A stretch of DNA of 64,000 bases, from the NCBI RefSeq assembly GCF_014284255.1, contig NZ_JACOFV010000005.1:1-64000 (forward strand), in the 5' to 3' direction. Positions 1 to 64,000 of this stretch are shown piece by piece. The notes beneath the pieces are model-generated. The model was given only the letters and a program-made list of their open reading frames with translations. It was not told the DNA's origin and did no database searches. Position numbers and translations under genes: made by a program. Origin of the DNA: Cognatundibacterium jejuense (GTDB lineage Bacteria > Pseudomonadota > Gammaproteobacteria > Burkholderiales > Burkholderiaceae_D). Every line of letters starts with the position of its first letter. The first letter of the stretch is position 1.

Positions 1-135
1 TTTGGGTGAGATGTGTGTAGTTCATTATGCAATTTCGACTGGCCGGTCAAAAAGGCACAAATGCTATCGCATCTTGCCCTCATTAACCGATACCGTTCAT
101 AAATTGCACTTCATCCTAGAATTCGCCGATCTTAT

Positions 136-759
136 ATGCGCCCCTCTATTAATTTATTTCTTTCATCGCTGACGTTAGCTGTTAGTGGCCTCTCATTCAT
201 CATGCCTGCTGCTGCAGAATCAGTCTCCAAGACCTTCACTTTGAATAGCCCCGATCTGAAAGACGGTAAATTTGGAATGGATTTTGTTTTTAACAGTTTT
301 GGCTGCAACGGAAAAAATCTTTCACCAGCTCTGGAGTGGAGCAACCCTCCCGCTGGCACAAAATCTTTTGCGCTAATGATGCACGACAAAGACGCACCTA
401 CTGGAAGTGGTTTTTGGCATTGGACAATCTACAATATTCCAGTCAGCGCCACAAGCCTCGAGCAAAGTAATGGTAACAGCATAGACAAGCTTCCCAAGCC
501 AGCTATTGCTGGCTTGAACGACATGGCAGGAACTAATCCTGAAGTTCAACAAAGCTATGTTGGCCCTTGCCCACCGGAGGGGCATGGTTCACACCGATAC
601 ACCATCACACTTTTTGCACTTGATGTGGCCGACATGCATGCTGCATCAGGTATTCCGGCCACAGCAACCCCTTCTCTGCATGGCTTTGCTCTAAACTACG
701 CAATGGGTAAACATGTACTTGGCAAAGCGCAACTAACTGCAACATTTGAGCGTAGATAA
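136..759 (+). CDS. Secreted YbhB/YbcL-family (PEBP, Raf kinase inhibitor-like) protein
   Basis: The 207-residue protein has an N-terminal signal peptide (hydrophobic stretch about residues 8-24, likely cleavage after PAAA). A phosphatidylethanolamine-binding-protein fold follows. Family motifs are visible: the DKDAPTGSGFWHW block near residue 85 and the VGPCPPEGHGSHRY block near residue 140, which form the ligand pocket in PEBP proteins. The biochemical role of bacterial YbhB/YbcL proteins is poorly defined. The signal peptide places this copy in the periplasm or outside the cell. The next gene is a close paralogue without a signal peptide, and a third, more distant copy lies at 4789-5415. 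Assignment is by motif recognition; function in this organism is unknown. Confidence 0.88.
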   Translation: MRPSINLFLSSLTLAVSGLSFIMPAAAESVSKTFTLNSPDLKDGKFGMDFVFNSFGCNGKNLSPALEWSNPPAGTKSFALMMHDKDAPTGSGFWHWTIYNIPVSATSLEQSNGNSIDKLPKPAIAGLNDMAGTNPEVQQSYVGPCPPEGHGSHRYTITLFALDVADMHAASGIPATATPSLHGFALNYAMGKHVLGKAQLTATFERR

Positions 760-772
760 AGTTTAGGTTCAA

Positions 773-796
773 GCCATCTTCAAATTTGAAGATGGC
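773..796. repeat. 24-bp perfect palindrome between the two ybhB-like genes
   Basis: The sequence GCCATCTTCAAA followed by its exact reverse complement forms a perfect dyad with no spacer, 13 bp after the stop codon of the first ybhB-like gene. No clear T-run follows, so it is either a weak transcriptional stop, an mRNA-stabilising hairpin or a protein-binding site. Confidence 0.6.
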
Positions 797-831
797 AACT
801 CGAATTTTAAATATCATAAAAAAGGATCAAT

Positions 832-1443
832 ATGAGCTCGTCTCTTCATTTACCTTCGTCGTCACAATCTAAGGCCGTTGGCAAAGTACTTAATTTGGCG
901 GAGTCATCCTTCAAGGTCTTTACTTTGATCAGTCCAGATCTGAATGGCGGTAACTTTGAAATGGACCATGTGTTTAATAGTTTTGGTTGCACTGGCACCA
1001 ATTTGTCGCCTGCACTAGATTGGAGTAACGCTCCCACCAATACAAAGTCATTTGCACTGATGATGCACGATGCTGACGCACCGACTGGAAGTGGCTTTTG
1101 GCACTGGGCGATCTACAATATCCCAGCTGGTACGACCAACCTTGCCCGAGGTGTGGGTAATAGCATAGATAGGCTTCCCAAGCCAGCTATTGCTGGCTTG
1201 AATGACATGGCAGGAACTAATCCGGAAGTTCAACAAAGTTATGTTGGCCCTTGCCCACCGCAGGGGCATGGGCCACATCGATATACAATCACACTTTTTG
1301 CACTGGCAGTGGAAGACATGCATGAGACATCAGGAATTCCAGTTACGGCAACCCCTGCACTGCATAGTTTTGCCTTGAACTTCGCAATGACCAGTTATGT
1401 ACTTGGGAAAGCACAATATACTGCCGTTTTTGAGCGAAAATAA
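832..1443 (+). CDS. YbhB/YbcL-family (PEBP) protein, paralogue without signal peptide
   Basis: This 203-residue paralogue of the upstream gene shares long nucleotide-level identity with it, especially around 1150-1260. It keeps the DADAPTGSGFWHW and VGPCPPQGHGPHRY motifs. The start at 832 has a good ribosome binding site (AAGGA at 822-826). The N-terminus (MSSSLHLPSSSQSKAVG) is polar and is not a signal peptide, so the product is predicted to be cytoplasmic, unlike its neighbour. This looks like a tandem duplication in which one copy lost or exchanged its export signal. The pair is probably cotranscribed. Ligand and role are unknown. Confidence 0.88.
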   Translation: MSSSLHLPSSSQSKAVGKVLNLAESSFKVFTLISPDLNGGNFEMDHVFNSFGCTGTNLSPALDWSNAPTNTKSFALMMHDADAPTGSGFWHWAIYNIPAGTTNLARGVGNSIDRLPKPAIAGLNDMAGTNPEVQQSYVGPCPPQGHGPHRYTITLFALAVEDMHETSGIPVTATPALHSFALNFAMTSYVLGKAQYTAVFERK

Positions 1444-1453
1444 GTAATCCGAC

Positions 1454-2359
1454 TCAAGCTATCCGAAAATCAGAGGGTGGTAATCCAAAACGTGTTTTGA
1501 ACGCAGCACTAAAGCGGCTATGCGAACCATAGCCGCAGCGTTGTGCTATTTCATTCACCGGTAGGTTTGATCCTTGAAGCATCTCCAATGCAGTTCCCAA
1601 ACGCACTTCGCGTACCAAATGCGCTACACTAACGTTCTCTGCAGCCAAACGCCTTTGTAAACTGCTGGCACTCATATGAAAGGTTTGCGCCAACTCAGGT
1701 ACAGTCCATTCTTTATTGAGCTGCTGTGCGACGCGGCGGCGCAAACGATCAGACCAGTCGGTGGCAATATCTGGAAGACCAAACATCCAACCAGACTCAG
1801 CCAGTAGCAACAGTAGCTCCTCTGCACGATGATTTAATACCGAAACCGAAATCGTCGAATCTTGCTTTTGTTCCTGTGTTTTATTCAGCAATACTGGATA
1901 TGAATTTCCCAGTACCTCAACTGCGTGAGTCTGCAAAATATACGCCATTTGTTCCACTGCTGATTGCAAACTTTTTTTCACAGAAGAGCGTGGTAATACC
2001 TCAGCACTACGCATGGAAGTCTGCTGAACAAATTGTGGAAAACGAGTGTGAAACTGCTCGACACATGTTTTTGTAAAACAAAACATCTGTGCCTGGTAGA
2101 AGCCATTTTTGCCAGGGATATTCACCAAATCCCAATAAGTATCAGCAGCGATCAGCAACCAGTGTGGAGCTGCTACTTTCCAGGTACGACCATAAGCGTG
2201 AATGTGCTTCTCTCCCTCTAATACCCTTACTAAAGCATGTTGGCACATCGTTACTGTGCGCATGTGGTGAACTTTGCTGACATTTACCTGGTGCAATCTA
2301 ATAGCAATTTCTTGCGTAGCAATGTTAACGTGCAATTTGGCACTCTTAGACTCAATCAT
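1454..2359 (-). CDS. AraC-family transcriptional regulator
   Basis: The 301-residue protein ends in a double helix-turn-helix AraC/XylS DNA-binding domain (about residues 210-300). The first helix-turn-helix lies around ELAQTFHMSASSLQRRL and the second around VNEIAQRCGYGSHSRF, with the usual FKTRFGLPPSDFR ending. The N-terminal 200 residues resemble a cupin-like sensing domain but carry no motif I can name. It is convergent with the two ybhB-like genes, its stop lying only 11 bp from theirs, so it may regulate nearby genes, though nothing in the sequence proves a target. Confidence 0.88.
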   Translation of the reverse strand: MIESKSAKLHVNIATQEIAIRLHQVNVSKVHHMRTVTMCQHALVRVLEGEKHIHAYGRTWKVAAPHWLLIAADTYWDLVNIPGKNGFYQAQMFCFTKTCVEQFHTRFPQFVQQTSMRSAEVLPRSSVKKSLQSAVEQMAYILQTHAVEVLGNSYPVLLNKTQEQKQDSTISVSVLNHRAEELLLLLAESGWMFGLPDIATDWSDRLRRRVAQQLNKEWTVPELAQTFHMSASSLQRRLAAENVSVAHLVREVRLGTALEMLQGSNLPVNEIAQRCGYGSHSRFSAAFKTRFGLPPSDFRIA

Positions 2360-2651
2360 TTCTATAAAGCCTTTTGATTTTTTTATACACTGGAACAGCG
2401 GAATGGTACTAGCACAACAACCTCACCTCGCGTTTCTAGGAGAGTTGCATTTCTCGATAATGCCTATAAGAGTTGCTCAGAGATCTCAATTAAATTTCTA
2501 TCTGGATCTCGTATGTACACTAATAACATTGAACAGTTAGCACCAATTTGTTGAATTGAACTTTCTTCGATGAATATACCAAATGCCGTTAATCTTGCTA
2601 TGACTTTTGTTAGTGTAGTGGCTTGTTCCAATTTTACGCAATCTTATATAG
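2360..2651. other. Intergenic region, no gene seen
   Basis: A 292-bp AT-rich gap between the araC-type gene start and the end of the chemotaxis gene. It should contain the promoter of the AraC regulator, reading leftwards. Open frames here are short and lack ribosome binding sites. I see no RNA gene. Confidence 0.5.
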
Positions 2652-4319
2652 CTAATTGCGTAATGCCAAACGCGGTTTTTGCGTTTCCATTAGTTCACGA
2701 TGAGGCACTGAAGTCATGGTTCGCTTAATCGGTGCATGTCCGGTACTTCCCGGTGCCACCAGTTTAAATGAGTTCACCAGCTCAGTCAGCATAAATGCCT
2801 CATTCTTCAAACTTTCAGCAGCTGCCGCTGCTTCTTCTACCAATCCTGCATTTTGCTGCGTCATATCATCCATTAGGACAATAGCTTGATTGATCTGATC
2901 AATACCCGCACTTTGCTCCTGGCTCGCAGCAGTGATGTCAGACATGATCCCAGCGGCACGTTTCACTCCACTAACGATCTCTCCCATTGTTCTACCAGCT
3001 TCGTCTACCATTTTTGCCCCTGCATCTACCTGGGCGACCGAATCATTGATTAACACCTTAATTTCTTTTGCGGCATTCGCACTACGTTGTGCCAAGTTTC
3101 GAACTTCACTGGCAACAACAGCAAAACCTCTACCTTGTTCACCAGCACGTGCGGCCTCAACCGCAGCATTCAATGCAAGAATATTGGTTTGAAAAGCAAT
3201 CCCATCAATCACTCCTATGATGTCTGAAATTTTAGTGGAGCTCGATTTAATCGCTCCCATTGTGTTGATGACGTTCGCTACTACTACACCACCTCTTTCG
3301 GCAACTTGGGCTGCCGAAACTACCAACTGACTCGCTTCTCTGGAATTATCTGCATTTTGTTTTACTGTAGAAGTTAATTCCTCCATAGAGGATGCAGTCT
3401 CTTCTAATGAACTGGCTTGCGATTCTGTACGTGATGATAAATCAGCATTGCCCTCTGCAATTTCACTTGCGCCATTAGTTACATGACCTGTACTTTGTTT
3501 AATCTGACCAACGAGCAATTTTATGTTGGTTTGTAAAACTCGCAATGATTGTGTGACGTCCATCAACTCATCATCATTACCTCGTGTAGTAATCGTAGCG
3601 GACAAGTCGCCTGAACTCATCGTTTCTATACTACTAGCAATATCACGCAATGGGGCAATGATCGTTTTATACAAATTCACACCAAAAAAAGTAGTAAATA
3701 GAACGCCAAAAAAACAGAATGTAGAAAAAATTACACAGTACTCATTCGATTTTCCAGTGAAAGAGAATATGGCAAGCACCATCATCATCAATGCGACAAC
3801 GACGACAAATAAACAAATTTTTGTCGCGATACGCATTGCTAAAAGCTGATTTAAATTTCTTGCAATTGAAGTGCTATTGGCAACGCCCTCGTGGATGCGC
3901 ATGGAGGACTCCCCATTTTTTATAGCGCGATACGCGGCTTCAGTTACACCCACTTTATCGCGTGTAGGCTTTACACGGATTGACGTAAATCCGATCATCT
4001 GTCCATTATTAATGATTGGTGCCGCTGTTGCCTCTACCCAATAATGATCGCCATTTTTACAACGATTCTTTACCAGTCCCGTCCATGCTTTACCGTTTTT
4101 TATAGTACTCCAAAAGTCAGCAAAAGCCTCCACTGGCATATCAGGATGACGAACGATGTTTTGTGGAGATCCGATCAATTCCTCTTCGGAAAAACCACTA
4201 ATACGCACAAAGTCATCATTAATATAAGTAATATTTCCTTGTAAATCAGTTTTGGAAACAATAGTTTCGTTATCTCTCAATACATATTCACGATTGCTCA
4301 ATGGCAAATTTGTACGCAT
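2652..4319 (-). CDS. PAS-domain methyl-accepting chemotaxis protein (Aer-like)
   Basis: A 555-residue chemoreceptor. An N-terminal PAS domain (about residues 15-115, including [19 protein letters not shown] and the NGDHYWVEA segment) resembles the FAD-binding PAS of the aerotaxis receptor Aer. Two adjacent membrane helices follow at about 166-188 and 194-217, with almost no periplasmic loop. A HAMP linker comes next, then the cytoplasmic signalling hairpin whose conserved tip reads [20 protein letters not shown]. The protein presumably senses redox state or oxygen inside the cell and controls CheA. No C-terminal NWETF-type methyltransferase tether is visible. The start has a strong AAGGAG ribosome binding site on the minus strand near 4328. 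No other che gene lies in the window. Confidence 0.95.
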
Positions 4320-4788
4320 ACGCTTTCTCCTTGATATGGAAAAAAACTTCGTCAGACTACCAACAATGGGATTAGTTTAACCTAATCACCGTGGTCACTT
4401 TTACCTGTACGATCAATGTGCTACCTAGAGTTGATCATGATATTAAAACTATTTCCGATATTACGGAATGTCGTTTCTTATGAGTGTTGGCTGTGTCGTG
4501 ACCATCTTAATTTTAGATTATCTAGCTAGCATCCCAATATGTCTGTTCGTTTTTTGCAAAGGCAATCTGAATAAAATACGAATATCAAAGATTTGTATTT
4601 TGAAGGAGTATCTTGATTGGTCGCAAATTTATATCCTCCGATTCCATAAAAATTGGAACTTCATAAAGTTTCATAAATAGCTTTTTGTTAAATTATTGAA
4701 CTCAATTAATATTTTTGCACCTTACGCTTCAAACTACGACTTAAAAAAGCAAATTTCAAACATTTGGTTTTTCTTTAAAGGTGACACA
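4320..4788. other. AT-rich intergenic region
   Basis: About 470 bp between the divergent chemoreceptor and lipoprotein genes, with very low GC. It should hold both promoters. A 70-codon open frame at 4468-4680 has no ribosome binding site and an unconvincing protein, so I treat it as non-coding. No RNA gene is recognisable. Confidence 0.5.
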
Positions 4789-5415
4789 ATGTATAAATTA
4801 TCTTTAGTACTATTTTCAATAACGTTTTCTGGTCTAACTGTTTTATTATCTGGATGTGGTGGAGGTAATGTATATGCCGAGGCACCTAAATTTACCTCAT
4901 CAAGTAATGATTTGAGCTCTGGGTCATTTGATGCGAAATATATCGCCAATGGATTTGGATGTGCAGGTAAAAATATCTCGCCTGAAATACATTGGAATAA
5001 TGCTCCGGTTGGGACGAAGTCGTTTTCAGTAACCGTCTATGACCCTGATGCACCAACAGGGACAGGTTTTTATCATTGGGCCGTGTATAACATACCTGCT
5101 AGCGCCAACGGGTTACCTCAAGGTGCTGGTAATGCACCAGAGCGCTTACCAACCCCCGCTTATGGTGGCGCGAATGACTTTCAAGACACCGGAGTGACTG
5201 GAGTAAACGGTAACTATGGCGGTCCATGTCCTCCTATTGGAGATAAACCACACACGTATCTAATGACGGTTTGGGCACTAGATGTGACAGATATTGTCGC
5301 TACAGGTGGTATTCCTAAGACTGGAACGTCAGCCCTTTATGGCTTTGTACTTAATCGTGGATTAGGGGTACATGTTTTGGGGAAGGCTGTATTTACGGCA
5401 ACTTACGGTAGGTAA
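4789..5415 (+). CDS. YbhB/YbcL-family (PEBP) lipoprotein
   Basis: I place the start at 4789, where an AAAGG ribosome binding site (4777-4781) precedes ATG and the product begins with a lipoprotein signal peptide ending in LLSGC (lipobox, cysteine near residue 22). An upstream in-frame start would bury that signal. The rest is a YbhB/YbcL PEBP domain with DPDAPTGTGFYHW and GGPCPPIGDKPHTY motifs. The product is probably lipid-anchored in a membrane, facing the periplasm. It is more divergent than the tandem pair at 136-1443. Codon usage and base composition are AT-rich, consistent with an acquired region. Confidence 0.88.
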   Translation: MYKLSLVLFSITFSGLTVLLSGCGGGNVYAEAPKFTSSSNDLSSGSFDAKYIANGFGCAGKNISPEIHWNNAPVGTKSFSVTVYDPDAPTGTGFYHWAVYNIPASANGLPQGAGNAPERLPTPAYGGANDFQDTGVTGVNGNYGGPCPPIGDKPHTYLMTVWALDVTDIVATGGIPKTGTSALYGFVLNRGLGVHVLGKAVFTATYGR

Positions 5416-5580
5416 GTTTCGGCCAAAAATGTAAATGAGCTCAGATAGGTTTTTTTGCTTATCTGCGGTTTTATATAAAACCAAATCGTTTTGTTTTATA
5501 TGGCGTAGGTATTTGCCATAACGCAATAAATATATTTATGTATGAGCAAAACATGTTAAATCTAATTTGGTCAAAACTTA

Positions 5581-6729
5581 ATGAAATGTAAAACTCACCT
5601 ATCGCAATCAACGAGATTTTTTTGCACGTATCTTCTATGTGTATTTAGTATGATGTCATATGCTGAGGATGGTGTTTTTGAAAATAAAATTGTTATTGGG
5701 CAGACAATTGGTATAAGCGGAGATGTAGCTGGACCTGTAAAAGAAATGCTTGAAGGATCACAAGCTTATTTTGATTTTATCAATAAGTCTGGCGGTATCC
5801 ATGGACGAAAAATTGAATTAAAAATTTTAGACGATGAATTTAACCCATTAAAAACGTTAGCAAATACGGAAATTTTGGTAAAAAAAGAGCATGTGTTCGC
5901 ATTATTTCAATCGCGGGGAACCCCACATACTGAAAGTATATTGCCAATATTAACGTCTTTTCAGATACCTTTGATAGCTCCTATTACTGGATCATCGGTT
6001 TTTTATGAAAAAAAATATCGCTACTTATTTAATACTAGAGCAAAATACCAAGATGAGATCCGTAAAGGCGTTGAGCATTTTTTTACAATGGGTATCAAGG
6101 AAGTATCCTTGATATACGTAAATGATGCTTTTGGGATTGATGGGCTTACTGGCTTCAACAAAGCAATGTCGCGATACAAACTAAATCCTATCGCTATTTA
6201 TCACATTGATCGGGTCACTCCAAATATTGACACTACTGTCAACACGTTAGTAAAAACAACGTCGAAAGCTGTCATCGTTGTCAGCTCGTCGTCATCCGCA
6301 GTGGAAATTATAAAAAATCTGCGTGTAAAAAATAGTGCAATCCAAATAATGACGTTATCCAACAATTCATCACAATCATTTGTCAATTCTCTGGGATCGC
6401 TCGGCTATGGAATAATTGTTTCACAAATTATGCCCGCCCCTCATTTAATGACATCGATGCTAGGACAAGAATTTAAGAAAATTGCGCAAGCAAATGGTGT
6501 TGCTCCAACGTATGCGGCCATGGAGGGGTTTGTAACTGCTAAGGTTTTGGTTGAAGGACTTAAACGTAGCGGTTCAAATCCAACTCGGAGTAGTTTAATT
6601 AGAGGCCTCGAAACAATGAGGCAGTTTGATCTTGGCGGTTTAGTAATTAATTATGACGAGCAGAATCATGATGGTAGTGAGTTCATAGAATTAACTATTA
6701 TAAGTAAAACTGGTCAATTTCTACGTTAA
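5581..6729 (+). CDS. ABC-type branched-chain amino acid-like periplasmic binding protein
   Basis: A 382-residue protein with a signal peptide (hydrophobic residues about 13-28, MSYAED cleavage region) and a type I periplasmic binding fold of the LivJ/LivK kind. Recognisable blocks are the N-terminal KIVIGQTIGISGDVAGP, then GGIHGRKIELKILDDEFNP near residue 75, and the SLIYVNDAFGIDGLTGF segment near 180. The family binds amino acids, amides or aromatic acids and feeds an ABC transporter or a sensor. No permease or ATPase gene is nearby, so this copy is an orphan. The gene is strongly AT-rich. The ligand cannot be predicted from sequence alone. Confidence 0.88.
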   Translation: MKCKTHLSQSTRFFCTYLLCVFSMMSYAEDGVFENKIVIGQTIGISGDVAGPVKEMLEGSQAYFDFINKSGGIHGRKIELKILDDEFNPLKTLANTEILVKKEHVFALFQSRGTPHTESILPILTSFQIPLIAPITGSSVFYEKKYRYLFNTRAKYQDEIRKGVEHFFTMGIKEVSLIYVNDAFGIDGLTGFNKAMSRYKLNPIAIYHIDRVTPNIDTTVNTLVKTTSKAVIVVSSSSSAVEIIKNLRVKNSAIQIMTLSNNSSQSFVNSLGSLGYGIIVSQIMPAPHLMTSMLGQEFKKIAQANGVAPTYAAMEGFVTAKVLVEGLKRSGSNPTRSSLIRGLETMRQFDLGGLVINYDEQNHDGSEFIELTIISKTGQFLR

Positions 6730-6921
6730 ATATTTCTTCATTCTTCAATGCTGAAGTTAATAGTTGATAGGGAATAATTTGAGTTTAAATTGACGGATTA
6801 TTTTGCGTACGCCCCTCGCCCTCAAAGTAGAGACGCAAACGAATTTTATGAACATATCAATATAGTCTACTTTTTTATTTAAGAGGTGAAGTTCCGCTTA
6901 AGGACTTCATTAATTAATTTA

Positions 6922-7203
6922 TTAATTAGCTGCCCGGCGAACAAGAAGGTTCTGGGCAGTTGTTGATTGCGGATTGCCGTACAAGGTTGCCAGTACATCC
7001 CAAAAAGCTGTAGAATTAGAATCACCGATACCAAATCCCTTGAAGTGATTAGCAAGACCCAGTGCGTGTCCAAACTCATGAACCACAATCGCTTGCGTTA
7101 CGTCGCAGTGACCATTTCCCAGATTGACGTAGACAGGATTAGATTTGATTCCATTTTGACAATCAGGTTGAATTAAATTTCCCATATTGAGACCTTCCGA
7201 CAC
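6922..7203 (-). pseudogene. Truncated matrixin-like zinc metalloprotease remnant
   Basis: The 93-residue frame contains the extended metzincin zinc motif HEFGHALGLANH, preceded by AIVV, as in bacterial matrixin-type proteases. The in-frame stop at 7219-7221 and the absence of a signal peptide or N-terminal half show that only the C-terminal catalytic segment remains. The sole start available is GTG at 7203, without a convincing ribosome binding site. I read it as a remnant of a secreted protease gene whose 5' part was lost. An imperfect inverted repeat (7229-7308) sits exactly where the missing part would be, suggesting a rearrangement. A short functional protein is less likely. Confidence 0.6.
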
Positions 7204-7228
7204 ATTATGCCAACCTACCTACATGACA

Positions 7229-7308
7229 CGGACAAGTCAGACACCCAGACAGATTTGAAAGGAATTTATTCTCATGCACCATGCATGTCTGTGTGTCTGG
7301 GTTGTCCG
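7229..7308. repeat. Imperfect inverted repeat beside the broken protease gene
   Basis: CGGACAAGTCAGACAC (7229-7244) is matched at 14 of 16 positions by the reverse complement of GTGTCTGGGTTGTCCG (7293-7308), with about 48 bp between the arms. It may be a REP-type element or a small mobile-element scar. No transposase is present. Confidence 0.45.
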
Positions 7309-7371
7309 ACCTGTTTCTGCTTTTGTGTATGAAATCGTTAGCACATATTTCAATGCCAACGACTGTACTGA

Positions 7372-7770
7372 TTAGCTCTTCAAAGCAATGCCACCCATTG
7401 CTGCCAGTTTTGGTTGAGCACCTAAGATATGGCGAAGATCATCTCTGAGCAGAAGTGCGTAAATCAGTCCTATTCCCCACAAAGGAATCAACACTGCGCA
7501 AATGAATACGACAGTTTTGCTTCGTCTCCAGTAATACAATTTACTATCGGGTAGCTTGACACCAATAATCCGGTTGCCGATCAAATACAAAGTAACTTCT
7601 TTTCCGAGACCTCGCTCAATGAAATCGCTCAGACTTCGTGCGGTTCTCAGTTTTTGCAAAATCTGATCACCAATTTCTATAGTGTCGTAGTGTGTAAACG
7701 ATTTGCCGATTTGATTGACACTTGCTGAGCCACTACCCAACATGGTTAGAACGCCTGTTACTTCACGCAT
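7372..7770 (-). CDS. Hypothetical protein with one or two membrane segments
   Basis: A 132-residue protein I do not recognise. The first 85 residues are soluble in character. A hydrophobic stretch follows (about residues 87-108, VVFICAVLIPLWGIGLIYALLL), then a short tail. It looks like a cytoplasmic or periplasmic domain anchored by one long or two short membrane helices. A purine-rich AAAGGG lies about 7 bp upstream of the start on the minus strand. It is codirectional with, and 76 bp downstream of, the lipoprotein gene at 7847-8902, so cotranscription is possible. No function is proposed. Confidence 0.6.
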   Translation of the reverse strand: MREVTGVLTMLGSGSASVNQIGKSFTHYDTIEIGDQILQKLRTARSLSDFIERGLGKEVTLYLIGNRIIGVKLPDSKLYYWRRSKTVVFICAVLIPLWGIGLIYALLLRDDLRHILGAQPKLAAMGGIALKS

Positions 7771-7846
7771 GGTTTTATCCCTTTCATTATTTATAGCCGC
7801 ACAGAATTGATTGATCTATGCGGGACTATCGGTAAGACTGATTAAA

Positions 7847-8902
7847 TTAAGGCATGACACCGAACGAGAAATAAGCAGGACCGTTAGCAAAATTGTTGCC
7901 AGTATTATTGCCAGTCACTAGCAGACCTGCTGGAGAAGAAATAAGGTAGTTGATCGTACCGTCCGACACAGTAGCTGTAGCAATACCTGTTATCGGCGTA
8001 TTGGGTGTTAATGCGATGTTTTGGGTTTTGACAATCAGATTTTGTATGGATGCTGTGATTGGATTCTGAATGTCATCACTCGTGTTTAGGACGTAACTTC
8101 CCGCCACAGGGTTCCACGCGGATTGGGGCACACCTAACCAAATACCCGTCACAATCCCACCACCACCTGTATCGTTTTCTGTCACCACCAGTGTGCTATT
8201 CGTACCAGCACCAACCATAAATGCAGTCGCCCGTACTAACCCCCCAGATGAAAGATCAAAGGCATAACTACTACCAGAATGTGCGGCGAAAGTACCGGTT
8301 GCTGTTGCAGTGGAACAGGTAGAAGTATTTTTGCACATACTCCAATTGCCAAGGCTATCAATCGTGATGGTGGCATAGGACATGCGGGTCTGAGCAGGAG
8401 TGCTTCCAGTGTCATGCTGATAGCGAAGCACAGTATAAGTGCCTTGCAAAGCTCCAAGATTGGTATTAGAAGCTAATGCTCTGCTATCCATCAGGAAGAC
8501 AGGCTGATCATTTCCATTGACGAGCGTATGCGATATGCCTAAACTCCCATTGCTTTGCATGACCGTGCGCATGGTGCTGGAATTCCCTGAGCTATCCATA
8601 CAAGCTTTATTCAATGGTGCTGGAGCATTAGCATCCTGAACCAGATTCAATGTGCCAGACAAGTTACCCGAATACGTTAACGTTGTGCCGCCACTTGAAA
8701 ATTGCGCTGTACCTGCTCCCCCAGTCAAAGCTACTGCAACCAGTGGATGGGTATTGGCAATGGTGCAGGTAGTCGCCCCAGTGCCGTTACTATTACCACC
8801 CGAACTATTGCCAGAATTTGTGCTTGCAGTATTGCTCCCATTTCCGCCACATGCCGAAAGGGTTAATGCAAATAAACTCGCGACCACGATATGTAATTTC
8901 AT
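7847..8902 (-). CDS. Hypothetical lipoprotein
   Basis: A 351-residue protein that begins with a lipoprotein signal peptide whose lipobox is LSAC (cysteine near residue 18). A low-complexity Gly/Asn/Ser linker follows (about residues 19-45), and then a beta-rich, Thr/Ser/Gly-rich body. These features suggest an outer-membrane-anchored surface protein. A similar architecture appears in the lipoprotein at 34875-35702, but I cannot show homology. No catalytic motif is visible. Function is unknown. Confidence 0.75.
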   Translation of the reverse strand: MKLHIVVASLFALTLSACGGNGSNTASTNSGNSSGGNSNGTGATTCTIANTHPLVAVALTGGAGTAQFSSGGTTLTYSGNLSGTLNLVQDANAPAPLNKACMDSSGNSSTMRTVMQSNGSLGISHTLVNGNDQPVFLMDSRALASNTNLGALQGTYTVLRYQHDTGSTPAQTRMSYATITIDSLGNWSMCKNTSTCSTATATGTFAAHSGSSYAFDLSSGGLVRATAFMVGAGTNSTLVVTENDTGGGGIVTGIWLGVPQSAWNPVAGSYVLNTSDDIQNPITASIQNLIVKTQNIALTPNTPITGIATATVSDGTINYLISSPAGLLVTGNNTGNNFANGPAYFSFGVMP

Positions 8903-9150
8903 GTTGCTTGCCTTTTATAAAGAAGATAAAAAAAGAAACTTCCAAAAACGGAAGTGCATAGTTATTGCTTCGTGCTGCTTTTGATTAGGTACTTCTTCCT
9001 GTAATCACTTCAGAAATTCCACCAAGTCGGAATAGACCTAAAAAATCAATTAATAATGATTTATTATGTCATTTTATATTAACGCATTGAGTCATTCCAA
9101 GGTTGACGTAAAAAGATCACACTTCATGCTCTACTATGACGGGGTGTGTC

Positions 9151-9555
9151 ATGCCACAAGAGGAAATTAGTCCAGAAAAGCAATTGGCCCGTGAAGTTGG
9201 CGGGATCATTGCAATTCGCAGGAAAGCTAAGGGATGGACTCAGGCACAACTTGCCGAGCACATGGATATTGAAAAAGAAACCGTCAGCAGGATTGAGACC
9301 GCTCATATCACGCCGACATTGGCACGTTTGGATCAGATAGCCAAGTTACTGGATTGTGAGATTAGCGACTTACTCAAAATCAGCACACCTGATGTGAGTG
9401 ACCAGGCATTGGCACTAATGAATCGCATGGAGGATTTGAGCCAGAGTCAGCAAACTATCTTGCTGGATTTATTCGGTAAGGTTGCAATGGCTATGGGAAA
9501 TCTGAATGCCAAGGATAGGAAAGTCGTTGAGAAATTTCTTGGTGATATTCTGTAG
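9151..9555 (+). CDS. XRE-family helix-turn-helix transcriptional regulator
   Basis: A protein of about 134 residues. A Cro/C1-type helix-turn-helix occupies residues about 15-70, with GWTQAQLAEHMDIEKETVSR containing the recognition helix. A C-terminal helical tail (about 80-134) probably mediates dimerisation. I chose the ATG at 9151 because GGGG at 9141-9144 gives a plausible ribosome binding site. An ATG at 9136 would add five residues. Such regulators often control mobile-element or defence genes. The next gene on the same strand, an HNH-like protein, starts about 90 bp further on. Confidence 0.85.
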   Translation: MPQEEISPEKQLAREVGGIIAIRRKAKGWTQAQLAEHMDIEKETVSRIETAHITPTLARLDQIAKLLDCEISDLLKISTPDVSDQALALMNRMEDLSQSQQTILLDLFGKVAMAMGNLNAKDRKVVEKFLGDIL

Positions 9556-9644
9556 GAAGTTATGCCAATCTAAAGGTGAGAACTACATCGGATACGTCTA
9601 TTTAAATGAAAATGGAATTTGGGTTTTATATTAATGGAGCGGTC

Positions 9645-10364
9645 ATGCACGAATGTAAGTTATGTTTAAGCAGTGTTCAAAAATTAAAAGACCCTCACAT
9701 AATCCCAAGATCAACTCACAAATTCGTCAAAGACCAAAGTGGTCGCAATATTCGTTTTGTTTTGCCAGACATTAAACTTCAATTAGATAATCAGTCTGAC
9801 TTGAAAGAATATATGTTGTGTGAAGCTTGTGAGCTGAAATTTTCTAAATTTGAAAATATTGGTATTACATCGCTGAAAAAAGTTTGGAATAATTATTCTG
9901 TAAAAAAAGGCTATGCATTTTCCTCGAATGAGGTCATTGATATTTCTTGTCTTATACATTCAATTTTTTGGCGAGCCTCAGTATCACAGCTGTTATCTAA
10001 TTTTAAGCTGCCAATCGAACAAGAAAATTTATTGCAGACCAGTCTCAATAATGGCGATGCTATCCAATTGCCAAATTTGGCCATCAAGATTAGCCTGTTG
10101 AGCAACTTAAAGCTGGATGGATACAATAATCAGTTAATTATTTCTCCGTGGAGGGAAAAATATGTAGCTAATATTTATGCTTCATATTTTTCATTTTATG
10201 GGTTATTAATTACTATGTTTGATCCTGGTTGCTTGTCGCCAAATCACGAGGTAGGAGTGTATTTAGATACTACACAGCAATCAGGGAAAGTTAATCTAGC
10301 AGATAATTATGAGATAGAAATTATGGCTGGAATCTTAGCGAGAATGAAAAAGCAAGCCCAATAA
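9645..10364 (+). CDS. HNH-like zinc-finger protein of unknown function
   Basis: About 239 residues. The start at 9645 has GGAG at 9636-9639 and places the motif MHECKLCL at the N-terminus; an earlier ATG at 9606 lacks such a site. The pattern CxxC near the N-terminus, HIIPRS near residue 18 and CEACE further on resembles zinc-binding HNH-type endonuclease or related nucleic-acid-binding proteins, in which the histidine of HIxP-like motifs can be catalytic. The remaining 170 residues match nothing I know. The gene is AT-rich and lies between an XRE regulator and a repeat cluster inside a probable mobile region, so a role in defence or mobility is possible but unproven. Confidence 0.6.
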   Translation: MHECKLCLSSVQKLKDPHIIPRSTHKFVKDQSGRNIRFVLPDIKLQLDNQSDLKEYMLCEACELKFSKFENIGITSLKKVWNNYSVKKGYAFSSNEVIDISCLIHSIFWRASVSQLLSNFKLPIEQENLLQTSLNNGDAIQLPNLAIKISLLSNLKLDGYNNQLIISPWREKYVANIYASYFSFYGLLITMFDPGCLSPNHEVGVYLDTTQQSGKVNLADNYEIEIMAGILARMKKQAQ

Positions 10365-10425
10365 AAATAAATCAGTAATGTAATGTTTGTAGCGATTCTG
10401 CGCAGCTCTGCACTGAAAAATATGC

Positions 10426-10691
10426 GAGCAGAACCTTGTAAGCCTTATCCAGCATAGCGTTCCCAATAGGTTCTGCGGTTCTACTCTAAATTATTTACAT
10501 AAAGAAGAAAGAGCAGAAAAGGCTATAGCGCTTTTTGCCTGTACTGAACTTCAGTCATTCGCGCAGAACCCGTTTTTTAGCTGAAAACCGTTGATATATA
10601 AGGCTTTCTTGGTTCTACTCGGCTGAAAGTCAATATCAGTAAAGGTTTTTCAAAGAAAGTGTTACTGATATTGACTTTCGCGGTTCTGCTC
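10426..10691. repeat. Cluster of GAGCAGAACC / GGTTCTRCTC inverted and direct repeats
   Basis: A 10-bp motif recurs on both strands through a 266-bp non-coding stretch: GAGCAGAACC at 10426-10435, GGTTCTACTC at 10477-10486, a partial GAGCAGAA at 10511, GCGCAGAACC at 10561-10570, GGTTCTACTC at 10611-10620 and GGTTCTGCTC at 10682-10691. Opposed copies are about 60 bp apart, so the segment can fold into successive hairpins. It lies between the convergent HNH-like and YaaC-like genes. I know no named element with this pattern. Confidence 0.65.
10625..10679. repeat. 18-bp perfect-stem hairpin
   Basis: GAAAGTCAATATCAGTAA (10625-10642) is exactly complementary to TTACTGATATTGACTTTC (10662-10679), with a 19-nt loop. 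Copies of the GGTTCTRCTC motif flank it on both sides. A T-run (10692-10696) follows on the plus strand, so it could terminate transcription from the HNH-like gene, but the stem is much longer than usual. Confidence 0.7.
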
Positions 10692-10727
10692 TTTTTGTTT
10701 TGCTACTTAAATTAGGCTGCGTGTTCA

Positions 10728-11761
10728 TTAAAAGCTAGCGTATGCTTTGAGGACGCTTTGCCCAAGAATTCTCGCAGTTGCTAAATATAAAAACTGTTTA
10801 GGTTGAGTGCTTAAAAACTCACTTACTAGCCATTGTTCTTTATCAGAAAATATTTTATCAAACATATACGGGTGATAACGAGTAATCGATCCTAGATAAA
10901 ACATTACCATGTAAATGATTGATTCTTGATTGTATCTGCCAACCGAAGAATTTGATAAATATAATGTATATCCACTATTTCCAACGAAGTACCAAATTCC
11001 CTTTGACTGGATAGCTGCACTCAAAGATGCATAATCATTACGCGTTGGTGAGTAAGTTAACATTGTTATTTTTTCTATGTAATAAATTTTGTCTTCTTCC
11101 TGTGTTATTACATAGTTTCTCGCCGTAAGAGATGGTATATCGGATATCTCGCAACTCATTTCAGCTTTAAATATTAGCTCCTTACCATTTTTGTAGAGGT
11201 TGTAATTTTTAACGCGGTAAAAAACCTCTTTTTGATTATAAATTTCAGAGTATGCGCGATGCACCCCCACGCAGTGATTTAAAAGCTCCCGTACATTTAT
11301 ATTGATATCTGCGGTTGAAATGTTTGGATCAAATACGGAGATCAATTCATGAGCCACCTGCACGACATTTTGCTTTTGTTGCTCCTTTGCAATTATTGAG
11401 TGAGAGAATTTATTGTTGTGTTTTTCTTTCATCCCGTGATAATACGATTTTCTTGTTCCGTGTTTTGTGGGAAGATTGATAATTATTTTTGAGAAATTGA
11501 GAAATTGAGAAAAGAGTAATAGTAGAGTAAGGGTTGGCTTTTTACTGGACTCGCTTCAGCAGTTTTATAAAAATGTTTCGCCTGTTCTAAAAGAGACCCT
11601 AAAAAGTCCTCTTCTTTTCTATCCTTACTGGCTTTCTTTACCACATAGTCCCAAAAAGCCCAGATGTCTGAAATCACTATTTTTTCATTTTTCCCAAGAC
11701 TTACTAAGGGCGTTGCCCTTGTGAAAAGTGGAAATCCATACTTCATTTCAATTTCAGTCAA
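10728..11761 (-). pseudogene. YaaC-like protein gene split by an 8-bp tandem duplication
   Basis: Two open frames on the minus strand, 11761-11483 (92 codons) and 11432-10728 (234 codons), look like the two parts of one YaaC-like protein. The first ends at SQPLLYYYSFLNF, and the second holds the C-terminal block YHPYMFDKIFSDKEQWLVSE. At the break, the coding strand has TCTCAATT twice in tandem followed by TCTCAA. Removing one 8-bp copy by eye joins the frames into a continuous protein of about 341 residues, reading FLNFSKIIINLPTKHGTRK across the junction, which fits the family pattern. The upstream part starts at TTG 11761 behind GGGGGAG. The gene is either inactivated or switchable by slippage. 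YaaC function is unknown. Confidence 0.65.
11491..11512. repeat. 8-bp tandem repeat inside the YaaC-like gene
   Basis: GAGAAATT occurs at 11491-11498 and 11499-11506 and is followed by a partial third copy GAGAAA (11507-11512). The copy number sets the reading frame of the YaaC-like gene: one copy fewer restores the full frame. Confidence 0.85.
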
Positions 11762-12246
11762 GTCAACTCCCCCATTGTTTTAGACATATTCATTGTTTGT
11801 ATGAAAACACTCCGAATATACTCGAACTTTAGTTTCTTGAATACCATTGTTAGCAGTCTGGGTATTCAGTGTTCAATTCATCAATCCAAATAAAGAATTC
11901 GCAGTAACACCCTCACAAGCTAACTCCACGGTATCTCTGTTTTTACCCGTCAATCTATCTGCGCCACTTTTTCCCGTCTCGCTAAAAACGCCAAGATTTG
12001 CACGTCTGCGAATCAACACAAGCATTCCCCTTCGGGATTTTCTGCAATCGGTTCTCTCTTCGTTGCGACTGCGATTTTGACAAATTGCTTGCATTGCTTC
12101 TTGTCCAGCCATGCCATTCGTGGCTTAGGCGAAACGACTCAAAAATGATGCAGATAAACGAGTTGTGAAGTCTGCAAAAACAGAGCAAGTCTTCAATCAA
12201 CTTCAGGCTCAACCAGCCTAAAAACGATACGAAAGCAGAGAACACC
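11762..12246. other. Long leader region upstream of ardA
   Basis: A 485-bp gap between the divergent YaaC-like and ardA genes. It should contain both promoters. Small hairpins are possible, such as CCCTTCGGG near 12028-12036. Open frames on both strands here are short, lack ribosome binding sites and have improbable composition. I see no RNA gene. Confidence 0.45.
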
Positions 12247-12753
12247 ATGAGCACATTTTTCGCACAGCCTTATAGCTTGGACGCAGTTGGTTTTTACTTT
12301 GATACCTTGGAGGCATACACCGAGAAATCAGAAAGCCTGCTGGACGCCTTTGGTAGCCCTGTAGAAGAGTTTGAAATTCAATTCATAGATGGTGACGACT
12401 GCGAGTTGTTTTCAGCGTGTGGTATCAATCAAGCCAATTTAAGCCTATGGTTTGAAACTATTGCCGATTTAGCCGAACATGAAAAAACAGCTTTGTACTA
12501 TTTGCGCAGTGTTTCAAGTTATAGCCTAGAAAATGCTCTTGATAAGCTGGATGACGTAAATTTGTCGGAAGGTAATTTGAAAGACGTAGCCGAAACCTTG
12601 TTTGATGAATTTTACCTAAACGACGTGCCAGAATCAGTCCGTGCTTATATTGATTATGAAAAGTATGCGCGAGACTGCGAAATGGGTGGCGACTTATATG
12701 AGTTTGATTTTGAAGGCGCAACTTGGACATGCACAAATGCTTCAAGCATTTAG
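12247..12753 (+). CDS. ardA: Antirestriction protein ArdA
   Basis: A 168-residue, strongly acidic protein. The N-terminal part carries the ArdA hallmarks FFAQPYSLDAVGFYF and GSPVEEFEIQFIDGDDCELF. Helical acidic domains follow, including YIDYEKYARDCEMGGDLYEF near the end. ArdA proteins mimic about 40 bp of bent B-form DNA and block type I restriction-modification enzymes, which protects incoming mobile DNA. The length matches the family. Its position next to a tyrosine integrase and a tRNA-derived attachment site supports a mobile-element origin. It is convergent with the integrase gene, separated by a 7-bp-stem hairpin. Confidence 0.88.
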   Translation: MSTFFAQPYSLDAVGFYFDTLEAYTEKSESLLDAFGSPVEEFEIQFIDGDDCELFSACGINQANLSLWFETIADLAEHEKTALYYLRSVSSYSLENALDKLDDVNLSEGNLKDVAETLFDEFYLNDVPESVRAYIDYEKYARDCEMGGDLYEFDFEGATWTCTNASSI

Positions 12754-12772
12754 TCAAAATAACGTGGACAGG

Positions 12773-12795
12773 GTGGGCAGGTTGGACTTGCCCAC
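12773..12795. terminator. Hairpin between convergent ardA and integrase genes
   Basis: GTGGGCA (12773-12779) and TGCCCAC (12789-12795) form a perfect 7-bp stem with a 9-nt loop, 20 bp after the ardA stop and just past the integrase stop. There is no good T-run, so it is a possible rather than certain bidirectional terminator. Confidence 0.4.
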
Positions 12796-12800
12796 GCATC

Positions 12801-14003
12801 TTATTTACGCTCAAGTGATGCCCACAATTTCGCCCCAACTTTATGCGGACGTAAGTTTGCATATCGTTTAAGCGTATCCAGCTCAATATGCCCCGTGATT
12901 TTCGAGATTTCAATGTCGGATAAGGTGCTATTTTCAAAGAACCACGAACAAGCTTCATGCCGCAAGTCATGCAAGGTTAAGTTCACCGATTTTGCATTTT
13001 TGCAGATGATGCGGAAACGGGTATAAAAATAGTGCGGTCCAGCCCAGAACGGAAAAATCAAATCGTCGTCGGATTTTTTCCATTTCATCATTTGATTTTT
13101 GATGAGGTGAAATAATTCTGGGCGCATTGAAGCATAACGATCTTCAGCCCCTTTCTTGCGGGCAATTTTTTGATGTGCCTTTGGGATGAAAATATATGAC
13201 TCTTCGGGCTTCTTCTCGTTCAGCTTGATATCTTTCCAGCGGATAAGCATCGTTTCGCCAATCCTGAATGCGGAAAACGTCAGAAATTGGATCAGGCATT
13301 TTGATGCTTCTACATTCACATAGAGTTGTTCGCACGCTTGAATCAATCTGTCTAGCTCACCATCTTCCAGTCGCCTAGTTCGTGGATTTTCCCAGCTTGG
13401 TGGTGGGTCTACGTCGTCAAATGGCTTAGAGTCAAAATGGTAGTCATTGATTTTGCTATGCCATTTGAGTGCGGTTCTAATGTCGTAGTAGAACTTACGA
13501 ATGGTGGATGACTTATAGGTTTTCTTCACGACTTCGCCCTTTGCGTTCGTCGTGCGATTTCCGTCGAAACCTTTGTACTCTTTTTTCTTGGTTTTCTGGT
13601 CGGGGATTTCTTGAGCTAGTTTGAAATTGATGTAGTCCTGAAAGCCTTTGGTTTTGAAATTGGCTAATGGGACATTGCCAATTTCTTCGGTGATTTTTGC
13701 CAACCGCTGTTTCTTGATTAAAGGCATTGATGGTTCGCCTTCAATGAAGTCCTGAAAAATTTCTCCCAAGGTGATTTTCTTCGCTTTCAGTGCGGAAACA
13801 CTTTCACCTTTGAGTATTTTGGAGTCGGTGAGGGTGATGAATTCTTTTGCTTCTTTCAAGGATGCAAATGTTTGCGAAACATTGACCCCATTTTTGCGAA
13901 CTTTGGCTTGGAAGGAGAAGCTTCCATTTTTCTTGGCTCGCTTAACGACCGTGCCTGAGCCGACCTTCATACTTGCTTCTAATGGTTTTGTTTGCAGTCC
14001 CAT
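12801..14003 (-). CDS. Tyrosine-type site-specific integrase
   Basis: A 400-residue phage-type integrase. The N-terminus carries a small arm-binding domain (about residues 15-70), then a core-binding SAM-like domain (about 75-200). The catalytic domain has the expected residues: Arg in FSAFRIGETML, the HDLRHEA box with His and Arg, GH in SKITGHIELDT and the nucleophilic Tyr in LKRYANL. The start at 14003 has AAGGGA as ribosome binding site on the minus strand. The gene's 5' end lies about 120 bp from a tRNA-Arg 3' fragment, the usual arrangement for an integrase beside its attachment site. It would excise and integrate the element by recombination within the tRNA gene. Confidence 0.93.
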   Translation of the reverse strand: MGLQTKPLEASMKVGSGTVVKRAKKNGSFSFQAKVRKNGVNVSQTFASLKEAKEFITLTDSKILKGESVSALKAKKITLGEIFQDFIEGEPSMPLIKKQRLAKITEEIGNVPLANFKTKGFQDYINFKLAQEIPDQKTKKKEYKGFDGNRTTNAKGEVVKKTYKSSTIRKFYYDIRTALKWHSKINDYHFDSKPFDDVDPPPSWENPRTRRLEDGELDRLIQACEQLYVNVEASKCLIQFLTFSAFRIGETMLIRWKDIKLNEKKPEESYIFIPKAHQKIARKKGAEDRYASMRPELFHLIKNQMMKWKKSDDDLIFPFWAGPHYFYTRFRIICKNAKSVNLTLHDLRHEACSWFFENSTLSDIEISKITGHIELDTLKRYANLRPHKVGAKLWASLERK

Positions 14004-14121
14004 GCTGTCCCTTGCTGTCGCTAAATTTTATTTGTCCCAAATTTGTCCCATTTTAGCGTTTTATTTATTTTTGTGTCTATAAATAATTGATTAATAACAC
14101 AAAATATAATATATGACATTT

Positions 14122-14167
14122 CCCTCCTAAGCGTAAGATGTGGGTTCGATTCCCGCCGGCGGGACCA
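14122..14167 (+). other. 3' fragment of tRNA-Arg(CCT): attachment site of the integrated element
   Basis: The segment has an anticodon loop CTCCTAA (anticodon CCT), then a 5-nt stem strand, a 4-nt variable region, a T arm with GTGGG TTCGATT CCCGC, and the acceptor 3' strand CGGCGGG plus A and CCA. The spacing matches tRNA-Arg(CCT) exactly. The 5' half (acceptor, D arm and 5' anticodon stem) is missing: no CCCGCCG occurs at the expected distance upstream. This is the duplicated 3' end left when an element integrates into a tRNA gene, here adjacent to the integrase. The intact tRNA should lie at the other end of the element, outside the visible region. Confidence 0.8.
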
Positions 14168-14845
14168 GTGACATTACTACAATCACTGACGCCTTGTTAA
14201 TTTCTTTGATCTTCTCCAAGTCTCATTCAAGCTTCCTCCTCTCCTTTGGTTTGCTAATTCATCTGCTGATCGTCGTACGATTCCAAGGATTGGTATCGCT
14301 GATAGATTAAACGATTTTAATTCAGTCGTTTTCACCTTCTTCTTTCGTTGAAATTGAATTTCACAATTACAGATATGGGCACATCAGCGTTTTGGTGCCT
14401 GGCAATTTTTTGCCGAAAGAAAAGTAGTTCAATGTAGAAATTTTTATCTCGCAAAAACAACAGTTAAACGATAAATCAATATTTTTATTTTTTAATAGAT
14501 TTTTTTTACGTAACTGTTGATAGTGTTTTTGAGTAAGCAATTTAAATTTGAAATGTGGCGATGTCGATGCTCGTATTTAGTTTAATTTATCAGCTGTCAT
14601 AGTGGGCAATAGTGCAGAAATTCTTACCTCTCAGAAATATTTTCTTGTTGTCGCTTATGTGCAAAATTTGCATATAGAAATATGTTCTTTAAACTCATAT
14701 CTATTTTTAGAATTTATAAAATATATGAGGTTTTTTGAGTCTTGTTTTTCATTGATTTAATTTTTCTTGCGATCTAAGATCGTTTGCGCAATTCAAAAAA
14801 TTGCTGAGAAAGTTGAATAAGAAAATCAACCAAAAGGAGACTCAC
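14168..14845. other. Intergenic region between attachment site and sedolisin gene
   Basis: About 680 bp, very AT-rich, with only short open frames lacking ribosome binding sites. It presumably contains the promoter of the S53 protease gene near its right end. No RNA gene, transposase remnant or clear repeat is visible. Confidence 0.5.
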
Positions 14846-16678
14846 TTGAAATTCCGTTATAAGTCCATCTTGTTATCTTCGGTCGTAAGTGCATTGATTC
14901 CTCTCACTGGCATTGCTGCCAATATCCCGCAAGACATGGGAGCCACCGCTCCCGCCCAGACGCAAACAGTATCCATTGTGATGAAGCTGCACAATGTGCC
15001 GCATTTGGAAAAATTCATTGCTGGTACGGTGAATCCAAATAGTTGGAATTATCAGAACTTTTTATCGGTTGAAGAGTTTGTTGAGCGCTACGCACCGAGC
15101 GAAAGAGATATAAAGAAAGTCGTGCGAGAGTTAAATAAGCTTGGCATTACAGTCGATGAAGTTTATCGAAATCATATGGTCATCCGGGCGACTGGAACAA
15201 CGGCTCAATTGAATCAATTTTTCAGCACAGAATTACACCATTACCAGGAATCAAATCAACGCTATATCAAGCCTAACCGCAACATCACTGTGCCTGATAG
15301 CGTATCGGATGTGGTACTTACCGTTACCGGTATGAATACCAAGAAATTCGCGTCCCCACATTCACGCATACTTTCCGATGCTTTGCCAGGCAAAGCCAGT
15401 GGTGATCTGGTAAAGTCAACGTCGTTGAACGCTGCCAGCACCGGCAATCCTTTGGGGAAACTGACCGTTGCAGATGTCGCCAATTTGTATAACATCAACC
15501 CGCTGTATGCGAAAAAAATCAATGGTCGTGGTCAAACCATCGGTATTGCAACCTTAGCGACCTTTAATCCTGCCGATGCTTATGCATACTGGAAATCAGT
15601 CGGTTTGAATGTATCCCAAAACCGAATTAAACAACGTCATCTGGACGGTGGTGCCGGAACTGATGGCGCTGATGAAACCACGCTGGATGTGGAACAATCT
15701 GGTGGCTTGGCGCCCGGAGCAGACATTATTGTGTACGACGCACCAAATACTGATTCCGGTTTTATGGATGTGTTCTTCAAGGCTGCTGCGGACAACCGTG
15801 TAGACACATTGTCTGTCAGTTGGGGATCACCTGAAATAGCTCAGACACCTGCAGTGATGGAAGGGCAGCATCAGGCGTTTCTGGAATTAGCTGCGCAAGG
15901 TATCAGCGTATTTGCCTCAGCTGGTGACGCTGGCGCATATGATATCAATAATAACCAGAGTAGTTATGCGTATCCGGCCTGTACCAAGACTCTCACCGTT
16001 GACTCGCCTGCAAGTGATCCGTATGTGGTTGCTGCTGGTGGCACGACACTGCCTAGTGTACAGGTTCACAAATATGGTTCGATTACTGTTCCAGCAGAGC
16101 GTCCGTGGGGTTGGGACTATCTGCAAAATTACTTTGTGACGTATTATGGTCAAGCCTATTACGATACCAATCTGTTCCCTGTCGGGAATGGCGGTGGTGT
16201 CAGCGTGAATTTTCCGGTTCCGTATTACCAGGCTAATACTTCGGGAGTAAAAACGAGCGCGGCGGGTCAATCATTGATTTGCCAGACAAGTAGCGGCCCC
16301 CAGGACTTGATTGATTTACCAGCAGGCTACGCCGGCCGGAATTTGCCGGACGTATCACTGAATGCGGATCCGCAAACTGGCTACAGTGTATATTTTGGCG
16401 GAGCGTGGATTTACGGTTACGGTGGTACGAGTTTTGTCGCACCGCAATTGAACGGCATCGCTGCATTGATTTCACAAGTCAACGGTGGTCGTCTCGGTCA
16501 TTTGAACCCGCAACTTTACGCACGTCTGAATCAATATGGCTATGGTAGTAATTCGCCATTCAATGCGATTACGACTGGCGACAATTTATATTGGCAGGCC
16601 GCACCAAACTACAATCCAGGTTCTGGTATTGGTACTTTGAATGTGCATAACCTGGCTAAGAGTTTCCGTCGTTGGTGA
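14846..16678 (+). CDS. Secreted S53 family (sedolisin / kumamolisin-like) serine-carboxyl peptidase
   Basis: I place the start at the TTG at 14846, because AAGGAG (14834-14839) lies six bases before it and the product then begins with a signal peptide (MKFRYKSILLSSVVSALIPL, cleavage near GIAA). The protein has about 610 residues. A pro-kumamolisin activation domain (about 40-190) is followed by the S53 catalytic domain. Catalytic Glu277 and Asp281 lie in DETTLDVEQS, the oxyanion Asp361 in SAGDAGA and the nucleophile Ser529 in GGTSFVAPQ. These enzymes are subtilisin-fold endopeptidases, usually active at acid pH and self-activated after secretion. The gene stands alone, with a strong terminator after it. 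Confidence 0.92.
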   Translation: MKFRYKSILLSSVVSALIPLTGIAANIPQDMGATAPAQTQTVSIVMKLHNVPHLEKFIAGTVNPNSWNYQNFLSVEEFVERYAPSERDIKKVVRELNKLGITVDEVYRNHMVIRATGTTAQLNQFFSTELHHYQESNQRYIKPNRNITVPDSVSDVVLTVTGMNTKKFASPHSRILSDALPGKASGDLVKSTSLNAASTGNPLGKLTVADVANLYNINPLYAKKINGRGQTIGIATLATFNPADAYAYWKSVGLNVSQNRIKQRHLDGGAGTDGADETTLDVEQSGGLAPGADIIVYDAPNTDSGFMDVFFKAAADNRVDTLSVSWGSPEIAQTPAVMEGQHQAFLELAAQGISVFASAGDAGAYDINNNQSSYAYPACTKTLTVDSPASDPYVVAAGGTTLPSVQVHKYGSITVPAERPWGWDYLQNYFVTYYGQAYYDTNLFPVGNGGGVSVNFPVPYYQANTSGVKTSAAGQSLICQTSSGPQDLIDLPAGYAGRNLPDVSLNADPQTGYSVYFGGAWIYGYGGTSFVAPQLNGIAALISQVNGGRLGHLNPQLYARLNQYGYGSNSPFNAITTGDNLYWQAAPNYNPGSGIGTLNVHNLAKSFRRW

Positions 16679-16701
16679 TAGACGTGTTCGTTGAATGACA
16701 A

Positions 16702-16733
16702 AACGCCCTGAGTATGTTTCAGGGCGTTTTTTT
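16702..16733 (+). terminator. Rho-independent terminator after the S53 protease gene
   Basis: AACGCCCTGA (16702-16711) pairs with TCAGGGCGTT (16719-16728) around a 7-nt loop, followed by a run of T to 16733. Confidence 0.88.
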
Positions 16734-16812
16734 AAAGGCCTTATCCAGAAATGATGAGTTGATTAATCTGACAAGACGAGAAATCCATAATACATATTTT
16801 TCTGATGTCCGA

Positions 16813-17991
16813 TCAAGGACGAGCTGACGATGACGCGATTTCAATTCTGTTGCGACCAGTTTCTTTTGCGCGATACATGGCTTTATCGGCTCGCTTCAGT
16901 AAACTATCGAAGCTCTCGTTGACGTCATTTTGTGTCGCTACGCCGATGCTACACGTATATTCAGGTAGCTCATTATTTTTGTCGTTACTCAAGGCCTGCT
17001 GAATGCGTTGCGCAACACTATTCGCGTCTTCAATTGGTGTTGCCGGTAAGATTAAAATAAACTCCTCACCGCCTGATCTGGCGAGGTAGTCAATCTCTCT
17101 GCATAACTCACGTACTATGCCTGAGAAATGCACCAACACTTTGTCTCCTACGTCGTGTCCGAATTGATCATTGATTTGTTTAAAAAGATCAAGATCTATC
17201 ATGAGCATAGAGATTGTTTGCTCTGAGCGTTTTGCTTTGGCAATTTCCAGGTTTGTATGGGTAGATAGTGCGCGACGATTGAGTAAGCCTGTAAGTGGGT
17301 CGGTATTCGAAAGTTCTTGCAATCGTATTCTCAACTCATGTGTCGCCATCAGGAAGAACGCCATCGGTCCCAACATATCCAATAATGCCATGCCGACAAT
17401 ATATACAGTCTGGATAGGACTATGGGAGAAGTACGCGTTATTCCCTTCTTGGGGAAGTGCGATGAGTGTGTAAAAAGCGGCACAGAAGCGTATTGCTAAA
17501 AGTAGGCAAACTGCACTCAATGAGGCAATGAAGAATAGTGTCGGGAAATCACGTGAGCCGTATTTCCATGCATAAAAAATCGAGAGCGAAATGTATAAAC
17601 CAGACGCTGAAGTAAATAGGAGAGTACGTACCGTAATCGATGAGTATCCATACGTGAAAACCAGCATTAACAACTGAACTGCAACAAAAGATACCAACCA
17701 GATTTTGTGAATTGAAGATAGTTTATAGAACCGACGCGTCCCTTCCATGAAGAGTAGACTGCTTGCGTAAAAGAACAAGTTCCCTAAAATAATAGAAACC
17801 AGATCAGGGGCAATGCCGCGTAGCCCGACGAGCAAACTTCCCGTGCTAATCGCTAAGCTTCCCGCCGCCCATTCGCGTAATCCACCAATATAAGATGGGT
17901 AATTGCGGCTTGCCGAATACAAAATGACACTCATCAACAAACAAACGAGTGTGAACATTAGTACAACGGTGCGCAAATCAAAATTGGGCAT
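16813..17991 (-). CDS. Membrane-bound diguanylate cyclase (GGDEF)
   Basis: A 392-residue protein. The N-terminal half (about residues 5-215) contains six or seven hydrophobic segments forming a membrane sensor domain. The C-terminal half is a GGDEF domain starting at TDPLTGLLNRRAL, with the active-site motif GGEEF at residues 307-311, an intact catalytic signature. It should synthesise cyclic di-GMP from two GTP. The inhibitory-site RxxD upstream of GGEEF is not evident (sequence REIDYLARSGGEEF). It is one of two GGDEF proteins here; the other is at 55942-57687. No neighbour suggests its output pathway. Confidence 0.93.
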   Translation of the reverse strand: MPNFDLRTVVLMFTLVCLLMSVILYSASRNYPSYIGGLREWAAGSLAISTGSLLVGLRGIAPDLVSIILGNLFFYASSLLFMEGTRRFYKLSSIHKIWLVSFVAVQLLMLVFTYGYSSITVRTLLFTSASGLYISLSIFYAWKYGSRDFPTLFFIASLSAVCLLLAIRFCAAFYTLIALPQEGNNAYFSHSPIQTVYIVGMALLDMLGPMAFFLMATHELRIRLQELSNTDPLTGLLNRRALSTHTNLEIAKAKRSEQTISMLMIDLDLFKQINDQFGHDVGDKVLVHFSGIVRELCREIDYLARSGGEEFILILPATPIEDANSVAQRIQQALSNDKNNELPEYTCSIGVATQNDVNESFDSLLKRADKAMYRAKETGRNRIEIASSSARP

Positions 17992-18459
17992 TTGGTGCCA
18001 ACTCCATCAAGTTAAATTTGCACGAAATATAACTTAGTTTGATTTCGTTGTGGTTACATTGAAGGATAAATAGCTGCGGTTATCTGATCAATCTCATATC
18101 TTATAAGCGGCGTGGATGTTGCAAAAATAGGTTTATGTCTCGTGATGATTGATTTTGCGCTAATTTCTCTGAGACGTGTGAGCACGTACAAGCATTTGAG
18201 GCGAAAAGTAAACATTAACGAGCATTGCTTTTAGAAAAATTCCTGATTTACTGTTGAAACTATCAAATTGAATAACATCTAAAATTAATAATTGTTATTT
18301 GTATAATTTTATAATTTTATGAAATCGTAGACTTGTTCATGCTTTTGCTGGTCACTATTTTAGAAATTTATTGAAGGTCACTGACATCAGTATTGGTATT
18401 ATCAGTCTCCTTTGCCGATTGTCATGTCGTTTAACAAAGAACTCACCTTGTCCGCTACG
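17992..18459. other. AT-rich intergenic region
   Basis: About 470 bp between the divergent diguanylate cyclase and acetyltransferase genes. It must hold both promoters. I see long A/T runs around 18270-18330 but no RNA gene or convincing open frame. Confidence 0.45.
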
Positions 18460-19026
18460 ATGAATCTTGATTTTACTCAAATCCAGTTGAACACTCCACG
18501 CCTGCGATTGCGCCCTTTGCGCGCATCCGATGTTGAAGACATGTTTGATGTTTATTCGGATCCTAAAGTGATGCAATACGGCAGCACACCGCCCTGGACA
18601 TCATTGGAAGACGCGCGTACGTCCTTGTCACGAACCGATGTTGGTATGAAAGAGGGGCAATTTTTACGTTTAGCTTTAACCATTGGCGACAGCGATCACT
18701 TCATCGGTGATTGCTGCTTGTTTAAATTTGATCAGCAATGCCGTCATGCTGAAGTTGGCTATAGCATGGGTGCTGCATATTGGGGGCAAGGCTATATGCA
18801 TGAGGCACTCATTGCGTTATTGAATTATGGTTTTCAAACACTGAATTTGAATCGCATTGAAGCTGATATCGATCCACATAATCTCGCCTCTGCAAGATGC
18901 CTGGAAAAATTGGGATTTGTTAAAGAAGGCTATTTGCGCGAGCGCTGGATCGTTGATGGCGTCATGTCGGACTCTGCCTTATATGGCTTATTGCGTCGCG
19001 AGTGGGCGCATGGCTCAGAGGGCTAA
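18460..19026 (+). CDS. GNAT-family N-acetyltransferase (RimJ/RimL-like)
   Basis: A protein of about 188 residues with the GNAT fold of the RimJ/RimL type: an N-terminal strand TPRLRLRPLRASDVEDMF, motif A in GYSMGAAYWGQGYMHEA (the acetyl-CoA pyrophosphate loop) and the ending ARCLEKLGFVKEGYLRERW typical of the subfamily. It would transfer an acetyl group from acetyl-CoA to an amine, perhaps a protein N-terminus or a small molecule. The start is uncertain: ATG at 18460, ATG at 18424 and TTG at 18412 are all in frame and none has a strong ribosome binding site. I prefer 18460 because family homology begins there. Confidence 0.85.
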   Translation: MNLDFTQIQLNTPRLRLRPLRASDVEDMFDVYSDPKVMQYGSTPPWTSLEDARTSLSRTDVGMKEGQFLRLALTIGDSDHFIGDCCLFKFDQQCRHAEVGYSMGAAYWGQGYMHEALIALLNYGFQTLNLNRIEADIDPHNLASARCLEKLGFVKEGYLRERWIVDGVMSDSALYGLLRREWAHGSEG

Positions 19027-19058
19027 AAATTAAAAATTAAAAATTAAAAATTAAAAAA
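19024..19058. repeat. Heptamer tandem repeat (TAAAAAT)
   Basis: Four exact copies of TAAAAAT (19024-19051) followed by a degenerate fifth. The first copy includes the stop codon of the acetyltransferase gene. Confidence 0.9.
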
Positions 19059-19120
19059 TGAATTTTGGATGTTGACCTTATCTATCAGTAGTGCATAAAA
19101 ACTTGGCGGTGACACTGTTT

Positions 19121-20005
19121 TTATAATTTCATTTTAATAGTCCATGAGGCCAATGCGAGCTTCCAAAATGCGTCGATGCTTGATACGGAATCACCGATTG
19201 CTAATTCCAAAAAAGAGGCAGCAGGTAGTAAGGCATCTTTCAGCAAGTCATTATCCCCACGATCAAATGCCATTGCACCGGTTTGCTTGGAAAGTTTTTC
19301 ACCTGCTTCGTTATTGACGACAGGTACGTGCAGGTAACTGATGGCGGGTAAATCTAATACCTGTTGCAGATAGATTTGCCGTGCAGTGGAGTCAAGCAAG
19401 TCAGCACCGCGCACAATATGGGTGATTCCTTGTGCTGCATCGTCAACGACGACCGCGAGTTGATAGGCCCAAAAGCCATCGGCGCGTTTCAATACAAAAT
19501 CACCGACTTCTGTTGTGATGTCTTGGATTTGCTGTCCGTAATAGCGATCATCAAAGGTGATATTGCAGTGTGGCTGCGGCAGACGTAGGCGCCAGGCGCG
19601 CGGCGTTTTTCCGGCCGCTAAGCCAGCCCGACAAGTGCCCGGATAAATCTGGCTTGCGACTTCCCCCATGCGTAAGCGTGAATCGGCAATTTCTTTGCGT
19701 GAACAAGCACAGGGATAAACGTGTTGATCCAGCGTTTGCATTGCATCTTGATACAGGTGTTGACGTTGGCTTTGCCAGGTGACATCGCCATCCCAATGCA
19801 TGCCACAGCGTTGTAGTGAGTTAAGAATGTGTTGATCTATCCCTTTGACGTTGCGATCGAAATCCAGATCTTCAATACGCACCAACCATTGTCCATGATG
19901 CGCTTTGGCGTCGAGGTAGCTGGCCATGGCGGCGACCAACGATCCCATGTGTAAGGGGCCGGTAGGAGAGGGGGCGAAACGTCCTTTGTAATTGCTTTGT
20001 TGCAT
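19121..20005 (-). CDS. gluQ: Glutamyl-Q tRNA(Asp) synthetase
   Basis: A 294-residue protein homologous to the catalytic core of glutamyl-tRNA synthetase without the anticodon-binding domain. The class I motifs are the HIGH-like SPTGPLHMGS at about residues 12-21 and the KMSKS-like EKLSKQTGAM near 235. Cysteines in CACSRKE near residue 100 fit its zinc site. The enzyme activates glutamate and attaches it to queuosine at position 34 of tRNA-Asp. The length agrees with the family. It runs on the same strand as the LysR gene, starting 11 bp after that gene's stop, so the two may be cotranscribed. Confidence 0.93.
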   Translation of the reverse strand: MQQSNYKGRFAPSPTGPLHMGSLVAAMASYLDAKAHHGQWLVRIEDLDFDRNVKGIDQHILNSLQRCGMHWDGDVTWQSQRQHLYQDAMQTLDQHVYPCACSRKEIADSRLRMGEVASQIYPGTCRAGLAAGKTPRAWRLRLPQPHCNITFDDRYYGQQIQDITTEVGDFVLKRADGFWAYQLAVVVDDAAQGITHIVRGADLLDSTARQIYLQQVLDLPAISYLHVPVVNNEAGEKLSKQTGAMAFDRGDNDLLKDALLPAASFLELAIGDSVSSIDAFWKLALASWTIKMKL

Positions 20006-20016
20006 ATGTTTAATCT

Positions 20017-20934
20017 CTAATTTCCGAGCAGCTTGCTTTGTATGTCGGGATCTTTGAGTTTTTGTAAAAACCAGTGCAACGCCTTGCCTTTATTGGTGTT
20101 GCGCCATAAATAACAGCTTGTTTCTGTGGGGCGTTGATTGTTGGTCTTCTTTTCGATGAGCGCACCAGATTGTAAATGAGGTGCGGCAATATTGAGCGGT
20201 AGATGACCGCAGCCTAGCGCAGCTAATTGTGCGGCCAGCTTTGCCGGCATCGTTGGTACCGTCAAGGTATCCTGACCGCTTAACAGGCCAGCGGTCATGG
20301 AAGGTAAGTTGAGTCCGGTGTCGCCGATGGCGACGGCGCGATAAGTTTGAATTAATTCGGCGCTTAATGGTTCAGGTGCCTGGGCTAAAGGATGTTCGGG
20401 CGCGACGGCAAATACCCACTCGATGCTGCCTAAGACGCGGGTTTGCATATCGCCTTGCATGCGGATTGCATTGGGGCCGTCATACGCAGCCCCAATTGCC
20501 AGATCCGCACGACCGCTGATCATTGCTTCCCAGACGCCAGACAAAACTTCCTGCGAAAAGCGCAAACGGGTACCGCAGGCTTGTTGTTCAAACTCCTTGA
20601 TTAAGGGTAGCAAACAATCAAAGTGAATCACGCCATCCAGCACAATTCTGAGTTCCGATTCCCAGCCTGTGGCGGTACGTTTGACGCGGTTTTCTAATTC
20701 TTGTGCGGCATTGAGCAAATGCCTGCCTTGCATGAGCAATTCTGCTCCCGCGATCGTCAGTTTAGCTCTGTGGCCGCGGCGATCGTACAGCAACACGTCC
20801 AGATCTTCTTCCAGTTTGCGTATGCTATAGGTAATTGCTGAAGGGACTTTGTCCAGCGCCATCGCAGCCGCTGCAAAGCTGCCTTTACGGTCTATCGCAT
20901 CAAGGATTTGCAGCGCTTCTAAGGTGATATTCAT
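20017..20934 (-). CDS. LysR-family transcriptional regulator
   Basis: A 305-residue regulator. The winged helix-turn-helix occupies residues about 3-62 (LQILDAIDRKGSFAAAAMAL and the following recognition helix), then comes a linker helix and a periplasmic-binding-like effector domain (about 90-300). LysR proteins usually control a divergently transcribed neighbour. Here that is the pirin gene at 21043, and the 108-bp intergenic gap would hold the shared operator. That makes the pirin / flavodoxin-like pair the likely target, which is inference from layout only. Confidence 0.92.
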   Translation of the reverse strand: MNITLEALQILDAIDRKGSFAAAAMALDKVPSAITYSIRKLEEDLDVLLYDRRGHRAKLTIAGAELLMQGRHLLNAAQELENRVKRTATGWESELRIVLDGVIHFDCLLPLIKEFEQQACGTRLRFSQEVLSGVWEAMISGRADLAIGAAYDGPNAIRMQGDMQTRVLGSIEWVFAVAPEHPLAQAPEPLSAELIQTYRAVAIGDTGLNLPSMTAGLLSGQDTLTVPTMPAKLAAQLAALGCGHLPLNIAAPHLQSGALIEKKTNNQRPTETSCYLWRNTNKGKALHWFLQKLKDPDIQSKLLGN

Positions 20935-21042
20935 GCTTGTTCAAATTATTTGAATGACTTGTATGAAATTTTACTCTTATATTATCGGATGTCATTATAT
21001 ATACTCTCTTCAAATCATCAAATAAATTGAATTGGAGCTCAT

Positions 21043-21744
21043 ATGATTACCGTAAGATTATCTCAAGAACGTGGCGCTGCTGAACATGGCTGGCTGAAGT
21101 CTTTCCATAGTTTTTCTTTCGCTGAGTATTATGATCCTCAACACATGGGTTTTGGTCCTTTGCGCGTGATTAACGATGACTGGATCGCCCCTGCGATGGG
21201 TTTTGGTACGCACCCACACAAAGACATGGAAATCATTACCTACGTGTTAGAAGGTGCGATAGCGCACAAGGACAGCATGGATAACGGCAGTACCATACGT
21301 CCGGGCAATGTCCAATACATGAGTGCCGGAACGGGTGTGCGTCACTCTGAATTTAATCCTTCGAGCAAAGAACATACTCGATTGTTGCAAATTTGGATAC
21401 AGCCTAGCATGTTAGGCGGTGAGCCGTTGTACGAGGAAAAAGAATTTGATCGTATTGAGAAAGACGGAAAATTACGCGTTGTAGTATCCGGCGATGGAGC
21501 CAACGGTTCGATTAAAATCCGTCAGGATGCGCGTTTGTTGATTGGTTTGTTCGACGGCGATCAGAAACAAGAGTTGAGTCTGCAAGCGGATCGCCTGACC
21601 TACGTGCATCTTGCACGCGGTGAGTTGACCGTCAATGGTGTGGTATTGAAAGAGGGCGACGCCATGAAGTTGCAAAATGAACAGTTGTTGCAGTTAAGTG
21701 CAGGAAAACAGGCAGAAGTGTTAGTGTTTGATCTGCCGCATTGA
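21043..21744 (+). CDS. Pirin family protein (YhhW-like, quercetin dioxygenase type)
   Basis: A 233-residue bicupin of the pirin family. The N-terminal cupin contains the metal-binding pattern GFGTHPHKDMEIITYVLEG (His, His and Glu), with a fourth ligand in GTGVRHSEFNPS. Homologues such as E. coli YhhW show quercetin 2,3-dioxygenase activity in vitro, although the natural substrate is unclear. The gene is divergent from a LysR regulator, has GGAG about 8 bp before the ATG and is followed by a hairpin. The flavodoxin-like gene downstream may share its regulation. Confidence 0.9.
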   Translation: MITVRLSQERGAAEHGWLKSFHSFSFAEYYDPQHMGFGPLRVINDDWIAPAMGFGTHPHKDMEIITYVLEGAIAHKDSMDNGSTIRPGNVQYMSAGTGVRHSEFNPSSKEHTRLLQIWIQPSMLGGEPLYEEKEFDRIEKDGKLRVVVSGDGANGSIKIRQDARLLIGLFDGDQKQELSLQADRLTYVHLARGELTVNGVVLKEGDAMKLQNEQLLQLSAGKQAEVLVFDLPH

Positions 21745-21770
21745 TCGTTGTTATTTTTTTTGGCTTTTAA

Positions 21771-21815
21771 CAATAATATCCCGGTCACTTAGCAGGCTTC
21801 ACCGGGATGTTATTG
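21771..21815. terminator. Long hairpin after the pirin gene
   Basis: CAATAATATCCCGGT (21771-21785) pairs with ACCGGGATGTTATTG (21801-21815), with one mismatch. A T-run precedes it on the plus strand and none follows, so it may be an attenuator or mRNA-stabilising structure between the pirin and flavodoxin-like genes. Confidence 0.5.
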
Positions 21816-21876
21816 TGCTGTGCCGTAGTTCATTAATTATTTGAATTCATTTGACTCATTTTCTCAGGAGCAAAAC

Positions 21877-22446
21877 ATGACAAAAGTAGCGATTGTGTAC
21901 CATTCAGGTTATGGCCATACTACCAAGGCTGCAGAAGCCGTTCAGGCTGGTGCTGTAGCAGCGGGTGCAGAGGTTGACCTGATTTTGATCGACAAAGAAG
22001 GCAATATTACAGACGCACAATGGGCCAGCCTCGCAGCTGCGCAGGCGATCATTTTTGGCTCACCAACCTACATGGGAACGGTTTCCTGGCAATTTAAAAA
22101 ATTCGCAGATGCAACTTCCAAGCCTTGGTACACCCAAGTCTGGAAAGATAAAATCGCTGCTGGTTTTACTAATTCTGCGAGTATGAATGGCGATAAACTG
22201 TCGACGCTGCATTATCTGTTTACCCTGTCTCAGCAGCATTCGATGATTTGGGTGGGCACGGGTATGATGCCATCCAACAGCAAAGCTGCGCAAAGAAACG
22301 ACATCAACTATTTGGCAAGTTTTAGCGGTTTGATGACACAATCTCCATCCGATGCTTCTCCTGAAGAAGGCCCATTGCCAGGCGATCTGGAAACAGCAAA
22401 ATTGTTTGGTCAACGTATTGCGACGGTCGCAAAAAAACTCGCTTAA
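21877..22446 (+). CDS. Flavodoxin-family NAD(P)H:quinone oxidoreductase (WrbA-like)
   Basis: The start at 21877 is fixed by CAGGAG at 21865-21870; an upstream in-frame TTG would add 12 unlikely residues. The 189-residue protein has the flavodoxin FMN phosphate-binding loop in IVYHSGYGHTTKAAE at the N-terminus and a second flavin-contact region SPTYMGTVSWQFK near residue 68. Such proteins reduce quinones by two electrons using NAD(P)H. It follows the pirin gene on the same strand with a hairpin between them. A redox-stress role for the pair is plausible but inferred. Confidence 0.88.
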   Translation: MTKVAIVYHSGYGHTTKAAEAVQAGAVAAGAEVDLILIDKEGNITDAQWASLAAAQAIIFGSPTYMGTVSWQFKKFADATSKPWYTQVWKDKIAAGFTNSASMNGDKLSTLHYLFTLSQQHSMIWVGTGMMPSNSKAAQRNDINYLASFSGLMTQSPSDASPEEGPLPGDLETAKLFGQRIATVAKKLA

Positions 22447-22472
22447 TTCTTCGTTGAAGAAATAGATGGATT

Positions 22473-22516
22473 TGGCATCTTTTGCTTAACGGTGAAAGAT
22501 GCCATTTACTTTTTTT
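22473..22516. terminator. Rho-independent terminator between convergent genes
   Basis: TGGCATCTTT (22473-22482) pairs with AAAGATGCCA (22495-22504) around a 12-nt loop, followed by a T-rich tract. It serves the flavodoxin-like gene. Confidence 0.8.
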
Positions 22517-22979
22517 AAGGATGCTGGATATTTTTCTGTTTCGCATCCAGTTCTATCGTTTTCGATAGAATTTGTTCGATAGTCCAATGTCGGGTAATCC
22601 AGATCACCATCGCGCTGCCAGATAGTTGTTGCCAGCTTGCTCCATCGCGTAACTGATGCTCACGTTGATAAGCCGCAGCAATGCGCCAGGCAAAAATAGT
22701 TGCTGGTGGTGGTGCCTCTAACGTACCAGCTGAAAAGAAATAAGATACGGGATCCAATTCAACTAATGTGGGAGTGCCTTCACATCCGGCTTTTTCCCAT
22801 AAAGCTTGCTGTTGTTGGACGTTAGCGATGACCGATGGAAGAGCTGGTTTTCCGCTCATACCTTCAAGACCCCAAAAATATAAAATCCACGGCCCACCGT
22901 AGATCAACGCAATGACGGTGATAAGCACGCCTGCGACTATTGCCTTGAGTTTCGTTGATTTCGACATAAAAACTTGCAT
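22515..22979 (-). CDS. Hypothetical membrane-anchored protein
   Basis: A 154-residue protein I do not recognise. It has one N-terminal membrane helix (about residues 12-35) and a predicted periplasmic domain with AAAYQREHQLRDGASWQQL and an aromatic segment AMVIWITRHWTIEQIL near the end. Two starts are possible, ATG at 22979 or ATG at 22967 (MSKSTK). It is convergent with the flavodoxin-like gene, sharing its terminator region. No function is proposed. Confidence 0.65.
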   Translation of the reverse strand: MQVFMSKSTKLKAIVAGVLITVIALIYGGPWILYFWGLEGMSGKPALPSVIANVQQQQALWEKAGCEGTPTLVELDPVSYFFSAGTLEAPPPATIFAWRIAAAYQREHQLRDGASWQQLSGSAMVIWITRHWTIEQILSKTIELDAKQKNIQHP

Positions 22980-23220
22980 GAGATAAAAGAGGAATTGCTC
23001 TCATTATCGACTGGTTTTCTGGCTTATTGGCATGAGTTTTGGAGAAATTCAATTCATACTTAATCAATGTCAATATTATCTGCTGACATTCTGTATTTAT
23101 GTCGACGGAAACATTATTGATGACAATTAAATGCTTTCTTTGTCGTCCAGGTGGTAAGTAGCGCAAGCTATAATTCCAGAACTCTTTTTTACTTGATCAA
23201 TAATTTATTTGCCTCTTCCC

Positions 23221-24849
23221 ATGATAAAAAAAGCTGTTGGACTTTTCATTGCACTGAGTGTGTGCTCTCCATTCACCTCAGCACAGCAAGCTCGCATTAG
23301 TGAGCCAGTGATGCGTGCGCATTTGTCTTTTCTTGCCGATGATTTATTAGAGGGGCGTGGTACGGGGCAGCGTGGTGGCGATCTGGCGGTTCGCTATCTG
23401 GAAACCCAATTAAGTATCATGGGCTTGCAGTCGCTGCCATCGGATAATGTGTCTGGTTATCGCCAATCAGTGCGTATCGTCGGTAGCAAAACCTTACCTG
23501 AGAGCAGCGTCAGTTTTGAAATCAACGGGCAAACTTACACCCCGCAATTGGGTAGCGACATTGTTTTCGGATCTTCAGGTGGCGAAGCGGATGTGGCGTT
23601 CGATGCCCCCGTTGTATTTGTTGGTTATGGTGTGCGCGCACCAGAAGAGCGTTGGGATGATTTCAAAGGCGTTGATCTTAAGGGTAAATTGTTGGTGATG
23701 TTGGTCAATGATCCACAACCAACGGCCGAAGAACCACATCGTTTCGCCGGTAAAGCGCTGACTTATTATGGCCGCTGGACATACAAATTTGAAGAAGCCG
23801 TTCGTCAGGGGGCGGCTGGTGTGCTATTGATCCACACCACGCCATCAGCAACGTATGCGTGGAATGTGCCACAAACCAGTTTCAGCCATGAGCGTTTTAG
23901 TCTGGCCAATAATGGCAATGCGATGGAAGGGTGGATGCAGGACAGTGTTGCTCAGCAATTGTTTAGCCGTGCTGGTGCAAACCTCGATCAGTTGCGTACC
24001 CGTGCTGAAACGCGCGACTTTGCTCCGGTCGTTTTAAATGCCGTCGCGCATGTCAAACTCAAAAGCCAGATACGCCAAGTCGAGCAATTTAACGTGTTGG
24101 GAATGGTGCCCGGTACAGATGCGACATTGAAATCGCAAGCCGTGGTGTATTCGGCACATTGGGATCACCTCGGGATAGAAACGCAGCCTGATGGCAGTAC
24201 ACATATCTGGAATGGTGCGGTAGATAATGCATCAGGCGCAGCGTCTTTATTGGCGATGGCGCAGTTTGCTGTAGCGCATCCTGCCAAACGCACGCAAATA
24301 TTTTTATGGCCGGCAGCAGAAGAGCAATATTTATTAGGCAGCGCTGCCTACGTTAATAATCCTCCTTGGCCACTCGCAAAAACGGCAGCCGATTTGAATT
24401 TGGATAGTATGAACTTTGTTGGAAAAACACGCGACATCGGTATCGAAGGCAGTGAACACAGTAGCTTGCATGCGAGTGCAGTCAAAGTCGCAAAGCAAAT
24501 GGGTTTGCAAATTGCCACTGCGGCTCCGGATTTGGGTGGCGCATTTTTCCGCGCCGATCATTTTAATTTTGCGCGTTTTGGTGTTCCGGCTTTCAACGTT
24601 GGTTCAGCGGTATTTTCTGGCGATGGGCATTTTGACTTTATTGAACAAGATCATAGCAATGCCGGTGCTAAAATGTTGGGATTTAAAAACGACTATCACA
24701 CTGAGCGCGATAAATATCACCCAGAATGGGATCTGAGCGGTATGCAACAGCAAGCACAATTTACACTCAATTTAGGTTACGAGATCGCCAATGCCAAAAC
24801 CATGCCGGTGTGGAATAACGATGAAGCATTTGGAAAAAATCGCCACTAA
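23221..24849 (+). CDS. Secreted M28-family zinc aminopeptidase with PA domain
   Basis: The ATG at 23221 gives a 542-residue precursor with a signal peptide (about residues 1-22, ending near TSAQQ). A protease-associated (PA) domain lies around residues 130-230. The M28 catalytic core follows, with zinc ligands and active-site residues in YSAHWDHLG, AVDNASGAASLL and WPAAEEQYLLGS, where the double Glu supplies the base and a ligand. Further downstream, RADHFNFARFGVPAFN holds the last His. Such enzymes trim N-terminal residues from peptides in the periplasm or medium. The gene is monocistronic with a strong terminator after it. Confidence 0.92.
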   Translation: MIKKAVGLFIALSVCSPFTSAQQARISEPVMRAHLSFLADDLLEGRGTGQRGGDLAVRYLETQLSIMGLQSLPSDNVSGYRQSVRIVGSKTLPESSVSFEINGQTYTPQLGSDIVFGSSGGEADVAFDAPVVFVGYGVRAPEERWDDFKGVDLKGKLLVMLVNDPQPTAEEPHRFAGKALTYYGRWTYKFEEAVRQGAAGVLLIHTTPSATYAWNVPQTSFSHERFSLANNGNAMEGWMQDSVAQQLFSRAGANLDQLRTRAETRDFAPVVLNAVAHVKLKSQIRQVEQFNVLGMVPGTDATLKSQAVVYSAHWDHLGIETQPDGSTHIWNGAVDNASGAASLLAMAQFAVAHPAKRTQIFLWPAAEEQYLLGSAAYVNNPPWPLAKTAADLNLDSMNFVGKTRDIGIEGSEHSSLHASAVKVAKQMGLQIATAAPDLGGAFFRADHFNFARFGVPAFNVGSAVFSGDGHFDFIEQDHSNAGAKMLGFKNDYHTERDKYHPEWDLSGMQQQAQFTLNLGYEIANAKTMPVWNNDEAFGKNRH

Positions 24850-24903
24850 GCGGCATCATTAAATATCTTGCCGTTTAACGTATATTTATTCTTTGAACGA
24901 TAA

Positions 24904-24945
24904 AAAAGCCTTGCAGAAAAATTTTCTCTGCAAGGCTTTTTCTTA
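24904..24945. terminator. Bidirectional rho-independent terminator
   Basis: AAAAGCCTTGCAG (24904-24916) pairs with CTGCAAGGCTTTT (24928-24940), giving T-runs on both strands. It separates the convergent M28 peptidase and LysE-type genes. Confidence 0.88.
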
Positions 24946-24971
24946 TCAACATTTGAGTTGTCTGAGTTTTT

Positions 24972-25634
24972 TCAGCGTTGCGAGAACGCGAGTTTTAATG
25001 CCAGGCCTGCAAATACGAATGCTGCTGCCCGATTCATCCAACGTTGCGCACTCGCTGAGCCGCGCAGACGTTGTCCGACCGTCGCTGCAAAATAGCTGAT
25101 ACTACCAAAGGCGATGATGGTCGCAAGGATAAAAATCGCACCTAATTCGACAAATTGAAATGCAACTGAACCACGTTCTGCAGAGACAAATTGCGGTAAA
25201 AATGCAAGGAAAAAGAACACCACTTTAGGATTAGTCAAATTCATAATCACACCGCGCAAGTAAAGCTGCCTTGGGCGCAATGCTGTGGCGTTGATGCTGG
25301 TATCTTCACTCACAGGCGCACGGAACGCGCCCCAGGCGAGATATGCAAGATAGGCAGCACCAAGGCATTTTAAGACTAGAAAAGCCACTGCTGATGCTGC
25401 AAAAACGGCAGCGAGCCCCAGCGCAATAGCGATTGTATGAACGATGAGGCCAGTACACAGGCCAAGCACGACGAGCATGCCTGCTTTGCGCCCCTGCGTC
25501 GCGGACTGCATCAGAACAAAGACGTTGTCCGGTCCCGGGGATAATCCCAATAAGATGGAGACGCCGAAGAAAGTCAGCGCAGTTTGAAAGGTAAGCATTG
25601 CCATCCCCGAGAATAAATGGGCATTATGCAACAT
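24972..25634 (-). CDS. LysE/RhtB-family amino acid exporter
   Basis: A 220-residue membrane protein with about six hydrophobic segments and the family signature LLGLSPGPDNVFVLMQSATQ in the first helix-loop region. NLTNPKVVFFFLAFLPQF near residue 125 is also typical. LysE/RhtB proteins export amino acids such as lysine, threonine or homoserine to relieve excess. The annotated start at 25634 is ATG; a second ATG 12 codons on (MAMLTFQTAL) would match the family's usual length better. The gene is alone. Its substrate cannot be predicted. Confidence 0.9.
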   Translation of the reverse strand: MLHNAHLFSGMAMLTFQTALTFFGVSILLGLSPGPDNVFVLMQSATQGRKAGMLVVLGLCTGLIVHTIAIALGLAAVFAASAVAFLVLKCLGAAYLAYLAWGAFRAPVSEDTSINATALRPRQLYLRGVIMNLTNPKVVFFFLAFLPQFVSAERGSVAFQFVELGAIFILATIIAFGSISYFAATVGQRLRGSASAQRWMNRAAAFVFAGLALKLAFSQR

Positions 25635-25677
25635 TTATTCTCAAGTCGCCACGAGCGCGATCAGATTGAAAAAGATA

Positions 25678-25701
25678 GCCCCTGTCCGCAAATGCAGGGG
25701 C
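25678..25701 (-). terminator. Hairpin downstream of the small minus-strand gene
   Basis: GCCCCTG (25678-25684) pairs with CAGGGGC (25695-25701). Read on the minus strand it is followed by a T-rich stretch, so it probably terminates the gene at 25720-25950. Confidence 0.6.
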
Positions 25702-25719
25702 GTCTGCTTCAGGCGGCTA

Positions 25720-25950
25720 TTAGATGTGCTGTAAGTGCTGAAGCGACCTGATCAGCACCTGTTGTGTGATTTGATTTGGCACGCCTTTACCTTGCATATA
25801 TTCGATTGCACAGGTGGTGCCGTAGTCTTGTTGCAGGCTCAATCCCATTTCTATGTGATTGGCCACTACCTGGTCATAGTGGTGTACTTCTTCTACGAAG
25901 TGATGAATAGTTGCTGTTGCCGTTGCCGTGTGTACCGTGGGGGTGATCAT
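25720..25950 (-). CDS. Small hypothetical protein
   Basis: I choose the ATG at 25950, preceded by GGAG six bases upstream on the minus strand; longer in-frame starts lack such a site. The 76-residue product has a His-rich segment IHHFVEEVHHYDQVVANHIE and then DYGTTCAIEYMQGKGVPNQI, which looks like a folded helical protein rather than a random frame. No family is recognised. A terminator-like hairpin follows it. Confidence 0.55.
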   Translation of the reverse strand: MITPTVHTATATATIHHFVEEVHHYDQVVANHIEMGLSLQQDYGTTCAIEYMQGKGVPNQITQQVLIRSLQHLQHI

Positions 25951-26424
25951 GTCAAACTCCATATTCCATTCATATTGCATTGCATCAAAATTACTGATTA
26001 AGCATTTAAAAAATGTTGTATCAGTGCGTATTTCATGCTTTTCAGTCACCGCATATTGCACTGACCACATAAGAAAAGAAGCATCCTTGAATCTGTCGCG
26101 ATTATAGTCCGCTTAATAGATAAAAGTTTGTGCGAGCTCAAGAAAATTTAGCAATGTGTAAGAAAAATCATATTGAGTATGTATTTGATATGTCAGAGTG
26201 GTATGTAGTTAGTTATTTGATATCGCATTGCAGCAAAAATGGCATGGGTAACTTGAATGATTACTTGAAATTCGGGACAAGGAGCCTTGCGTGGATTTGA
26301 ATATGTAGGTGAATGGCGGGTTGTACCCGCCCTTGCTTCTTGGAAATATTATCGGACTCCAGCCTTCGCTGGAGTGATATGCATGAGCTGTTTTGACTTA
26401 ATTTGATAACGCAAATGTCACCGC
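25951..26424. other. Intergenic region with hairpins
   Basis: About 470 bp between the small hypothetical gene and the end of kynA. The left part should contain the promoter of the small gene. The right part carries two strong hairpins (26315-26331 and 26356-26375). No coding frame is convincing. Confidence 0.5.
26315..26375. repeat. Two adjacent REP-like hairpins downstream of kynA
   Basis: GGCGGGT/ACCCGCC (26315-26331, 3-nt loop) and ACTCCAGC/GCTGGAGT (26356-26375, CTTC loop) are perfect stems. The second resembles widespread extragenic palindromes of the form ACTCCAGC-loop-GCTGGAGT. They may stabilise or end the kyn transcript. Confidence 0.65.
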
Positions 26425-27279
26425 TTACAACGCTGTGCGCAATGCAAACAGTTCTGGGAACAGCACCACATCCAGCATTTTACGTAAATAACTCACGCCT
26501 GCAGTACCACCGGTACCGGTCTTAAAGCCAATGATGCGTTCCACCGTGGTCACGTGACGGAAGCGCCAGATACGGAATGCGGTTTCCATATCCACCAGTT
26601 TCTCAGCCAGTTCGTAGAGTGACCAATATTGTTCCGGTGCTTGGTAGACTTTCAGCCATGCCGTTTTTACAGATTCGTTAGCCTGAACAGGTTGGGTCCA
26701 GTCGCGTTGCAAGCGATCCGCATCAATGTCAAAGCCCTGACGTGACATGAGCATAATCGCCTCGTCATAAATCGATGGTGTACTCAAGGCATTATTCAAA
26801 GTAGCATGAATTTCTGGTTTGCTTTCATGCACCGCTAGCATGGTGGCATTTTTATTGCCGAGCAAATATTCCAGCTCACGATATTGATGTGATTGAAATC
26901 CTGAAGACGCACCAAGATACGGGCGTATGGCAGTGTATTCACTTGGTGTCATCGTCGCTAACACGTCCCAGGCATGCACCAACTGATCCATGATACGTGC
27001 AACACGGGATAGCATTTTGAATGCGGGCGGTAAATCGTTGTTATGAATTTGTTGACGTACGCCATGCAATTCATGCAGCATTAATTTGATCCACAATTCA
27101 CTGGTCTGGTGCTGAATGATGAACAGCATTTCATTGTGATTGGGCGAGCGTGGATGTTGCGCAGTCAAAATCTGATCGAGACCCAGATAGTCGCCGTAAC
27201 TCATGGATTCAGAAAAGTCGAGTTGTGCGCCGTGCCAGGACATAGGGCATTTGCCGGATGATTCGTTGTTATTACTCAT
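26425..27279 (-). CDS. kynA: Tryptophan 2,3-dioxygenase
   Basis: A 284-residue heme enzyme that opens the indole ring of L-tryptophan to N-formylkynurenine, the first step of the kynurenine pathway. Family hallmarks are [20 protein letters not shown] near residue 55 (with the proximal substrate-binding residues), [17 protein letters not shown] near residue 120 and the C-terminal [19 protein letters not shown] use the ATG at 27279 ([10 protein letters not shown]) with GAAAGAAC upstream; a TTG at 27327 would overlap kynU but lacks a site. It is the last gene of the kynB-kynU-kynA operon. Confidence 0.96.
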
Positions 27280-27323
27280 GATCGTTCTTTCAAAATATTT
27301 TTCGTTGTCCGGAGTGTCGCCAA

Positions 27324-28574
27324 TCAAGTGACTGCATTGCGTTGCAAATTCGTATCGTAGTCTTGCTTGTCCAAAACATCGCGCAGTGTCTCAACCGCAT
27401 CCCAGACATCGACGTAACGTACGTACAGCGGCGTAAAGCCAAAGCGCATGATCGCTGGCTCACGGTAGTCACCAATTACACCACGTGTGATCAATGCCTG
27501 AATCACGGCATACGCATGTGGATGCTTGAAACTGGCCTGACTACCACGTTGATGATGATCGCGTGGTGTAACCAATTCTAGTGGATGGGATGCGCAACGC
27601 TGCTCAACCAATTGAATAAACAAATCGGTGAGTGCAAGCGATTTTTTACGAATCGCTTGCATATCGGTTTTGCCGAATACATCCAGACCACAGCCAACCA
27701 GGGCTAATGAGACGATAGGTTGCGTACCGCACAAGGCGCGACGTATCCCCGGTGTTGGTGTAAATCCTGGTGCCATCGCAAATGGACTTTCATGTCCCCA
27801 CCAGCCGGATAAAGGATGATTGAACACGGCTTGATGACGCTGTGGAACCCAGATAAATGCAGGTGCACCCGGGCCGCCATTTAAATATTTATAAGTACAA
27901 CCGACTGCAAAGTCTGCGTTGGCGGCATTCAAGTGTACTGGCAAGGCACCCGCGGAATGCGCGAGATCCCACAAGGCTAATGCGCCATGCTGATGAATTA
28001 ATGTAGTGACGGCGGCCATGTCATGCAAATAGCCAGTGCGGTAATTCACATGGGTGAGCATCACCAGTGCCGTTTGATCATTGATCACATCCGGTAATTC
28101 TTCTGGCGTGTCAATCAATACAATCTGATAGCCACGGTCCAGCCATTTAGTAATACCTTCCGCCATGTAGATATCGGTAGGGAAGTTACTACGTTCAGTA
28201 ATAATTGTTTTGCGTTTTGCATCCTTAGCTTGAATTTGCAAACCAGCCGCAATCGCTTTAAACAAGTTGATTGACGTCGAATCAGTGACCACGACTTCAT
28301 TGACTTCAGCGCCCACCAAAGGTGCTAGTTGATTACCGAGTGAAGATGGCAATTCAAACCAACCGGCCTTGTTCCAGCTGGTGATTAAGTCGGTGCCCCA
28401 TTCTTGGGTAATGACTTCTTGCGCGCGCTGTAATGAAGCTTTAGGACGTGCGCCGAGTGAATTGCCATCGAGGTAAATGACGCCGTCTGGCAAAATGAAA
28501 TCATCGCGTAACGATGTCAAAGCATCTTGTTGATCTAATGCCTGGCAATCAGCGCGGCTTGTAATTTGAGTCAT
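27324..28574 (-). CDS. kynU: Kynureninase
   Basis: A 416-residue PLP-dependent hydrolase that splits L-kynurenine into anthranilate and L-alanine. The PLP lysine lies in [15 protein letters not shown], about residue 227, and the [14 protein letters not shown] segment carries the Asp that contacts the pyridine ring. The N-terminal [12 protein letters not shown] is also characteristic. The start has CAGGAGACAAC as ribosome binding site. It is the middle gene of the kyn operon, with 67 bp to kynB upstream and 44 bp to kynA downstream. The presence of only kynA, B and U indicates the anthranilate branch. Confidence 0.96.
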
Positions 28575-28641
28575 GTTGTCTCCTGAGTATTGGCTAGTGG
28601 CTTACTTAGTTCGGAATTTAAATTTTTCTGAATATTGAAAA

Positions 28642-29274
28642 TCACAAGGATCGCAATACTGCGCGCACCGGACTGGCATCGAGCCCTTTAAGTTTTAGGG
28701 GCAGGCAAATAAGTTCGTAATCACCAGCGGCGATGTCATCTAATACGATGCCTTCTAAAATCGCCATGTGGTGTTTTTTGACGCACAAATGGGCGTCCAG
28801 TGTTTTGGATTCTTGCGGATCCAGCGAAGGGCTATCAATGCCAATGAGTTTGACGCCGTGCGCAGCGAGCAACTCAATGGCAGCTGAACTGACATAAGGG
28901 AAATTGCTATCCCACTGCTTTTGCGGCGCTTGTTGGTAAGCGCGGAACAATACACGGGGCGGTATTTGCGCTAGATAGGGTTGGACATGTTCGGGCAGAA
29001 CTTGTGCCGCACCGATGCAATGAATCACGCGGCAAGTGCCGATGTACGTTTGCAGATCCACTTCATCGATGGACTTGCCATCCACGCCGTAATGTGATGG
29101 CGCATCGCAATGCGCACCCGTGTGCGTTGACATGGTGATCTTGCTGACTTTGACCGGGCAACCATCGGCGATTTGCCAGGTGGTTTCTGCGGTATATTCA
29201 CTGTCTCCCGGCCAGACCGGAATCCCTGCTTGTATTGCGGGGCTGATATCCCACAACTGAGATGGCGCAGACAT
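28642..29274 (-). CDS. kynB: Kynurenine formamidase
   Basis: A 210-residue metal-dependent hydrolase (cyclase family) that converts N-formylkynurenine to kynurenine and formate. The metal-binding motif is [15 protein letters not shown], about residues 49-63, with the preceding WPGDSEY characteristic of bacterial KynB. The start has a strong ribosome binding site (CAGGAG). It is the first gene of the kyn operon and is divergent from an Lrp-type regulator, with a 270-bp region between them that should hold both promoters. Confidence 0.95.
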
Positions 29275-29544
29275 AAGCTCTCCTGTTTAAAAACATGCAG
29301 AGATTTTATGCTGGAATAGCTGAATAATTGTTTCAAAGTGCAGTGAGTAATTTGGTATTTATAGAATATACTTCGAAGATATTGAATATTTTTGAAATAA
29401 TTGTTGTTATTGGGCTTGTGCATCGCATCAATTGCTGTTTTTGGGTTGGTTTGTGCGAGAAAGTTCTAAAACTTCCAGCTTGGAGGGGGGGCACCCACCC
29501 GATAATTTTAAAACTGGCTGGACATTTTTATCCGGAGTTAAGGC

Positions 29545-30024
29545 ATGCAGTTAGATCCCACTGATTTAAAAATTCTGCAGCAACTGCAAGAAGATGGACG
29601 TATCAGCAATCAAGACTTGGCTGACAAAGTTTTTTTGTCGCCGTCTTCGTGCCTGCGACGCGTCAGGATGCTGGAAGAAGCTGGGATTATTCATCACTAT
29701 TGCGCGGTGATTGATCCCGCCACAGTGGGGCTGGAAGTTGATGCGTTTGTGCAAGTAACGATGCGCCGCGACGTCGAGCAATGGCATGAGAATTTTTCGC
29801 AAGCACTATTGCAATGGCCGGAAGTCATTGGTTCTTACATCATTACTGGCGATGCTAATTATTTGCTACGGGTCAGAGCGCGTAATTTGAAACACTATTC
29901 CAGCTTTGTACTGGAGCGTTTGTATAAGACCACGGGTGTCTTAGATATTCGTTCAAATATTGTATTGCAGACTTTAAAAGATACGCATCAGATTGCAACT
30001 GAATTGATGAAAGATGCACTGTGA
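29545..30024 (+). CDS. Lrp/AsnC-family transcriptional regulator (probable KynR)
   Basis: A 159-residue Lrp/AsnC regulator: helix-turn-helix in residues about 5-60 (LKILQQLQEDGRISNQDLAD and SPSSCLRRVRMLEEAGII), then a RAM/ACT-like effector-binding domain. The start has an upstream GGAG. In Pseudomonas and Burkholderiales an Lrp-type gene called kynR sits divergently beside kynB-kynU-kynA and activates it in response to kynurenine. The same layout is seen here, so that role is likely, but the operator has not been identified. Confidence 0.9.
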   Translation: MQLDPTDLKILQQLQEDGRISNQDLADKVFLSPSSCLRRVRMLEEAGIIHHYCAVIDPATVGLEVDAFVQVTMRRDVEQWHENFSQALLQWPEVIGSYIITGDANYLLRVRARNLKHYSSFVLERLYKTTGVLDIRSNIVLQTLKDTHQIATELMKDAL

Positions 30025-30063
30025 GCTTATCCATTTTTCCTAATTTGAATTTAGAAAGTATGC

Positions 30064-30279
30064 ATGACACCTGAATTAAAAAACAAAATCATTGCCGTCT
30101 GCGATCAAAAAATTGCACAAAAGGGCGATAACGTCGGCTTATCGTTTTACGCCTTCTTTGCCAATAAAAATGATAATCCCGTATTGTTGATGGAAGCCGC
30201 GACCTGGTGGATCGCGACGCATCAGTTCGACCATTTTGAGAAAGCGGCCAAAATCAAGGCGCTGGTACAGACAGAATAA
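30064..30279 (+). CDS. Small conserved protein of unknown function (DUF6500-like)
   Basis: A 71-residue protein, VGLSFYAFFANKNDNPVLLM followed by EAATWWIATHQFDHFEKAAK, that I associate from memory with a small family of unknown function (possibly DUF6500). It has no signal peptide or membrane helix. It lies 39 bp downstream of the Lrp-type regulator on the same strand and may be cotranscribed with it. No function is proposed. Confidence 0.7.
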   Translation: MTPELKNKIIAVCDQKIAQKGDNVGLSFYAFFANKNDNPVLLMEAATWWIATHQFDHFEKAAKIKALVQTE

Positions 30280-30347
30280 ACGCTTTTAGAGTGTGTGCAA
30301 CCTGCCAAATAAGGCCGTACAGCTTCTCATTAATAGCTGTGTTTTAT

Positions 30348-31457
30348 TTACTTACTTTGCAAAAGCGCTTTCAGCAATCCTGCCGCTGGTCCTTTGTTGG
30401 CCCAGGTTTGCGTCAAATCCAGATCGCCGTTGGTGCTGACGATGATCAAGATATTTCCAGATTGCACATCGACTAAATTTAAAATACGGATGCCTGCGAT
30501 CCAGCCCTGGCGTTCGACGATCACAGTAGGATTTTTTTCATCAGCGCCATTAAATGGATAAACCCAGACTCCCAGCGCACCGCCGACGGCATTCGGTTTG
30601 ATCATCTCTGAGCGTGATTTGGCGGAGATATATTTGCCTTTGATAAACGCACGGTCAAATGCTAACAAATCTTTTAAAGTACCAAACGACGAACCCGCAG
30701 CACCATAGCTGGCAAAGTTGACTTCTGGTTCTGCTTGTCCGCCCAGGCTGCCGTGGACATGCTCTGGGTTGTCTGGCATTGCAGCCGTATAAAAGCCAGA
30801 ACTATTCATACTGGCAGGCGCAAAAATCCTTTTTTGCAAAAGTTGTGCGTAAGGCTGCTGGGTGATTTTTTCTAGTAAAGCACCAAGCACCATGTAATCG
30901 CAATTGTTGTAATCAAACGTTGTTCCTGGTTGGCTATTCATTTGCCCTGCGCACATGCCGGTCGCAAATTTTTGCATGTTGTCGCCGTTATTGGCGTTCA
31001 GCATATGAAAAGTAGGAACGGCATTATCGTTAAATAAGCCAGAATAATGCGTCATCAATTGACGTATCGTCACGGCACGCACAGCAGGGTTAGGATAGTC
31101 GGACCAATAGGTGCCCAGAGTCGCGTCCAATTGCAAATGTCCTGCCTCGACTTCCTGCATCAGCATAATCGCCGTCATTTCTTTGGTAATCGAGGCAAAA
31201 CGGAATGTACGGTTGATATCGCCAAAATTGCCAATGCTGGCTTTGTACAGCAGCTTGTCTCCGCGGGCAGCCAGTATCGCACCTTGAAAACCAGTTTGTT
31301 GCAATGCTGTGGCAGCAGCTTCAATGTCATTGCTGGCATTTTTATTCTTACCATCGGCAGCAAGCGCTGTGTTGCCGAATGCAAACAGGCTGGATAAAAC
31401 CAGAGTCGCAGGACCTACATAACGGCGGCAGAATTGGTGCAATCGGGACATGGACAC
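30348..31457 (-). CDS. Secreted serine hydrolase, beta-lactamase / DD-peptidase family
   Basis: A 369-residue precursor with a signal peptide (hydrophobic about residues 14-34). The class C beta-lactamase-like fold is shown by the SxxK motif S89-I-T-K92 in FRFASITKEM and a YxN motif Y183-N-N185 in TTFDYNNCDYM. The third KTG-like box is not clear. Members hydrolyse esters, amides or D-amino acid peptides, and few are true beta-lactamases. The substrate is therefore unknown. The start may be ATG at 31457 or ATG at 31451. It is divergent from murJ, 270 bp away. Confidence 0.88.
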   Translation of the reverse strand: MSMSRLHQFCRRYVGPATLVLSSLFAFGNTALAADGKNKNASNDIEAAATALQQTGFQGAILAARGDKLLYKASIGNFGDINRTFRFASITKEMTAIMLMQEVEAGHLQLDATLGTYWSDYPNPAVRAVTIRQLMTHYSGLFNDNAVPTFHMLNANNGDNMQKFATGMCAGQMNSQPGTTFDYNNCDYMVLGALLEKITQQPYAQLLQKRIFAPASMNSSGFYTAAMPDNPEHVHGSLGGQAEPEVNFASYGAAGSSFGTLKDLLAFDRAFIKGKYISAKSRSEMIKPNAVGGALGVWVYPFNGADEKNPTVIVERQGWIAGIRILNLVDVQSGNILIIVSTNGDLDLTQTWANKGPAAGLLKALLQSK

Positions 31458-31726
31458 TCTCCGGATGAGAAGACTAAGGTTGTTACGACGGTATCTGACA
31501 CGTGCTATAGAAAACTTGCTAAAGGTCTAAGCTCGGCCGTTAGTGTAGCAAATCAACGGTTTGCCGTGGATATAGTTGAAGAAATTGAGAAAGAAATTGA
31601 GAAAAAAATTGAAAGATACGGGCTTGCTTTTGGTGCAAGAATATTGAAACCGGGGGAAGCTGTTCTGATAACAAATTTACCTTGTGTTAAAAATATCCAT
31701 GAGTAGCCGATATATAATGCCGCACC

Positions 31727-33280
31727 ATGAATTTAATCAAAACTCTCGCTTCCATTAGTGGCATGACCATGTTGTCGCGCGTTACCGGCCTGGCCCGTGA
31801 TGTGCTCTTTTCAACGTATTTTGGTGCTAATGCTATGACGGATGCCTACAATATCGCATTCCGTATTCCCAATTTATTACGTCGTTTATTCGCCGAAGGC
31901 GCTTTTTCGCAAGCATTCGTGCCGATTCTGGCTGAATATAAAACGCAGCAGGGTAATGCGGCGACCAAAGAATTGGTCGATCACGTTGGAACATTATTGA
32001 CCTGGGCCTTGTTGATCACTTGTATGCTAGGCATTATTGGCGCGCCAGTGATTCTTTATTTTGCTGCGAATGGCTTGCTGAAAAAGCCTGAGATATTTAG
32101 TGCCACGGTGCTGATGACGCGCATTATGTTTCCTTACATCGGATTTATGTCGATGGTGGCGCTGGCAGGTGGGATTCTGAATACCTGGCGCGAATTTAAA
32201 ATACCTGCATTCACTCCGGTTATTTATAACCTGACTTCGATCGCATTTATGTTAGGTTTGTCACGCTGGATGGAGACGCCAATATATGGGCAGGCAATTG
32301 GCGTGTTTGTTGGTGGTTTGTTGCAGTTGTGGATTCAGGTTCCTGCGCTGGTCAAGATTGGCATGTTACCGCGCATAGGCTGGCGACCCGCAACCGCATG
32401 GCAAGACGAAGGCGTGCGACGCATCATACGCAATATGCTTCCGGCAATCGTTGCGGTATCAGCCTCCCAGATCAGTATTCTGATTAATACCAGCCTTGCT
32501 TCAGGAATGGTCGCTGGCAGTACGACGTGGTTGGTGAATGCTGATCGCTTAATGGAATTCCCGACCGCGCTGCTTGGCGTCGCGCTGGGAACGATTCTAT
32601 TGCCGGGCTTATCTAAAGCCAACGCCGATGGCGACACGGCAGAATATTCTGCATTGCTTGATTGGGGCTTACGCCTGACCTTCTTGCTGGCGATGCCAGC
32701 AGGTGTGGCGCTGGCAACGATTCCAATTCCGCTGACGGCGACCTTGTTCCATCATGGCGCTTTCGACGCACACGCAGTGCAAATGACATCCAATGCGCTG
32801 GTTGCTTACGGTTTAGGTTTGATTGGCTTGATCGTGGTAAAAATTCTGGCACCGGGTTTCTATGCGCGTCAGGATATTCGTACACCGGTCAAAATTGCGG
32901 TCAGCGTGATGATCGCAACGCAGTTGATGAACTTGGTTTTTGTGCCGAAATTTGCGCATGCCGGACTTGCCTTGTCGGTGGGATTGGGCGCTTGTGTGAA
33001 TGCCAGCTTTTTGTTTATTGGCTTGCGCCGCCGAGGAATCTTTCACCCACGAAAAGGTTGGGGGATGTTTTTGTTGAAATTACTTGCGGCATTGTTGTTG
33101 ATGGCCTTTGTGTCACTTTGGATCTCTGATCAGTTTGACTGGTTGGCGATGAAGCATACCCCCTTACGTCGGATCGGAGCTTTATTTTTGCTGATACTGG
33201 CATCGGTCATCACTTATTTCTCCGCATTAGGTTTGATGGGCTTCCGTCCACGGGATTTCCGTAAAGTAGCAAAGATCTAA
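31727..33280 (+). CDS. murJ: Lipid II flippase MurJ
   Basis: A 517-residue integral membrane protein of the MviN/MurJ family (MOP superfamily) with about 14 membrane segments. The N-terminus MTMLSRVTGLARDVLFSTYF and the NLLRRLFAEGAFSQAFVPIL segment are diagnostic, carrying the conserved arginines of the central cavity. MurJ flips undecaprenyl-pyrophosphate-linked peptidoglycan precursor across the inner membrane and is normally essential. The length matches the family. The gene is alone on its strand. Confidence 0.96.
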   Translation: MNLIKTLASISGMTMLSRVTGLARDVLFSTYFGANAMTDAYNIAFRIPNLLRRLFAEGAFSQAFVPILAEYKTQQGNAATKELVDHVGTLLTWALLITCMLGIIGAPVILYFAANGLLKKPEIFSATVLMTRIMFPYIGFMSMVALAGGILNTWREFKIPAFTPVIYNLTSIAFMLGLSRWMETPIYGQAIGVFVGGLLQLWIQVPALVKIGMLPRIGWRPATAWQDEGVRRIIRNMLPAIVAVSASQISILINTSLASGMVAGSTTWLVNADRLMEFPTALLGVALGTILLPGLSKANADGDTAEYSALLDWGLRLTFLLAMPAGVALATIPIPLTATLFHHGAFDAHAVQMTSNALVAYGLGLIGLIVVKILAPGFYARQDIRTPVKIAVSVMIATQLMNLVFVPKFAHAGLALSVGLGACVNASFLFIGLRRRGIFHPRKGWGMFLLKLLAALLLMAFVSLWISDQFDWLAMKHTPLRRIGALFLLILASVITYFSALGLMGFRPRDFRKVAKI

Positions 33281-33414
33281 AATAGCAAGTAATGACGCTT
33301 TTACTTTCATGATGCGACATAGCGTTACAAGTTGATTGCTTGTCCACGTCATCCTTTTTACATCCGCTCCCGTTGATGCAGTATGTTTCAATGGATGTAC
33401 AAAGGATGTGTGTA

Positions 33415-33939
33415 ATGAAAAAAATTATCTTCGCAGCTTGCGCACTTATCGTCGCCAGTGCCTCATTTGCACAAGGGGTCGGTGTTTCTGTATCTGTTGG
33501 CGAGCCGGGTTTTTACGGTCAGATTGATATTGGACATGTCGCTCCACCCGCATTGATTTACTCAACTCCTGTCTTAGTTGCACGTCCTGCGTATGGTTAC
33601 GTTGAGCAACCATTGTATTTACGCGTTCCACCTGAACATGTCAGATATTGGAGCCGCTATTGTGATGCGTATCATGCCTGTGGCCGTCATGTGTATTTTG
33701 TACAGGATCATTGGTATAACAATGTTTACGCGCCGCAATATCGCATGCATGCCCATGAGTGGTATGGCCAGCACGATCGTTATGAAGACCACGCACGTTA
33801 TGAACGGTATGAAGACCACGCACGTTATGAACGGTATGAAGATCATCACGAACGAAGATACGAAGATCGCCATGATGATAGGCGTGATTGGCGTAATGAA
33901 TATCGTGGTAACGAACATGGTGAATACCAATATCGTTAA
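33415..33939 (+). CDS. Small secreted Arg/His/Tyr-rich protein with internal 9-residue repeats
   Basis: The start at 33415 is supported by AAGG (33402-33405) and a clean signal peptide MKKIIFAACALIVASASFAQ. The mature protein of about 155 residues has a YSTPVLVARPAYGYVEQPLY segment, a WSRYCDAYHACGRHVYFVQD cysteine-containing region, and a charged C-terminal tail made of Y-E-D-H-A-R-Y-E-R units. Two of these are exact 27-bp DNA repeats (33781-33807 and 33808-33834). The family is common in Burkholderiales as uncharacterised periplasmic proteins. A terminator follows at about 34000. Confidence 0.8.
   Translation: MKKIIFAACALIVASASFAQGVGVSVSVGEPGFYGQIDIGHVAPPALIYSTPVLVARPAYGYVEQPLYLRVPPEHVRYWSRYCDAYHACGRHVYFVQDHWYNNVYAPQYRMHAHEWYGQHDRYEDHARYERYEDHARYERYEDHHERRYEDRHDDRRDWRNEYRGNEHGEYQYR
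33781..33834. repeat. 27-bp exact tandem repeat within a coding region
   Basis: Two identical 27-bp units encode YEDHARYER twice, then continue into a degenerate third unit. The frame is preserved, so copy-number change would alter length without breaking the protein. Confidence 0.9.
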
Positions 33940-33999
33940 GCTTGGTTGACTTTAAAAGATGATTCTCAAGTCATCAAAAAAATACGTCAAAATTAAAAA

Positions 34000-34033
34000 A
34001 AGGAGCGCTTCAATTAGGCGTTCCTTTTTTTTA
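34000..34033 (+). terminator. Rho-independent terminator
   Basis: AAGGAGCGC (34000-34008) pairs with GCGTTCCTT (34018-34026), with one G-T pair, followed by a T-run. Confidence 0.75.
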
Positions 34034-34050
34034 AAAATATCACCAATTTT

Positions 34051-34365
34051 TTAAACGAAGTGACAAACATAATCCAGTGTTTCTAAGGTTTCGATTTCAA
34101 AACTGGAGTTCGCTGGTACATTAAATTGCTGGCCACCTTCATAGGCCGTCCACGTGTTTTCATCTTTGAGTCTGATTTTGCATTTACCTGCATTCAGTTC
34201 CATGATTTCGGCTGCCACCGTATTAAAGACCAAATTGGATGGGAAGATCACGCCTATGGTTTTCTTACTGCCATCGCTAAACAAAATGCTGTGTGAAACG
34301 CATTTTCCATCAAAATAAATATTCGCTTTTTTGATAACGCTGACTTGATCAAACTGGGTATTCAT
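34051..34365 (-). CDS. ppnP: Pyrimidine/purine nucleoside phosphorylase PpnP (YaiE-like cupin)
   Basis: The ATG at 34365 (MNTQFDQVSV) gives a 104-residue protein, the usual length, behind AGAAAG. It is a single cupin of the former DUF1255 family, with SDGSKKTIGVIFPS near residue 30 and GGQQFNVPANSSFEIE near 78. The E. coli homologue phosphorolyses diverse nucleosides to bases and ribose 1-phosphate. Nothing nearby suggests specialised regulation. Confidence 0.92.
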   Translation of the reverse strand: MNTQFDQVSVIKKANIYFDGKCVSHSILFSDGSKKTIGVIFPSNLVFNTVAAEIMELNAGKCKIRLKDENTWTAYEGGQQFNVPANSSFEIETLETLDYVCHFV

Positions 34366-34874
34366 GACGTACTTTCTGTAGGTAAAAAGAGGAATCGCTA
34401 GGGGAGTCTGAGGTGCAATATAAATCAGTACCATCATGCAATGTATTCGCCCGGAGATCAACCCTGATCCGAAATTCATCTAAAAACTGTCGCGAATTTT
34501 CATGCTCAGAAAATGTTCAGCGGATTTTTTTTCCGGGATTTTTTATAACCAGAAAGCAATCCACATCCAAACAACATATTCAAAAAAATTGTAACTAAAT
34601 TCTGTCGCGATTCGTTTGTTTCGTTACAAGAAACATTTTTTTGCAGTCATCTTTTTAAAAGTGCTCAACGTTAATGTGGCATAAGCAAGAACATTAATTT
34701 AGACGACATACATGTTCAGAACGGCGCGGAAATATGCTCTGAACTTGAGTCTGCATTAAGCATTTGCTTAAGGCTAAAACGTCATCCGAACACAGTCATT
34801 AGTGAGTATTTATTTATGGTGATTGATTGTCTGATGCTTCAATTTCAAAAACAGTACTAATTAAGGGGGAAGTC
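34366..34874. other. Intergenic region, no gene seen
   Basis: About 510 bp between the divergent ppnP and lipoprotein genes. It should hold both promoters. I find no RNA gene or supported frame. Confidence 0.45.
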
Positions 34875-35702
34875 ATGAATTGCCAATTCACAAAAATTGC
34901 GTTGATGTGTGGTTCAGTTATCGCAGCTCTTAGCTTGTCTGCGTGCGGTGGTGGCACCGTAACGGTTGGTACCGATGGCGGCGGAACTTTTGTTCCAGTT
35001 GCAATTTCCAGCAGCTACAACGATATTAATTTTTTGCAGAGCGTGAATGGGACTTCGTCTGGTATTGGCAGCATTGCTGATTATGGACCGGGTGGTCAAA
35101 CTGGCTCTATTGTATTTGGTTCTAATGGTATGCAAAGTACGTCTGGATACGCCGTCAGCACGAGTGGCAATGTCTATTGGGGAAACAATATTTATGCGGC
35201 TTTGGGATTTGATACCAACGCCAATGATTCTTACACTCCCTCTCTTGCGATGATATGTAATCCTGTCGCTAATGGTGGAGTTGGTGCGAATAATGAAACT
35301 TCGACTGATGTATTGGTGAGTGTCGGTGCAATGCAGATTTTTAGCGGCTTACAATTGGCGGGTTTGACTTTTACACAGTACTACGAAAATTGTCAGGCTG
35401 GTGGCAGCATTCCTGCTCGGACTAGCGGCAACAATTTGTCCTTCAATGCGGATGGGAGCGCAACAATTATTACGGTGCATGGTGGTTCTCAGGTGGATGG
35501 CATACAGACACTGACACCAACACAGGTTAATGCGGCATTGCAGGGTCTGCCAGTTCCTACCCTTGGCCCTCTGGGGGCCTATACGACCTTCACTGCGTAT
35601 CAATACAAAAATGCGGCTGGCTCTACCAATTATGCCGTGGTTGAGCATGGTAGTTATATGCCGGTGAATTTAACGAATGGTTATGTGGCGGTCTGGTATT
35701 GA
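34875..35702 (+). CDS. Hypothetical lipoprotein
   Basis: The ATG at 34875 follows AAGGGGGA and gives a 275-residue precursor with a lipoprotein signal peptide (VIAALSLSAC lipobox, cysteine near residue 24) and then a Gly/Thr/Val-rich linker. The mature part is rich in Gly, Ser, Asn and Thr without recognisable catalytic motifs, suggesting a beta-rich surface or periplasmic protein. It resembles in style, but not demonstrably in sequence, the lipoprotein at 7847-8902. A terminator follows. Confidence 0.7.
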   Translation: MNCQFTKIALMCGSVIAALSLSACGGGTVTVGTDGGGTFVPVAISSSYNDINFLQSVNGTSSGIGSIADYGPGGQTGSIVFGSNGMQSTSGYAVSTSGNVYWGNNIYAALGFDTNANDSYTPSLAMICNPVANGGVGANNETSTDVLVSVGAMQIFSGLQLAGLTFTQYYENCQAGGSIPARTSGNNLSFNADGSATIITVHGGSQVDGIQTLTPTQVNAALQGLPVPTLGPLGAYTTFTAYQYKNAAGSTNYAVVEHGSYMPVNLTNGYVAVWY

Positions 35703-35720
35703 TAGTAGTTGTTTTGCAAA

Positions 35721-35760
35721 AGCCAGTATTGACCAATATTGACCAATATTAGCCAGTATT
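35721..35760. repeat. 10-bp tandem repeats
   Basis: Four consecutive decamers: AGCCAGTATT, GACCAATATT, GACCAATATT and AGCCAGTATT, just downstream of the lipoprotein gene. Confidence 0.85.
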
Positions 35761-35777
35761 GAAAAGATAAAAACGTA

Positions 35778-35814
35778 AAAAAGCCTGCGCATTTTATTGC
35801 GCAGGCTTTTTTTA
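35778..35814. terminator. Bidirectional rho-independent terminator
   Basis: AGCCTGCGCA (35782-35791) pairs with TGCGCAGGCT (35798-35807), with A-run before and T-run after. It serves the lipoprotein gene and argG, which converge here. Confidence 0.9.
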
Positions 35815-35827
35815 TGTGACGGAAAAA

Positions 35828-37060
35828 TTACTGTCCGCGTTTGGCGCGAGCGTTGGCTGCAATACGCATACGCAGCGCATTGAGTTTGATAAATCCACCA
35901 GCATCTGCCTGGTTATACGCACCACCATCTTCATCAAATGTCGCGATGTTCATATCGAACAAAGAATCTGTTTTTGAATCGCGTGAAACCGTAATGACAT
36001 TGCCTTTATACAGCTTCAGACGCACCCAGCCGTTAACTGTTTGCTGGGTATGATCAATCAGTGTTTGCAGAGCTAAGCGCTCTGGTGCCCACCAGTAGCC
36101 GTTGTAAATCATGCTTGCGTAGCGTGGCATCAAGTCATCCTTCAGATGCGCTACTTCACGATCGAGAGTAATGGATTCAATCGCACGATGCGCACGCAAC
36201 ATGATCGTGCCACCAGGGGTTTCATAGCAGCCACGGGATTTCATACCTACGTAACGGTTTTCAACTAAATCTAAACGGCCAATACCATGTTTGCCACCGA
36301 GGCGGTTTAATTCAGTCAGTACAGTCGCTGGAGACATGCGTACGCCATTCAATGCAACGATGTCGCCATGTTCGAATTCGATGTCCAGATATTCAGGTGC
36401 ATCCGGTGCTTGTTCCGGGCTGCAAGTCCAACGCCACATGCTTTCTTCTGCTTCAGCACTTGGGTTTTCCAGGTGACGACCTTCGAAGCTGATGTGCAAT
36501 AAGTTGGCATCCATGGAATACGGAGCGCCGCCATTTTTGTGTTTTTGATCGATTTCTATGCCTGCATCTTCGGCATATTTCATCAATTTTTCACGGGACA
36601 GCAAATCCCATTCGCGCCATGGTGCGATGATTTTGACACCTGGCATTAACGCATAAGCGCCGAGTTCAAAACGTACCTGATCATTCCCTTTGCCAGTCGC
36701 GCCGTGGGAGATCGCATCGGCGCCCGTTTCTTTGGCGATGTCGATCAGACGTTTGGCGATCAATGGACGGGCGATGGAAGTACCCAACAGGTATTCGCCT
36801 TCGTAAATCGTGTTTGCACGGAACATCGGGAACACGAAATCACGCACGAATTCTTCACGTACGTCGTCGATATAAATATTTTCTGGCTTGATGCCGAATT
36901 TAATCGCTTTAGCGCGTGCTGGCTCCAGCTCTTCGCCCTGGCCCAGATCAGCCGTGAAAGTAACGATTTCACACTGATAATTATCTTGCAGCCATTTCAG
37001 AATGACGGAGGTGTCCAGACCGCCTGAGTAGGCGAGGACGACTTTTTTAATATCGCTCAT
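35828..37060 (-). CDS. argG: Argininosuccinate synthase
   Basis: A 410-residue enzyme that joins citrulline and aspartate with ATP to argininosuccinate, the seventh step of arginine synthesis. The ATP pyrophosphatase loop is [15 protein letters not shown] at residues 9-23. Other family blocks are [17 protein letters not shown] and [16 protein letters not shown]. The length is normal for the type I family. It lies 110 bp downstream of argF on the same strand; the pair is a common arrangement in betaproteobacteria. Confidence 0.97.
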
Positions 37061-37170
37061 GATGTACTTTCGAAAAAAATGCTATCAATCAAATTTAATT
37101 ATTTTTTGGTACTGTTTCGTATTTCAGGATCGATTTGAGATTCAATTTAAATAACCTGAACATACAAAAA

Positions 37171-38085
37171 CTAGCGAATTTCGCCAACGACCAAATATTC
37201 CAATAATGCTTTTTGTACGTGTAAACGGTTTTCCGCTTCATCCCACACTACCGATTGTGGTCCGTCAATCACGCCTGCAGAAACTTCTTCGCCACGATGG
37301 GCTGGCAGGCAGTGCATGAACAACGCATCAGGATTGGCGCGTGCCATTTTTTCTTCGTCAACGATCCAACCATCAAAGGCTTTCAAACGCGCCAGATTTT
37401 CAGCTTCATAACCCATACTGGTCCAGACATCGGTATTGACCAGGTCAACGCCGGCACAGGCATTCGATGGGTTCTCAAAGACGGTGTATTGCGACGGATC
37501 AGCCGTGACTAAAGACATATCCATGTCATAGCCTTTTGGCGTAGAAATATGCAGATGGAAGTTAAATACTTGCGCCGCCTGCAACCAGGAGTACAGCATA
37601 TTGTTGGCGTCACCGACCCAGGCGACCTTTTTGCCTGTGATCGAACCGCGATGCTCAATATAGGTGAAGACGTCCGCCAGAACCTGACAAGGGTGGTGCT
37701 GATTGGTCAGACCATTAATGACAGGTACGCGGGAATTCGCCGCAAAGCGTTCTATCATTTCCTGCTCAAACGTGCGGATCATGATGATGTCGCACATGCG
37801 TGACATGACTTGCCCTGCATCTTCTACCGGTTCGCCACGACCGAGCTGGCTGTCGCGGGTGTTGAGGTAAATCGCCGCGCCGCCGAGCTGGTGCATGCCA
37901 GCCTCAAAGGAGAGGCGAGTACGGGTGGAATTTTTCTCAAAAACCATGACCAGCGTTCTATCCAATAAAGGATGGTAGGTCTGATAAGCCTTAAACCGTT
38001 GTTTAATGATGCGGGCACGCTGCATCACATATTCGAACTCGGTGAGCGTGAAGTCGGAGAATTGCAGGAAGTGTTTGATAGCCAT
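37171..38085 (-). CDS. argF: Ornithine carbamoyltransferase
   Basis: A 304-residue enzyme that makes citrulline from ornithine and carbamoyl phosphate. The carbamoyl phosphate site STRTRLSFE is at about residues 53-61, HPCQVLADVFT holds further ligands, and MHCLPAHRGEEVS carries the active-site Cys. The length is standard for the family. It is upstream of argG on the same strand, and the two are probably cotranscribed or co-regulated by arginine supply. Confidence 0.97.
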   Translation of the reverse strand: MAIKHFLQFSDFTLTEFEYVMQRARIIKQRFKAYQTYHPLLDRTLVMVFEKNSTRTRLSFEAGMHQLGGAAIYLNTRDSQLGRGEPVEDAGQVMSRMCDIIMIRTFEQEMIERFAANSRVPVINGLTNQHHPCQVLADVFTYIEHRGSITGKKVAWVGDANNMLYSWLQAAQVFNFHLHISTPKGYDMDMSLVTADPSQYTVFENPSNACAGVDLVNTDVWTSMGYEAENLARLKAFDGWIVDEEKMARANPDALFMHCLPAHRGEEVSAGVIDGPQSVVWDEAENRLHVQKALLEYLVVGEIR

Positions 38086-38479
38086 AAATAAAAACGGGCA
38101 GCATTTAAAGTTGCCGCCACTGGTCGTAACTGCTTAATTATAAGGGATTAAAATCACTTTCCCATATTAAATTCTGGGAATATCGAATTTCAACAGTATT
38201 TTGCTTTGTTTGAATAAAAAAAATCCAGCAAGGGGATAAATTTAACACAGACGTTTTAACTTAGCCTGATTTGTTAATTTTCGTCAATTAGTAAAAAAAC
38301 GTAAATCTACTTGATAATCTTGTAATTCTGTCAGTGTTTAGTTGCTGCATCGTATTTATAATGGCTACTCTGTATCAACAAAAAGCATCTGTTTTACTGT
38401 AGTTGTCTATGTAGTTGTCTATTGTGGACATGACTCCAGGCAGATACCTTCAACAATATTTTAATTTCATCTATCTACT
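38086..38479. other. Intergenic region with a short tandem repeat
   Basis: About 390 bp between the divergent argF gene and the acetylation cluster. It should hold both promoters. GTAGTTGTCTAT occurs twice in tandem at 38399-38422. No coding frame or RNA gene is seen. Confidence 0.55.
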
Positions 38480-39139
38480 ATGAGCGCACTTTTAGCCGGA
38501 CTGACCGTCCTGATTATCGGCGATAGCCACATGTCTACACCAGATTATCTGATCACGACTTTGCACGATGACTTGATGAATAAAGGTGCTGTTGTCTATT
38601 CGTTCGGTGCTTGTGGGGTGGCAGCGGGAGAATGGATGGTGAAGACCCAATCTTCCTGCGGTGGTGCAGAGCGGATTAAAGATGGCCCGGTTGAGGTGAA
38701 AAGCGGCCAGGACGCCATGACGCGTCCATTTAATGAATTGGTTAAAACTTACAAACCAAATCTGGTCGTTGTTGTGAATGCCGATACCATGGCTTCATAC
38801 AATCAGCCAGAATTGCAAAAAAACTGGATCTGGCAACAGGTTTCGCGTTTAACTAAAGGCATTAAAAAGAACGAAGTGAGCTGCGTCTGGGTTGGCCCGG
38901 CATGGGGAACCGAAGGTGGCAAGTTCGGTAAAACTTATGCACGTGCTAAGGAAATGTCTGGCTACCTGTCAGAAATCGTTTCTCCATGTACTTATGTTGA
39001 TTCTCTGAGCTTTTCTCAGCCAGGTGAATGGGGCACGATCGATGGCCAGCATTTCGACGGCGCCGGTTATAAATCCTGGGGTTCAGCAATTGGAAACTTT
39101 ATTTCTTCCCCAACAGTTTTGAAAACAATTAAGCATTAA
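38480..39139 (+). CDS. SGNH/GDSL-type hydrolase at the head of the acetylation cluster
   Basis: A 219-residue SGNH hydrolase-like protein. Block I is VLIIGDSHMS (Ser near residue 16), and the catalytic Asp/His pair is in DGQHFDGAGY near residue 194. It begins almost directly with the first strand: MSALLAGL is too short for a normal signal peptide, and an in-frame stop (TAA) lies just upstream, so export is uncertain. Related proteins head polysaccharide O-acetylation clusters such as the wssFGHI genes of cellulose acetylation. It probably acts on acetyl groups of an exopolysaccharide with the three genes that follow. Confidence 0.8.
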   Translation: MSALLAGLTVLIIGDSHMSTPDYLITTLHDDLMNKGAVVYSFGACGVAAGEWMVKTQSSCGGAERIKDGPVEVKSGQDAMTRPFNELVKTYKPNLVVVVNADTMASYNQPELQKNWIWQQVSRLTKGIKKNEVSCVWVGPAWGTEGGKFGKTYARAKEMSGYLSEIVSPCTYVDSLSFSQPGEWGTIDGQHFDGAGYKSWGSAIGNFISSPTVLKTIKH

Positions 39140-39149
39140 TATCTGAATG

Positions 39150-39188
39150 ACGCATCGGCTCTGATCCAGAGCTGATGCGTTTTAATTT
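39150..39188 (+). terminator. Hairpin between the SGNH and algF-like genes
   Basis: ACGCATCGGCTCT (39150-39162) pairs with AGAGCTGATGCGT (39168-39180), with one mismatch, followed by TTTAATTT. It suggests that the SGNH gene may be transcribed separately from, or attenuated before, the algF-algI-algJ group. Confidence 0.6.
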
Positions 39189-39329
39189 CAATAGTCGTTC
39201 GACGCCTGAATTTATCGTTCACTTCATCGTTGTTTGCCTGGCATTAAGTAAAAAAATCTGGCCGTCATGCTGATCTGATGTTATAGCGACGACCGTGACG
39301 AAAACTACTCCAATTATTGATTCGAAAAA

Positions 39330-39986
39330 ATGAAAAAACTGATACTGACCTGTATTGCGACTATGTGTTCAATGGCTGCTTATGCGGATAATCCTTTGTA
39401 TGAAACGGGTCCAGGGCAGGATTCTTCTTTCGTCCGTTTTTTAAACGCTAGCGGCGATAAAGCGATGGTAGTAAATGGATCAGCTAAAGTAAATTTAGAC
39501 GCTAAAACAGAAGGGCGTGTTTCACGTTTCTATCCCGTAAAAGCAGGTGAAAAATTAACAGCAACGGTGCAAGTTGGCGCAGTCAAAACGTCCGTCGAAG
39601 TTACGGCGAAACCGGGTGAATTCGTTACCGTTGCGATTGTGAATAAAGGCGCAGCATTGGAAAGTATGTTGGTACGCGAAACACCGACCGATTTCAATGC
39701 CATGCGTGCATCCATTTCTTTGATGAATGTCGATGCGAGTTGTGCTGCCGCTGGCCTGACTGGTGGCGCCAAAAATGCCATGATATTTGAAGCGGTTAAG
39801 CCGGCGACCACAACGCGCCGCCTGGTCAATCCCGTAAGTCTGACTGTGCAGGCTAATTGCGGCGGCGAGGCAGCAGGTGCTATGGTCGATATGTCGCAAT
39901 TGCAGGCGGGAGAGCGTTACAGCGTGATTGTTATTCCTGCTAAAAAAGGTCGCCAAGCGTTCTTTGTACGCGATTCCACTTCCTAA
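39330..39986 (+). CDS. algF: AlgF-like alginate/exopolysaccharide O-acetylation protein
   Basis: A 218-residue precursor with a signal peptide (MKKLILTCIATMCSMAAYA) and the AlgF N-terminal pattern LYETGPGQDSSFVRFLNASG. It has two beta-sandwich-like halves. AlgF is a periplasmic partner that helps pass acetyl groups from the membrane protein AlgI to the transferases AlgJ/AlgX in Pseudomonas. WssG plays the same role in cellulose acetylation. Here it is followed by algI- and algJ-type genes with short gaps. Confidence 0.88.
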   Translation: MKKLILTCIATMCSMAAYADNPLYETGPGQDSSFVRFLNASGDKAMVVNGSAKVNLDAKTEGRVSRFYPVKAGEKLTATVQVGAVKTSVEVTAKPGEFVTVAIVNKGAALESMLVRETPTDFNAMRASISLMNVDASCAAAGLTGGAKNAMIFEAVKPATTTRRLVNPVSLTVQANCGGEAAGAMVDMSQLQAGERYSVIVIPAKKGRQAFFVRDSTS

Positions 39987-40006
39987 TCTGAGTCAGCGTA
40001 TTTACC

Positions 40007-41404
40007 ATGGTATTTGCATCTTTAGAGTTTCTGACGCTCTTTTTACCGCTTTTTTTTGCGTTTTATCTGATCACGCCTCAGCGATTTCGTAACCATACCT
40101 TACTGATCGGTAGCTGGTTATTTTATGCGTGGTGGACGCCGAAATTTTTATTGCTGATCATTGCCTTGACTATCCTGGCATGGGGTGCGGCGATATTGAT
40201 CGATAAAGCATATGACGAGCGTTTAAAAACTCGCCTGATGGTGGCGACCATCGTATTAAATCTGGCATCGCTGGTTTGGTATAAGTACACCAATATGGTC
40301 ATTGCCTCTCTCAATACGATATTGACCGGACATGATTTGCCGGAGATACCATGGGTCAAGCTGATGTTACCAATCGGCTTGTCGTTCACAGTGTTGCATG
40401 CTATTTCTTATGTCGTCGATGTCCGTCGTAAAACGGTACCGGCGCAATACAGCATCATTTCTTTTAGTGCATACATGGCGATGTTCCCGCATCTGATTGC
40501 GGGGCCTATCGTACGTTATAAAATCATCGATAAAGAACTACGGGAACGCGTCTTTTCTTTAGATAAATTCAGCTTGGGGGTGCGGCGTTTTATGATCGGC
40601 TTTTCTATGAAAGTGCTGATCGCTGATACGCTGGTACCGGTGGTGACTTTGGTTTTTGGATTGAAGAATCCGAGTTTCCAGGATGCATGGGTCGGTTGTA
40701 TCGCCTATACGTTCCAATTGTATTTTGACTTCGCAGGTTATAGTGCCATGGCGATTGGTCTGGGCTTGATGCTGGGTTTTGATTTTGCCGAAAACTTTAA
40801 TCATCCCTACCTCGCCGTGTCGATTCAGGATTTCTGGCGGCGTTGGCACATGACCTTATCGTCCTGGCTGCGCGATTATTTGTACATCAGCCTCGGTGGG
40901 AATCGCAAGGGTGCGGGCCGTACCTATGTGAATCTGATGTTAACCATGGCGATTGGCGGCCTGTGGCATGGTGGCGATAACTGGAATTATCTGATCTGGG
41001 GTTTTATCCAGGGCGCTGCTTTGTGTTGCGATCGTGCGTTCACTCAGCGTGGATTGTCGATGCCCAATTATGCTTCGCGCACCTTAACCATGTTGACGGT
41101 CATGTTTGCCTGGACGGTATTCCGCGCGTCTGGTTTTGATCATGCGCTGGATATGTGGGCTGGTCAGTTAGGTTTGCACGGCATGGCGATGGCGGACGAA
41201 GTGATTTTGGCTTTACGACCAAGTATCTTGCTCACCTTTGCGATTGGTCTGATCTGCGTAATTTATCCAGCAACGCCTATCGGTAAACGCGGCGGATTAG
41301 GCATCATGAGCTGGAGCATGGTGTGGCCAGTCATCACATTCGCGTATGCGATTGTCGTGCTGGCAGGACAAAAAGCCATTCCGTTTTTATACTTTCAGTT
41401 TTAA
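40007..41404 (+). CDS. algI: MBOAT-family O-acyltransferase (AlgI-like)
   Basis: A 465-residue integral membrane protein with about 11 hydrophobic segments. MBOAT hallmarks include DFWRRWHMTLSSWLRDYLYI near residue 278 and the catalytic His in GGLWHGGDNWNYLIWG near 325. It moves acetyl groups from cytoplasmic acetyl-CoA across the inner membrane for polysaccharide O-acetylation. It starts 20 bp after algF and its stop is 9 bp before the next gene, a clear operon. Confidence 0.94.
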   Translation: MVFASLEFLTLFLPLFFAFYLITPQRFRNHTLLIGSWLFYAWWTPKFLLLIIALTILAWGAAILIDKAYDERLKTRLMVATIVLNLASLVWYKYTNMVIASLNTILTGHDLPEIPWVKLMLPIGLSFTVLHAISYVVDVRRKTVPAQYSIISFSAYMAMFPHLIAGPIVRYKIIDKELRERVFSLDKFSLGVRRFMIGFSMKVLIADTLVPVVTLVFGLKNPSFQDAWVGCIAYTFQLYFDFAGYSAMAIGLGLMLGFDFAENFNHPYLAVSIQDFWRRWHMTLSSWLRDYLYISLGGNRKGAGRTYVNLMLTMAIGGLWHGGDNWNYLIWGFIQGAALCCDRAFTQRGLSMPNYASRTLTMLTVMFAWTVFRASGFDHALDMWAGQLGLHGMAMADEVILALRPSILLTFAIGLICVIYPATPIGKRGGLGIMSWSMVWPVITFAYAIVVLAGQKAIPFLYFQF

Positions 41405-41413
41405 GGAAAAAAC

Positions 41414-42559
41414 ATGAGCGAATCTTTTTCCTTTGACGCCAAAATAGCGGGTCCATGGCGCTATGTTCCGGCCGTATCCTTTGCTGCCATCATGCTGACC
41501 GGTCTGGTTGTCAGTGTTTCTTCTTTAATGAATGTGTCGCAAAAGACATGGCAAGAGATGGCACCTGTACAACGTATTGTGCAAGGTGAGTCGACTCGTC
41601 GCTTCACCACGCAGTTAAATGAGCATTTTTTGTGGAGTAAGCCATTCGCCAAAATTCAGCGTGCAGTAGATTGGAACATTGCACGTGATACGGGCGCCGC
41701 GGTCAGTGTAGGATGCACAGATTGGTTTTTTCTGAATGACGAGTTGAACACCTTTGATGGTGGCGCACAAAATGCGAATGCACGTGCTTACATGGTGCAG
41801 CAAGTCGCACATCTGCTCAAACAACGTGGCGTGAGTCTGATGGTCGCAGTTGTACCTGACAAAACCCGTATAGAGCAAGAACATCTGTGTGGGGTTCATC
41901 GACCAGCAGCATTTGCACAGCGCGCCGAAATGTGGATCAATAGCCTTAGAAAGAATCAGGTTGAAGTCATCGACCTGCGCGAAGCACTGGAGTCAGTCAA
42001 AGCAGAGCGTTATTACCGTACCGATTCACATTGGAATGAAACCGGTGCTGATGCCGCAGCACTGGCGATCGCGCGGCGATTGCAAGATTTACAGTTGGCA
42101 GATAAAACCGATTTAAAACCAGCACCTGGTGCGATTAAAACCGTTACCGAAGAACGCCCCGGTGATTTGTTCCGTGTATCCAATCTAGAAGGCGTGCCGC
42201 TGTGGTTGCGTCCACCAGTTGAAAAAGTCGCCAATAGTACCGTCGCCCCCGTCGTTAATAAGAGTGATGATTTGTTTGGTGACGGCGGTCTACCATCGAT
42301 CGCTTTGGTGGGAACTTCATTTAGCCTGCGTGGCAATTTTGTGCCGTTTATGAGCCAACATCTGGGCGTACCAGTCGCTAATCTGGCAAAAGACGGCGGC
42401 GATTTTGACGGCGCGGCGATGACTTATCTGCAAAGTAAAGCGTTTCAGCAGGAACCACCTAAAGTTGTGATTTGGGAAGTACCTGAACGTATGCTGCAAA
42501 AACCGTTTAAAGAGAGTGAACGACAATGGTTGGAGAAGTTGAAACAGGGGCAGCTTTGA
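41414..42559 (+). CDS. AlgJ/AlgX-like SGNH O-acetyltransferase
   Basis: A 381-residue protein with an N-terminal membrane anchor or uncleaved signal (about residues 19-39) and a periplasmic AlgX/AlgJ-type SGNH domain. The segment VGCTDWFFLNDELNTFDGG and the catalytic Asp-x-His of YRTDSHWNETGADAAA are visible. The Ser is probably in ALVGTSFSLRG. It transfers acetyl groups to the exopolysaccharide after AlgI/AlgF delivery. AAGGA precedes the start. The polymer acted on is unknown, because no polysaccharide synthase lies in the window. Confidence 0.88.
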   Translation: MSESFSFDAKIAGPWRYVPAVSFAAIMLTGLVVSVSSLMNVSQKTWQEMAPVQRIVQGESTRRFTTQLNEHFLWSKPFAKIQRAVDWNIARDTGAAVSVGCTDWFFLNDELNTFDGGAQNANARAYMVQQVAHLLKQRGVSLMVAVVPDKTRIEQEHLCGVHRPAAFAQRAEMWINSLRKNQVEVIDLREALESVKAERYYRTDSHWNETGADAAALAIARRLQDLQLADKTDLKPAPGAIKTVTEERPGDLFRVSNLEGVPLWLRPPVEKVANSTVAPVVNKSDDLFGDGGLPSIALVGTSFSLRGNFVPFMSQHLGVPVANLAKDGGDFDGAAMTYLQSKAFQQEPPKVVIWEVPERMLQKPFKESERQWLEKLKQGQL

Positions 42560-42587
42560 AGCGTATCGACGCTTTCTGAGAGGTTCT

Positions 42588-42643
42588 GTAGGGCGGGTGC
42601 GCACCGCCAGCCAACGCGATGGCAGGAGATGCACCCACCCTAC
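42588..42643. repeat. REP-like long inverted repeat
   Basis: GTAGGGCGGGTGC (42588-42600) pairs with GCACCCACCCTAC (42631-42643), apart from one position, with about 30 nt between the arms. Partial arms of similar type, GGGGTGGGTGTAACCC near 58553 and GGCACCCACCC near 29488, suggest a dispersed family. Confidence 0.7.
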
Positions 42644-42657
42644 GAGTCTTTACAACA

Positions 42658-43572
42658 TCAATGTGGTTTATAACCCATTGTCTGTTGAGATTCGTGTACC
42701 AACTGTTCAAACATCTGGTGCCGCATCGGCGAGATTGCGCCGCTTTTTACAGCCTCTAAAATCGCACAATTTGGTTCGGCATGGTGGTGGCAGTTGTAGA
42801 ATTTACAGTTTCCCAGATGCGGCAAAAATTCCGGAAATGCGCGTTCCAGCATGCCTTCGCTTAAGTGATGCAAGCCAAATTCCTGAAAGCCGGGTGAATC
42901 AATTACATACGAATTCTCGTCCATGTGATACAGACGTGTAAATGTGGTTGTATGTTTTCCGGTGTCTAATGCCGCAGAGATCTCGCGCGTAGCGATTTCT
43001 GCGTCGGGTATCAGCAAATTGATCAGAGAAGATTTACCCATCCCCGATTGACCAATCAGAATAGTACTTTGGCCTTGCATTAGTTTGGTCAGGAGCGAGC
43101 GGGTGCCTTCCGGATCGCCTTTAGCTGAAACCTCATGCACCGGATAGCCCAGTTTGGCGTACAAACCAACGCGCTGACGGGCTTTTTCCAGCGATTCAGT
43201 CACGTCGACTTTGTTCAGAATTAAATGCGGCTTAATGCCAGACGATTCCGCAGCAACTAAGGCACGCGATACCAGATCATCGGTAAAGCTAGGTTCGGTG
43301 GCGACCACAATCAAGAGTTGTGTCAAGTTTGCCGCCAGCATCTTAGATTTGTACTGGTCAGAGCGGTACAGCAAAGTTTTGCGGTCGGTGATCGCTTCGA
43401 TGACGCCTTGATTTTTGGACGTGAGGGCAAATTCCACAATATCACCAACGGAGACATCGCTTTTTTTTCCGCGTGTGACGCAATGCAGTTTTTGCTGGCT
43501 GCCGTCAATCTCGGCCTGAATCAGATAATGGCGGCCATGCGCAGCAATGACCAGACCTTGCAAACGTGCCAT
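42658..43572 (-). CDS. rsgA: Ribosome small subunit-dependent GTPase A
   Basis: A 304-residue circularly permuted GTPase: an N-terminal OB-fold, then G4 (NKVDV) before G1 ([14 protein letters not shown]) and G3 (DSPGFQEFG), and a C-terminal zinc knuckle [20 protein letters not shown]. RsgA checks the maturing 30S subunit and releases RbfA. Its ATG overlaps the stop codon of the phhB-type gene by one base (TGATG at 43570-43574), so translation is probably coupled. Confidence 0.96.
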
Positions 43573-43922
43573 CAGGAAAAGCTCTGCTCAAAAACCGCAT
43601 CAATCTTAGCCGCGCAGATAAAGTCATTGACTGAAATGCCGCCTTTGCCGTCATTCACAGTGTGTGTATCGAATTTGATCACGCAACGGTTATAGGTAAC
43701 GACTAATTCTGGGTGATGATCTTCGGCGTGAATGACGTAGGCAATCGCGTTAATAAACGACAGCGTTTCGTAATAGTTTTTGAAGTTGTATGTTTTAACG
43801 ATGCGTGGGCCATCTTGCTCCCAACCTGGTGTCGCTGCGAAATAGGGCGCCAGCTTGGAATCAGCCAGGCCAGTTTCAGTATGCTGAGATTTGATCGCAA
43901 GTAAATCTGTGGTCTTAATCAT
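43572..43922 (-). CDS. phhB: Pterin-4a-carbinolamine dehydratase
   Basis: A 116-residue protein of the PCD/DCoH family that recycles the 4a-hydroxy-tetrahydrobiopterin formed by aromatic amino acid hydroxylases. The active-site signature [16 protein letters not shown] is at about residues 66-81. It is cotranscribed with rsgA downstream through a one-base overlap. No phenylalanine hydroxylase gene is in the window. Confidence 0.92.
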
Positions 43923-43969
43923 GGTGTCTTCCTTTATTTGCTTATTTCTTACTTATTTTAAAACTCGTT

Positions 43970-45241
43970 TCAGGCTGTCAGCAATTTGCTGATGCGAACG
44001 CTCGCTGGTGGGTGAGAATCATAAAATGCCGAGTGCAGCGGGTCTGGCGTCAATGTCGATGCATTATCTTCATACAGTTTGACCAGCGCTGCAACCAGGT
44101 CATTTGCATTGGTGTGATGGGCAGCAAATGCATCGGCTTCAAATTCGTGTTTGCGGGAACTGATCGAGGTCAGTGGCGAAAACAAAAAGGTAAAGACAGG
44201 CAAGCTCAGCATAAACAAGATCAGTGCCATCGCATCATTTTTTGCCAGTAACATAGGATCAACACCCAGTCCAGTATAAAACCAGACTTGCTGTTTCAGA
44301 TAACCAAGCAATGCTAAAAATACCAGCGACACACCAAAAATCACCACCATGCGTTTGACGATGTGTTTGAGCTTAAAGTGCCCCAATTCATGCGCCAGTA
44401 CAGCTTCGATTTCTTCTGGTGCCAGGCGGGCAATCAGCGTATCAAAAAACACAATGCGCTTCGCGGCGCCAAAACCTGAAAAATAGGCATTGCCATGCGC
44501 GCTACGCTTGGAGCCATCCATCACAAACAAGCCTTTGGAGGCAAACCCCACGCGTTGCATCAAACCCTCAATGCGGCTACGCAGACTGTCGTCTTCTAAT
44601 GGTGTAAATTTATTAAAAATCGGTGCAATCACACTAGGGTAAATCAACATCATCAACAGTTGAAAACCACTCCAGACTACCCAAGCGTACAGCCACCATA
44701 GCGCACCGGACTTATCCATCAGAGTCAATACCACCCAGATCAAAGGCAAACCAATTACTGCTCCCAAGGCGGTGCTTTTCAGCATATCACCGAAAAACAG
44801 GGCAGGAGTCATCTTATTAAAGCCAAACTTTTGTTCCAGCACAAATTGTGAGTAATACGAAAATGGCAAATCCAGTAATCCGCTGACAACAGCAAATGCC
44901 GCCAACAAGCCAATTTGATACAGCATGCCTGGGCCAGTCAGATTGAGTACCAGCACCGACAAGAGTTGCAGTCCACCAAACAAAGTAAAACCCATCAGCA
45001 CTACAGCGTTAAAAAGCAGCGAAACCAAGCCGAATTTAGTCTTGGCGATGCTGTAATCAGCCGCCTTCTGATGCGCTTCCAGGGGGATTTTAGACGCGAA
45101 TTCTGGTGGTACTGCAGCGCGATGCTGGAGGATGTGACGAATCTGGCGCGAGCCCAGCCAGAACTGCACAATAAGGGTCATCAGCAGAAAGCCGATGAAG
45201 AAAACCGAAAAGGTAACTGAATTCATGGGAAAATGTGGCAT
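43970..45241 (-). CDS. M48-family membrane zinc metallopeptidase (Ste24-like)
   Basis: A 423-residue protein with several membrane helices and the zinc motif HELGH in AVLAHELGHFKLKH (about residues 283-296). The third ligand Glu lies in SSRKHEFEADAFA near residue 360. Ste24/CAAX-protease-like M48 enzymes cleave membrane or membrane-proximal proteins; bacterial members help with envelope quality control. The start may be ATG at 45241 or the ATG five codons later (MNSVTF). It is upstream of, and codirectional with, phhB-rsgA, 47 bp away, and divergent from orn. Confidence 0.92.
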   Translation of the reverse strand: MPHFPMNSVTFSVFFIGFLLMTLIVQFWLGSRQIRHILQHRAAVPPEFASKIPLEAHQKAADYSIAKTKFGLVSLLFNAVVLMGFTLFGGLQLLSVLVLNLTGPGMLYQIGLLAAFAVVSGLLDLPFSYYSQFVLEQKFGFNKMTPALFFGDMLKSTALGAVIGLPLIWVVLTLMDKSGALWWLYAWVVWSGFQLLMMLIYPSVIAPIFNKFTPLEDDSLRSRIEGLMQRVGFASKGLFVMDGSKRSAHGNAYFSGFGAAKRIVFFDTLIARLAPEEIEAVLAHELGHFKLKHIVKRMVVIFGVSLVFLALLGYLKQQVWFYTGLGVDPMLLAKNDAMALILFMLSLPVFTFLFSPLTSISSRKHEFEADAFAAHHTNANDLVAALVKLYEDNASTLTPDPLHSAFYDSHPPASVRISKLLTA

Positions 45242-45265
45242 TCGTAAAAAAGCTAAGGAAGAATT

Positions 45266-45853
45266 ATGTCACAAGCTACCGACATTCAAGCAAACACTAA
45301 CACTACAATCCGCCCAAATGAGATGAATCTGATCTGGGTCGACATGGAAATGACCGGTTTAGAGCCAGATACTGACAAAATCATTGAAGTGGCGGTCGTG
45401 GTTACAGACTCACAATTGAATGTATTGGCAGAAGGTCCGGTGTTTGTTATCCATCAATCTGACGAAACGCTGGATAAAATGGATGCCTGGAACAAAGGCA
45501 CCCACGGTCGTTCCGGTTTAATCGATAAAGTGAAGGCATCCACAGTCACTGAAGCTGAAGCTGAGCAAGCACTGATAGAGTTTTTAAAACCTTACGTGCC
45601 AGCCGGTAAATCACCAATGTGCGGAAATACCATCGGTCAGGACCGCCGTTTCATGGTGCGCGGCATGCCAAAACTGGAAGCGTATTTCCATTATCGCAAT
45701 TTGGACGTGTCGACGCTCAAAGAGCTTTGCCGCCGTTGGAAGCCGGAATTGTTGGCGGGTTTTAAGAAGCAGCAGAAGCACACAGCACTGGCTGATATTG
45801 TTGAATCGATCGAAGAATTAAAATACTACCGTCAGCATTTTATTAAAGAATAA
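45266..45853 (+). CDS. orn: Oligoribonuclease
   Basis: A 195-residue DEDDh 3'-5' exonuclease that degrades RNA dinucleotides, including pGpG from cyclic-di-GMP breakdown. Motifs are [12 protein letters not shown] (Asp and Glu), [10 protein letters not shown] (Asp) and [14 protein letters not shown] (His and Asp). The family sequence starts about 20 residues after the annotated ATG, so the N-terminus is slightly long. An AAGGAAG site lies upstream. Two GGDEF proteins in the window make its role in cyclic-di-GMP turnover relevant. Confidence 0.95.
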
Positions 45854-45861
45854 GGTAAATT

Positions 45862-45889
45862 TTTTGTAGCCACTATTTTGTAGCCACTA
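45862..45889. repeat. 14-bp tandem duplication downstream of orn
   Basis: TTTTGTAGCCACTA occurs twice in direct tandem (45862-45875 and 45876-45889), nine bases after the orn stop. Confidence 0.9.
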
Positions 45890-45973
45890 TTCAATGAACC
45901 CTTCTCCCGTGAATGCAAGATCACATGATGGGGTAGGGATGCGGGGAGTTGAGGCGTCCTACATCAGATTGTA

Positions 45974-46000
45974 AAAAAGCGCCGACATCGGCGCTTTTTT
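45974..46000. terminator. Rho-independent terminator downstream of orn
   Basis: GCGCCG (45979-45984) pairs with CGGCGC (45989-45994), flanked by A and T runs, so it can act in both directions. Confidence 0.82.
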
Positions 46001-46101
46001 ACTGGTAGGGAGTATTTAAATCCATGCTCTTGTAAAGCTTATTTCATCAAGACATTAAGAAAAAATTGAAGGATACTCCCCCATGTTGGCGTCAAACCTA
46101 A

Positions 46102-46458
46102 TTAAACACCCAACAATTCAACTTCAAAAATCAAGGTCGCGTTTGGTGGAATTACACCGCCTGCGCCGCGTGGGCCGTAGCCTAAGCTCGACGGGATAGT
46201 CAGGATACGTGTGCCGCCAATTTTCATGCCTTGTACGCCTTCATCCCAGCCCTTGATCACATGACCAGCACCAAGTGGGAAGGAGAATGGGTCACTGCGG
46301 TCTTTGCTGGAATCAAATTTTTTGCCAGCGCTGCCATCAGGATTTTGCAACCAGCCTGTGTAATGCACTACAACGTGGTTGCCCGCTTGTGCTTCTGCGC
46401 CTTCGCCAACAACTTTATCTTCGTATTGCAAACCGCTTACGGTAGTGATCGTGCTCAT
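46102..46458 (-). CDS. FKBP-type peptidyl-prolyl cis-trans isomerase
   Basis: A 118-residue single-domain FKBP. The conserved VVHYTGWLQNPDGSAGKKFD, then FSFPLGAGHVIKGWDEGVQG, and the C-terminal SLGYGPRGAGGVIPPNATLI with FEVELL show the full drug-binding pocket. It lacks a signal peptide, so it acts in the cytoplasm as a folding helper. It stands alone, convergent with orn. Confidence 0.96.
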   Translation of the reverse strand: MSTITTVSGLQYEDKVVGEGAEAQAGNHVVVHYTGWLQNPDGSAGKKFDSSKDRSDPFSFPLGAGHVIKGWDEGVQGMKIGGTRILTIPSSLGYGPRGAGGVIPPNATLIFEVELLGV

Positions 46459-46706
46459 GGGATTCCTTTAATCTCGAAAAAAAGTGGGGCAATTGTAGAA
46501 CAAAATTCCTGTTATCGCTTTTATTTACGATGCAATTGCGCTGATCGCGCTCTTAATAACGGCTTTATTTCTCAAATGAAATAAATTGCTTATCGAATTA
46601 TCATTAAAAAATGGCGAAAAATAAGAAAACTATAAGCTTAATCAAACACTATCGGTCTATGCACGGTAAAATGCTGGCTTATTTCTTTTATTAGCGGTCT
46701 TTGTTC

Positions 46707-47681
46707 ATGCGTAGTCGTTCTTTGTTGGCATCCTTGCTGGTTGGTCTTCTCTTTCCTTTTTTCAGTCCTGCGGCACAAGCAAATGTGGTTGTGGTATTGA
46801 ATTCTCGTGATGCGACGGTAACGCTCCTTGATCAAACGACATACAAAGAAATCAGCACTTTCCCGGTCGGCAAAGAACCCCATCATCTGATGGCGACGCC
46901 AGACAACAAATCATTGATCATTGCCAATGCGGTTGGTGATGAGTTGGTGTTCCTCGATCCGGTCAGTGGACAAATTCAACGCCGCATCAAAGATATTGCC
47001 GATCCTTATCAAATTGGCTTCTCGCCAGATCAAAAATGGTTTGTTTCGAACTCATTGCGTTTAGATCGTGTTGATTTTTATCGCTATGACGGTAAAGATT
47101 TGAAATTAGCAAGTCGTGTACCTTTAGCCAAATTACCTAGTCACATGGCTTTCGACAAAGCGAGCACCACAGTATTTATTACCCAGCAGGGTAGCGATCA
47201 GGTGTCAGCGATTGATCTGGCGACCCAAAAAGTAAAATGGACTATCCCGGTGGGAAAATTACCGGCTGGTATTGCCATGACACCAGACGATAAATACTTA
47301 TTGGTTGGCATCATGGGCAGTAATTATGTTGAAGTCATTGATTGGCGCACCCAAAAAACCGTAAAGAAAATCACGGCTGGTGTGGGCACTCATAATTTCC
47401 GTGCAATGGGTGATAAACGGCATATCTTTGTTTCAAATCGTACTTCGAATGAAATCAATATCATCGACCAGCAAACTTTAGAAAACATCGGCAGCATTGC
47501 TGTTCCAGGTGGCCCGGATTGTATGGAGGTCAGCGCTGACGGAAAAACTTTGTGGACCACATTGCGCTGGATTAAAAAAGTCGCCGTGATCGATATTCCA
47601 TCCAGAAAGGTCATCAAGCTGATTCCTGTTGGACGATCACCGCACGGAGTGTACTTTGCCAATCGCGCACCGGACATGTAA
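46707..47681 (+). CDS. Periplasmic YVTN-type beta-propeller protein
   Basis: The ATG at 46707 (MRSRSLLASL) gives a 324-residue precursor with a signal peptide (about residues 1-21, PAAQAN). The mature protein is a seven-bladed beta-propeller built from repeated units such as FPVGKEPHHLMATPDNKSLI, IPVGKLPAGIAMTPDDKYLL and IPVGRSPHGVYFANRAPDM. Such proteins often scaffold or bind ligands; no enzyme activity can be assigned. Its 3' end overlaps the deacetylase gene that follows, suggesting coordinated translation. Confidence 0.88.
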   Translation: MRSRSLLASLLVGLLFPFFSPAAQANVVVVLNSRDATVTLLDQTTYKEISTFPVGKEPHHLMATPDNKSLIIANAVGDELVFLDPVSGQIQRRIKDIADPYQIGFSPDQKWFVSNSLRLDRVDFYRYDGKDLKLASRVPLAKLPSHMAFDKASTTVFITQQGSDQVSAIDLATQKVKWTIPVGKLPAGIAMTPDDKYLLVGIMGSNYVEVIDWRTQKTVKKITAGVGTHNFRAMGDKRHIFVSNRTSNEINIIDQQTLENIGSIAVPGGPDCMEVSADGKTLWTTLRWIKKVAVIDIPSRKVIKLIPVGRSPHGVYFANRAPDM

Positions 47682-48489
47682 AGCTATTCTGAGTATCCAG
47701 CGCCCCGCCCAGTACCTGCTGGAGTGGGTGTTGGTATCCTCGACACTACTCAATGCCAGTAGTGTCACCGCAGCGGGTAACGTTGATCCAAAAGTATGTA
47801 AAGCAACCGTCTATCTGACTTTTGATACGGGCAGTCAATCACAGGCGCAGTTGGTTGCCAATACACTGCGTCAACATCACATCAAAGCCAGTTTTTTTCT
47901 GGCGAACGAAAAAACCATCAATGGCGATTATTCGCTAGACCCGAACTGGGCTACCTATTGGAAAAGTTTAGCCAACGAAGGGCATGCGTTTGGTACGCAT
48001 ACCTTCGATCATGTCTATGCGGTCAAAGATTTAGCCGATGGCCGTATCGTCGTCAAACCACAATTTGGTGCCCAGGCGGGTAAAGAATTAATCTGGACAC
48101 CACAACAATATTGCGAAGAATTGCGTCGTGTCGATGAACGATTTCTACAATTGACGGGTCATAAGCTTGATCCACTCTGGCGCGCACCCGGCGGTAAGCT
48201 CACGCCGAATTTGCTCAAAGCCGGTGAGTCTTGCGGTTATCGCCATGTAGCTTGGGCACCCGCGGGATTTTCTGGCGATGAATTATCGAGCGAAAAATTT
48301 AGTAATCCGGTGTTGTTGAAGCGGGTGCTTGATCATTTACGCGATGGCGACATTTTTATGGCGCATCTGGGTATCTGGTCGCGTAAGCAAGCGTGGATGC
48401 CAGAAAATCTGGAACCTTTAATCACTGGTCTGGAACAAAAAGGCTATTGTTTTGCAACTTTGCGCGAGCATCCGGCCTATCGGAAATAG
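47629..48489 (+). CDS. Polysaccharide deacetylase-family (NodB) protein
   Basis: A NodB-domain protein: motif 1 YLTFDTGSQ, motif 2 FGTHTFDH (two metal-ligand His) and motif 3 LWRAPGGK. The usual second Asp of motif 1 (TFDD) is Thr here, so metal binding may be altered. The catalytic first Asp is kept. The start is uncertain: TTG at 47629 overlaps the propeller gene by 53 bp, and GTG at 47728 or TTG at 47731 would give a shorter N-terminus still containing the SSVTAAG signal-peptide end. It probably removes acetyl groups from a periplasmic glycan. It lies before a hydroxylase gene. Confidence 0.8.
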   Translation: MDDHRTECTLPIAHRTCKAILSIQRPAQYLLEWVLVSSTLLNASSVTAAGNVDPKVCKATVYLTFDTGSQSQAQLVANTLRQHHIKASFFLANEKTINGDYSLDPNWATYWKSLANEGHAFGTHTFDHVYAVKDLADGRIVVKPQFGAQAGKELIWTPQQYCEELRRVDERFLQLTGHKLDPLWRAPGGKLTPNLLKAGESCGYRHVAWAPAGFSGDELSSEKFSNPVLLKRVLDHLRDGDIFMAHLGIWSRKQAWMPENLEPLITGLEQKGYCFATLREHPAYRK

Positions 48490-48526
48490 TCGATACGCCA
48501 GGCCAAACACTAAGTTAGAAGAAGGC

Positions 48527-49495
48527 ATGAATTATTCAGAACTAATGACAACGCTGCAAGCGTGGATTTTTGAAACTATCGTACAACCCGCCATGTTTTA
48601 TCTTGGCTTGGGCGAATTTGTTGAAGATTCTTTTGAAGGCGTGGAGTGGTTTATTTTTGGCGTACTGCAATTGATCGTGCTGTTTGTCATTTTGCGGCCA
48701 TTAGAATCTCTGATACCTGTACAAAAAATTGAAAATCGCTTTGCGCGATGGAATGATTTTATCTACACCGCCTTGCATCGGCTCGGTGCTTTCTCGATAT
48801 TAATCTTTTTTGTGCTTGACCCCTTGCTGGATAAATTGACGGCGGTCTTGCATTTTGAAGGTGTCAACCCACTCAATCTGGAAAACATGTGGCCGGGTTT
48901 TTTGACTTACCCGGCGCTGTTATTTTTTGCGTATCTGGTGGTATTGGATTTCTTTGATTACTGGTATCACCGCGCCGAACACCAGTTTGATTGGTGGTGG
49001 GGTTTGCATAGCCTGCACCATAGCCAGCGCGATATGAATTTATGGAGCGATAACCGCAATCATTTACTCGACGATTTTTTACGCGATGTATATATGGGAG
49101 TGATCGCCATTGTGATAGGTGTACAACCAGGGCAATACGTGATGTTAGTGATGGCGTCGCAGATGTTGCAGAGTTTGCAGCATGCGAATATCCGAGTACA
49201 TTTTGGCAAAGTCGGTGAATACTTCTTGGTGTCGCCACGCTTCCATCGTACCCATCACGCGATCGGTATTGGTCATGAAACCAAAGGCAAGGGCACCCTT
49301 GGTGGACATAATTTTGCGGTGCTGTTTCCGATATGGGATGTAATGTTTGGTACTGCGTATTTTAGTAAAGAATTTGCATTGACCGGCATACGCGATCAAT
49401 TGCCAGCGCCGGAAGGGTGCTCTCGTGAATATGGTACTGGCTTTTGGTCGCAGCAATGGCTGGGCTTAAAGCGTATGTGCGGCCTGCAAAAATAA
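48527..49495 (+). CDS. Sterol desaturase / fatty acid hydroxylase superfamily membrane protein
   Basis: The ATG at 48527 (MNYSELMTTL) with AGAAGAAGG upstream gives 322 residues. Several membrane helices carry the di-iron histidine clusters HRAEH near residue 150, HSLHH near 163 and HRTHH near 242. The superfamily hydroxylates or desaturates lipids using oxygen. Substrates in bacteria include sterols, fatty acids and carotenoids, and nothing here decides among them. It is codirectional with the deacetylase upstream and an EI24-type gene downstream. Confidence 0.9.
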   Translation: MNYSELMTTLQAWIFETIVQPAMFYLGLGEFVEDSFEGVEWFIFGVLQLIVLFVILRPLESLIPVQKIENRFARWNDFIYTALHRLGAFSILIFFVLDPLLDKLTAVLHFEGVNPLNLENMWPGFLTYPALLFFAYLVVLDFFDYWYHRAEHQFDWWWGLHSLHHSQRDMNLWSDNRNHLLDDFLRDVYMGVIAIVIGVQPGQYVMLVMASQMLQSLQHANIRVHFGKVGEYFLVSPRFHRTHHAIGIGHETKGKGTLGGHNFAVLFPIWDVMFGTAYFSKEFALTGIRDQLPAPEGCSREYGTGFWSQQWLGLKRMCGLQK

Positions 49496-49537
49496 TGATG
49501 CAGAAGTAATGCAAAAATAAGCGAAGGATAAGCAAGC

Positions 49538-50350
49538 ATGAGTATCGTCAAAGTAAGTGTTTCCTGGGGCAGGGCGGTTGCCTCGCAATTGCATATCCGT
49601 ATGTTGCTGCTGACATTTTTGCCGTTTATCGCTGCACTATTGTTGTGGAGCGTCGCGATGTGGTTTGGCATGCAAGCGTTGATCGACTTTGTTCAAGAAT
49701 GGTTCAATGATCATCATAGTTTTCAGACCGCCGGTGATGTGTTAGCGATGTTGGGTTTGTTGACGTTTAAAGCCATGGTCGTGCCGCTGGTGGCGATGTG
49801 GTTGCTGCTCCCAGTCATGGTTTTTACAGCCTTGTTGTGCATCGGTCTGTTTGCCATGCCGGCAATTAGCAAACATGTTGGTGGCAAGTATTATCCTGAG
49901 TTGGAGCAAAAACGTGGCGGCTCGGTGTTTGGCAGTTTATGGTTCTCGCTCAGCTCGTTTTTGATTTTTGCGGTAATCTGGCTAGTAACCTTGCCGTTGA
50001 CTTTATTTCCTGTGATCAGTCTGGTGTTGCAACCTTTGTTGTGGGGTTGGCTGACTTATAGAGTGATTGTGTATGACGCTTTGGCGGCGCATGCTGACGT
50101 TGATGAGCGTAAGGCCTTGATACAGCAACACCGCTGGTCTTTGTTATTCATCGGTACTGTGGCTGGTTTATTTGGTGCGGCACCTGGTTTGTTATGGTTA
50201 GGTGGCGTTATTTCGGTCATGTTTTTACCTGTCATTGCAGGTGCGGCAATTTGGTTATATGTACTGGTATTTGTCTTTACCGGTTTGTGGTTCCAACATT
50301 ATTGTCTGGCAGCGCTGGAGCAGCAGAGGCTCAAGGCTCAGACAACATAA
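49538..50350 (+). CDS. EI24-domain membrane protein (CysZ-like)
   Basis: A 270-residue protein with about four to six membrane segments and the EI24/CysZ-type layout: an amphipathic start SIVKVSVSWGRAVASQLHI, then hydrophobic hairpins including LLTFLPFIAALLLWSVAM. Proteins of this group include the sulfate transporter CysZ, but this clade is uncharacterised. It is followed 15 bp later by the CinA-type gene, indicating an operon. Confidence 0.8.
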   Translation: MSIVKVSVSWGRAVASQLHIRMLLLTFLPFIAALLLWSVAMWFGMQALIDFVQEWFNDHHSFQTAGDVLAMLGLLTFKAMVVPLVAMWLLLPVMVFTALLCIGLFAMPAISKHVGGKYYPELEQKRGGSVFGSLWFSLSSFLIFAVIWLVTLPLTLFPVISLVLQPLLWGWLTYRVIVYDALAAHADVDERKALIQQHRWSLLFIGTVAGLFGAAPGLLWLGGVISVMFLPVIAGAAIWLYVLVFVFTGLWFQHYCLAALEQQRLKAQTT

Positions 50351-50365
50351 CAACGAGAGCAGATT

Positions 50366-51160
50366 ATGGCGATAGGCATCATTATCATAGGCGATGAAAT
50401 TCTGTCAGGCAAACGCGAAGACAAGCATTTATCGAAGTTTATTCAGATACTGACGGAACGCGGTTTGCAACTGGATTGGGCAGAATACATTGGTGACAAT
50501 CGTGAACGCATCATTGCTACTTTGCAGCGCAGCTTTGCATCAGGCGATATCGTCTTTTCTACTGGCGGCATCGGTGCAACGCCGGACGATCACACGCGCC
50601 AGTGTGCCGCACTGGCCTTGAATGTTGACATTGCTTTGCATCCGGAAGCCAAACGTCTGATACAAGAACGCATCATGGATACCGCCGCTGAAGCGGGTAA
50701 AACTGTCGACCTCAATACGCCCGATAATTTGCATCGACTCAAGATGGGTGAATTTCCGGTTGGATCAGAATTGATCCCAAATCCATTTAATAAAATTCCG
50801 GGCTTTGCGATCAAGCAGCACTATTTTGTGCCAGGTTTTCCAGTCATGGCGTGGCCGATGATGGAATGGGTGTTGGACACGCATTACTCACATCTGTTTC
50901 ACCAACAAGCACGCGCTGAGAAAGCAGTGATCGTCTATGAAGCCATAGAATCTGTGCTGACGCCAATGATGGAACAGCTGGAAGCCGAGTTCCCCTTAAT
51001 TAAAGTCTTCAGCTTACCTAGCGTTGCGACAGAAACACAACGTCGACACATTGAGTTAGGTGTCAAAGGTGACCCGCAACAGGTAGAATCTGCGTTCGCA
51101 AAAATGTGCGCAGGTCTGGATCAATTGCAATCCGAATACGTGCCGATTTCACCAAAATAA
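50366..51160 (+). CDS. CinA-type molybdopterin-binding domain protein
   Basis: A 264-residue protein consisting of the MoaB/MogA-like N-terminal domain of CinA without the C-terminal nicotinamide-nucleotide amidase domain. The signature is IIIGDEILSGKREDKHLSKF at residues 5-24 and FSTGGIGATPDDHTRQ near residue 65. Stand-alone versions are common in betaproteobacteria. The activity may be ADP-ribose pyrophosphatase or molybdopterin binding, which cannot be resolved here. It sits between EI24- and TAXI-type genes on the same strand. Confidence 0.88.
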   Translation: MAIGIIIIGDEILSGKREDKHLSKFIQILTERGLQLDWAEYIGDNRERIIATLQRSFASGDIVFSTGGIGATPDDHTRQCAALALNVDIALHPEAKRLIQERIMDTAAEAGKTVDLNTPDNLHRLKMGEFPVGSELIPNPFNKIPGFAIKQHYFVPGFPVMAWPMMEWVLDTHYSHLFHQQARAEKAVIVYEAIESVLTPMMEQLEAEFPLIKVFSLPSVATETQRRHIELGVKGDPQQVESAFAKMCAGLDQLQSEYVPISPK

Positions 51161-51186
51161 CTCTCTTGCCCTAAGCCAGATGCCAA

Positions 51187-52533
51187 ATGAAAAAAATTAA
51201 ATTCACGTTGTTTTCAATACGCGATTTGTTGCTTGCATTTGGCCCTATGATCCTGGCGCTAGTGATTATTGCTGGTGCCGCTTACTACCTCGTTGATCCG
51301 GCACCGAAGCGCGTGATTGAACTTTCTGCTGGCCCGGAAAATAGTTCTTACCAGCGTTTCGCCAAACAGTATGCTTCGGAGTTGGCCAAAAATAAAGTGA
51401 CGCTGCACATCAACCCCTCTCAGGGTTCGCAAGAGAATTTGCAAAAAATCAGCGATCCCGATTCGGATATTCAGGTCGGTTTTGTACGTAGCGGTTCTAC
51501 TGACGCGCAAATAGCTGAAGAGAAAGGCCTGGTGTCACTTGGTAGCTTGTTTTACGAGCCGATCTGGATTTTTTACCGGAGCAAAAAAGAGTTCGATACT
51601 ATCAGCCAATTTAAAGGAAAACGTATCAATCTCGGTGCCGAGGGCAATGGCATGCACCGCATGTTTTCGCAGATATTGAGCGTTAATAGCATGCAAGATG
51701 CCGACGTGCAAATTCAACGTCTGGATGATGCGGAAGCGACCAAAGCATTTTTAAACGGTAAGCTCGATGCACTGGTATTTAGCTCCGCTAGTGACTCACC
51801 GCTGGTACAGCAACTGCTGCAAACTCCCGATGTGCGTTTGTTTGATTTTGTTCAGGCCGAAGCCTATACGCGTCGTTTTCCGTTTTTATCCAGCGTCGTA
51901 TTACCGCGCGGGATTGTTGATATAGGACGGGATATTCCAGCTCGGGATTACCATCTGATTGCTCCTACTGCGACATTAGTTGCGCATGAAAGCTTGCATC
52001 CGGCATTGATGGGGTTGTTATTGCAGGCAGCGCGTAAAATTCACAGTAAAGCAGATTGGTTTAGTGATCAGGGTGAATTTCCATCGGATAAATACACAGA
52101 AATTCCTGTCGCAGCGGAAGCTGAGAAGTTTTACAAAAATGGCCCGCCAATGTTGCAACGCTATATGAGCTTCTGGATGGCGAACTTTTTTGATCGCATG
52201 TGGGTGGTGTTGATAACTGCTGGCGCTTTGTTGTTGCCGTTGTCAAAAGTGATACCGCCGCTCTACGTATGGCGTATCCGTTCACGTATTTATCGCTGGT
52301 ATGGACAATTGCGCATCGCCGAGCAATTCATCGATGAAGCAGGGGAGAATTCACCTGTACACACCTTACAAAAGCAAATGCAGCACCTTGATGAGATAGA
52401 AGAAAAAGTTAATAACACCAGCTTACCCTTGTCGTATATGGAGGAGTTGTATCACCTGCGTAGCCACATTCATTTTGTTCGCGACCGGCTTGTAGAACGT
52501 TTGCGGGCTGTTGAGACGGCGCAGCAGGTTTAA
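51187..52533 (+). CDS. TAXI-family TRAP transporter solute-binding protein with membrane anchor
   Basis: A 448-residue protein. It has an N-terminal membrane segment (about residues 12-38), a TAXI-type (TRAP-associated immunogenic protein) periplasmic binding domain with LSAGPENSSYQRFAKQYASE and GKRINLGAEGNGMHRMF, a second membrane helix near residues 338-358 and a cytoplasmic helical tail. The C-terminal extension is unusual for a simple binding protein and suggests a membrane-linked sensor or scaffold. No TRAP permease gene is nearby. It starts 26 bp after the CinA-type gene. Confidence 0.85.
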   Translation: MKKIKFTLFSIRDLLLAFGPMILALVIIAGAAYYLVDPAPKRVIELSAGPENSSYQRFAKQYASELAKNKVTLHINPSQGSQENLQKISDPDSDIQVGFVRSGSTDAQIAEEKGLVSLGSLFYEPIWIFYRSKKEFDTISQFKGKRINLGAEGNGMHRMFSQILSVNSMQDADVQIQRLDDAEATKAFLNGKLDALVFSSASDSPLVQQLLQTPDVRLFDFVQAEAYTRRFPFLSSVVLPRGIVDIGRDIPARDYHLIAPTATLVAHESLHPALMGLLLQAARKIHSKADWFSDQGEFPSDKYTEIPVAAEAEKFYKNGPPMLQRYMSFWMANFFDRMWVVLITAGALLLPLSKVIPPLYVWRIRSRIYRWYGQLRIAEQFIDEAGENSPVHTLQKQMQHLDEIEEKVNNTSLPLSYMEELYHLRSHIHFVRDRLVERLRAVETAQQV

Positions 52534-52560
52534 TCATCGATGATTAAATGCGCTTAAGCT

Positions 52561-52595
52561 CCCATTTCCCATTTCCCATTTCCCATTTCCCATTT
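52561..52595. repeat. Heptamer tandem repeat (CCCATTT)
   Basis: Five exact copies of CCCATTT (52561-52595), followed by the related CCCTTTT. It lies between convergent genes, so copy-number change would not affect a known frame. Confidence 0.92.
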
Positions 52596-52662
52596 CCCTT
52601 TTCCCGCTTGCGAGAGAGGGGGAGCCACCGTGTGGGTCGCACCCTTCCTGCAACACTACATA

Positions 52663-53757
52663 TTAATGGCCAATCTCCGCCACAAATAAATCCAACGCAC
52701 GACGTAAGGTCTGATCATCCAGATGCAATAACTGATCACCGACATACCATTCAAACATGCTGCTTTCTGGTAAGGCTGCGGCAACGGCGTTATTAAACAA
52801 CCAGATACCATGTTCCTGAGCGATACGATTACGGATAGCAATTGCCTTTTCTGCTGAAACTGGCAAGTGGACATGCAGCATATTTGCTTGTGGCTGGTAC
52901 GGGTTCGTCTGCAACTGCGGATAATTGCGTAAATGCACAAATAGCTCCTGAGTGCGTTTGAAGTAGTCTGACATTGCAGCAAGGCGCTCATCAAATTGCA
53001 TGGCAGCCGACACCACGTAAGGCGTGCGGCGGAATACATTCCCGCCTAAGCGATGGTTCCAAACCTTTGCTTTTGCCAGAAATTCTTTTTTACCCAACAG
53101 CATCGCGCCACCAAGACCTGCCATCCCTTTGTAAAAAGAGACATAGACCGTATCGAAACCCTGTGCAATTTCTTGCCAGGTTTTGCCATAGTAAGCGGCT
53201 GCTTCCCATAATCTGGCACCGTCCATGTGCAAATGAATATCCTGTTCATGGCAATGCGTTTTGATGGCTTCAAGCTCGTCCCATGCGGGCAATTGACCGC
53301 CAATTTCCCGCATCGGTAATTCAATTTGTAAAGCGGCCAATGGCTCGGCCTGGGTTTGGATATCTTTGTATGTCCAGGGGCGATGTGGTTGGCCTAGCGT
53401 GATCGATTGAAAATGTTGCAAAGTTTGAAAATTACTACGCTCATGAATCAGAATATGCGAGCTGGCGTGTAGCCCAACCAAAGGGTTACCGCGCTCCTGG
53501 CAAGCTAGCCTGAGCGCAGTGGCTTGGGTCATCGTGCCGGTAATGCAAAACAATCCGGCTTCCATGCCCAGTAAGGTGGCGACTTTTTGTTCGAAGGCTT
53601 GAACCGTTGCACCTTCCCCATACACATCGTTTTCAACCTGATGTTGTGCGCACCATGCTGCCATGTTGGCAAAACTTTCTGCCGGAGAAAGCGCTTTATG
53701 ACCCACCAGATGAGTATGACAAGAATTTTTTAATTTTGATAATTCAGCATCGGTCAA
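52663..53757 (-). CDS. Low-specificity L-threonine aldolase family protein
   Basis: A 364-residue fold type I PLP enzyme. The PLP lysine lies in VYVSFYKGMAGLGGAML near residue 200, and the preceding HLHMDGARLWEAAAYYGKT carries the Asp that binds the pyridine nitrogen. The N-terminal NDVYGEGATVQAFEQKVATL is typical of threonine aldolases, which split L-threonine or allo-threonine into glycine and acetaldehyde. Related beta-eliminating lyases look similar. It is divergent from the carboxypeptidase gene, 127 bp away. Confidence 0.88.
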   Translation of the reverse strand: MTDAELSKLKNSCHTHLVGHKALSPAESFANMAAWCAQHQVENDVYGEGATVQAFEQKVATLLGMEAGLFCITGTMTQATALRLACQERGNPLVGLHASSHILIHERSNFQTLQHFQSITLGQPHRPWTYKDIQTQAEPLAALQIELPMREIGGQLPAWDELEAIKTHCHEQDIHLHMDGARLWEAAAYYGKTWQEIAQGFDTVYVSFYKGMAGLGGAMLLGKKEFLAKAKVWNHRLGGNVFRRTPYVVSAAMQFDERLAAMSDYFKRTQELFVHLRNYPQLQTNPYQPQANMLHVHLPVSAEKAIAIRNRIAQEHGIWLFNNAVAAALPESSMFEWYVGDQLLHLDDQTLRRALDLFVAEIGH

Positions 53758-53884
53758 GATTTTCTCCTGAAAATTGGGGCTTCGATAAATTTTTTATTGC
53801 AGTATGCCACGAGACTAAATTACTACGAAATGTATCCCAGAGTGAGCTAGAATCAACGCTTTCCAGATTTCATTTCGCCAGACT

Positions 53885-55591
53885 ATGACTACCCAGCTGC
53901 CGTTTGCACCAGACTTTAAAACACCCTATGAAAGCGGAAATCGCAACCAGACCACGCATTGGGATGATTGCATCCGGTTTTATCAAGAGTTAGCGCAACA
54001 ATTCCCGCGGATTCTGCATTTCTTTGAAATCGGTCAATCAGATGCCGGGCGGCCTTTATTTGCGGGGGTGATCACTGCCGATGGTGAATTCGATCGTGCG
54101 AACTTGCAGTCGCAAGGGCGACCCGTGTTTTTCAATAACAACGGCATCCATCCTGGTGAACCTGAAGGCGTGGACGCCTGCATGGCATTCGTCAGAGATT
54201 TTTGTTTCCAGCCTGAACGTTTGGCTGCCTTGGGTAAAACGGTATTCTTGTTTATCCCTATGTACAACGTCGATGGCAGTCTGAACCGTCAGAATACCTC
54301 CCGTGTCAATCAGGATGGGCCGGAGAGCTTTGGCTTCCGCGGTAACAGCCAGCATCTGGATCTGAATCGTGATTTTATTAAGTGCGATAGCTTAAATGCC
54401 CAAGCCTTCAATCGCTTTTTCAGCGCCTGGAGCCCTGATGTCATGGTCGATACCCACACCTCCAACGGTGCAGATTATCACTACACCATGACCCTGATTC
54501 AGACGCAAACTGATAAGCTGGGCTACGGTTTAGGACCATTCCTTAAAGACACCATGTTGCCAGCCATCTATACCGAGATGGCGCAACGCGGCTGGCCGAC
54601 TTGCCCGTATGTGAATCCGATTAAAGATATTCCTGACCACGGCATTGAAGATTTCTTAGAAACACCGCGCTTCTCAACCGGTTATGCCACCCTGCATCAC
54701 ACCATTGGTTTTATGCCAGAAACGCATATGTTGAAGCCCTTTGCTGATCGTTACGAGTCCATGCGTGCGTTAGTGGAAACCGTTTTAAATTTTACCATCG
54801 CCAATGCAACGCAAATTCAGCAACTGCGCGCACAAGCGCGGGTGGCGGCAGCCAGGAACCAGAAAGTGGCAGTCCACTGGTCAGCAGACCATGGGAAAAA
54901 ATCCAGCTTCTTATTCAAAGGCTACAAAGCTGTGTATAGCCCTAGCGTCATCGGGCACTACACGCGCTTGTCGTACGACCGCAGCCAGCCATGGGAAAAA
55001 CCTATCCCTTACTTTAATCACTTCGTTGCTGATATCAATGTTGTGCAACCTAAAGCCTATCTGGTGCCACAATCCTGGCGTACCGTGATAGAACGCCTGC
55101 AATGGAATGGTGTGCAAATGCAGCGTTTGAGTGCCGATCAACTGATGCATGCCGAAACCTATCGCGTGCTTTCTGTCAGCTCGCGCCCACATGCATATGA
55201 AGGACACATGTTCCATGACGAAGTGAACCTGCAAAGCCAGCAAGAACAGGTACAGGCGCTGGCCGGCGACTATCTGATTTCAATCGATCAGCCACAGGCA
55301 CGTTACATCGTCGAAACGCTGGAACCACAAGCGCACGACAGCTTCTTCCGCTGGGGCTTTTTCAATAGCTGTCTGGAGAAAAAAGAGGCTTATTCCGATT
55401 ACGTGTTTGAAGATACCGCCGCAGAAATCCTGCGCGACGAACCCGGCACCCGTGCTGCGTTTGAAGCCTGGAAGCAAGTCAACCCTGATTTGCTAGAAGA
55501 CCAGACCACCGTGCTGGACTTTATTTTCACGCACTGCCAACGCTTTAAAGAACCTGAATGGAACCGTTATCCGGTGTTGCGTCTTTTTTAA
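53885..55591 (+). CDS. M14-family zinc carboxypeptidase
   Basis: A 568-residue protein. The zinc motif HxxE is in NNGIHPGEPEGVDACMAF near residue 90, and the second zinc His in DVMVDTHTSNGADYHYT near residue 200. No signal peptide is visible, so it may be cytoplasmic. M14 enzymes remove C-terminal residues or amidated groups from peptides. The C-terminal 200 residues are an extra domain I do not recognise. It lies 104 bp upstream of the predicted borosin precursor on the same strand, which makes a peptide-processing role possible; nothing in the sequence proves it. Confidence 0.88.
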   Translation: MTTQLPFAPDFKTPYESGNRNQTTHWDDCIRFYQELAQQFPRILHFFEIGQSDAGRPLFAGVITADGEFDRANLQSQGRPVFFNNNGIHPGEPEGVDACMAFVRDFCFQPERLAALGKTVFLFIPMYNVDGSLNRQNTSRVNQDGPESFGFRGNSQHLDLNRDFIKCDSLNAQAFNRFFSAWSPDVMVDTHTSNGADYHYTMTLIQTQTDKLGYGLGPFLKDTMLPAIYTEMAQRGWPTCPYVNPIKDIPDHGIEDFLETPRFSTGYATLHHTIGFMPETHMLKPFADRYESMRALVETVLNFTIANATQIQQLRAQARVAAARNQKVAVHWSADHGKKSSFLFKGYKAVYSPSVIGHYTRLSYDRSQPWEKPIPYFNHFVADINVVQPKAYLVPQSWRTVIERLQWNGVQMQRLSADQLMHAETYRVLSVSSRPHAYEGHMFHDEVNLQSQQEQVQALAGDYLISIDQPQARYIVETLEPQAHDSFFRWGFFNSCLEKKEAYSDYVFEDTAAEILRDEPGTRAAFEAWKQVNPDLLEDQTTVLDFIFTHCQRFKEPEWNRYPVLRLF

Positions 55592-55695
55592 TGAAAATGC
55601 GGAGAAACATTGTTCCATTTAGTTACAATTTTAGCGAAAACATAATAGAATCTTCGTTTGCATTAATCTCATCAACCTTTTTGAATAGGTAGTGT

Positions 55696-55911
55696 ATGTC
55701 AAAGCTAGTCGATTATCTGAATCACCTTGACCAAAATGCTGACGCACGTGCAGCGCATTCGAAAGACCCGCATGCTGCCATGACACATTTTGGTTTGTCG
55801 CATGAGGAACAGGCAGCAGTGAAAAGTCGTGACAAGAATCATATCGCAAAAGTAGCTGGCATTGATCCTGCTGAAGTCGGAGCAGTTGAAATTCCTGAGG
55901 CAACTCACTAA
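55696..55911 (+). CDS. Predicted split-borosin precursor peptide (SonA-like)
   Basis: A 71-residue peptide. Residues 1-56 form a helical, LigA-like segment: SKLVDYLNHLDQNADARAA, then MTHFGLSHEEQAAVKSRD. The tail IDPAEVGAVEIPEATH is short and flexible. The Shewanella oneidensis SonA precursor is about the same length (recalled from memory) and has an equivalent N-terminal borosin-binding domain followed by a C-terminal core with N-methylated residues. By position, the core here would be residues about 60-71 (GAVEIPEATH at 62-71). The matching methyltransferase is encoded at 57710. The start has only a weak upstream site (TAGGT). Modification itself is inferred. Confidence 0.72.
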   Translation: MSKLVDYLNHLDQNADARAAHSKDPHAAMTHFGLSHEEQAAVKSRDKNHIAKVAGIDPAEVGAVEIPEATH

Positions 55912-55941
55912 AAAATCGAAGTAGTTAGCCAGTACGCATTT

Positions 55942-57687
55942 ATGCATTTATCCTTTTTTAAAAAAATTTGGTGTGCACTGGCTTTTCTGGCGTATTTTTT
56001 CGCGTCTGTTTCATTTGCTGCTGATGTTGTCAATGCAGACCAGTTGCTTTCAGAAACAAGTGCATTGTTAAGAGCTTCTCCTGAAAAAGCCGAAAAAAAT
56101 ATTCGAAAGCTCGAAGAAGTTTTTAATTCACTGACTAAATCCCAACAAGAAAAGTTTTATGTCCAAAAGGCGGCATTTCTTGGTTCAATGGGACGAAACA
56201 AAGAACGCATTGAGTTTGTCGAAGTTAGTATTAAAAATGTCGTCAATGTAGAGATACAAGTTAAACTTTTGTACCAGTTATCGACTGGTTACACGAACCT
56301 TGGCATGTTTGAAAGCGCATTAAATGCGATGAATCAAAGCATAGCCTTATTACCCAAATTAACTGACGTTAATACCAAACTTTACACGCTTCAGTCGGCT
56401 GTATCGCTATTCAATACACTAAAAGCTTTTGACCAATCACTACTCTACGTAGAACAAATAAGCGCTTTTTCCGATCGTAAGAACTCTATTTCAAGCTGCG
56501 TATCTTTAGCGGACAAAGTTGAAATTGAGTTTTTAAGAGGGAATCGTGAAGTTGCGAAAAATTTTTTGCCGGATGCTATTCAGGACTGTAAGCATGGCGG
56601 CAATCAATTTATGGTCAAACTCCTTAATGCACTTGATGCTCTTGACCTTATAAAATCTTCAAATTTCCCTGCTGGCATTTCAAGTGCAAAGGCCTTGCTT
56701 GATGAAGCAGATGATAATATTAAGAAAACGAATTATTTTATAGAGTTGGAAAATGCCTTAGCTCGCGCGTATATTGAAACAGGCGATTTAAAGCAAGCCG
56801 ATTTTTACGCAAATGAAGCTTACAAATATTCCAACAATTCAAAAGTTTATCTGCTGATAGAGCAGGCGAACGAAACCATGTCAAAAATCAAGCGTGCGCA
56901 AGGGCAGTATGTTGCGGCGCTGGAATTTGATGACACTGCTCTGGAATTTAAAAATAAATTATTGGACGAGCAGCTACAAAAAAATATCGCCTATCAGCGT
57001 GTTAAATTCGATATGCAAGACAAGGCTAATCAATTGACCTTGCTTGAGCAAAAAAATAAATTGCTGTCGATAGAAAAACAACTAGATAAAAAAAATAACG
57101 AAGTCTTGTTGCTATTCATCGGTCTGATTGTCGTTGCATTGTTGTTGGTTGGTGTGTGGCTGTGGAAAGTTATACAGCAAAAAAATATCTTTAAGCGTCA
57201 TGCGCAAGTCGATGCGCTGACACAAATCAGTAACCGTCGGCATTTTATCGATATCACTACAGCGGCGGTCGCTGAGCGAACTGCGCCGATCAGCCTGATC
57301 CTGTTCGATATGGATTTCTTTAAAAAAATCAACGATAACTTTGGTCACCCGACCGGTGATTGGGTATTGATTCATGTATGTCAGGCAGTGACCGAAGTAT
57401 TGCGTAAAGGTGATATGTTTGGGCGTTTAGGCGGCGAAGAATTTGCAATTTGCATGCCTGCGGCGGATACCCATGTCGCCAAACAACTGGCAGAGCGTTG
57501 CCGTTTAGCGATTGCTGCAATTGATACCGAACCGAGCGGATTTCGTTTTCCTTTGACCGCCAGTTTTGGTATTGCAACCATTGACACCTACACCGTCAGC
57601 ACGTTTGAAGCTTTAATGGAATCTGCTGATAAAGCTCTGTATAAGTCCAAAGCTGATGGTCGCAATTGTGTCTCAGTGTTTGAGTGA
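55942..57687 (+). CDS. TPR-containing membrane diguanylate cyclase (GGDEF)
   Basis: A 581-residue protein with a signal peptide (about residues 1-28, SVSFAADVV). TPR-like helical repeats follow across about residues 35-375, then a coiled region, one membrane helix at about 387-409 and a cytoplasmic GGDEF domain with the active motif GGEEF at residues 497-501. The repeats therefore face the periplasm and the cyclase the cytoplasm. It lies between the predicted borosin precursor (30 bp upstream) and its methyltransferase (22 bp downstream), apparently in one transcript. No ribosome binding site is clear at the start. Whether it senses the peptide is unknown. Confidence 0.9.
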   Translation: MHLSFFKKIWCALAFLAYFFASVSFAADVVNADQLLSETSALLRASPEKAEKNIRKLEEVFNSLTKSQQEKFYVQKAAFLGSMGRNKERIEFVEVSIKNVVNVEIQVKLLYQLSTGYTNLGMFESALNAMNQSIALLPKLTDVNTKLYTLQSAVSLFNTLKAFDQSLLYVEQISAFSDRKNSISSCVSLADKVEIEFLRGNREVAKNFLPDAIQDCKHGGNQFMVKLLNALDALDLIKSSNFPAGISSAKALLDEADDNIKKTNYFIELENALARAYIETGDLKQADFYANEAYKYSNNSKVYLLIEQANETMSKIKRAQGQYVAALEFDDTALEFKNKLLDEQLQKNIAYQRVKFDMQDKANQLTLLEQKNKLLSIEKQLDKKNNEVLLLFIGLIVVALLLVGVWLWKVIQQKNIFKRHAQVDALTQISNRRHFIDITTAAVAERTAPISLILFDMDFFKKINDNFGHPTGDWVLIHVCQAVTEVLRKGDMFGRLGGEEFAICMPAADTHVAKQLAERCRLAIAAIDTEPSGFRFPLTASFGIATIDTYTVSTFEALMESADKALYKSKADGRNCVSVFE

Positions 57688-57709
57688 TTAATTAATTTTT
57701 TTTCCTTTT

Positions 57710-58546
57710 ATGACGAATCAAAAAGTTGGACAACTTGTCTGCGTAGGAACAGGTATGCGCATGGCAGGGCAGTTGACGCCGTTGGCGAAAAGTTATATCG
57801 AATCTTTTGATATTGTGATCGCAGCCGTACCTCATATTTTTACGCGTCGATGGTTGCAGGGTATCGCCAAAGAATACATATGTCTGAATGATCACTACGA
57901 AGATACTAAGATCGAAGGCAAAAATCGTCGCGACACTTATCGCCGTATGGCAGATACTATTTTAAAAGAAGTCCGCGCCGGCAAGCGTGTTTGCGCGGCT
58001 TTTTACGGACATCCCGGCATTTTTGCTTGTATCTCACACATGGCGATTACCGATGCGCGTAAAGAGGGGTATGTCGCGCACATGGAGCCAGGTATTTCAG
58101 CGTTGGATTGTCTGGTCGCCGATCTTGGGATTGATCCAGGATCACGCGGTATGCAGTCGATGGAAGCGACGCAGTTTATGATTTATGAACGGGTGATCGA
58201 TCCGTCTGCGATGTTCATCGTCTGGCAAATTGGTCTCGCTGGTGATCTAACCTTAAAGCGTTACGACACTGAACCGGCGCACTTGCAAATTATTACCGAC
58301 AAATTGGCACTCACGTATTCACTCGATCATGAAGTGATTTTGTATGAAGCTGCAACCAACCCCATAGAGCAAAACCGCATCGAAAAAATCCGTTTGGGTG
58401 ATTTGCCGAAGGCGAATTTGAAACAAATTACGACCCTGGTGATTCCGGCTGAGCATGCTTTAAAAGTGGATCAAAAAGTGATGGATCAGTTGAAGGCGTT
58501 GGAATTGGCACGTGCTGCGGCAAACGAGGTAACTGAGGCAGCGTAG
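57710..58546 (+). CDS. Split-borosin alpha-N-methyltransferase (SonM-like, tetrapyrrole methylase fold)
   Basis: A 278-residue SAM-dependent methyltransferase. The N-terminal Rossmann start LVCVGTGMRMAGQLTPLAKS, GKNRRDTYRRM at about residues 71-80, AAFYGHPGIFACISHMAITD at about 96-115, MEPGISALDCLVADLGIDPG at about 125-144 and VWQIGLAGDLTLKRYDTEPA near 175 match the SonM family recalled from Shewanella. These enzymes bind a small precursor in trans and methylate backbone amide nitrogens in its C-terminal core. CbiF-like precorrin methylases share the fold, but the NRRDTY and HMAITDA contexts favour the borosin type. No strong ribosome binding site is visible, only T-rich sequence. Confidence 0.88.
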   Translation: MTNQKVGQLVCVGTGMRMAGQLTPLAKSYIESFDIVIAAVPHIFTRRWLQGIAKEYICLNDHYEDTKIEGKNRRDTYRRMADTILKEVRAGKRVCAAFYGHPGIFACISHMAITDARKEGYVAHMEPGISALDCLVADLGIDPGSRGMQSMEATQFMIYERVIDPSAMFIVWQIGLAGDLTLKRYDTEPAHLQIITDKLALTYSLDHEVILYEAATNPIEQNRIEKIRLGDLPKANLKQITTLVIPAEHALKVDQKVMDQLKALELARAAANEVTEAA

Positions 58547-58741
58547 CTTTTGTGGGGTGGGTGTAACCCTCGCTGCTTCCAGCGCCATTGATATGACTCG
58601 GAAATGTCAAAATATTTCCGCATGGAAATTGCTATGATTTATTTCTTTTTAATTGTAAATCAGTGCTTTCTATTTACATGAGTCTTCATTAGAATAATTC
58701 GCTGAGGTAAGACAATTTTGTCGATTTGTTGAGGAGACGCT

Positions 58742-59146
58742 ATGAAAAAATTGATTAAAAGCGCTGTAGTTGGTCTGGCTCTGGTTGGCGGTATTTCTGC
58801 TGCTTACGCTGAGGGTGTTGATACTTCTGTAGAAGGTATTTTTAATGCGCTGACTTCCAGTGCAAATCTGCAGGCAACGGTAGATGGTCTGGTTGCTGGT
58901 GGTGCGAACCCACAATCTATCGTATCGGTTGCTGCTGCAGCTGGTATTCCACTCGATGCGGTAAAGCAATTGCAAGTCTGCACAAATTCTGCCGCTGCTG
59001 ATGCAACAGTATTGAGCGCTTCTTGCCTCAGACAAAAAAGCGTCGTGACCGCTTACTCTGCTGGTGTGAACGATCCGATGAAATTTTTGCCTGCCTCTGC
59101 TGCTGGTAAACAAAACAAGCAAGAAACAAAAACTGAATTTAAGTAA
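58742..59146 (+). CDS. Small secreted hypothetical protein
   Basis: A 134-residue precursor with a clear signal peptide (MKKLIKSAVVGLALVGGISA, cleavage near AYA). The mature protein is rich in Ala, Val and Ser, with LVAGGANPQSIVSVAAAAGI and two cysteines (CTNSAAADATVLSASC) that may form a disulfide. It starts about 195 bp after the borosin methyltransferase on the same strand, has a good GAGGAG upstream and is followed by a terminator. Function is unknown; association with the peptide locus is only positional. Confidence 0.75.
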   Translation: MKKLIKSAVVGLALVGGISAAYAEGVDTSVEGIFNALTSSANLQATVDGLVAGGANPQSIVSVAAAAGIPLDAVKQLQVCTNSAAADATVLSASCLRQKSVVTAYSAGVNDPMKFLPASAAGKQNKQETKTEFK

Positions 59147-59185
59147 TCTTAATTCATCGGTTCTACTCAAATATTTGATTTAAAA

Positions 59186-59222
59186 AAAAGCAGCGCACAC
59201 ATTGGTGGCGCTGCTTTTTTTT
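59186..59222. terminator. Rho-independent terminator
   Basis: GCAGCGC (59190-59196) pairs with GCGCTGC (59208-59214), with an A-run before and a T-run after. It separates the secreted protein gene from the convergent DUF3820 gene. Confidence 0.85.
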
Positions 59223-59264
59223 GGATTTTTTTTTCGGTTATGCAGTTCAATGCTTGTGGTATTT

Positions 59265-59489
59265 TTATTTTCTTAAAGGAATGAGTAAATCGCGCAAGTT
59301 ATTGTGATCGATTTCATACATTAATTCTAATAATCGCCCAATTTCACCCTTAGGAAATCCCTCGCGTGCAAACCATCCCAGATAGTGCCCAGGCAGGTCG
59401 CCGATCAGTCTGTCCTTGTATTTGCCATATGGCATTTTGAGGGTCAGCAATCGTTGTAAGTCATCTGCTTGCATGGTTTTTTCAAACAT
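59265..59489 (-). CDS. DUF3820 family protein
   Basis: A 74-residue protein with the family pattern MPYGKYKDRLIGDLPGHYL followed by GWFAREGFPKGEIGRLLELM. DUF3820 is a small conserved family of unknown role, sometimes labelled quorum-sensing-regulated. It lies three bases downstream of the DUF2242 lipoprotein gene and is certainly cotranscribed with it. Confidence 0.9.
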   Translation of the reverse strand: MFEKTMQADDLQRLLTLKMPYGKYKDRLIGDLPGHYLGWFAREGFPKGEIGRLLELMYEIDHNNLRDLLIPLRK

Positions 59490-59492
59490 GGC

Positions 59493-60182
59493 TTAGTTGT
59501 TGTCCATTTTATTGTCTGATTTGTTTTGTGTCGCTGTAAATGCTGTGGCTCCCGTGGATTCAGGCTTGCTGTTACTGCCCGCATCCATTTTTGCCGCGGG
59601 TAATTCAGTGGGCTTGTTTGCCATGTCTTTTTTATCGCTATCAGGTTCATTTGGGAATTTAGTCGCGTCCAGATAGCGTTCGACTAAGTCAAAAAACTGA
59701 TTATAAAATTGACCAGTAGCGATGGTTTCACTAGCAACTTTCACCAGCGAATCGTCGGTAGAACCGAATGGCAATGATACGGAACCGATGGCGCTGACGC
59801 CTATGCTGGCTGAATTATTACTCTTCTTGAGCGAGTAACGATCGCGTATCGCATTAGCAAACATAGTTGAGCTATTGCTGCCTTTGCTATCCGGTACACA
59901 AACGACATTAAACTCAATTTCAGCGTGGGTCTCGGCGTCGTGCTGGTATTTGCGGCGACCTTTAATATTGGTTGGTTTCCACTCATTGATCACGTACCCC
60001 TGACTGAGCAAGGCGCGGCGGGATGCTTCGCAGGCAGCCTGTTCGGTGCCAGGGAAGCTACGCGTAAAGACACCGGTCTCACCAAATTCTTCATGCTGGA
60101 GTCCCGACGTTTTAGTGCTGGAGCAGGCGCTCAAGCCAGACAATAAAAATACGAGGGGAATTAATAAAAAGCGACGAACCAT
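59493..60182 (-). CDS. DUF2242-type lipoprotein
   Basis: A 229-residue lipoprotein precursor with lipobox LSAC (cysteine near residue 20). The domain GVFTRSFPGTEQAACEASRR with LLSQGYVINEWKPTNIKGRR is typical of the DUF2242 family in betaproteobacteria. The C-terminal 60 residues are low-complexity and charged. It is probably anchored in the outer membrane. It is cotranscribed with the DUF3820 gene and lies downstream of a small helical gene on the same strand. Confidence 0.85.
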   Translation of the reverse strand: MVRRFLLIPLVFLLSGLSACSSTKTSGLQHEEFGETGVFTRSFPGTEQAACEASRRALLSQGYVINEWKPTNIKGRRKYQHDAETHAEIEFNVVCVPDSKGSNSSTMFANAIRDRYSLKKSNNSASIGVSAIGSVSLPFGSTDDSLVKVASETIATGQFYNQFFDLVERYLDATKFPNEPDSDKKDMANKPTELPAAKMDAGSNSKPESTGATAFTATQNKSDNKMDNN

Positions 60183-60227
60183 GTTGTAATCTAAACCAAG
60201 TGTTGTGCAGGGCGAGAGCCCTTTTGT

Positions 60228-60425
60228 TTAAGCTAATGCTTCTTTAGCGGCTTCTTCTGGTGTTAAACCATCAAAAAATAAATCGGTGAACCACTCAATT
60301 TGTTCTTCGATATGGTCTTGCGCTTGCGCAACAGTAGCACCGCCAGCGACTAAAAATTCTTCTACTTCGATACACCAGGCGATCAGTGCTTCTGTTTCTG
60401 GATCGATATCATTCTTTTTTGCCAT
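60228..60425 (-). CDS. Small acidic helical hypothetical protein
   Basis: A 65-residue, acidic, all-helical peptide (EALIAWCIEVEEFLVAGGAT and AQDHIEEQIEWFTDLFFDG). It is 45 bp upstream of the DUF2242 lipoprotein gene on the same strand and preceded by GAGGA before the ATG. No family is recognised. The clean start and composition argue that it is real. Confidence 0.65.
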   Translation of the reverse strand: MAKKNDIDPETEALIAWCIEVEEFLVAGGATVAQAQDHIEEQIEWFTDLFFDGLTPEEAAKEALA

Positions 60426-60569
60426 GGTGTTGTCCTCTATAAATGCTCTTGATCAATGGATTTGATCTTTTTATTGAAAAAACTGCGTGTATTTTAACTT
60501 GTCACTGGTATTTACATTGTTACCAGTTGTTGGTGCTTAGTTTCATCACCTCAGAATGCGGTCGCTCTG

Positions 60570-61280
60570 TCAGAAGCTTCCGGCAAACTGGTAACGCTGT
60601 CCAGGGTGCCACATGGTCACGATCGTGGCGATTTTTCCTTGGGAGCGCGTCTTTCTGTGCAATACCAGGCAAACCTCTTTGATGGAAATTTGCAACATCT
60701 CAGCGACTTGTTTGCCTGGCATGACGGCCTCAATGCGGTAATCGACGCCTTGCAAGGGGGCGACAGCAACTAAATATTCATTCGGCGTCATGTTGCTAAA
60801 GTCTTGCGCTAAGTAATCTGGCGTTACGCTGGAATTAACCCAACGATCCTCGACCTGAATCGCCATGTCGTTTTCAAAATGCACAATCACTGAATGAAAA
60901 AGACGATGTCCGGCTTTGACATTAAATTCTTGCGCAAGTTGCTCAGAAGCTGGAATTTCTTTTAAAAGATGTAATTCGCTGCGATGAATGTGTCCACGCA
61001 GACGAATTTCTTCGGCAATGCTTTTAATCTCAACCAGGGTTGCCTGATATTTTTGCTGGGCAACATAGGTACCGGAACCCTGTATCCGGTTCAAAATCTG
61101 TTCGCTGGTTAGCTCGCGAACCGCCCGATTCACGGTCATGCGCGAAACGCCAAATTGCTCTGCCAGCATGGCTTCCGAGGGGATAGCGTCGCCTTCTTTC
61201 CAGGTACCCGTCTGGATTTCCTTAAGCAGATAGTCTTTAATGGTCTGGAAGGCGGGTGAGGGTGATTGAACTTTTGACAC
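60570..61280 (-). CDS. hutC: Histidine utilisation repressor HutC (GntR family)
   Basis: I use the GTG at 61280 (VSKVQSPSPAFQ) because TAGGA precedes it by about seven bases; an upstream ATG at 61316 would overlap the operator side. The 236-residue protein has an N-terminal winged helix-turn-helix (AMLAEQFGVSRMTVNRAVRE at about residues 33-52) and a UTRA effector domain that binds urocanate. HutC represses the hut genes until urocanate is present. It is divergent from hutU, with a perfect 18-bp palindrome between them. Confidence 0.92.
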   Translation of the reverse strand: MSKVQSPSPAFQTIKDYLLKEIQTGTWKEGDAIPSEAMLAEQFGVSRMTVNRAVRELTSEQILNRIQGSGTYVAQQKYQATLVEIKSIAEEIRLRGHIHRSELHLLKEIPASEQLAQEFNVKAGHRLFHSVIVHFENDMAIQVEDRWVNSSVTPDYLAQDFSNMTPNEYLVAVAPLQGVDYRIEAVMPGKQVAEMLQISIKEVCLVLHRKTRSQGKIATIVTMWHPGQRYQFAGSF

Positions 61281-61333
61281 GATTATCCTAATGAAGTAGC
61301 GCTCGTATTGTCTCATTAAAAATCCGCTTGCAA

Positions 61334-61351
61334 AAGTTGTATATACAACTT
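61334..61351. promoter_or_regulatory. Probable HutC operator (18-bp perfect palindrome)
   Basis: AAGTTGTATATACAACTT is a perfect dyad located 54 bp from the hutC start and 117 bp from the hutU start. It matches the TTGTATATACAA-type core recognised by GntR/HutC repressors. It probably controls both divergent transcripts. Confidence 0.82.
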
Positions 61352-61468
61352 AAAATTTATTTTAAGTTGAGCTGTAATCAAAATCAATTGATAGCGCGTC
61401 CTGGCTGATACCCCGGTATCTGGACGTGTTTTTGTATGTAATGTTTGTCGTACCTGGAGAGAGACAAA

Positions 61469-63172
61469 ATGACGAATAACCTTCAAAACGATGCTCGCTG
61501 GGATGCCAGCCGCGTAATCCATGCACCAACTGGTGCTGAAAAAGTTTGTAAAACCTGGGTGGCGGAGGCTGCTTATCGCATGATTCAGAACAATCTGGAC
61601 CCCGCCGTGGCAGAAAATCCTAAACACCTGGTCGTGTACGGTGGCATTGGTCGCGCAGCGCGTAACTGGGAATGTTTTGATCAGATTCTGGCATCGTTGA
61701 AGGCTCTGGGCGAAGATGAAACTTTGCTGATTCAATCTGGCAAACCGGTCGGCGTGTTCAAAACTCATGAAGACGCACCGCGTGTTTTGATCGCGAATTC
61801 AAACCTGGTACCTAAGTGGGCAAATTGGGAACACTTCAATGAACTCGACCGCAAAGGCTTGTTCATGTACGGACAGATGACTGCAGGTAGCTGGATTTAT
61901 ATCGGCACCCAAGGCATTGTTCAGGGAACCTATGAAACCTTTGCAGAAGCTGGCCGCCAGCACTTCAATGGTGATTGGGGCGGCCGCTGGATACTGACTG
62001 CTGGTTTAGGTGGTATGGGCGGTGCACAGCCATTGGCTGCAAGTTTTGCAGGTGCGGTTTCTTTAAATATCGAATGCCAACAAAGCAGTATTGATTTTCG
62101 CCTGCGTACCCGCTACGTCGACAAACAAGCCAAAGATTTGGACGACGCACTTGCATTAATCAAACATCATTGCGACCGCAAAGAAGCGGTATCGATTGCC
62201 TTGCTGGGCAATGCTGCTGAAATTTTGCCAGAACTGGTTCAGCGTGCGAAAGCGGGTGGCATGAAGCCAGATCTGGTGACCGATCAGACTTCCGCTCATG
62301 ATTTGATTAATGGTTACCTGCCTATCGGTTGGTGCGTTGAGCAATGGAAAGCAGCTCAACATGATGCCAGCCAACATGCCAAACTGACTGCGGACGCAGC
62401 GCAGGCCTGTGCGGTTCACGTGCAAGCGATGCTGGATTTCCATGCGATGGGTATCCCCACCGTAGATTACGGCAATAACATCCGTCAGGTGGCGTTTGAC
62501 ACCGGCGTTAAAAATGCCTTTGATTTTCCTGGCTTTGTTCCTGCCTACATTCGTCCTTTGTTCTGTGATGGCAAAGGCCCATTCCGTTGGGTGGCTTTGT
62601 CTGGCGATCCGGAAGATATCCGTAAAACGGATGCCAAGATTAAAGAACTGTTCCCGCACAATAAAGGCGTACACAAATGGCTGGACATGGCGGGCGAACG
62701 CATTGCGTTCCAGGGCTTGCCAGCGCGGATTTGCTGGCTAGGTTTGGGCGAGCGCCATATTGCTGGTCTGGCATTCAATGAAATGGTTAAAAATGGCGAA
62801 CTCAAAGCGCCTATCGTAATTGGTCGCGACCACCTGGATACCGGCTCTGTCTCCAGTCCAAATCGTGAAACAGAAGGTATGAAAGATGGCACTGATGCTG
62901 TTTCTGACTGGCCTTTACTGAACGCTTTGCTCAATACCGCTGGCGGTGCGAGCTGGGTTTCTCTGCATCATGGTGGTGGCGTTGGTATGGGATATTCGCA
63001 GCATTCGGGTATGGTGATCGTTGCTGATGGTACTGAGGCCGCTGCTAAACGTCTGGCACGCGTGCTGGTCAATGATTGCGGCTCTGGCGTTATGCGTCAT
63101 GCGGATGCGGGCTACGAACAGGCCGTTGCATGCGCTAAGCGTGAAGGCTTGAATCTGCCGATGATTAAGTAA
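61469..63172 (+). CDS. hutU: Urocanate hydratase
   Basis: A 567-residue NAD-dependent enzyme that converts urocanate to imidazolone propionate, the second step of histidine breakdown. The start at 61469 has GGAGAGAG upstream. Conserved regions include [40 protein letters not shown] (NAD binding), [16 protein letters not shown] with the active-site region, and [19 protein letters not shown] near the end. It is the first gene of the divergent hut operon. Confidence 0.97.
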
Positions 63173-63202
63173 AACATTAGAAAAAATAAAGAGAGAAAAA
63201 TA

Positions 63203-64000
63203 ATGACTAAGCATTTTGAAATTCATCCGGGCGAATTCAGTCTGTCCGATCTGCGCGCCATCTGGACTGCGTCACAGCCATTGAAATTGACACCAGGCGC
63301 CTATGCCGCGATCAATGCATCGGCTGATACGATTCATAAAATTGTCGCCAAGGGCGATGCAGCTTACGGGATCAATACCGGTTTTGGTAAATTAGCCAAA
63401 ACCCGTATTCCGGATGAGCAATTAGAGCTGTTGCAACGCAATCTGATTTTGTCGCATTCGGTAGGCTCGGGTGAATTGATTTCCGATGAAGTTGTACGTC
63501 TGATTTTAGCGATGAAGATCGCCAGTCTGGCACGTGGCTTCTCTGGCATTCGTGCATCGGTGATCGATAGCATGATTGCGATGTATAACGCAGGCATCAT
63601 GCCGACCATTCCGGTCAAAGGTTCAGTCGGTGCTTCCGGTGATCTGGCGCCATTGTCACACATGACGCTGGCATTGCTGGGTGAAGGCGATGTGCGTGTG
63701 AACGGTAAGTTGGTTCCTGCCAAAGAAGCACTTGCACAAGCAGACATTACGCCAGTCGTATTGGCGGCAAAAGAAGGTCTGGCATTGATCAATGGCACAC
63801 AAGTGTCAACTGCTCTGGCGCTGAATGGCTTGTTCCTCGCAGAACGTTTGTTAGAAGCAGCAACCATTACTGGCGCTTTGTCAGTCGATGCCGCTAAAGG
63901 TAGCGATGCGCCATTTGATGCACGTATCCACACAAGCCGCGGTCAGCCAGGCCAGATTACGACTGCCGCAATTTATCGTGAACTGCTCAAGGGTAGTGAA
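63203..64000 (+). CDS. hutH: Histidine ammonia-lyase (3' end cut by the window)
   Basis: The ATG at 63203 opens a frame that runs uninterrupted to the window edge (266 codons present, roughly half of the usual length of about 510). The MIO-forming Ala-Ser-Gly is in [20 protein letters not shown] near residue 142, and [16 protein letters not shown]-type sequence near residue 55 is conserved. The enzyme removes ammonia from histidine to give urocanate. It follows hutU by 30 bp, so the two form one operon controlled by HutC. Confidence 0.96.

Follow-up and report, generated by a model that had tools for sequence, protein, structure and literature searches.

Three open reading frames follow one another on the forward strand of the window, by which we mean the whole 64,000-nucleotide stretch of Cognatundibacterium jejuense DNA (contig NZ_JACOFV010000005.1) that was analyzed (Table 1). 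The original prediction had described a split-borosin locus here, and its 71- and 278-amino-acid (aa) ORFs were found at the positions given, with the motifs quoted for them; reading of the translation placed GAVEIPEATH at precursor residues 62 to 71. The same prediction had set the precursor just before the methyltransferase gene, which proved incorrect, as a complete 581-aa ORF encoding a TPR-GGDEF protein sits between the two on the same strand, 30 bp from the precursor stop and 22 bp from the methyltransferase start. This sensor gene falls within the span covered by the prediction and is absent from its text. Scans for promoters and terminators returned no more sites than in shuffled sequences.

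Table 1. Features of the split-borosin cassette, with positions in the window
Feature	Position	Strand	Basis
Split-borosin precursor, 71 aa	55696-55911	+	LigA-like leader, with the borosin binding domain at about residues 1-55, followed by a C-terminal tail
Presumed core GAVEIPEATH, residues 62-71	55879-55908	+	Variable tail behind conserved leader; gapless comparison with SonA core 62-71 as given in PMC8429565
Membrane TPR-GGDEF sensor, 581 aa, putative diguanylate cyclase	55942-57687	+	Pfam GGDEF E 1.4e-40; TPR_2 and TPR_8 at their cutoffs
Presumed periplasmic TPR region of the sensor (about residues 26-375)	56017-57066	+	Pfam TPR; all 40 aligned sensors have C186 and C216
Sensor presumed membrane helix, about residues 388-409	57103-57168	+	Hydrophobic stretch in sequence
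Sensor GGEEF active-site motif, residues 497-501	57430-57444	+	Invariant in sensor alignment; RxxD (488-491) five residues ahead
SonM-type peptide backbone N-methyltransferase, 278 aa	57710-58546	+	SonM E 4.3e-80; TP_methylase E 2.3e-19

The methyltransferase is SonM-like, as had been predicted. In a search of solved structures it matched SonM over residues 7 to 258 (E 4.3e-80, 272 bits), the next-best solved relatives being the fused fungal borosin enzymes (E 2e-37 to 3e-44). Nine SonM residues, reported in PMC8429565 to hold the core or the cofactor, were checked; eight (Y58, R67, Y71, Y93, F99, E146, W166, and Q167) are identical in the window enzyme, and the ninth, Q178, is R. A better match to cobalamin-pathway methylases had been named as the result that would speak against the assignment, and that identity was rejected: four NCBIfam cobalamin models score 13 to 21 bits, all far under their cutoffs of 163 to 391, and the best NCBIfam match overall is YabN, at 44 bits for a cutoff of 525. 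The enzyme is the single match in its own genome at E 0.001, as is the precursor at E 1.

The precursor carries the LigA-like N terminus that had been proposed for it (Pfam LigA, E 2.2e-6, 28.1 bits, cutoff 25.3). This score and the SonM match show that neither ORF is a chance reading frame. Pfam LigA scored one of six other precursors over the cutoff and two weakly, the remaining three going unrecognized. On its own the window precursor matches SonA weakly (E 0.05); profile A2, made from 36 precursors that include the window precursor and Shewanella-like rows, matches SonA at E 3e-22. Membership of the pair in the type IV split borosins is well supported by these sequence comparisons: a SonM-type enzyme is encoded apart from its substrate, the core and cofactor residues agree at eight of nine positions, and a separate short precursor bears what by comparison is a helical borosin binding domain. 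The precursor is not adjacent to the methyltransferase, a 581-aa gene lying between them; adjacency is how the first split systems were discovered, and the definition given in that report is separate encoding (PMC8429565).

That the tail GAVEIPEATH is the core found partial support, in that variability is concentrated in the last 15 residues of the precursor, with a median pairwise identity of 0.20 for residues 57 to 71 versus 0.61 for residues 1 to 56 (21 Undibacterium-type loci, 210 pairs). SonA is methylated at residues 63 and 65 (PMC8429565, section 8), positions that correspond to A63 and E65 in the window precursor. Among 22 related precursors, I, L, V, M, or F occupies position 64 in 18 and position 66 in 11, and positions 63 and 65 in two and three, respectively. 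The hydrophobic pattern is thus offset by one relative to SonA, suggesting V64 as the likelier candidate methylation site, perhaps joined by I66; P67 has no amide hydrogen.

The product of the middle gene combines TPR repeats with a signal-peptide-like start, a hydrophobic helix, and a GGEEF motif, as read from the sequence, and is described as a membrane-bound putative cyclase. The RxxD motif in its GGDEF domain is presumably an inhibitory site. A membrane helix was found in 81 of the 83 GGDEF sensors scored, and a C-x(27-34)-C pair in 77 of these 83, in 6 of 11 histidine-kinase sensors, and in all five sensors without an output domain (one of the five is a fragment from the broken L053 sensor, and another, L255, is contig-cut). 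Because of the signal-like start, the membrane helix, and the cysteine pair, the TPR region is probably periplasmic. Its comparison with solved structures returned a single match, at E 0.54. Pfam analysis of eight sensor proteins identified TPRs along with GGDEF, a histidine kinase, or neither, and one of the eight, from L249, is a TPR-GGDEF-methyltransferase fusion.

Two neighboring genes were considered as further cassette members and rejected. The upstream M14 carboxypeptidase is present in 41 of the 43 genomes of the genus, whether or not they have the cassette, and was not found in the DNA examined beside L002, L006, L046, L048, L052, L057, and L058. The small exported protein encoded downstream (58742-59146) follows M14 in 10 of 20 cassette-free regions.

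Within the genus, the methyltransferase is present in 19 of 43 genomes, and the first 400 residues of the sensor find a match in 18, all of them methyltransferase carriers, compared to none of the 24 others (Fisher 3e-11, a test that ignores kinship). The one exception is G033, where the methyltransferase is cut by the contig end and the TPR part of the sensor has no match. We inspected the empty site in 20 of the 24 methyltransferase-free genomes: M14 was present in all 20 regions and the small protein encoded downstream in 10 (weakly in one of them); no region had a whole sensor. One region, L136, has a 37-residue piece of the methyltransferase, and one, L127, a precursor at the contig end; such a precursor, following M14 where the contig ends, is recorded for genome G025, which was scored as methyltransferase-free. 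These patterns of presence and absence indicate that the cassette genes were mostly gained or lost together. When Solimicrobium and others are included, the sensor is found in 22 of 23 Undibacterium-type loci (fragment L059 excluded), the remaining locus being contig-cut; 22 of 25 such sensors have a recognized precursor upstream, and the gene following the 30 recognized precursors is a sensor in 22 cases, the methyltransferase in 7, and another precursor in 1.

Linked genes occupying one site beside conserved genes in a patchy manner could simply travel together. The sensor might then be a bystander, neighbor to the precursor by chance or shared transfer, with the peptide serving an unrelated purpose, and the association tests, which take no account of kinship, would be compatible with this. 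We nonetheless consider it very improbable, given that the link recurs in three other orders and under differing gene orders, as described below, and that precursor-sensor pairs also exist with no neighboring methyltransferase.

Around the genus, the methyltransferase was detected at E 1e-20, counting its own genome each time, in 17 of the 294 family genomes, 3 of the 399 order-sample genomes, and 10 of the 369 class-sample genomes. Nine plasmid records carry a relative at 27 to 40% identity. In three other gammaproteobacterial orders, SonM-like genes at E 1e-40 were found in 61 of 247 genomes, 119 of 250, and 4 of 19, respectively. From matches at E <= 1e-40 we hand-picked 60 loci, roughly one for each genus and two for some genera. 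A TPR sensor is present in 58 of the 60, L254 and L259 being those without. The picked loci encode 71 sensors, of which 58 have a GGDEF domain and 9 a histidine kinase; the other 4, with neither, are in L207, L208 (two), and L255 (contig-cut). A precursor lies directly upstream of 49 of the 71 sensors by profile and of 59 when ten calls made by eye are added, with none visible for the other 12; detection was limited to LigA-like or profile-recognized leaders plus these by-eye calls. Viewed from the peptide side, 49 of the 57 precursors in the picked loci directly precede a sensor, 4 the methyltransferase, 3 another precursor, and 1 neither. The TPR-GGDEF gene is the more constant partner of the precursor. 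Gene order varies, the methyltransferase either preceding the precursor and sensor or following them, and in L051, L240, L241, L256, and L262 precursor and sensor are repeated as units. The sensor link tracks the SonM-like branch, since TPR sensors are present in the class-sample loci L063 to L065, with methyltransferases at 45 to 46% identity, and no TPR sensor was found in nine class-sample loci at 28 to 39%, a distant group separated post hoc by identity.

Sensors were also found away from the enzyme. A search with residues 1 to 400 of the L243 sensor gave matches in 98 of 250 genomes in the order of G1060 (E 1e-15). By a manual comparison of the genome lists, later rechecked, these are 91 of the 119 with the methyltransferase versus 7 of the 131 without it (Fisher 8e-34, again ignoring kinship). 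Taking the best 150 matches each for sensor and methyltransferase, 120 of the sensors so listed have a listed methyltransferase no more than 10 kb away and 30 do not. These 30 are covered by 29 regions, and no methyltransferase was found in the DNA examined there by tblastn at E 1e-5, with L298 and L317 to L321 being contig-cut so that one may lie nearby. A recognized precursor sits directly upstream of the sensor in 17 of the 29 regions by profile, and three more (L320 to L322) have a look-alike by eye; the genomes of all 20 precursor-bearing regions have the methyltransferase elsewhere. The pair is thus often kept without an adjoining enzyme. The remaining nine regions show no recognized precursor, six (L311 to L316) from genomes with the methyltransferase and three (L317, L318, and L323) from genomes without it.

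These precursor-less sensors show that this sensor type can exist peptide-free. They would fit a situation in which the sensor regulates the pathway, its TPR region reading some other periplasmic cue and setting borosin production through cyclic-di-GMP or a phosphorelay while the borosin acts elsewhere, e.g., as a metallophore or antibacterial; identical gene order and co-occurrence would be expected as well. We regard such pathway control as rather unlikely, though the most credible of the alternatives we weighed. Against it stands the TPR part, which is the constant element next to the precursor as output domains change, and the persistence of precursor-sensor pairs apart from the methyltransferase would be unexpected if methylation were what is regulated.

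We lean, by a narrow measure, toward a different reading, in which the precursor and the TPR sensor work together as peptide and receptor, with maturation by a shared SonM-type enzyme. The main argument for sensing is precisely this constancy of the TPR part next to a changing output domain. It is joined by the distribution in the genus (18 of 19 carriers versus 0 of 24), the sensor in 58 of 60 picked loci, the placement of the receptor directly behind the peptide across lineages (49 of 57 precursors) and also away from the enzyme (17 of 29 regions), and the repetition of precursor-sensor units as units. Counted against it are L311 to L316 and the 12 of 71 sensors with no recognized precursor, together with the 7 of 30 Undibacterium-type precursors directly followed by the methyltransferase.

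Sequence divergence was examined across the cassette. Median pairwise identity is 0.46 for the TPR region, 0.58 for GGDEF, and 0.74 for the methyltransferase, against the leader and core values given above; that of M14 is 0.73 (14 loci). Core and TPR distances are correlated with the methyltransferase and GGDEF removed (r 0.39, p 0.001), those of core and GGDEF given the others less so (r 0.21, p 0.03), and those of core and methyltransferase are not (r -0.13, p 0.90). The leader correlates with the TPR region (r 0.42, p 0.0005) and with the methyltransferase (r 0.30, p 0.007). As the leader-TPR correlation is as strong as that between core and TPR, the covariation points to a joint history of precursor and sensor, not to core recognition. 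For tandem precursors sharing one sensor, the core regions of 5 of 12 pairs are more alike than about 96% of background pairs; for those with their own sensors, this is the case for 2 of 6, so that this measure does not set the two classes apart.

A leader conserved above the tail and covarying with the TPR region just as strongly could also mean that the precursor acts whole, as a small intracellular protein. Its helical domain, with or without methylation, would dock onto the cytoplasmic part of the sensor or onto the methyltransferase and tune either, with no peptide release. A comparison covering the genes of the window turned up no dedicated protease or exporter in the cassette, which agrees with this more loosely. 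Such a docking protein would need neither a hypervariable tail nor a backbone methyltransferase, and we judge the idea improbable.

Under the peptide-receptor reading, methylation, export, and sensing by the cassette would proceed as follows. The methyltransferase would bind the helical leader of the precursor and N-methylate backbone amides of the C-terminal core, the families being assigned by homology. The core would then be freed and arrive in the periplasm or outside the cell, where it would be bound by the TPR region of the sensor whose gene directly follows that of the precursor, with a resulting change in diguanylate cyclase output and hence in cyclic-di-GMP. Precursor and sensor make up the conserved pair; the methyltransferase would be a maturation enzyme acting in trans and can, as the observed gene orders illustrate, be encoded elsewhere in the genome. 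With less assurance, and only tentatively, we suggest that SonM-type borosins of gammaproteobacteria could be a widespread signaling chemistry, in which each backbone-methylated peptide has a dedicated periplasmic TPR receptor, be it a cyclase or a histidine kinase, and several channels per genome share one or a few SonM-type enzymes.

As of 2021, no split-borosin pathway had been tied to a final natural product, according to the Discussion of PMC8429565. A sensor behind most precursors suggests a concrete function, with methylated peptides as ligands setting cyclic-di-GMP or phosphorelay output. If true, this would add a new class to the known bacterial signals and give N-methylation a natural purpose, possibly protease resistance or membrane passage. 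In the literature searched, borosin is not mentioned together with tetratricopeptide, nor "backbone N-methyl" with diguanylate cyclase, and in the sole joint mention of borosin and histidine kinase the passage on the kinase concerns another peptide.

In the RRNPP family of Gram-positive bacteria, TPR regulators bind a small peptide encoded alongside; these receptors are cytoplasmic, without a membrane helix or GGDEF, and their ligands are unmethylated. The window cassette may be compared with them by analogy, having a small peptide gene beside a TPR receptor gene, and differs in the membrane helix and GGDEF of its sensor and in the methylation proposed for its peptide. That a TPR region should control a cyclase is plausible given the precedent of RcbB of Vibrio vulnificus, whose TPR region controls its GGDEF cyclase, as reported in PMC12282931. 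RcbB is predicted to be cytoplasmic and its partner RcbA is another TPR protein, whereas the window sensor is membrane-bound by prediction and its candidate partner is a small peptide.

The legend to Figure 1 of PMC11395268, the sole joint mention of borosin and GGDEF in the literature searched, lists GGDEF among borosin architectures. The GGDEF-borosin association, and perhaps the pairing too, may already be published. The window shares with those architectures a GGDEF tied to borosin genes, as does the natural fusion in L249, unlike which its GGDEF protein is separate. The closest known system is SonA/SonM of Shewanella oneidensis (PMC8429565), with which the window has in common the SonM-type enzyme, a separate 71-residue LigA-like precursor, a short C-terminal core, and the core and cofactor residues, and from which it departs in the sequence of the core, in the exchange of Q178 for R, and in the sensor gene that splits precursor from methyltransferase. 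The main text of PMC8429565 makes no mention of GGDEF or tetratricopeptide. A TPR-GGDEF gene lies behind the precursor also in the SonM-like locus L205 (methyltransferase versus SonM, E 1e-144), where the order is methyltransferase, precursor, TPR-GGDEF, an arrangement that by this resemblance probably holds in Shewanella as well.

The small exported protein encoded downstream of the split-borosin cassette gave no match in a Pfam search. Among the compared loci and in 10 of the 20 cassette-less regions, it stays next to the M14 carboxypeptidase gene, so that it occurs there whether the cassette is present or absent. In L136, a region from a genome of the genus that has no methyltransferase, a match to methyltransferase residues 1 to 37 is sited between these two neighbors and is the vestige of a lost cassette. 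At L053, an Undibacterium-type locus, the sensor gene is fragmented and the methyltransferase frame is still open; no precursor was recognized at this locus.

Features in the window and at compared loci
Location	Feature	Size	Remark
Window 58742-59146	Small protein	134 aa	Signal-peptide-like start
L136:2147-2257	Methyltransferase piece		Oriented by M14
L002:5647-5976	Second precursor
L261:1928-2470	Leader-receiver frame	180 aa	Oriented by methyltransferase
L249:4246-6771	Fusion protein	841 aa
L243:6950-7285	Precursor		Repeated TGTQMPS-like stretch
L253:6834-7673	Three tandem precursors		Similar tails

Two precursor frames continue into apparent domain sequence, as judged by eye. The second precursor of L002, also of Undibacterium type, extends into apparent GGDEF C-terminal residues and is probably the remnant of a duplicated precursor-sensor unit. 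In L261, from another gammaproteobacterial order, an apparent response-regulator receiver domain directly follows a borosin-type leader, representing either a true fusion or a relic of a precursor-histidine-kinase unit. L249 encodes TPR, GGDEF, and methyltransferase domains in a single protein, a natural fusion, its gene being preceded by a precursor.

Possible multi-core precursors are found at L243, at L237 (94 aa, with repeated VFAA), and at L253, where the tandem precursors precede one sensor. In the order of genome G1060 (e.g., L218, L243, and L247), precursors carry a long acidic tail after a short hydrophobic stretch, and this tail may be a follower removed by cleavage. The window precursor differs from them in this respect.
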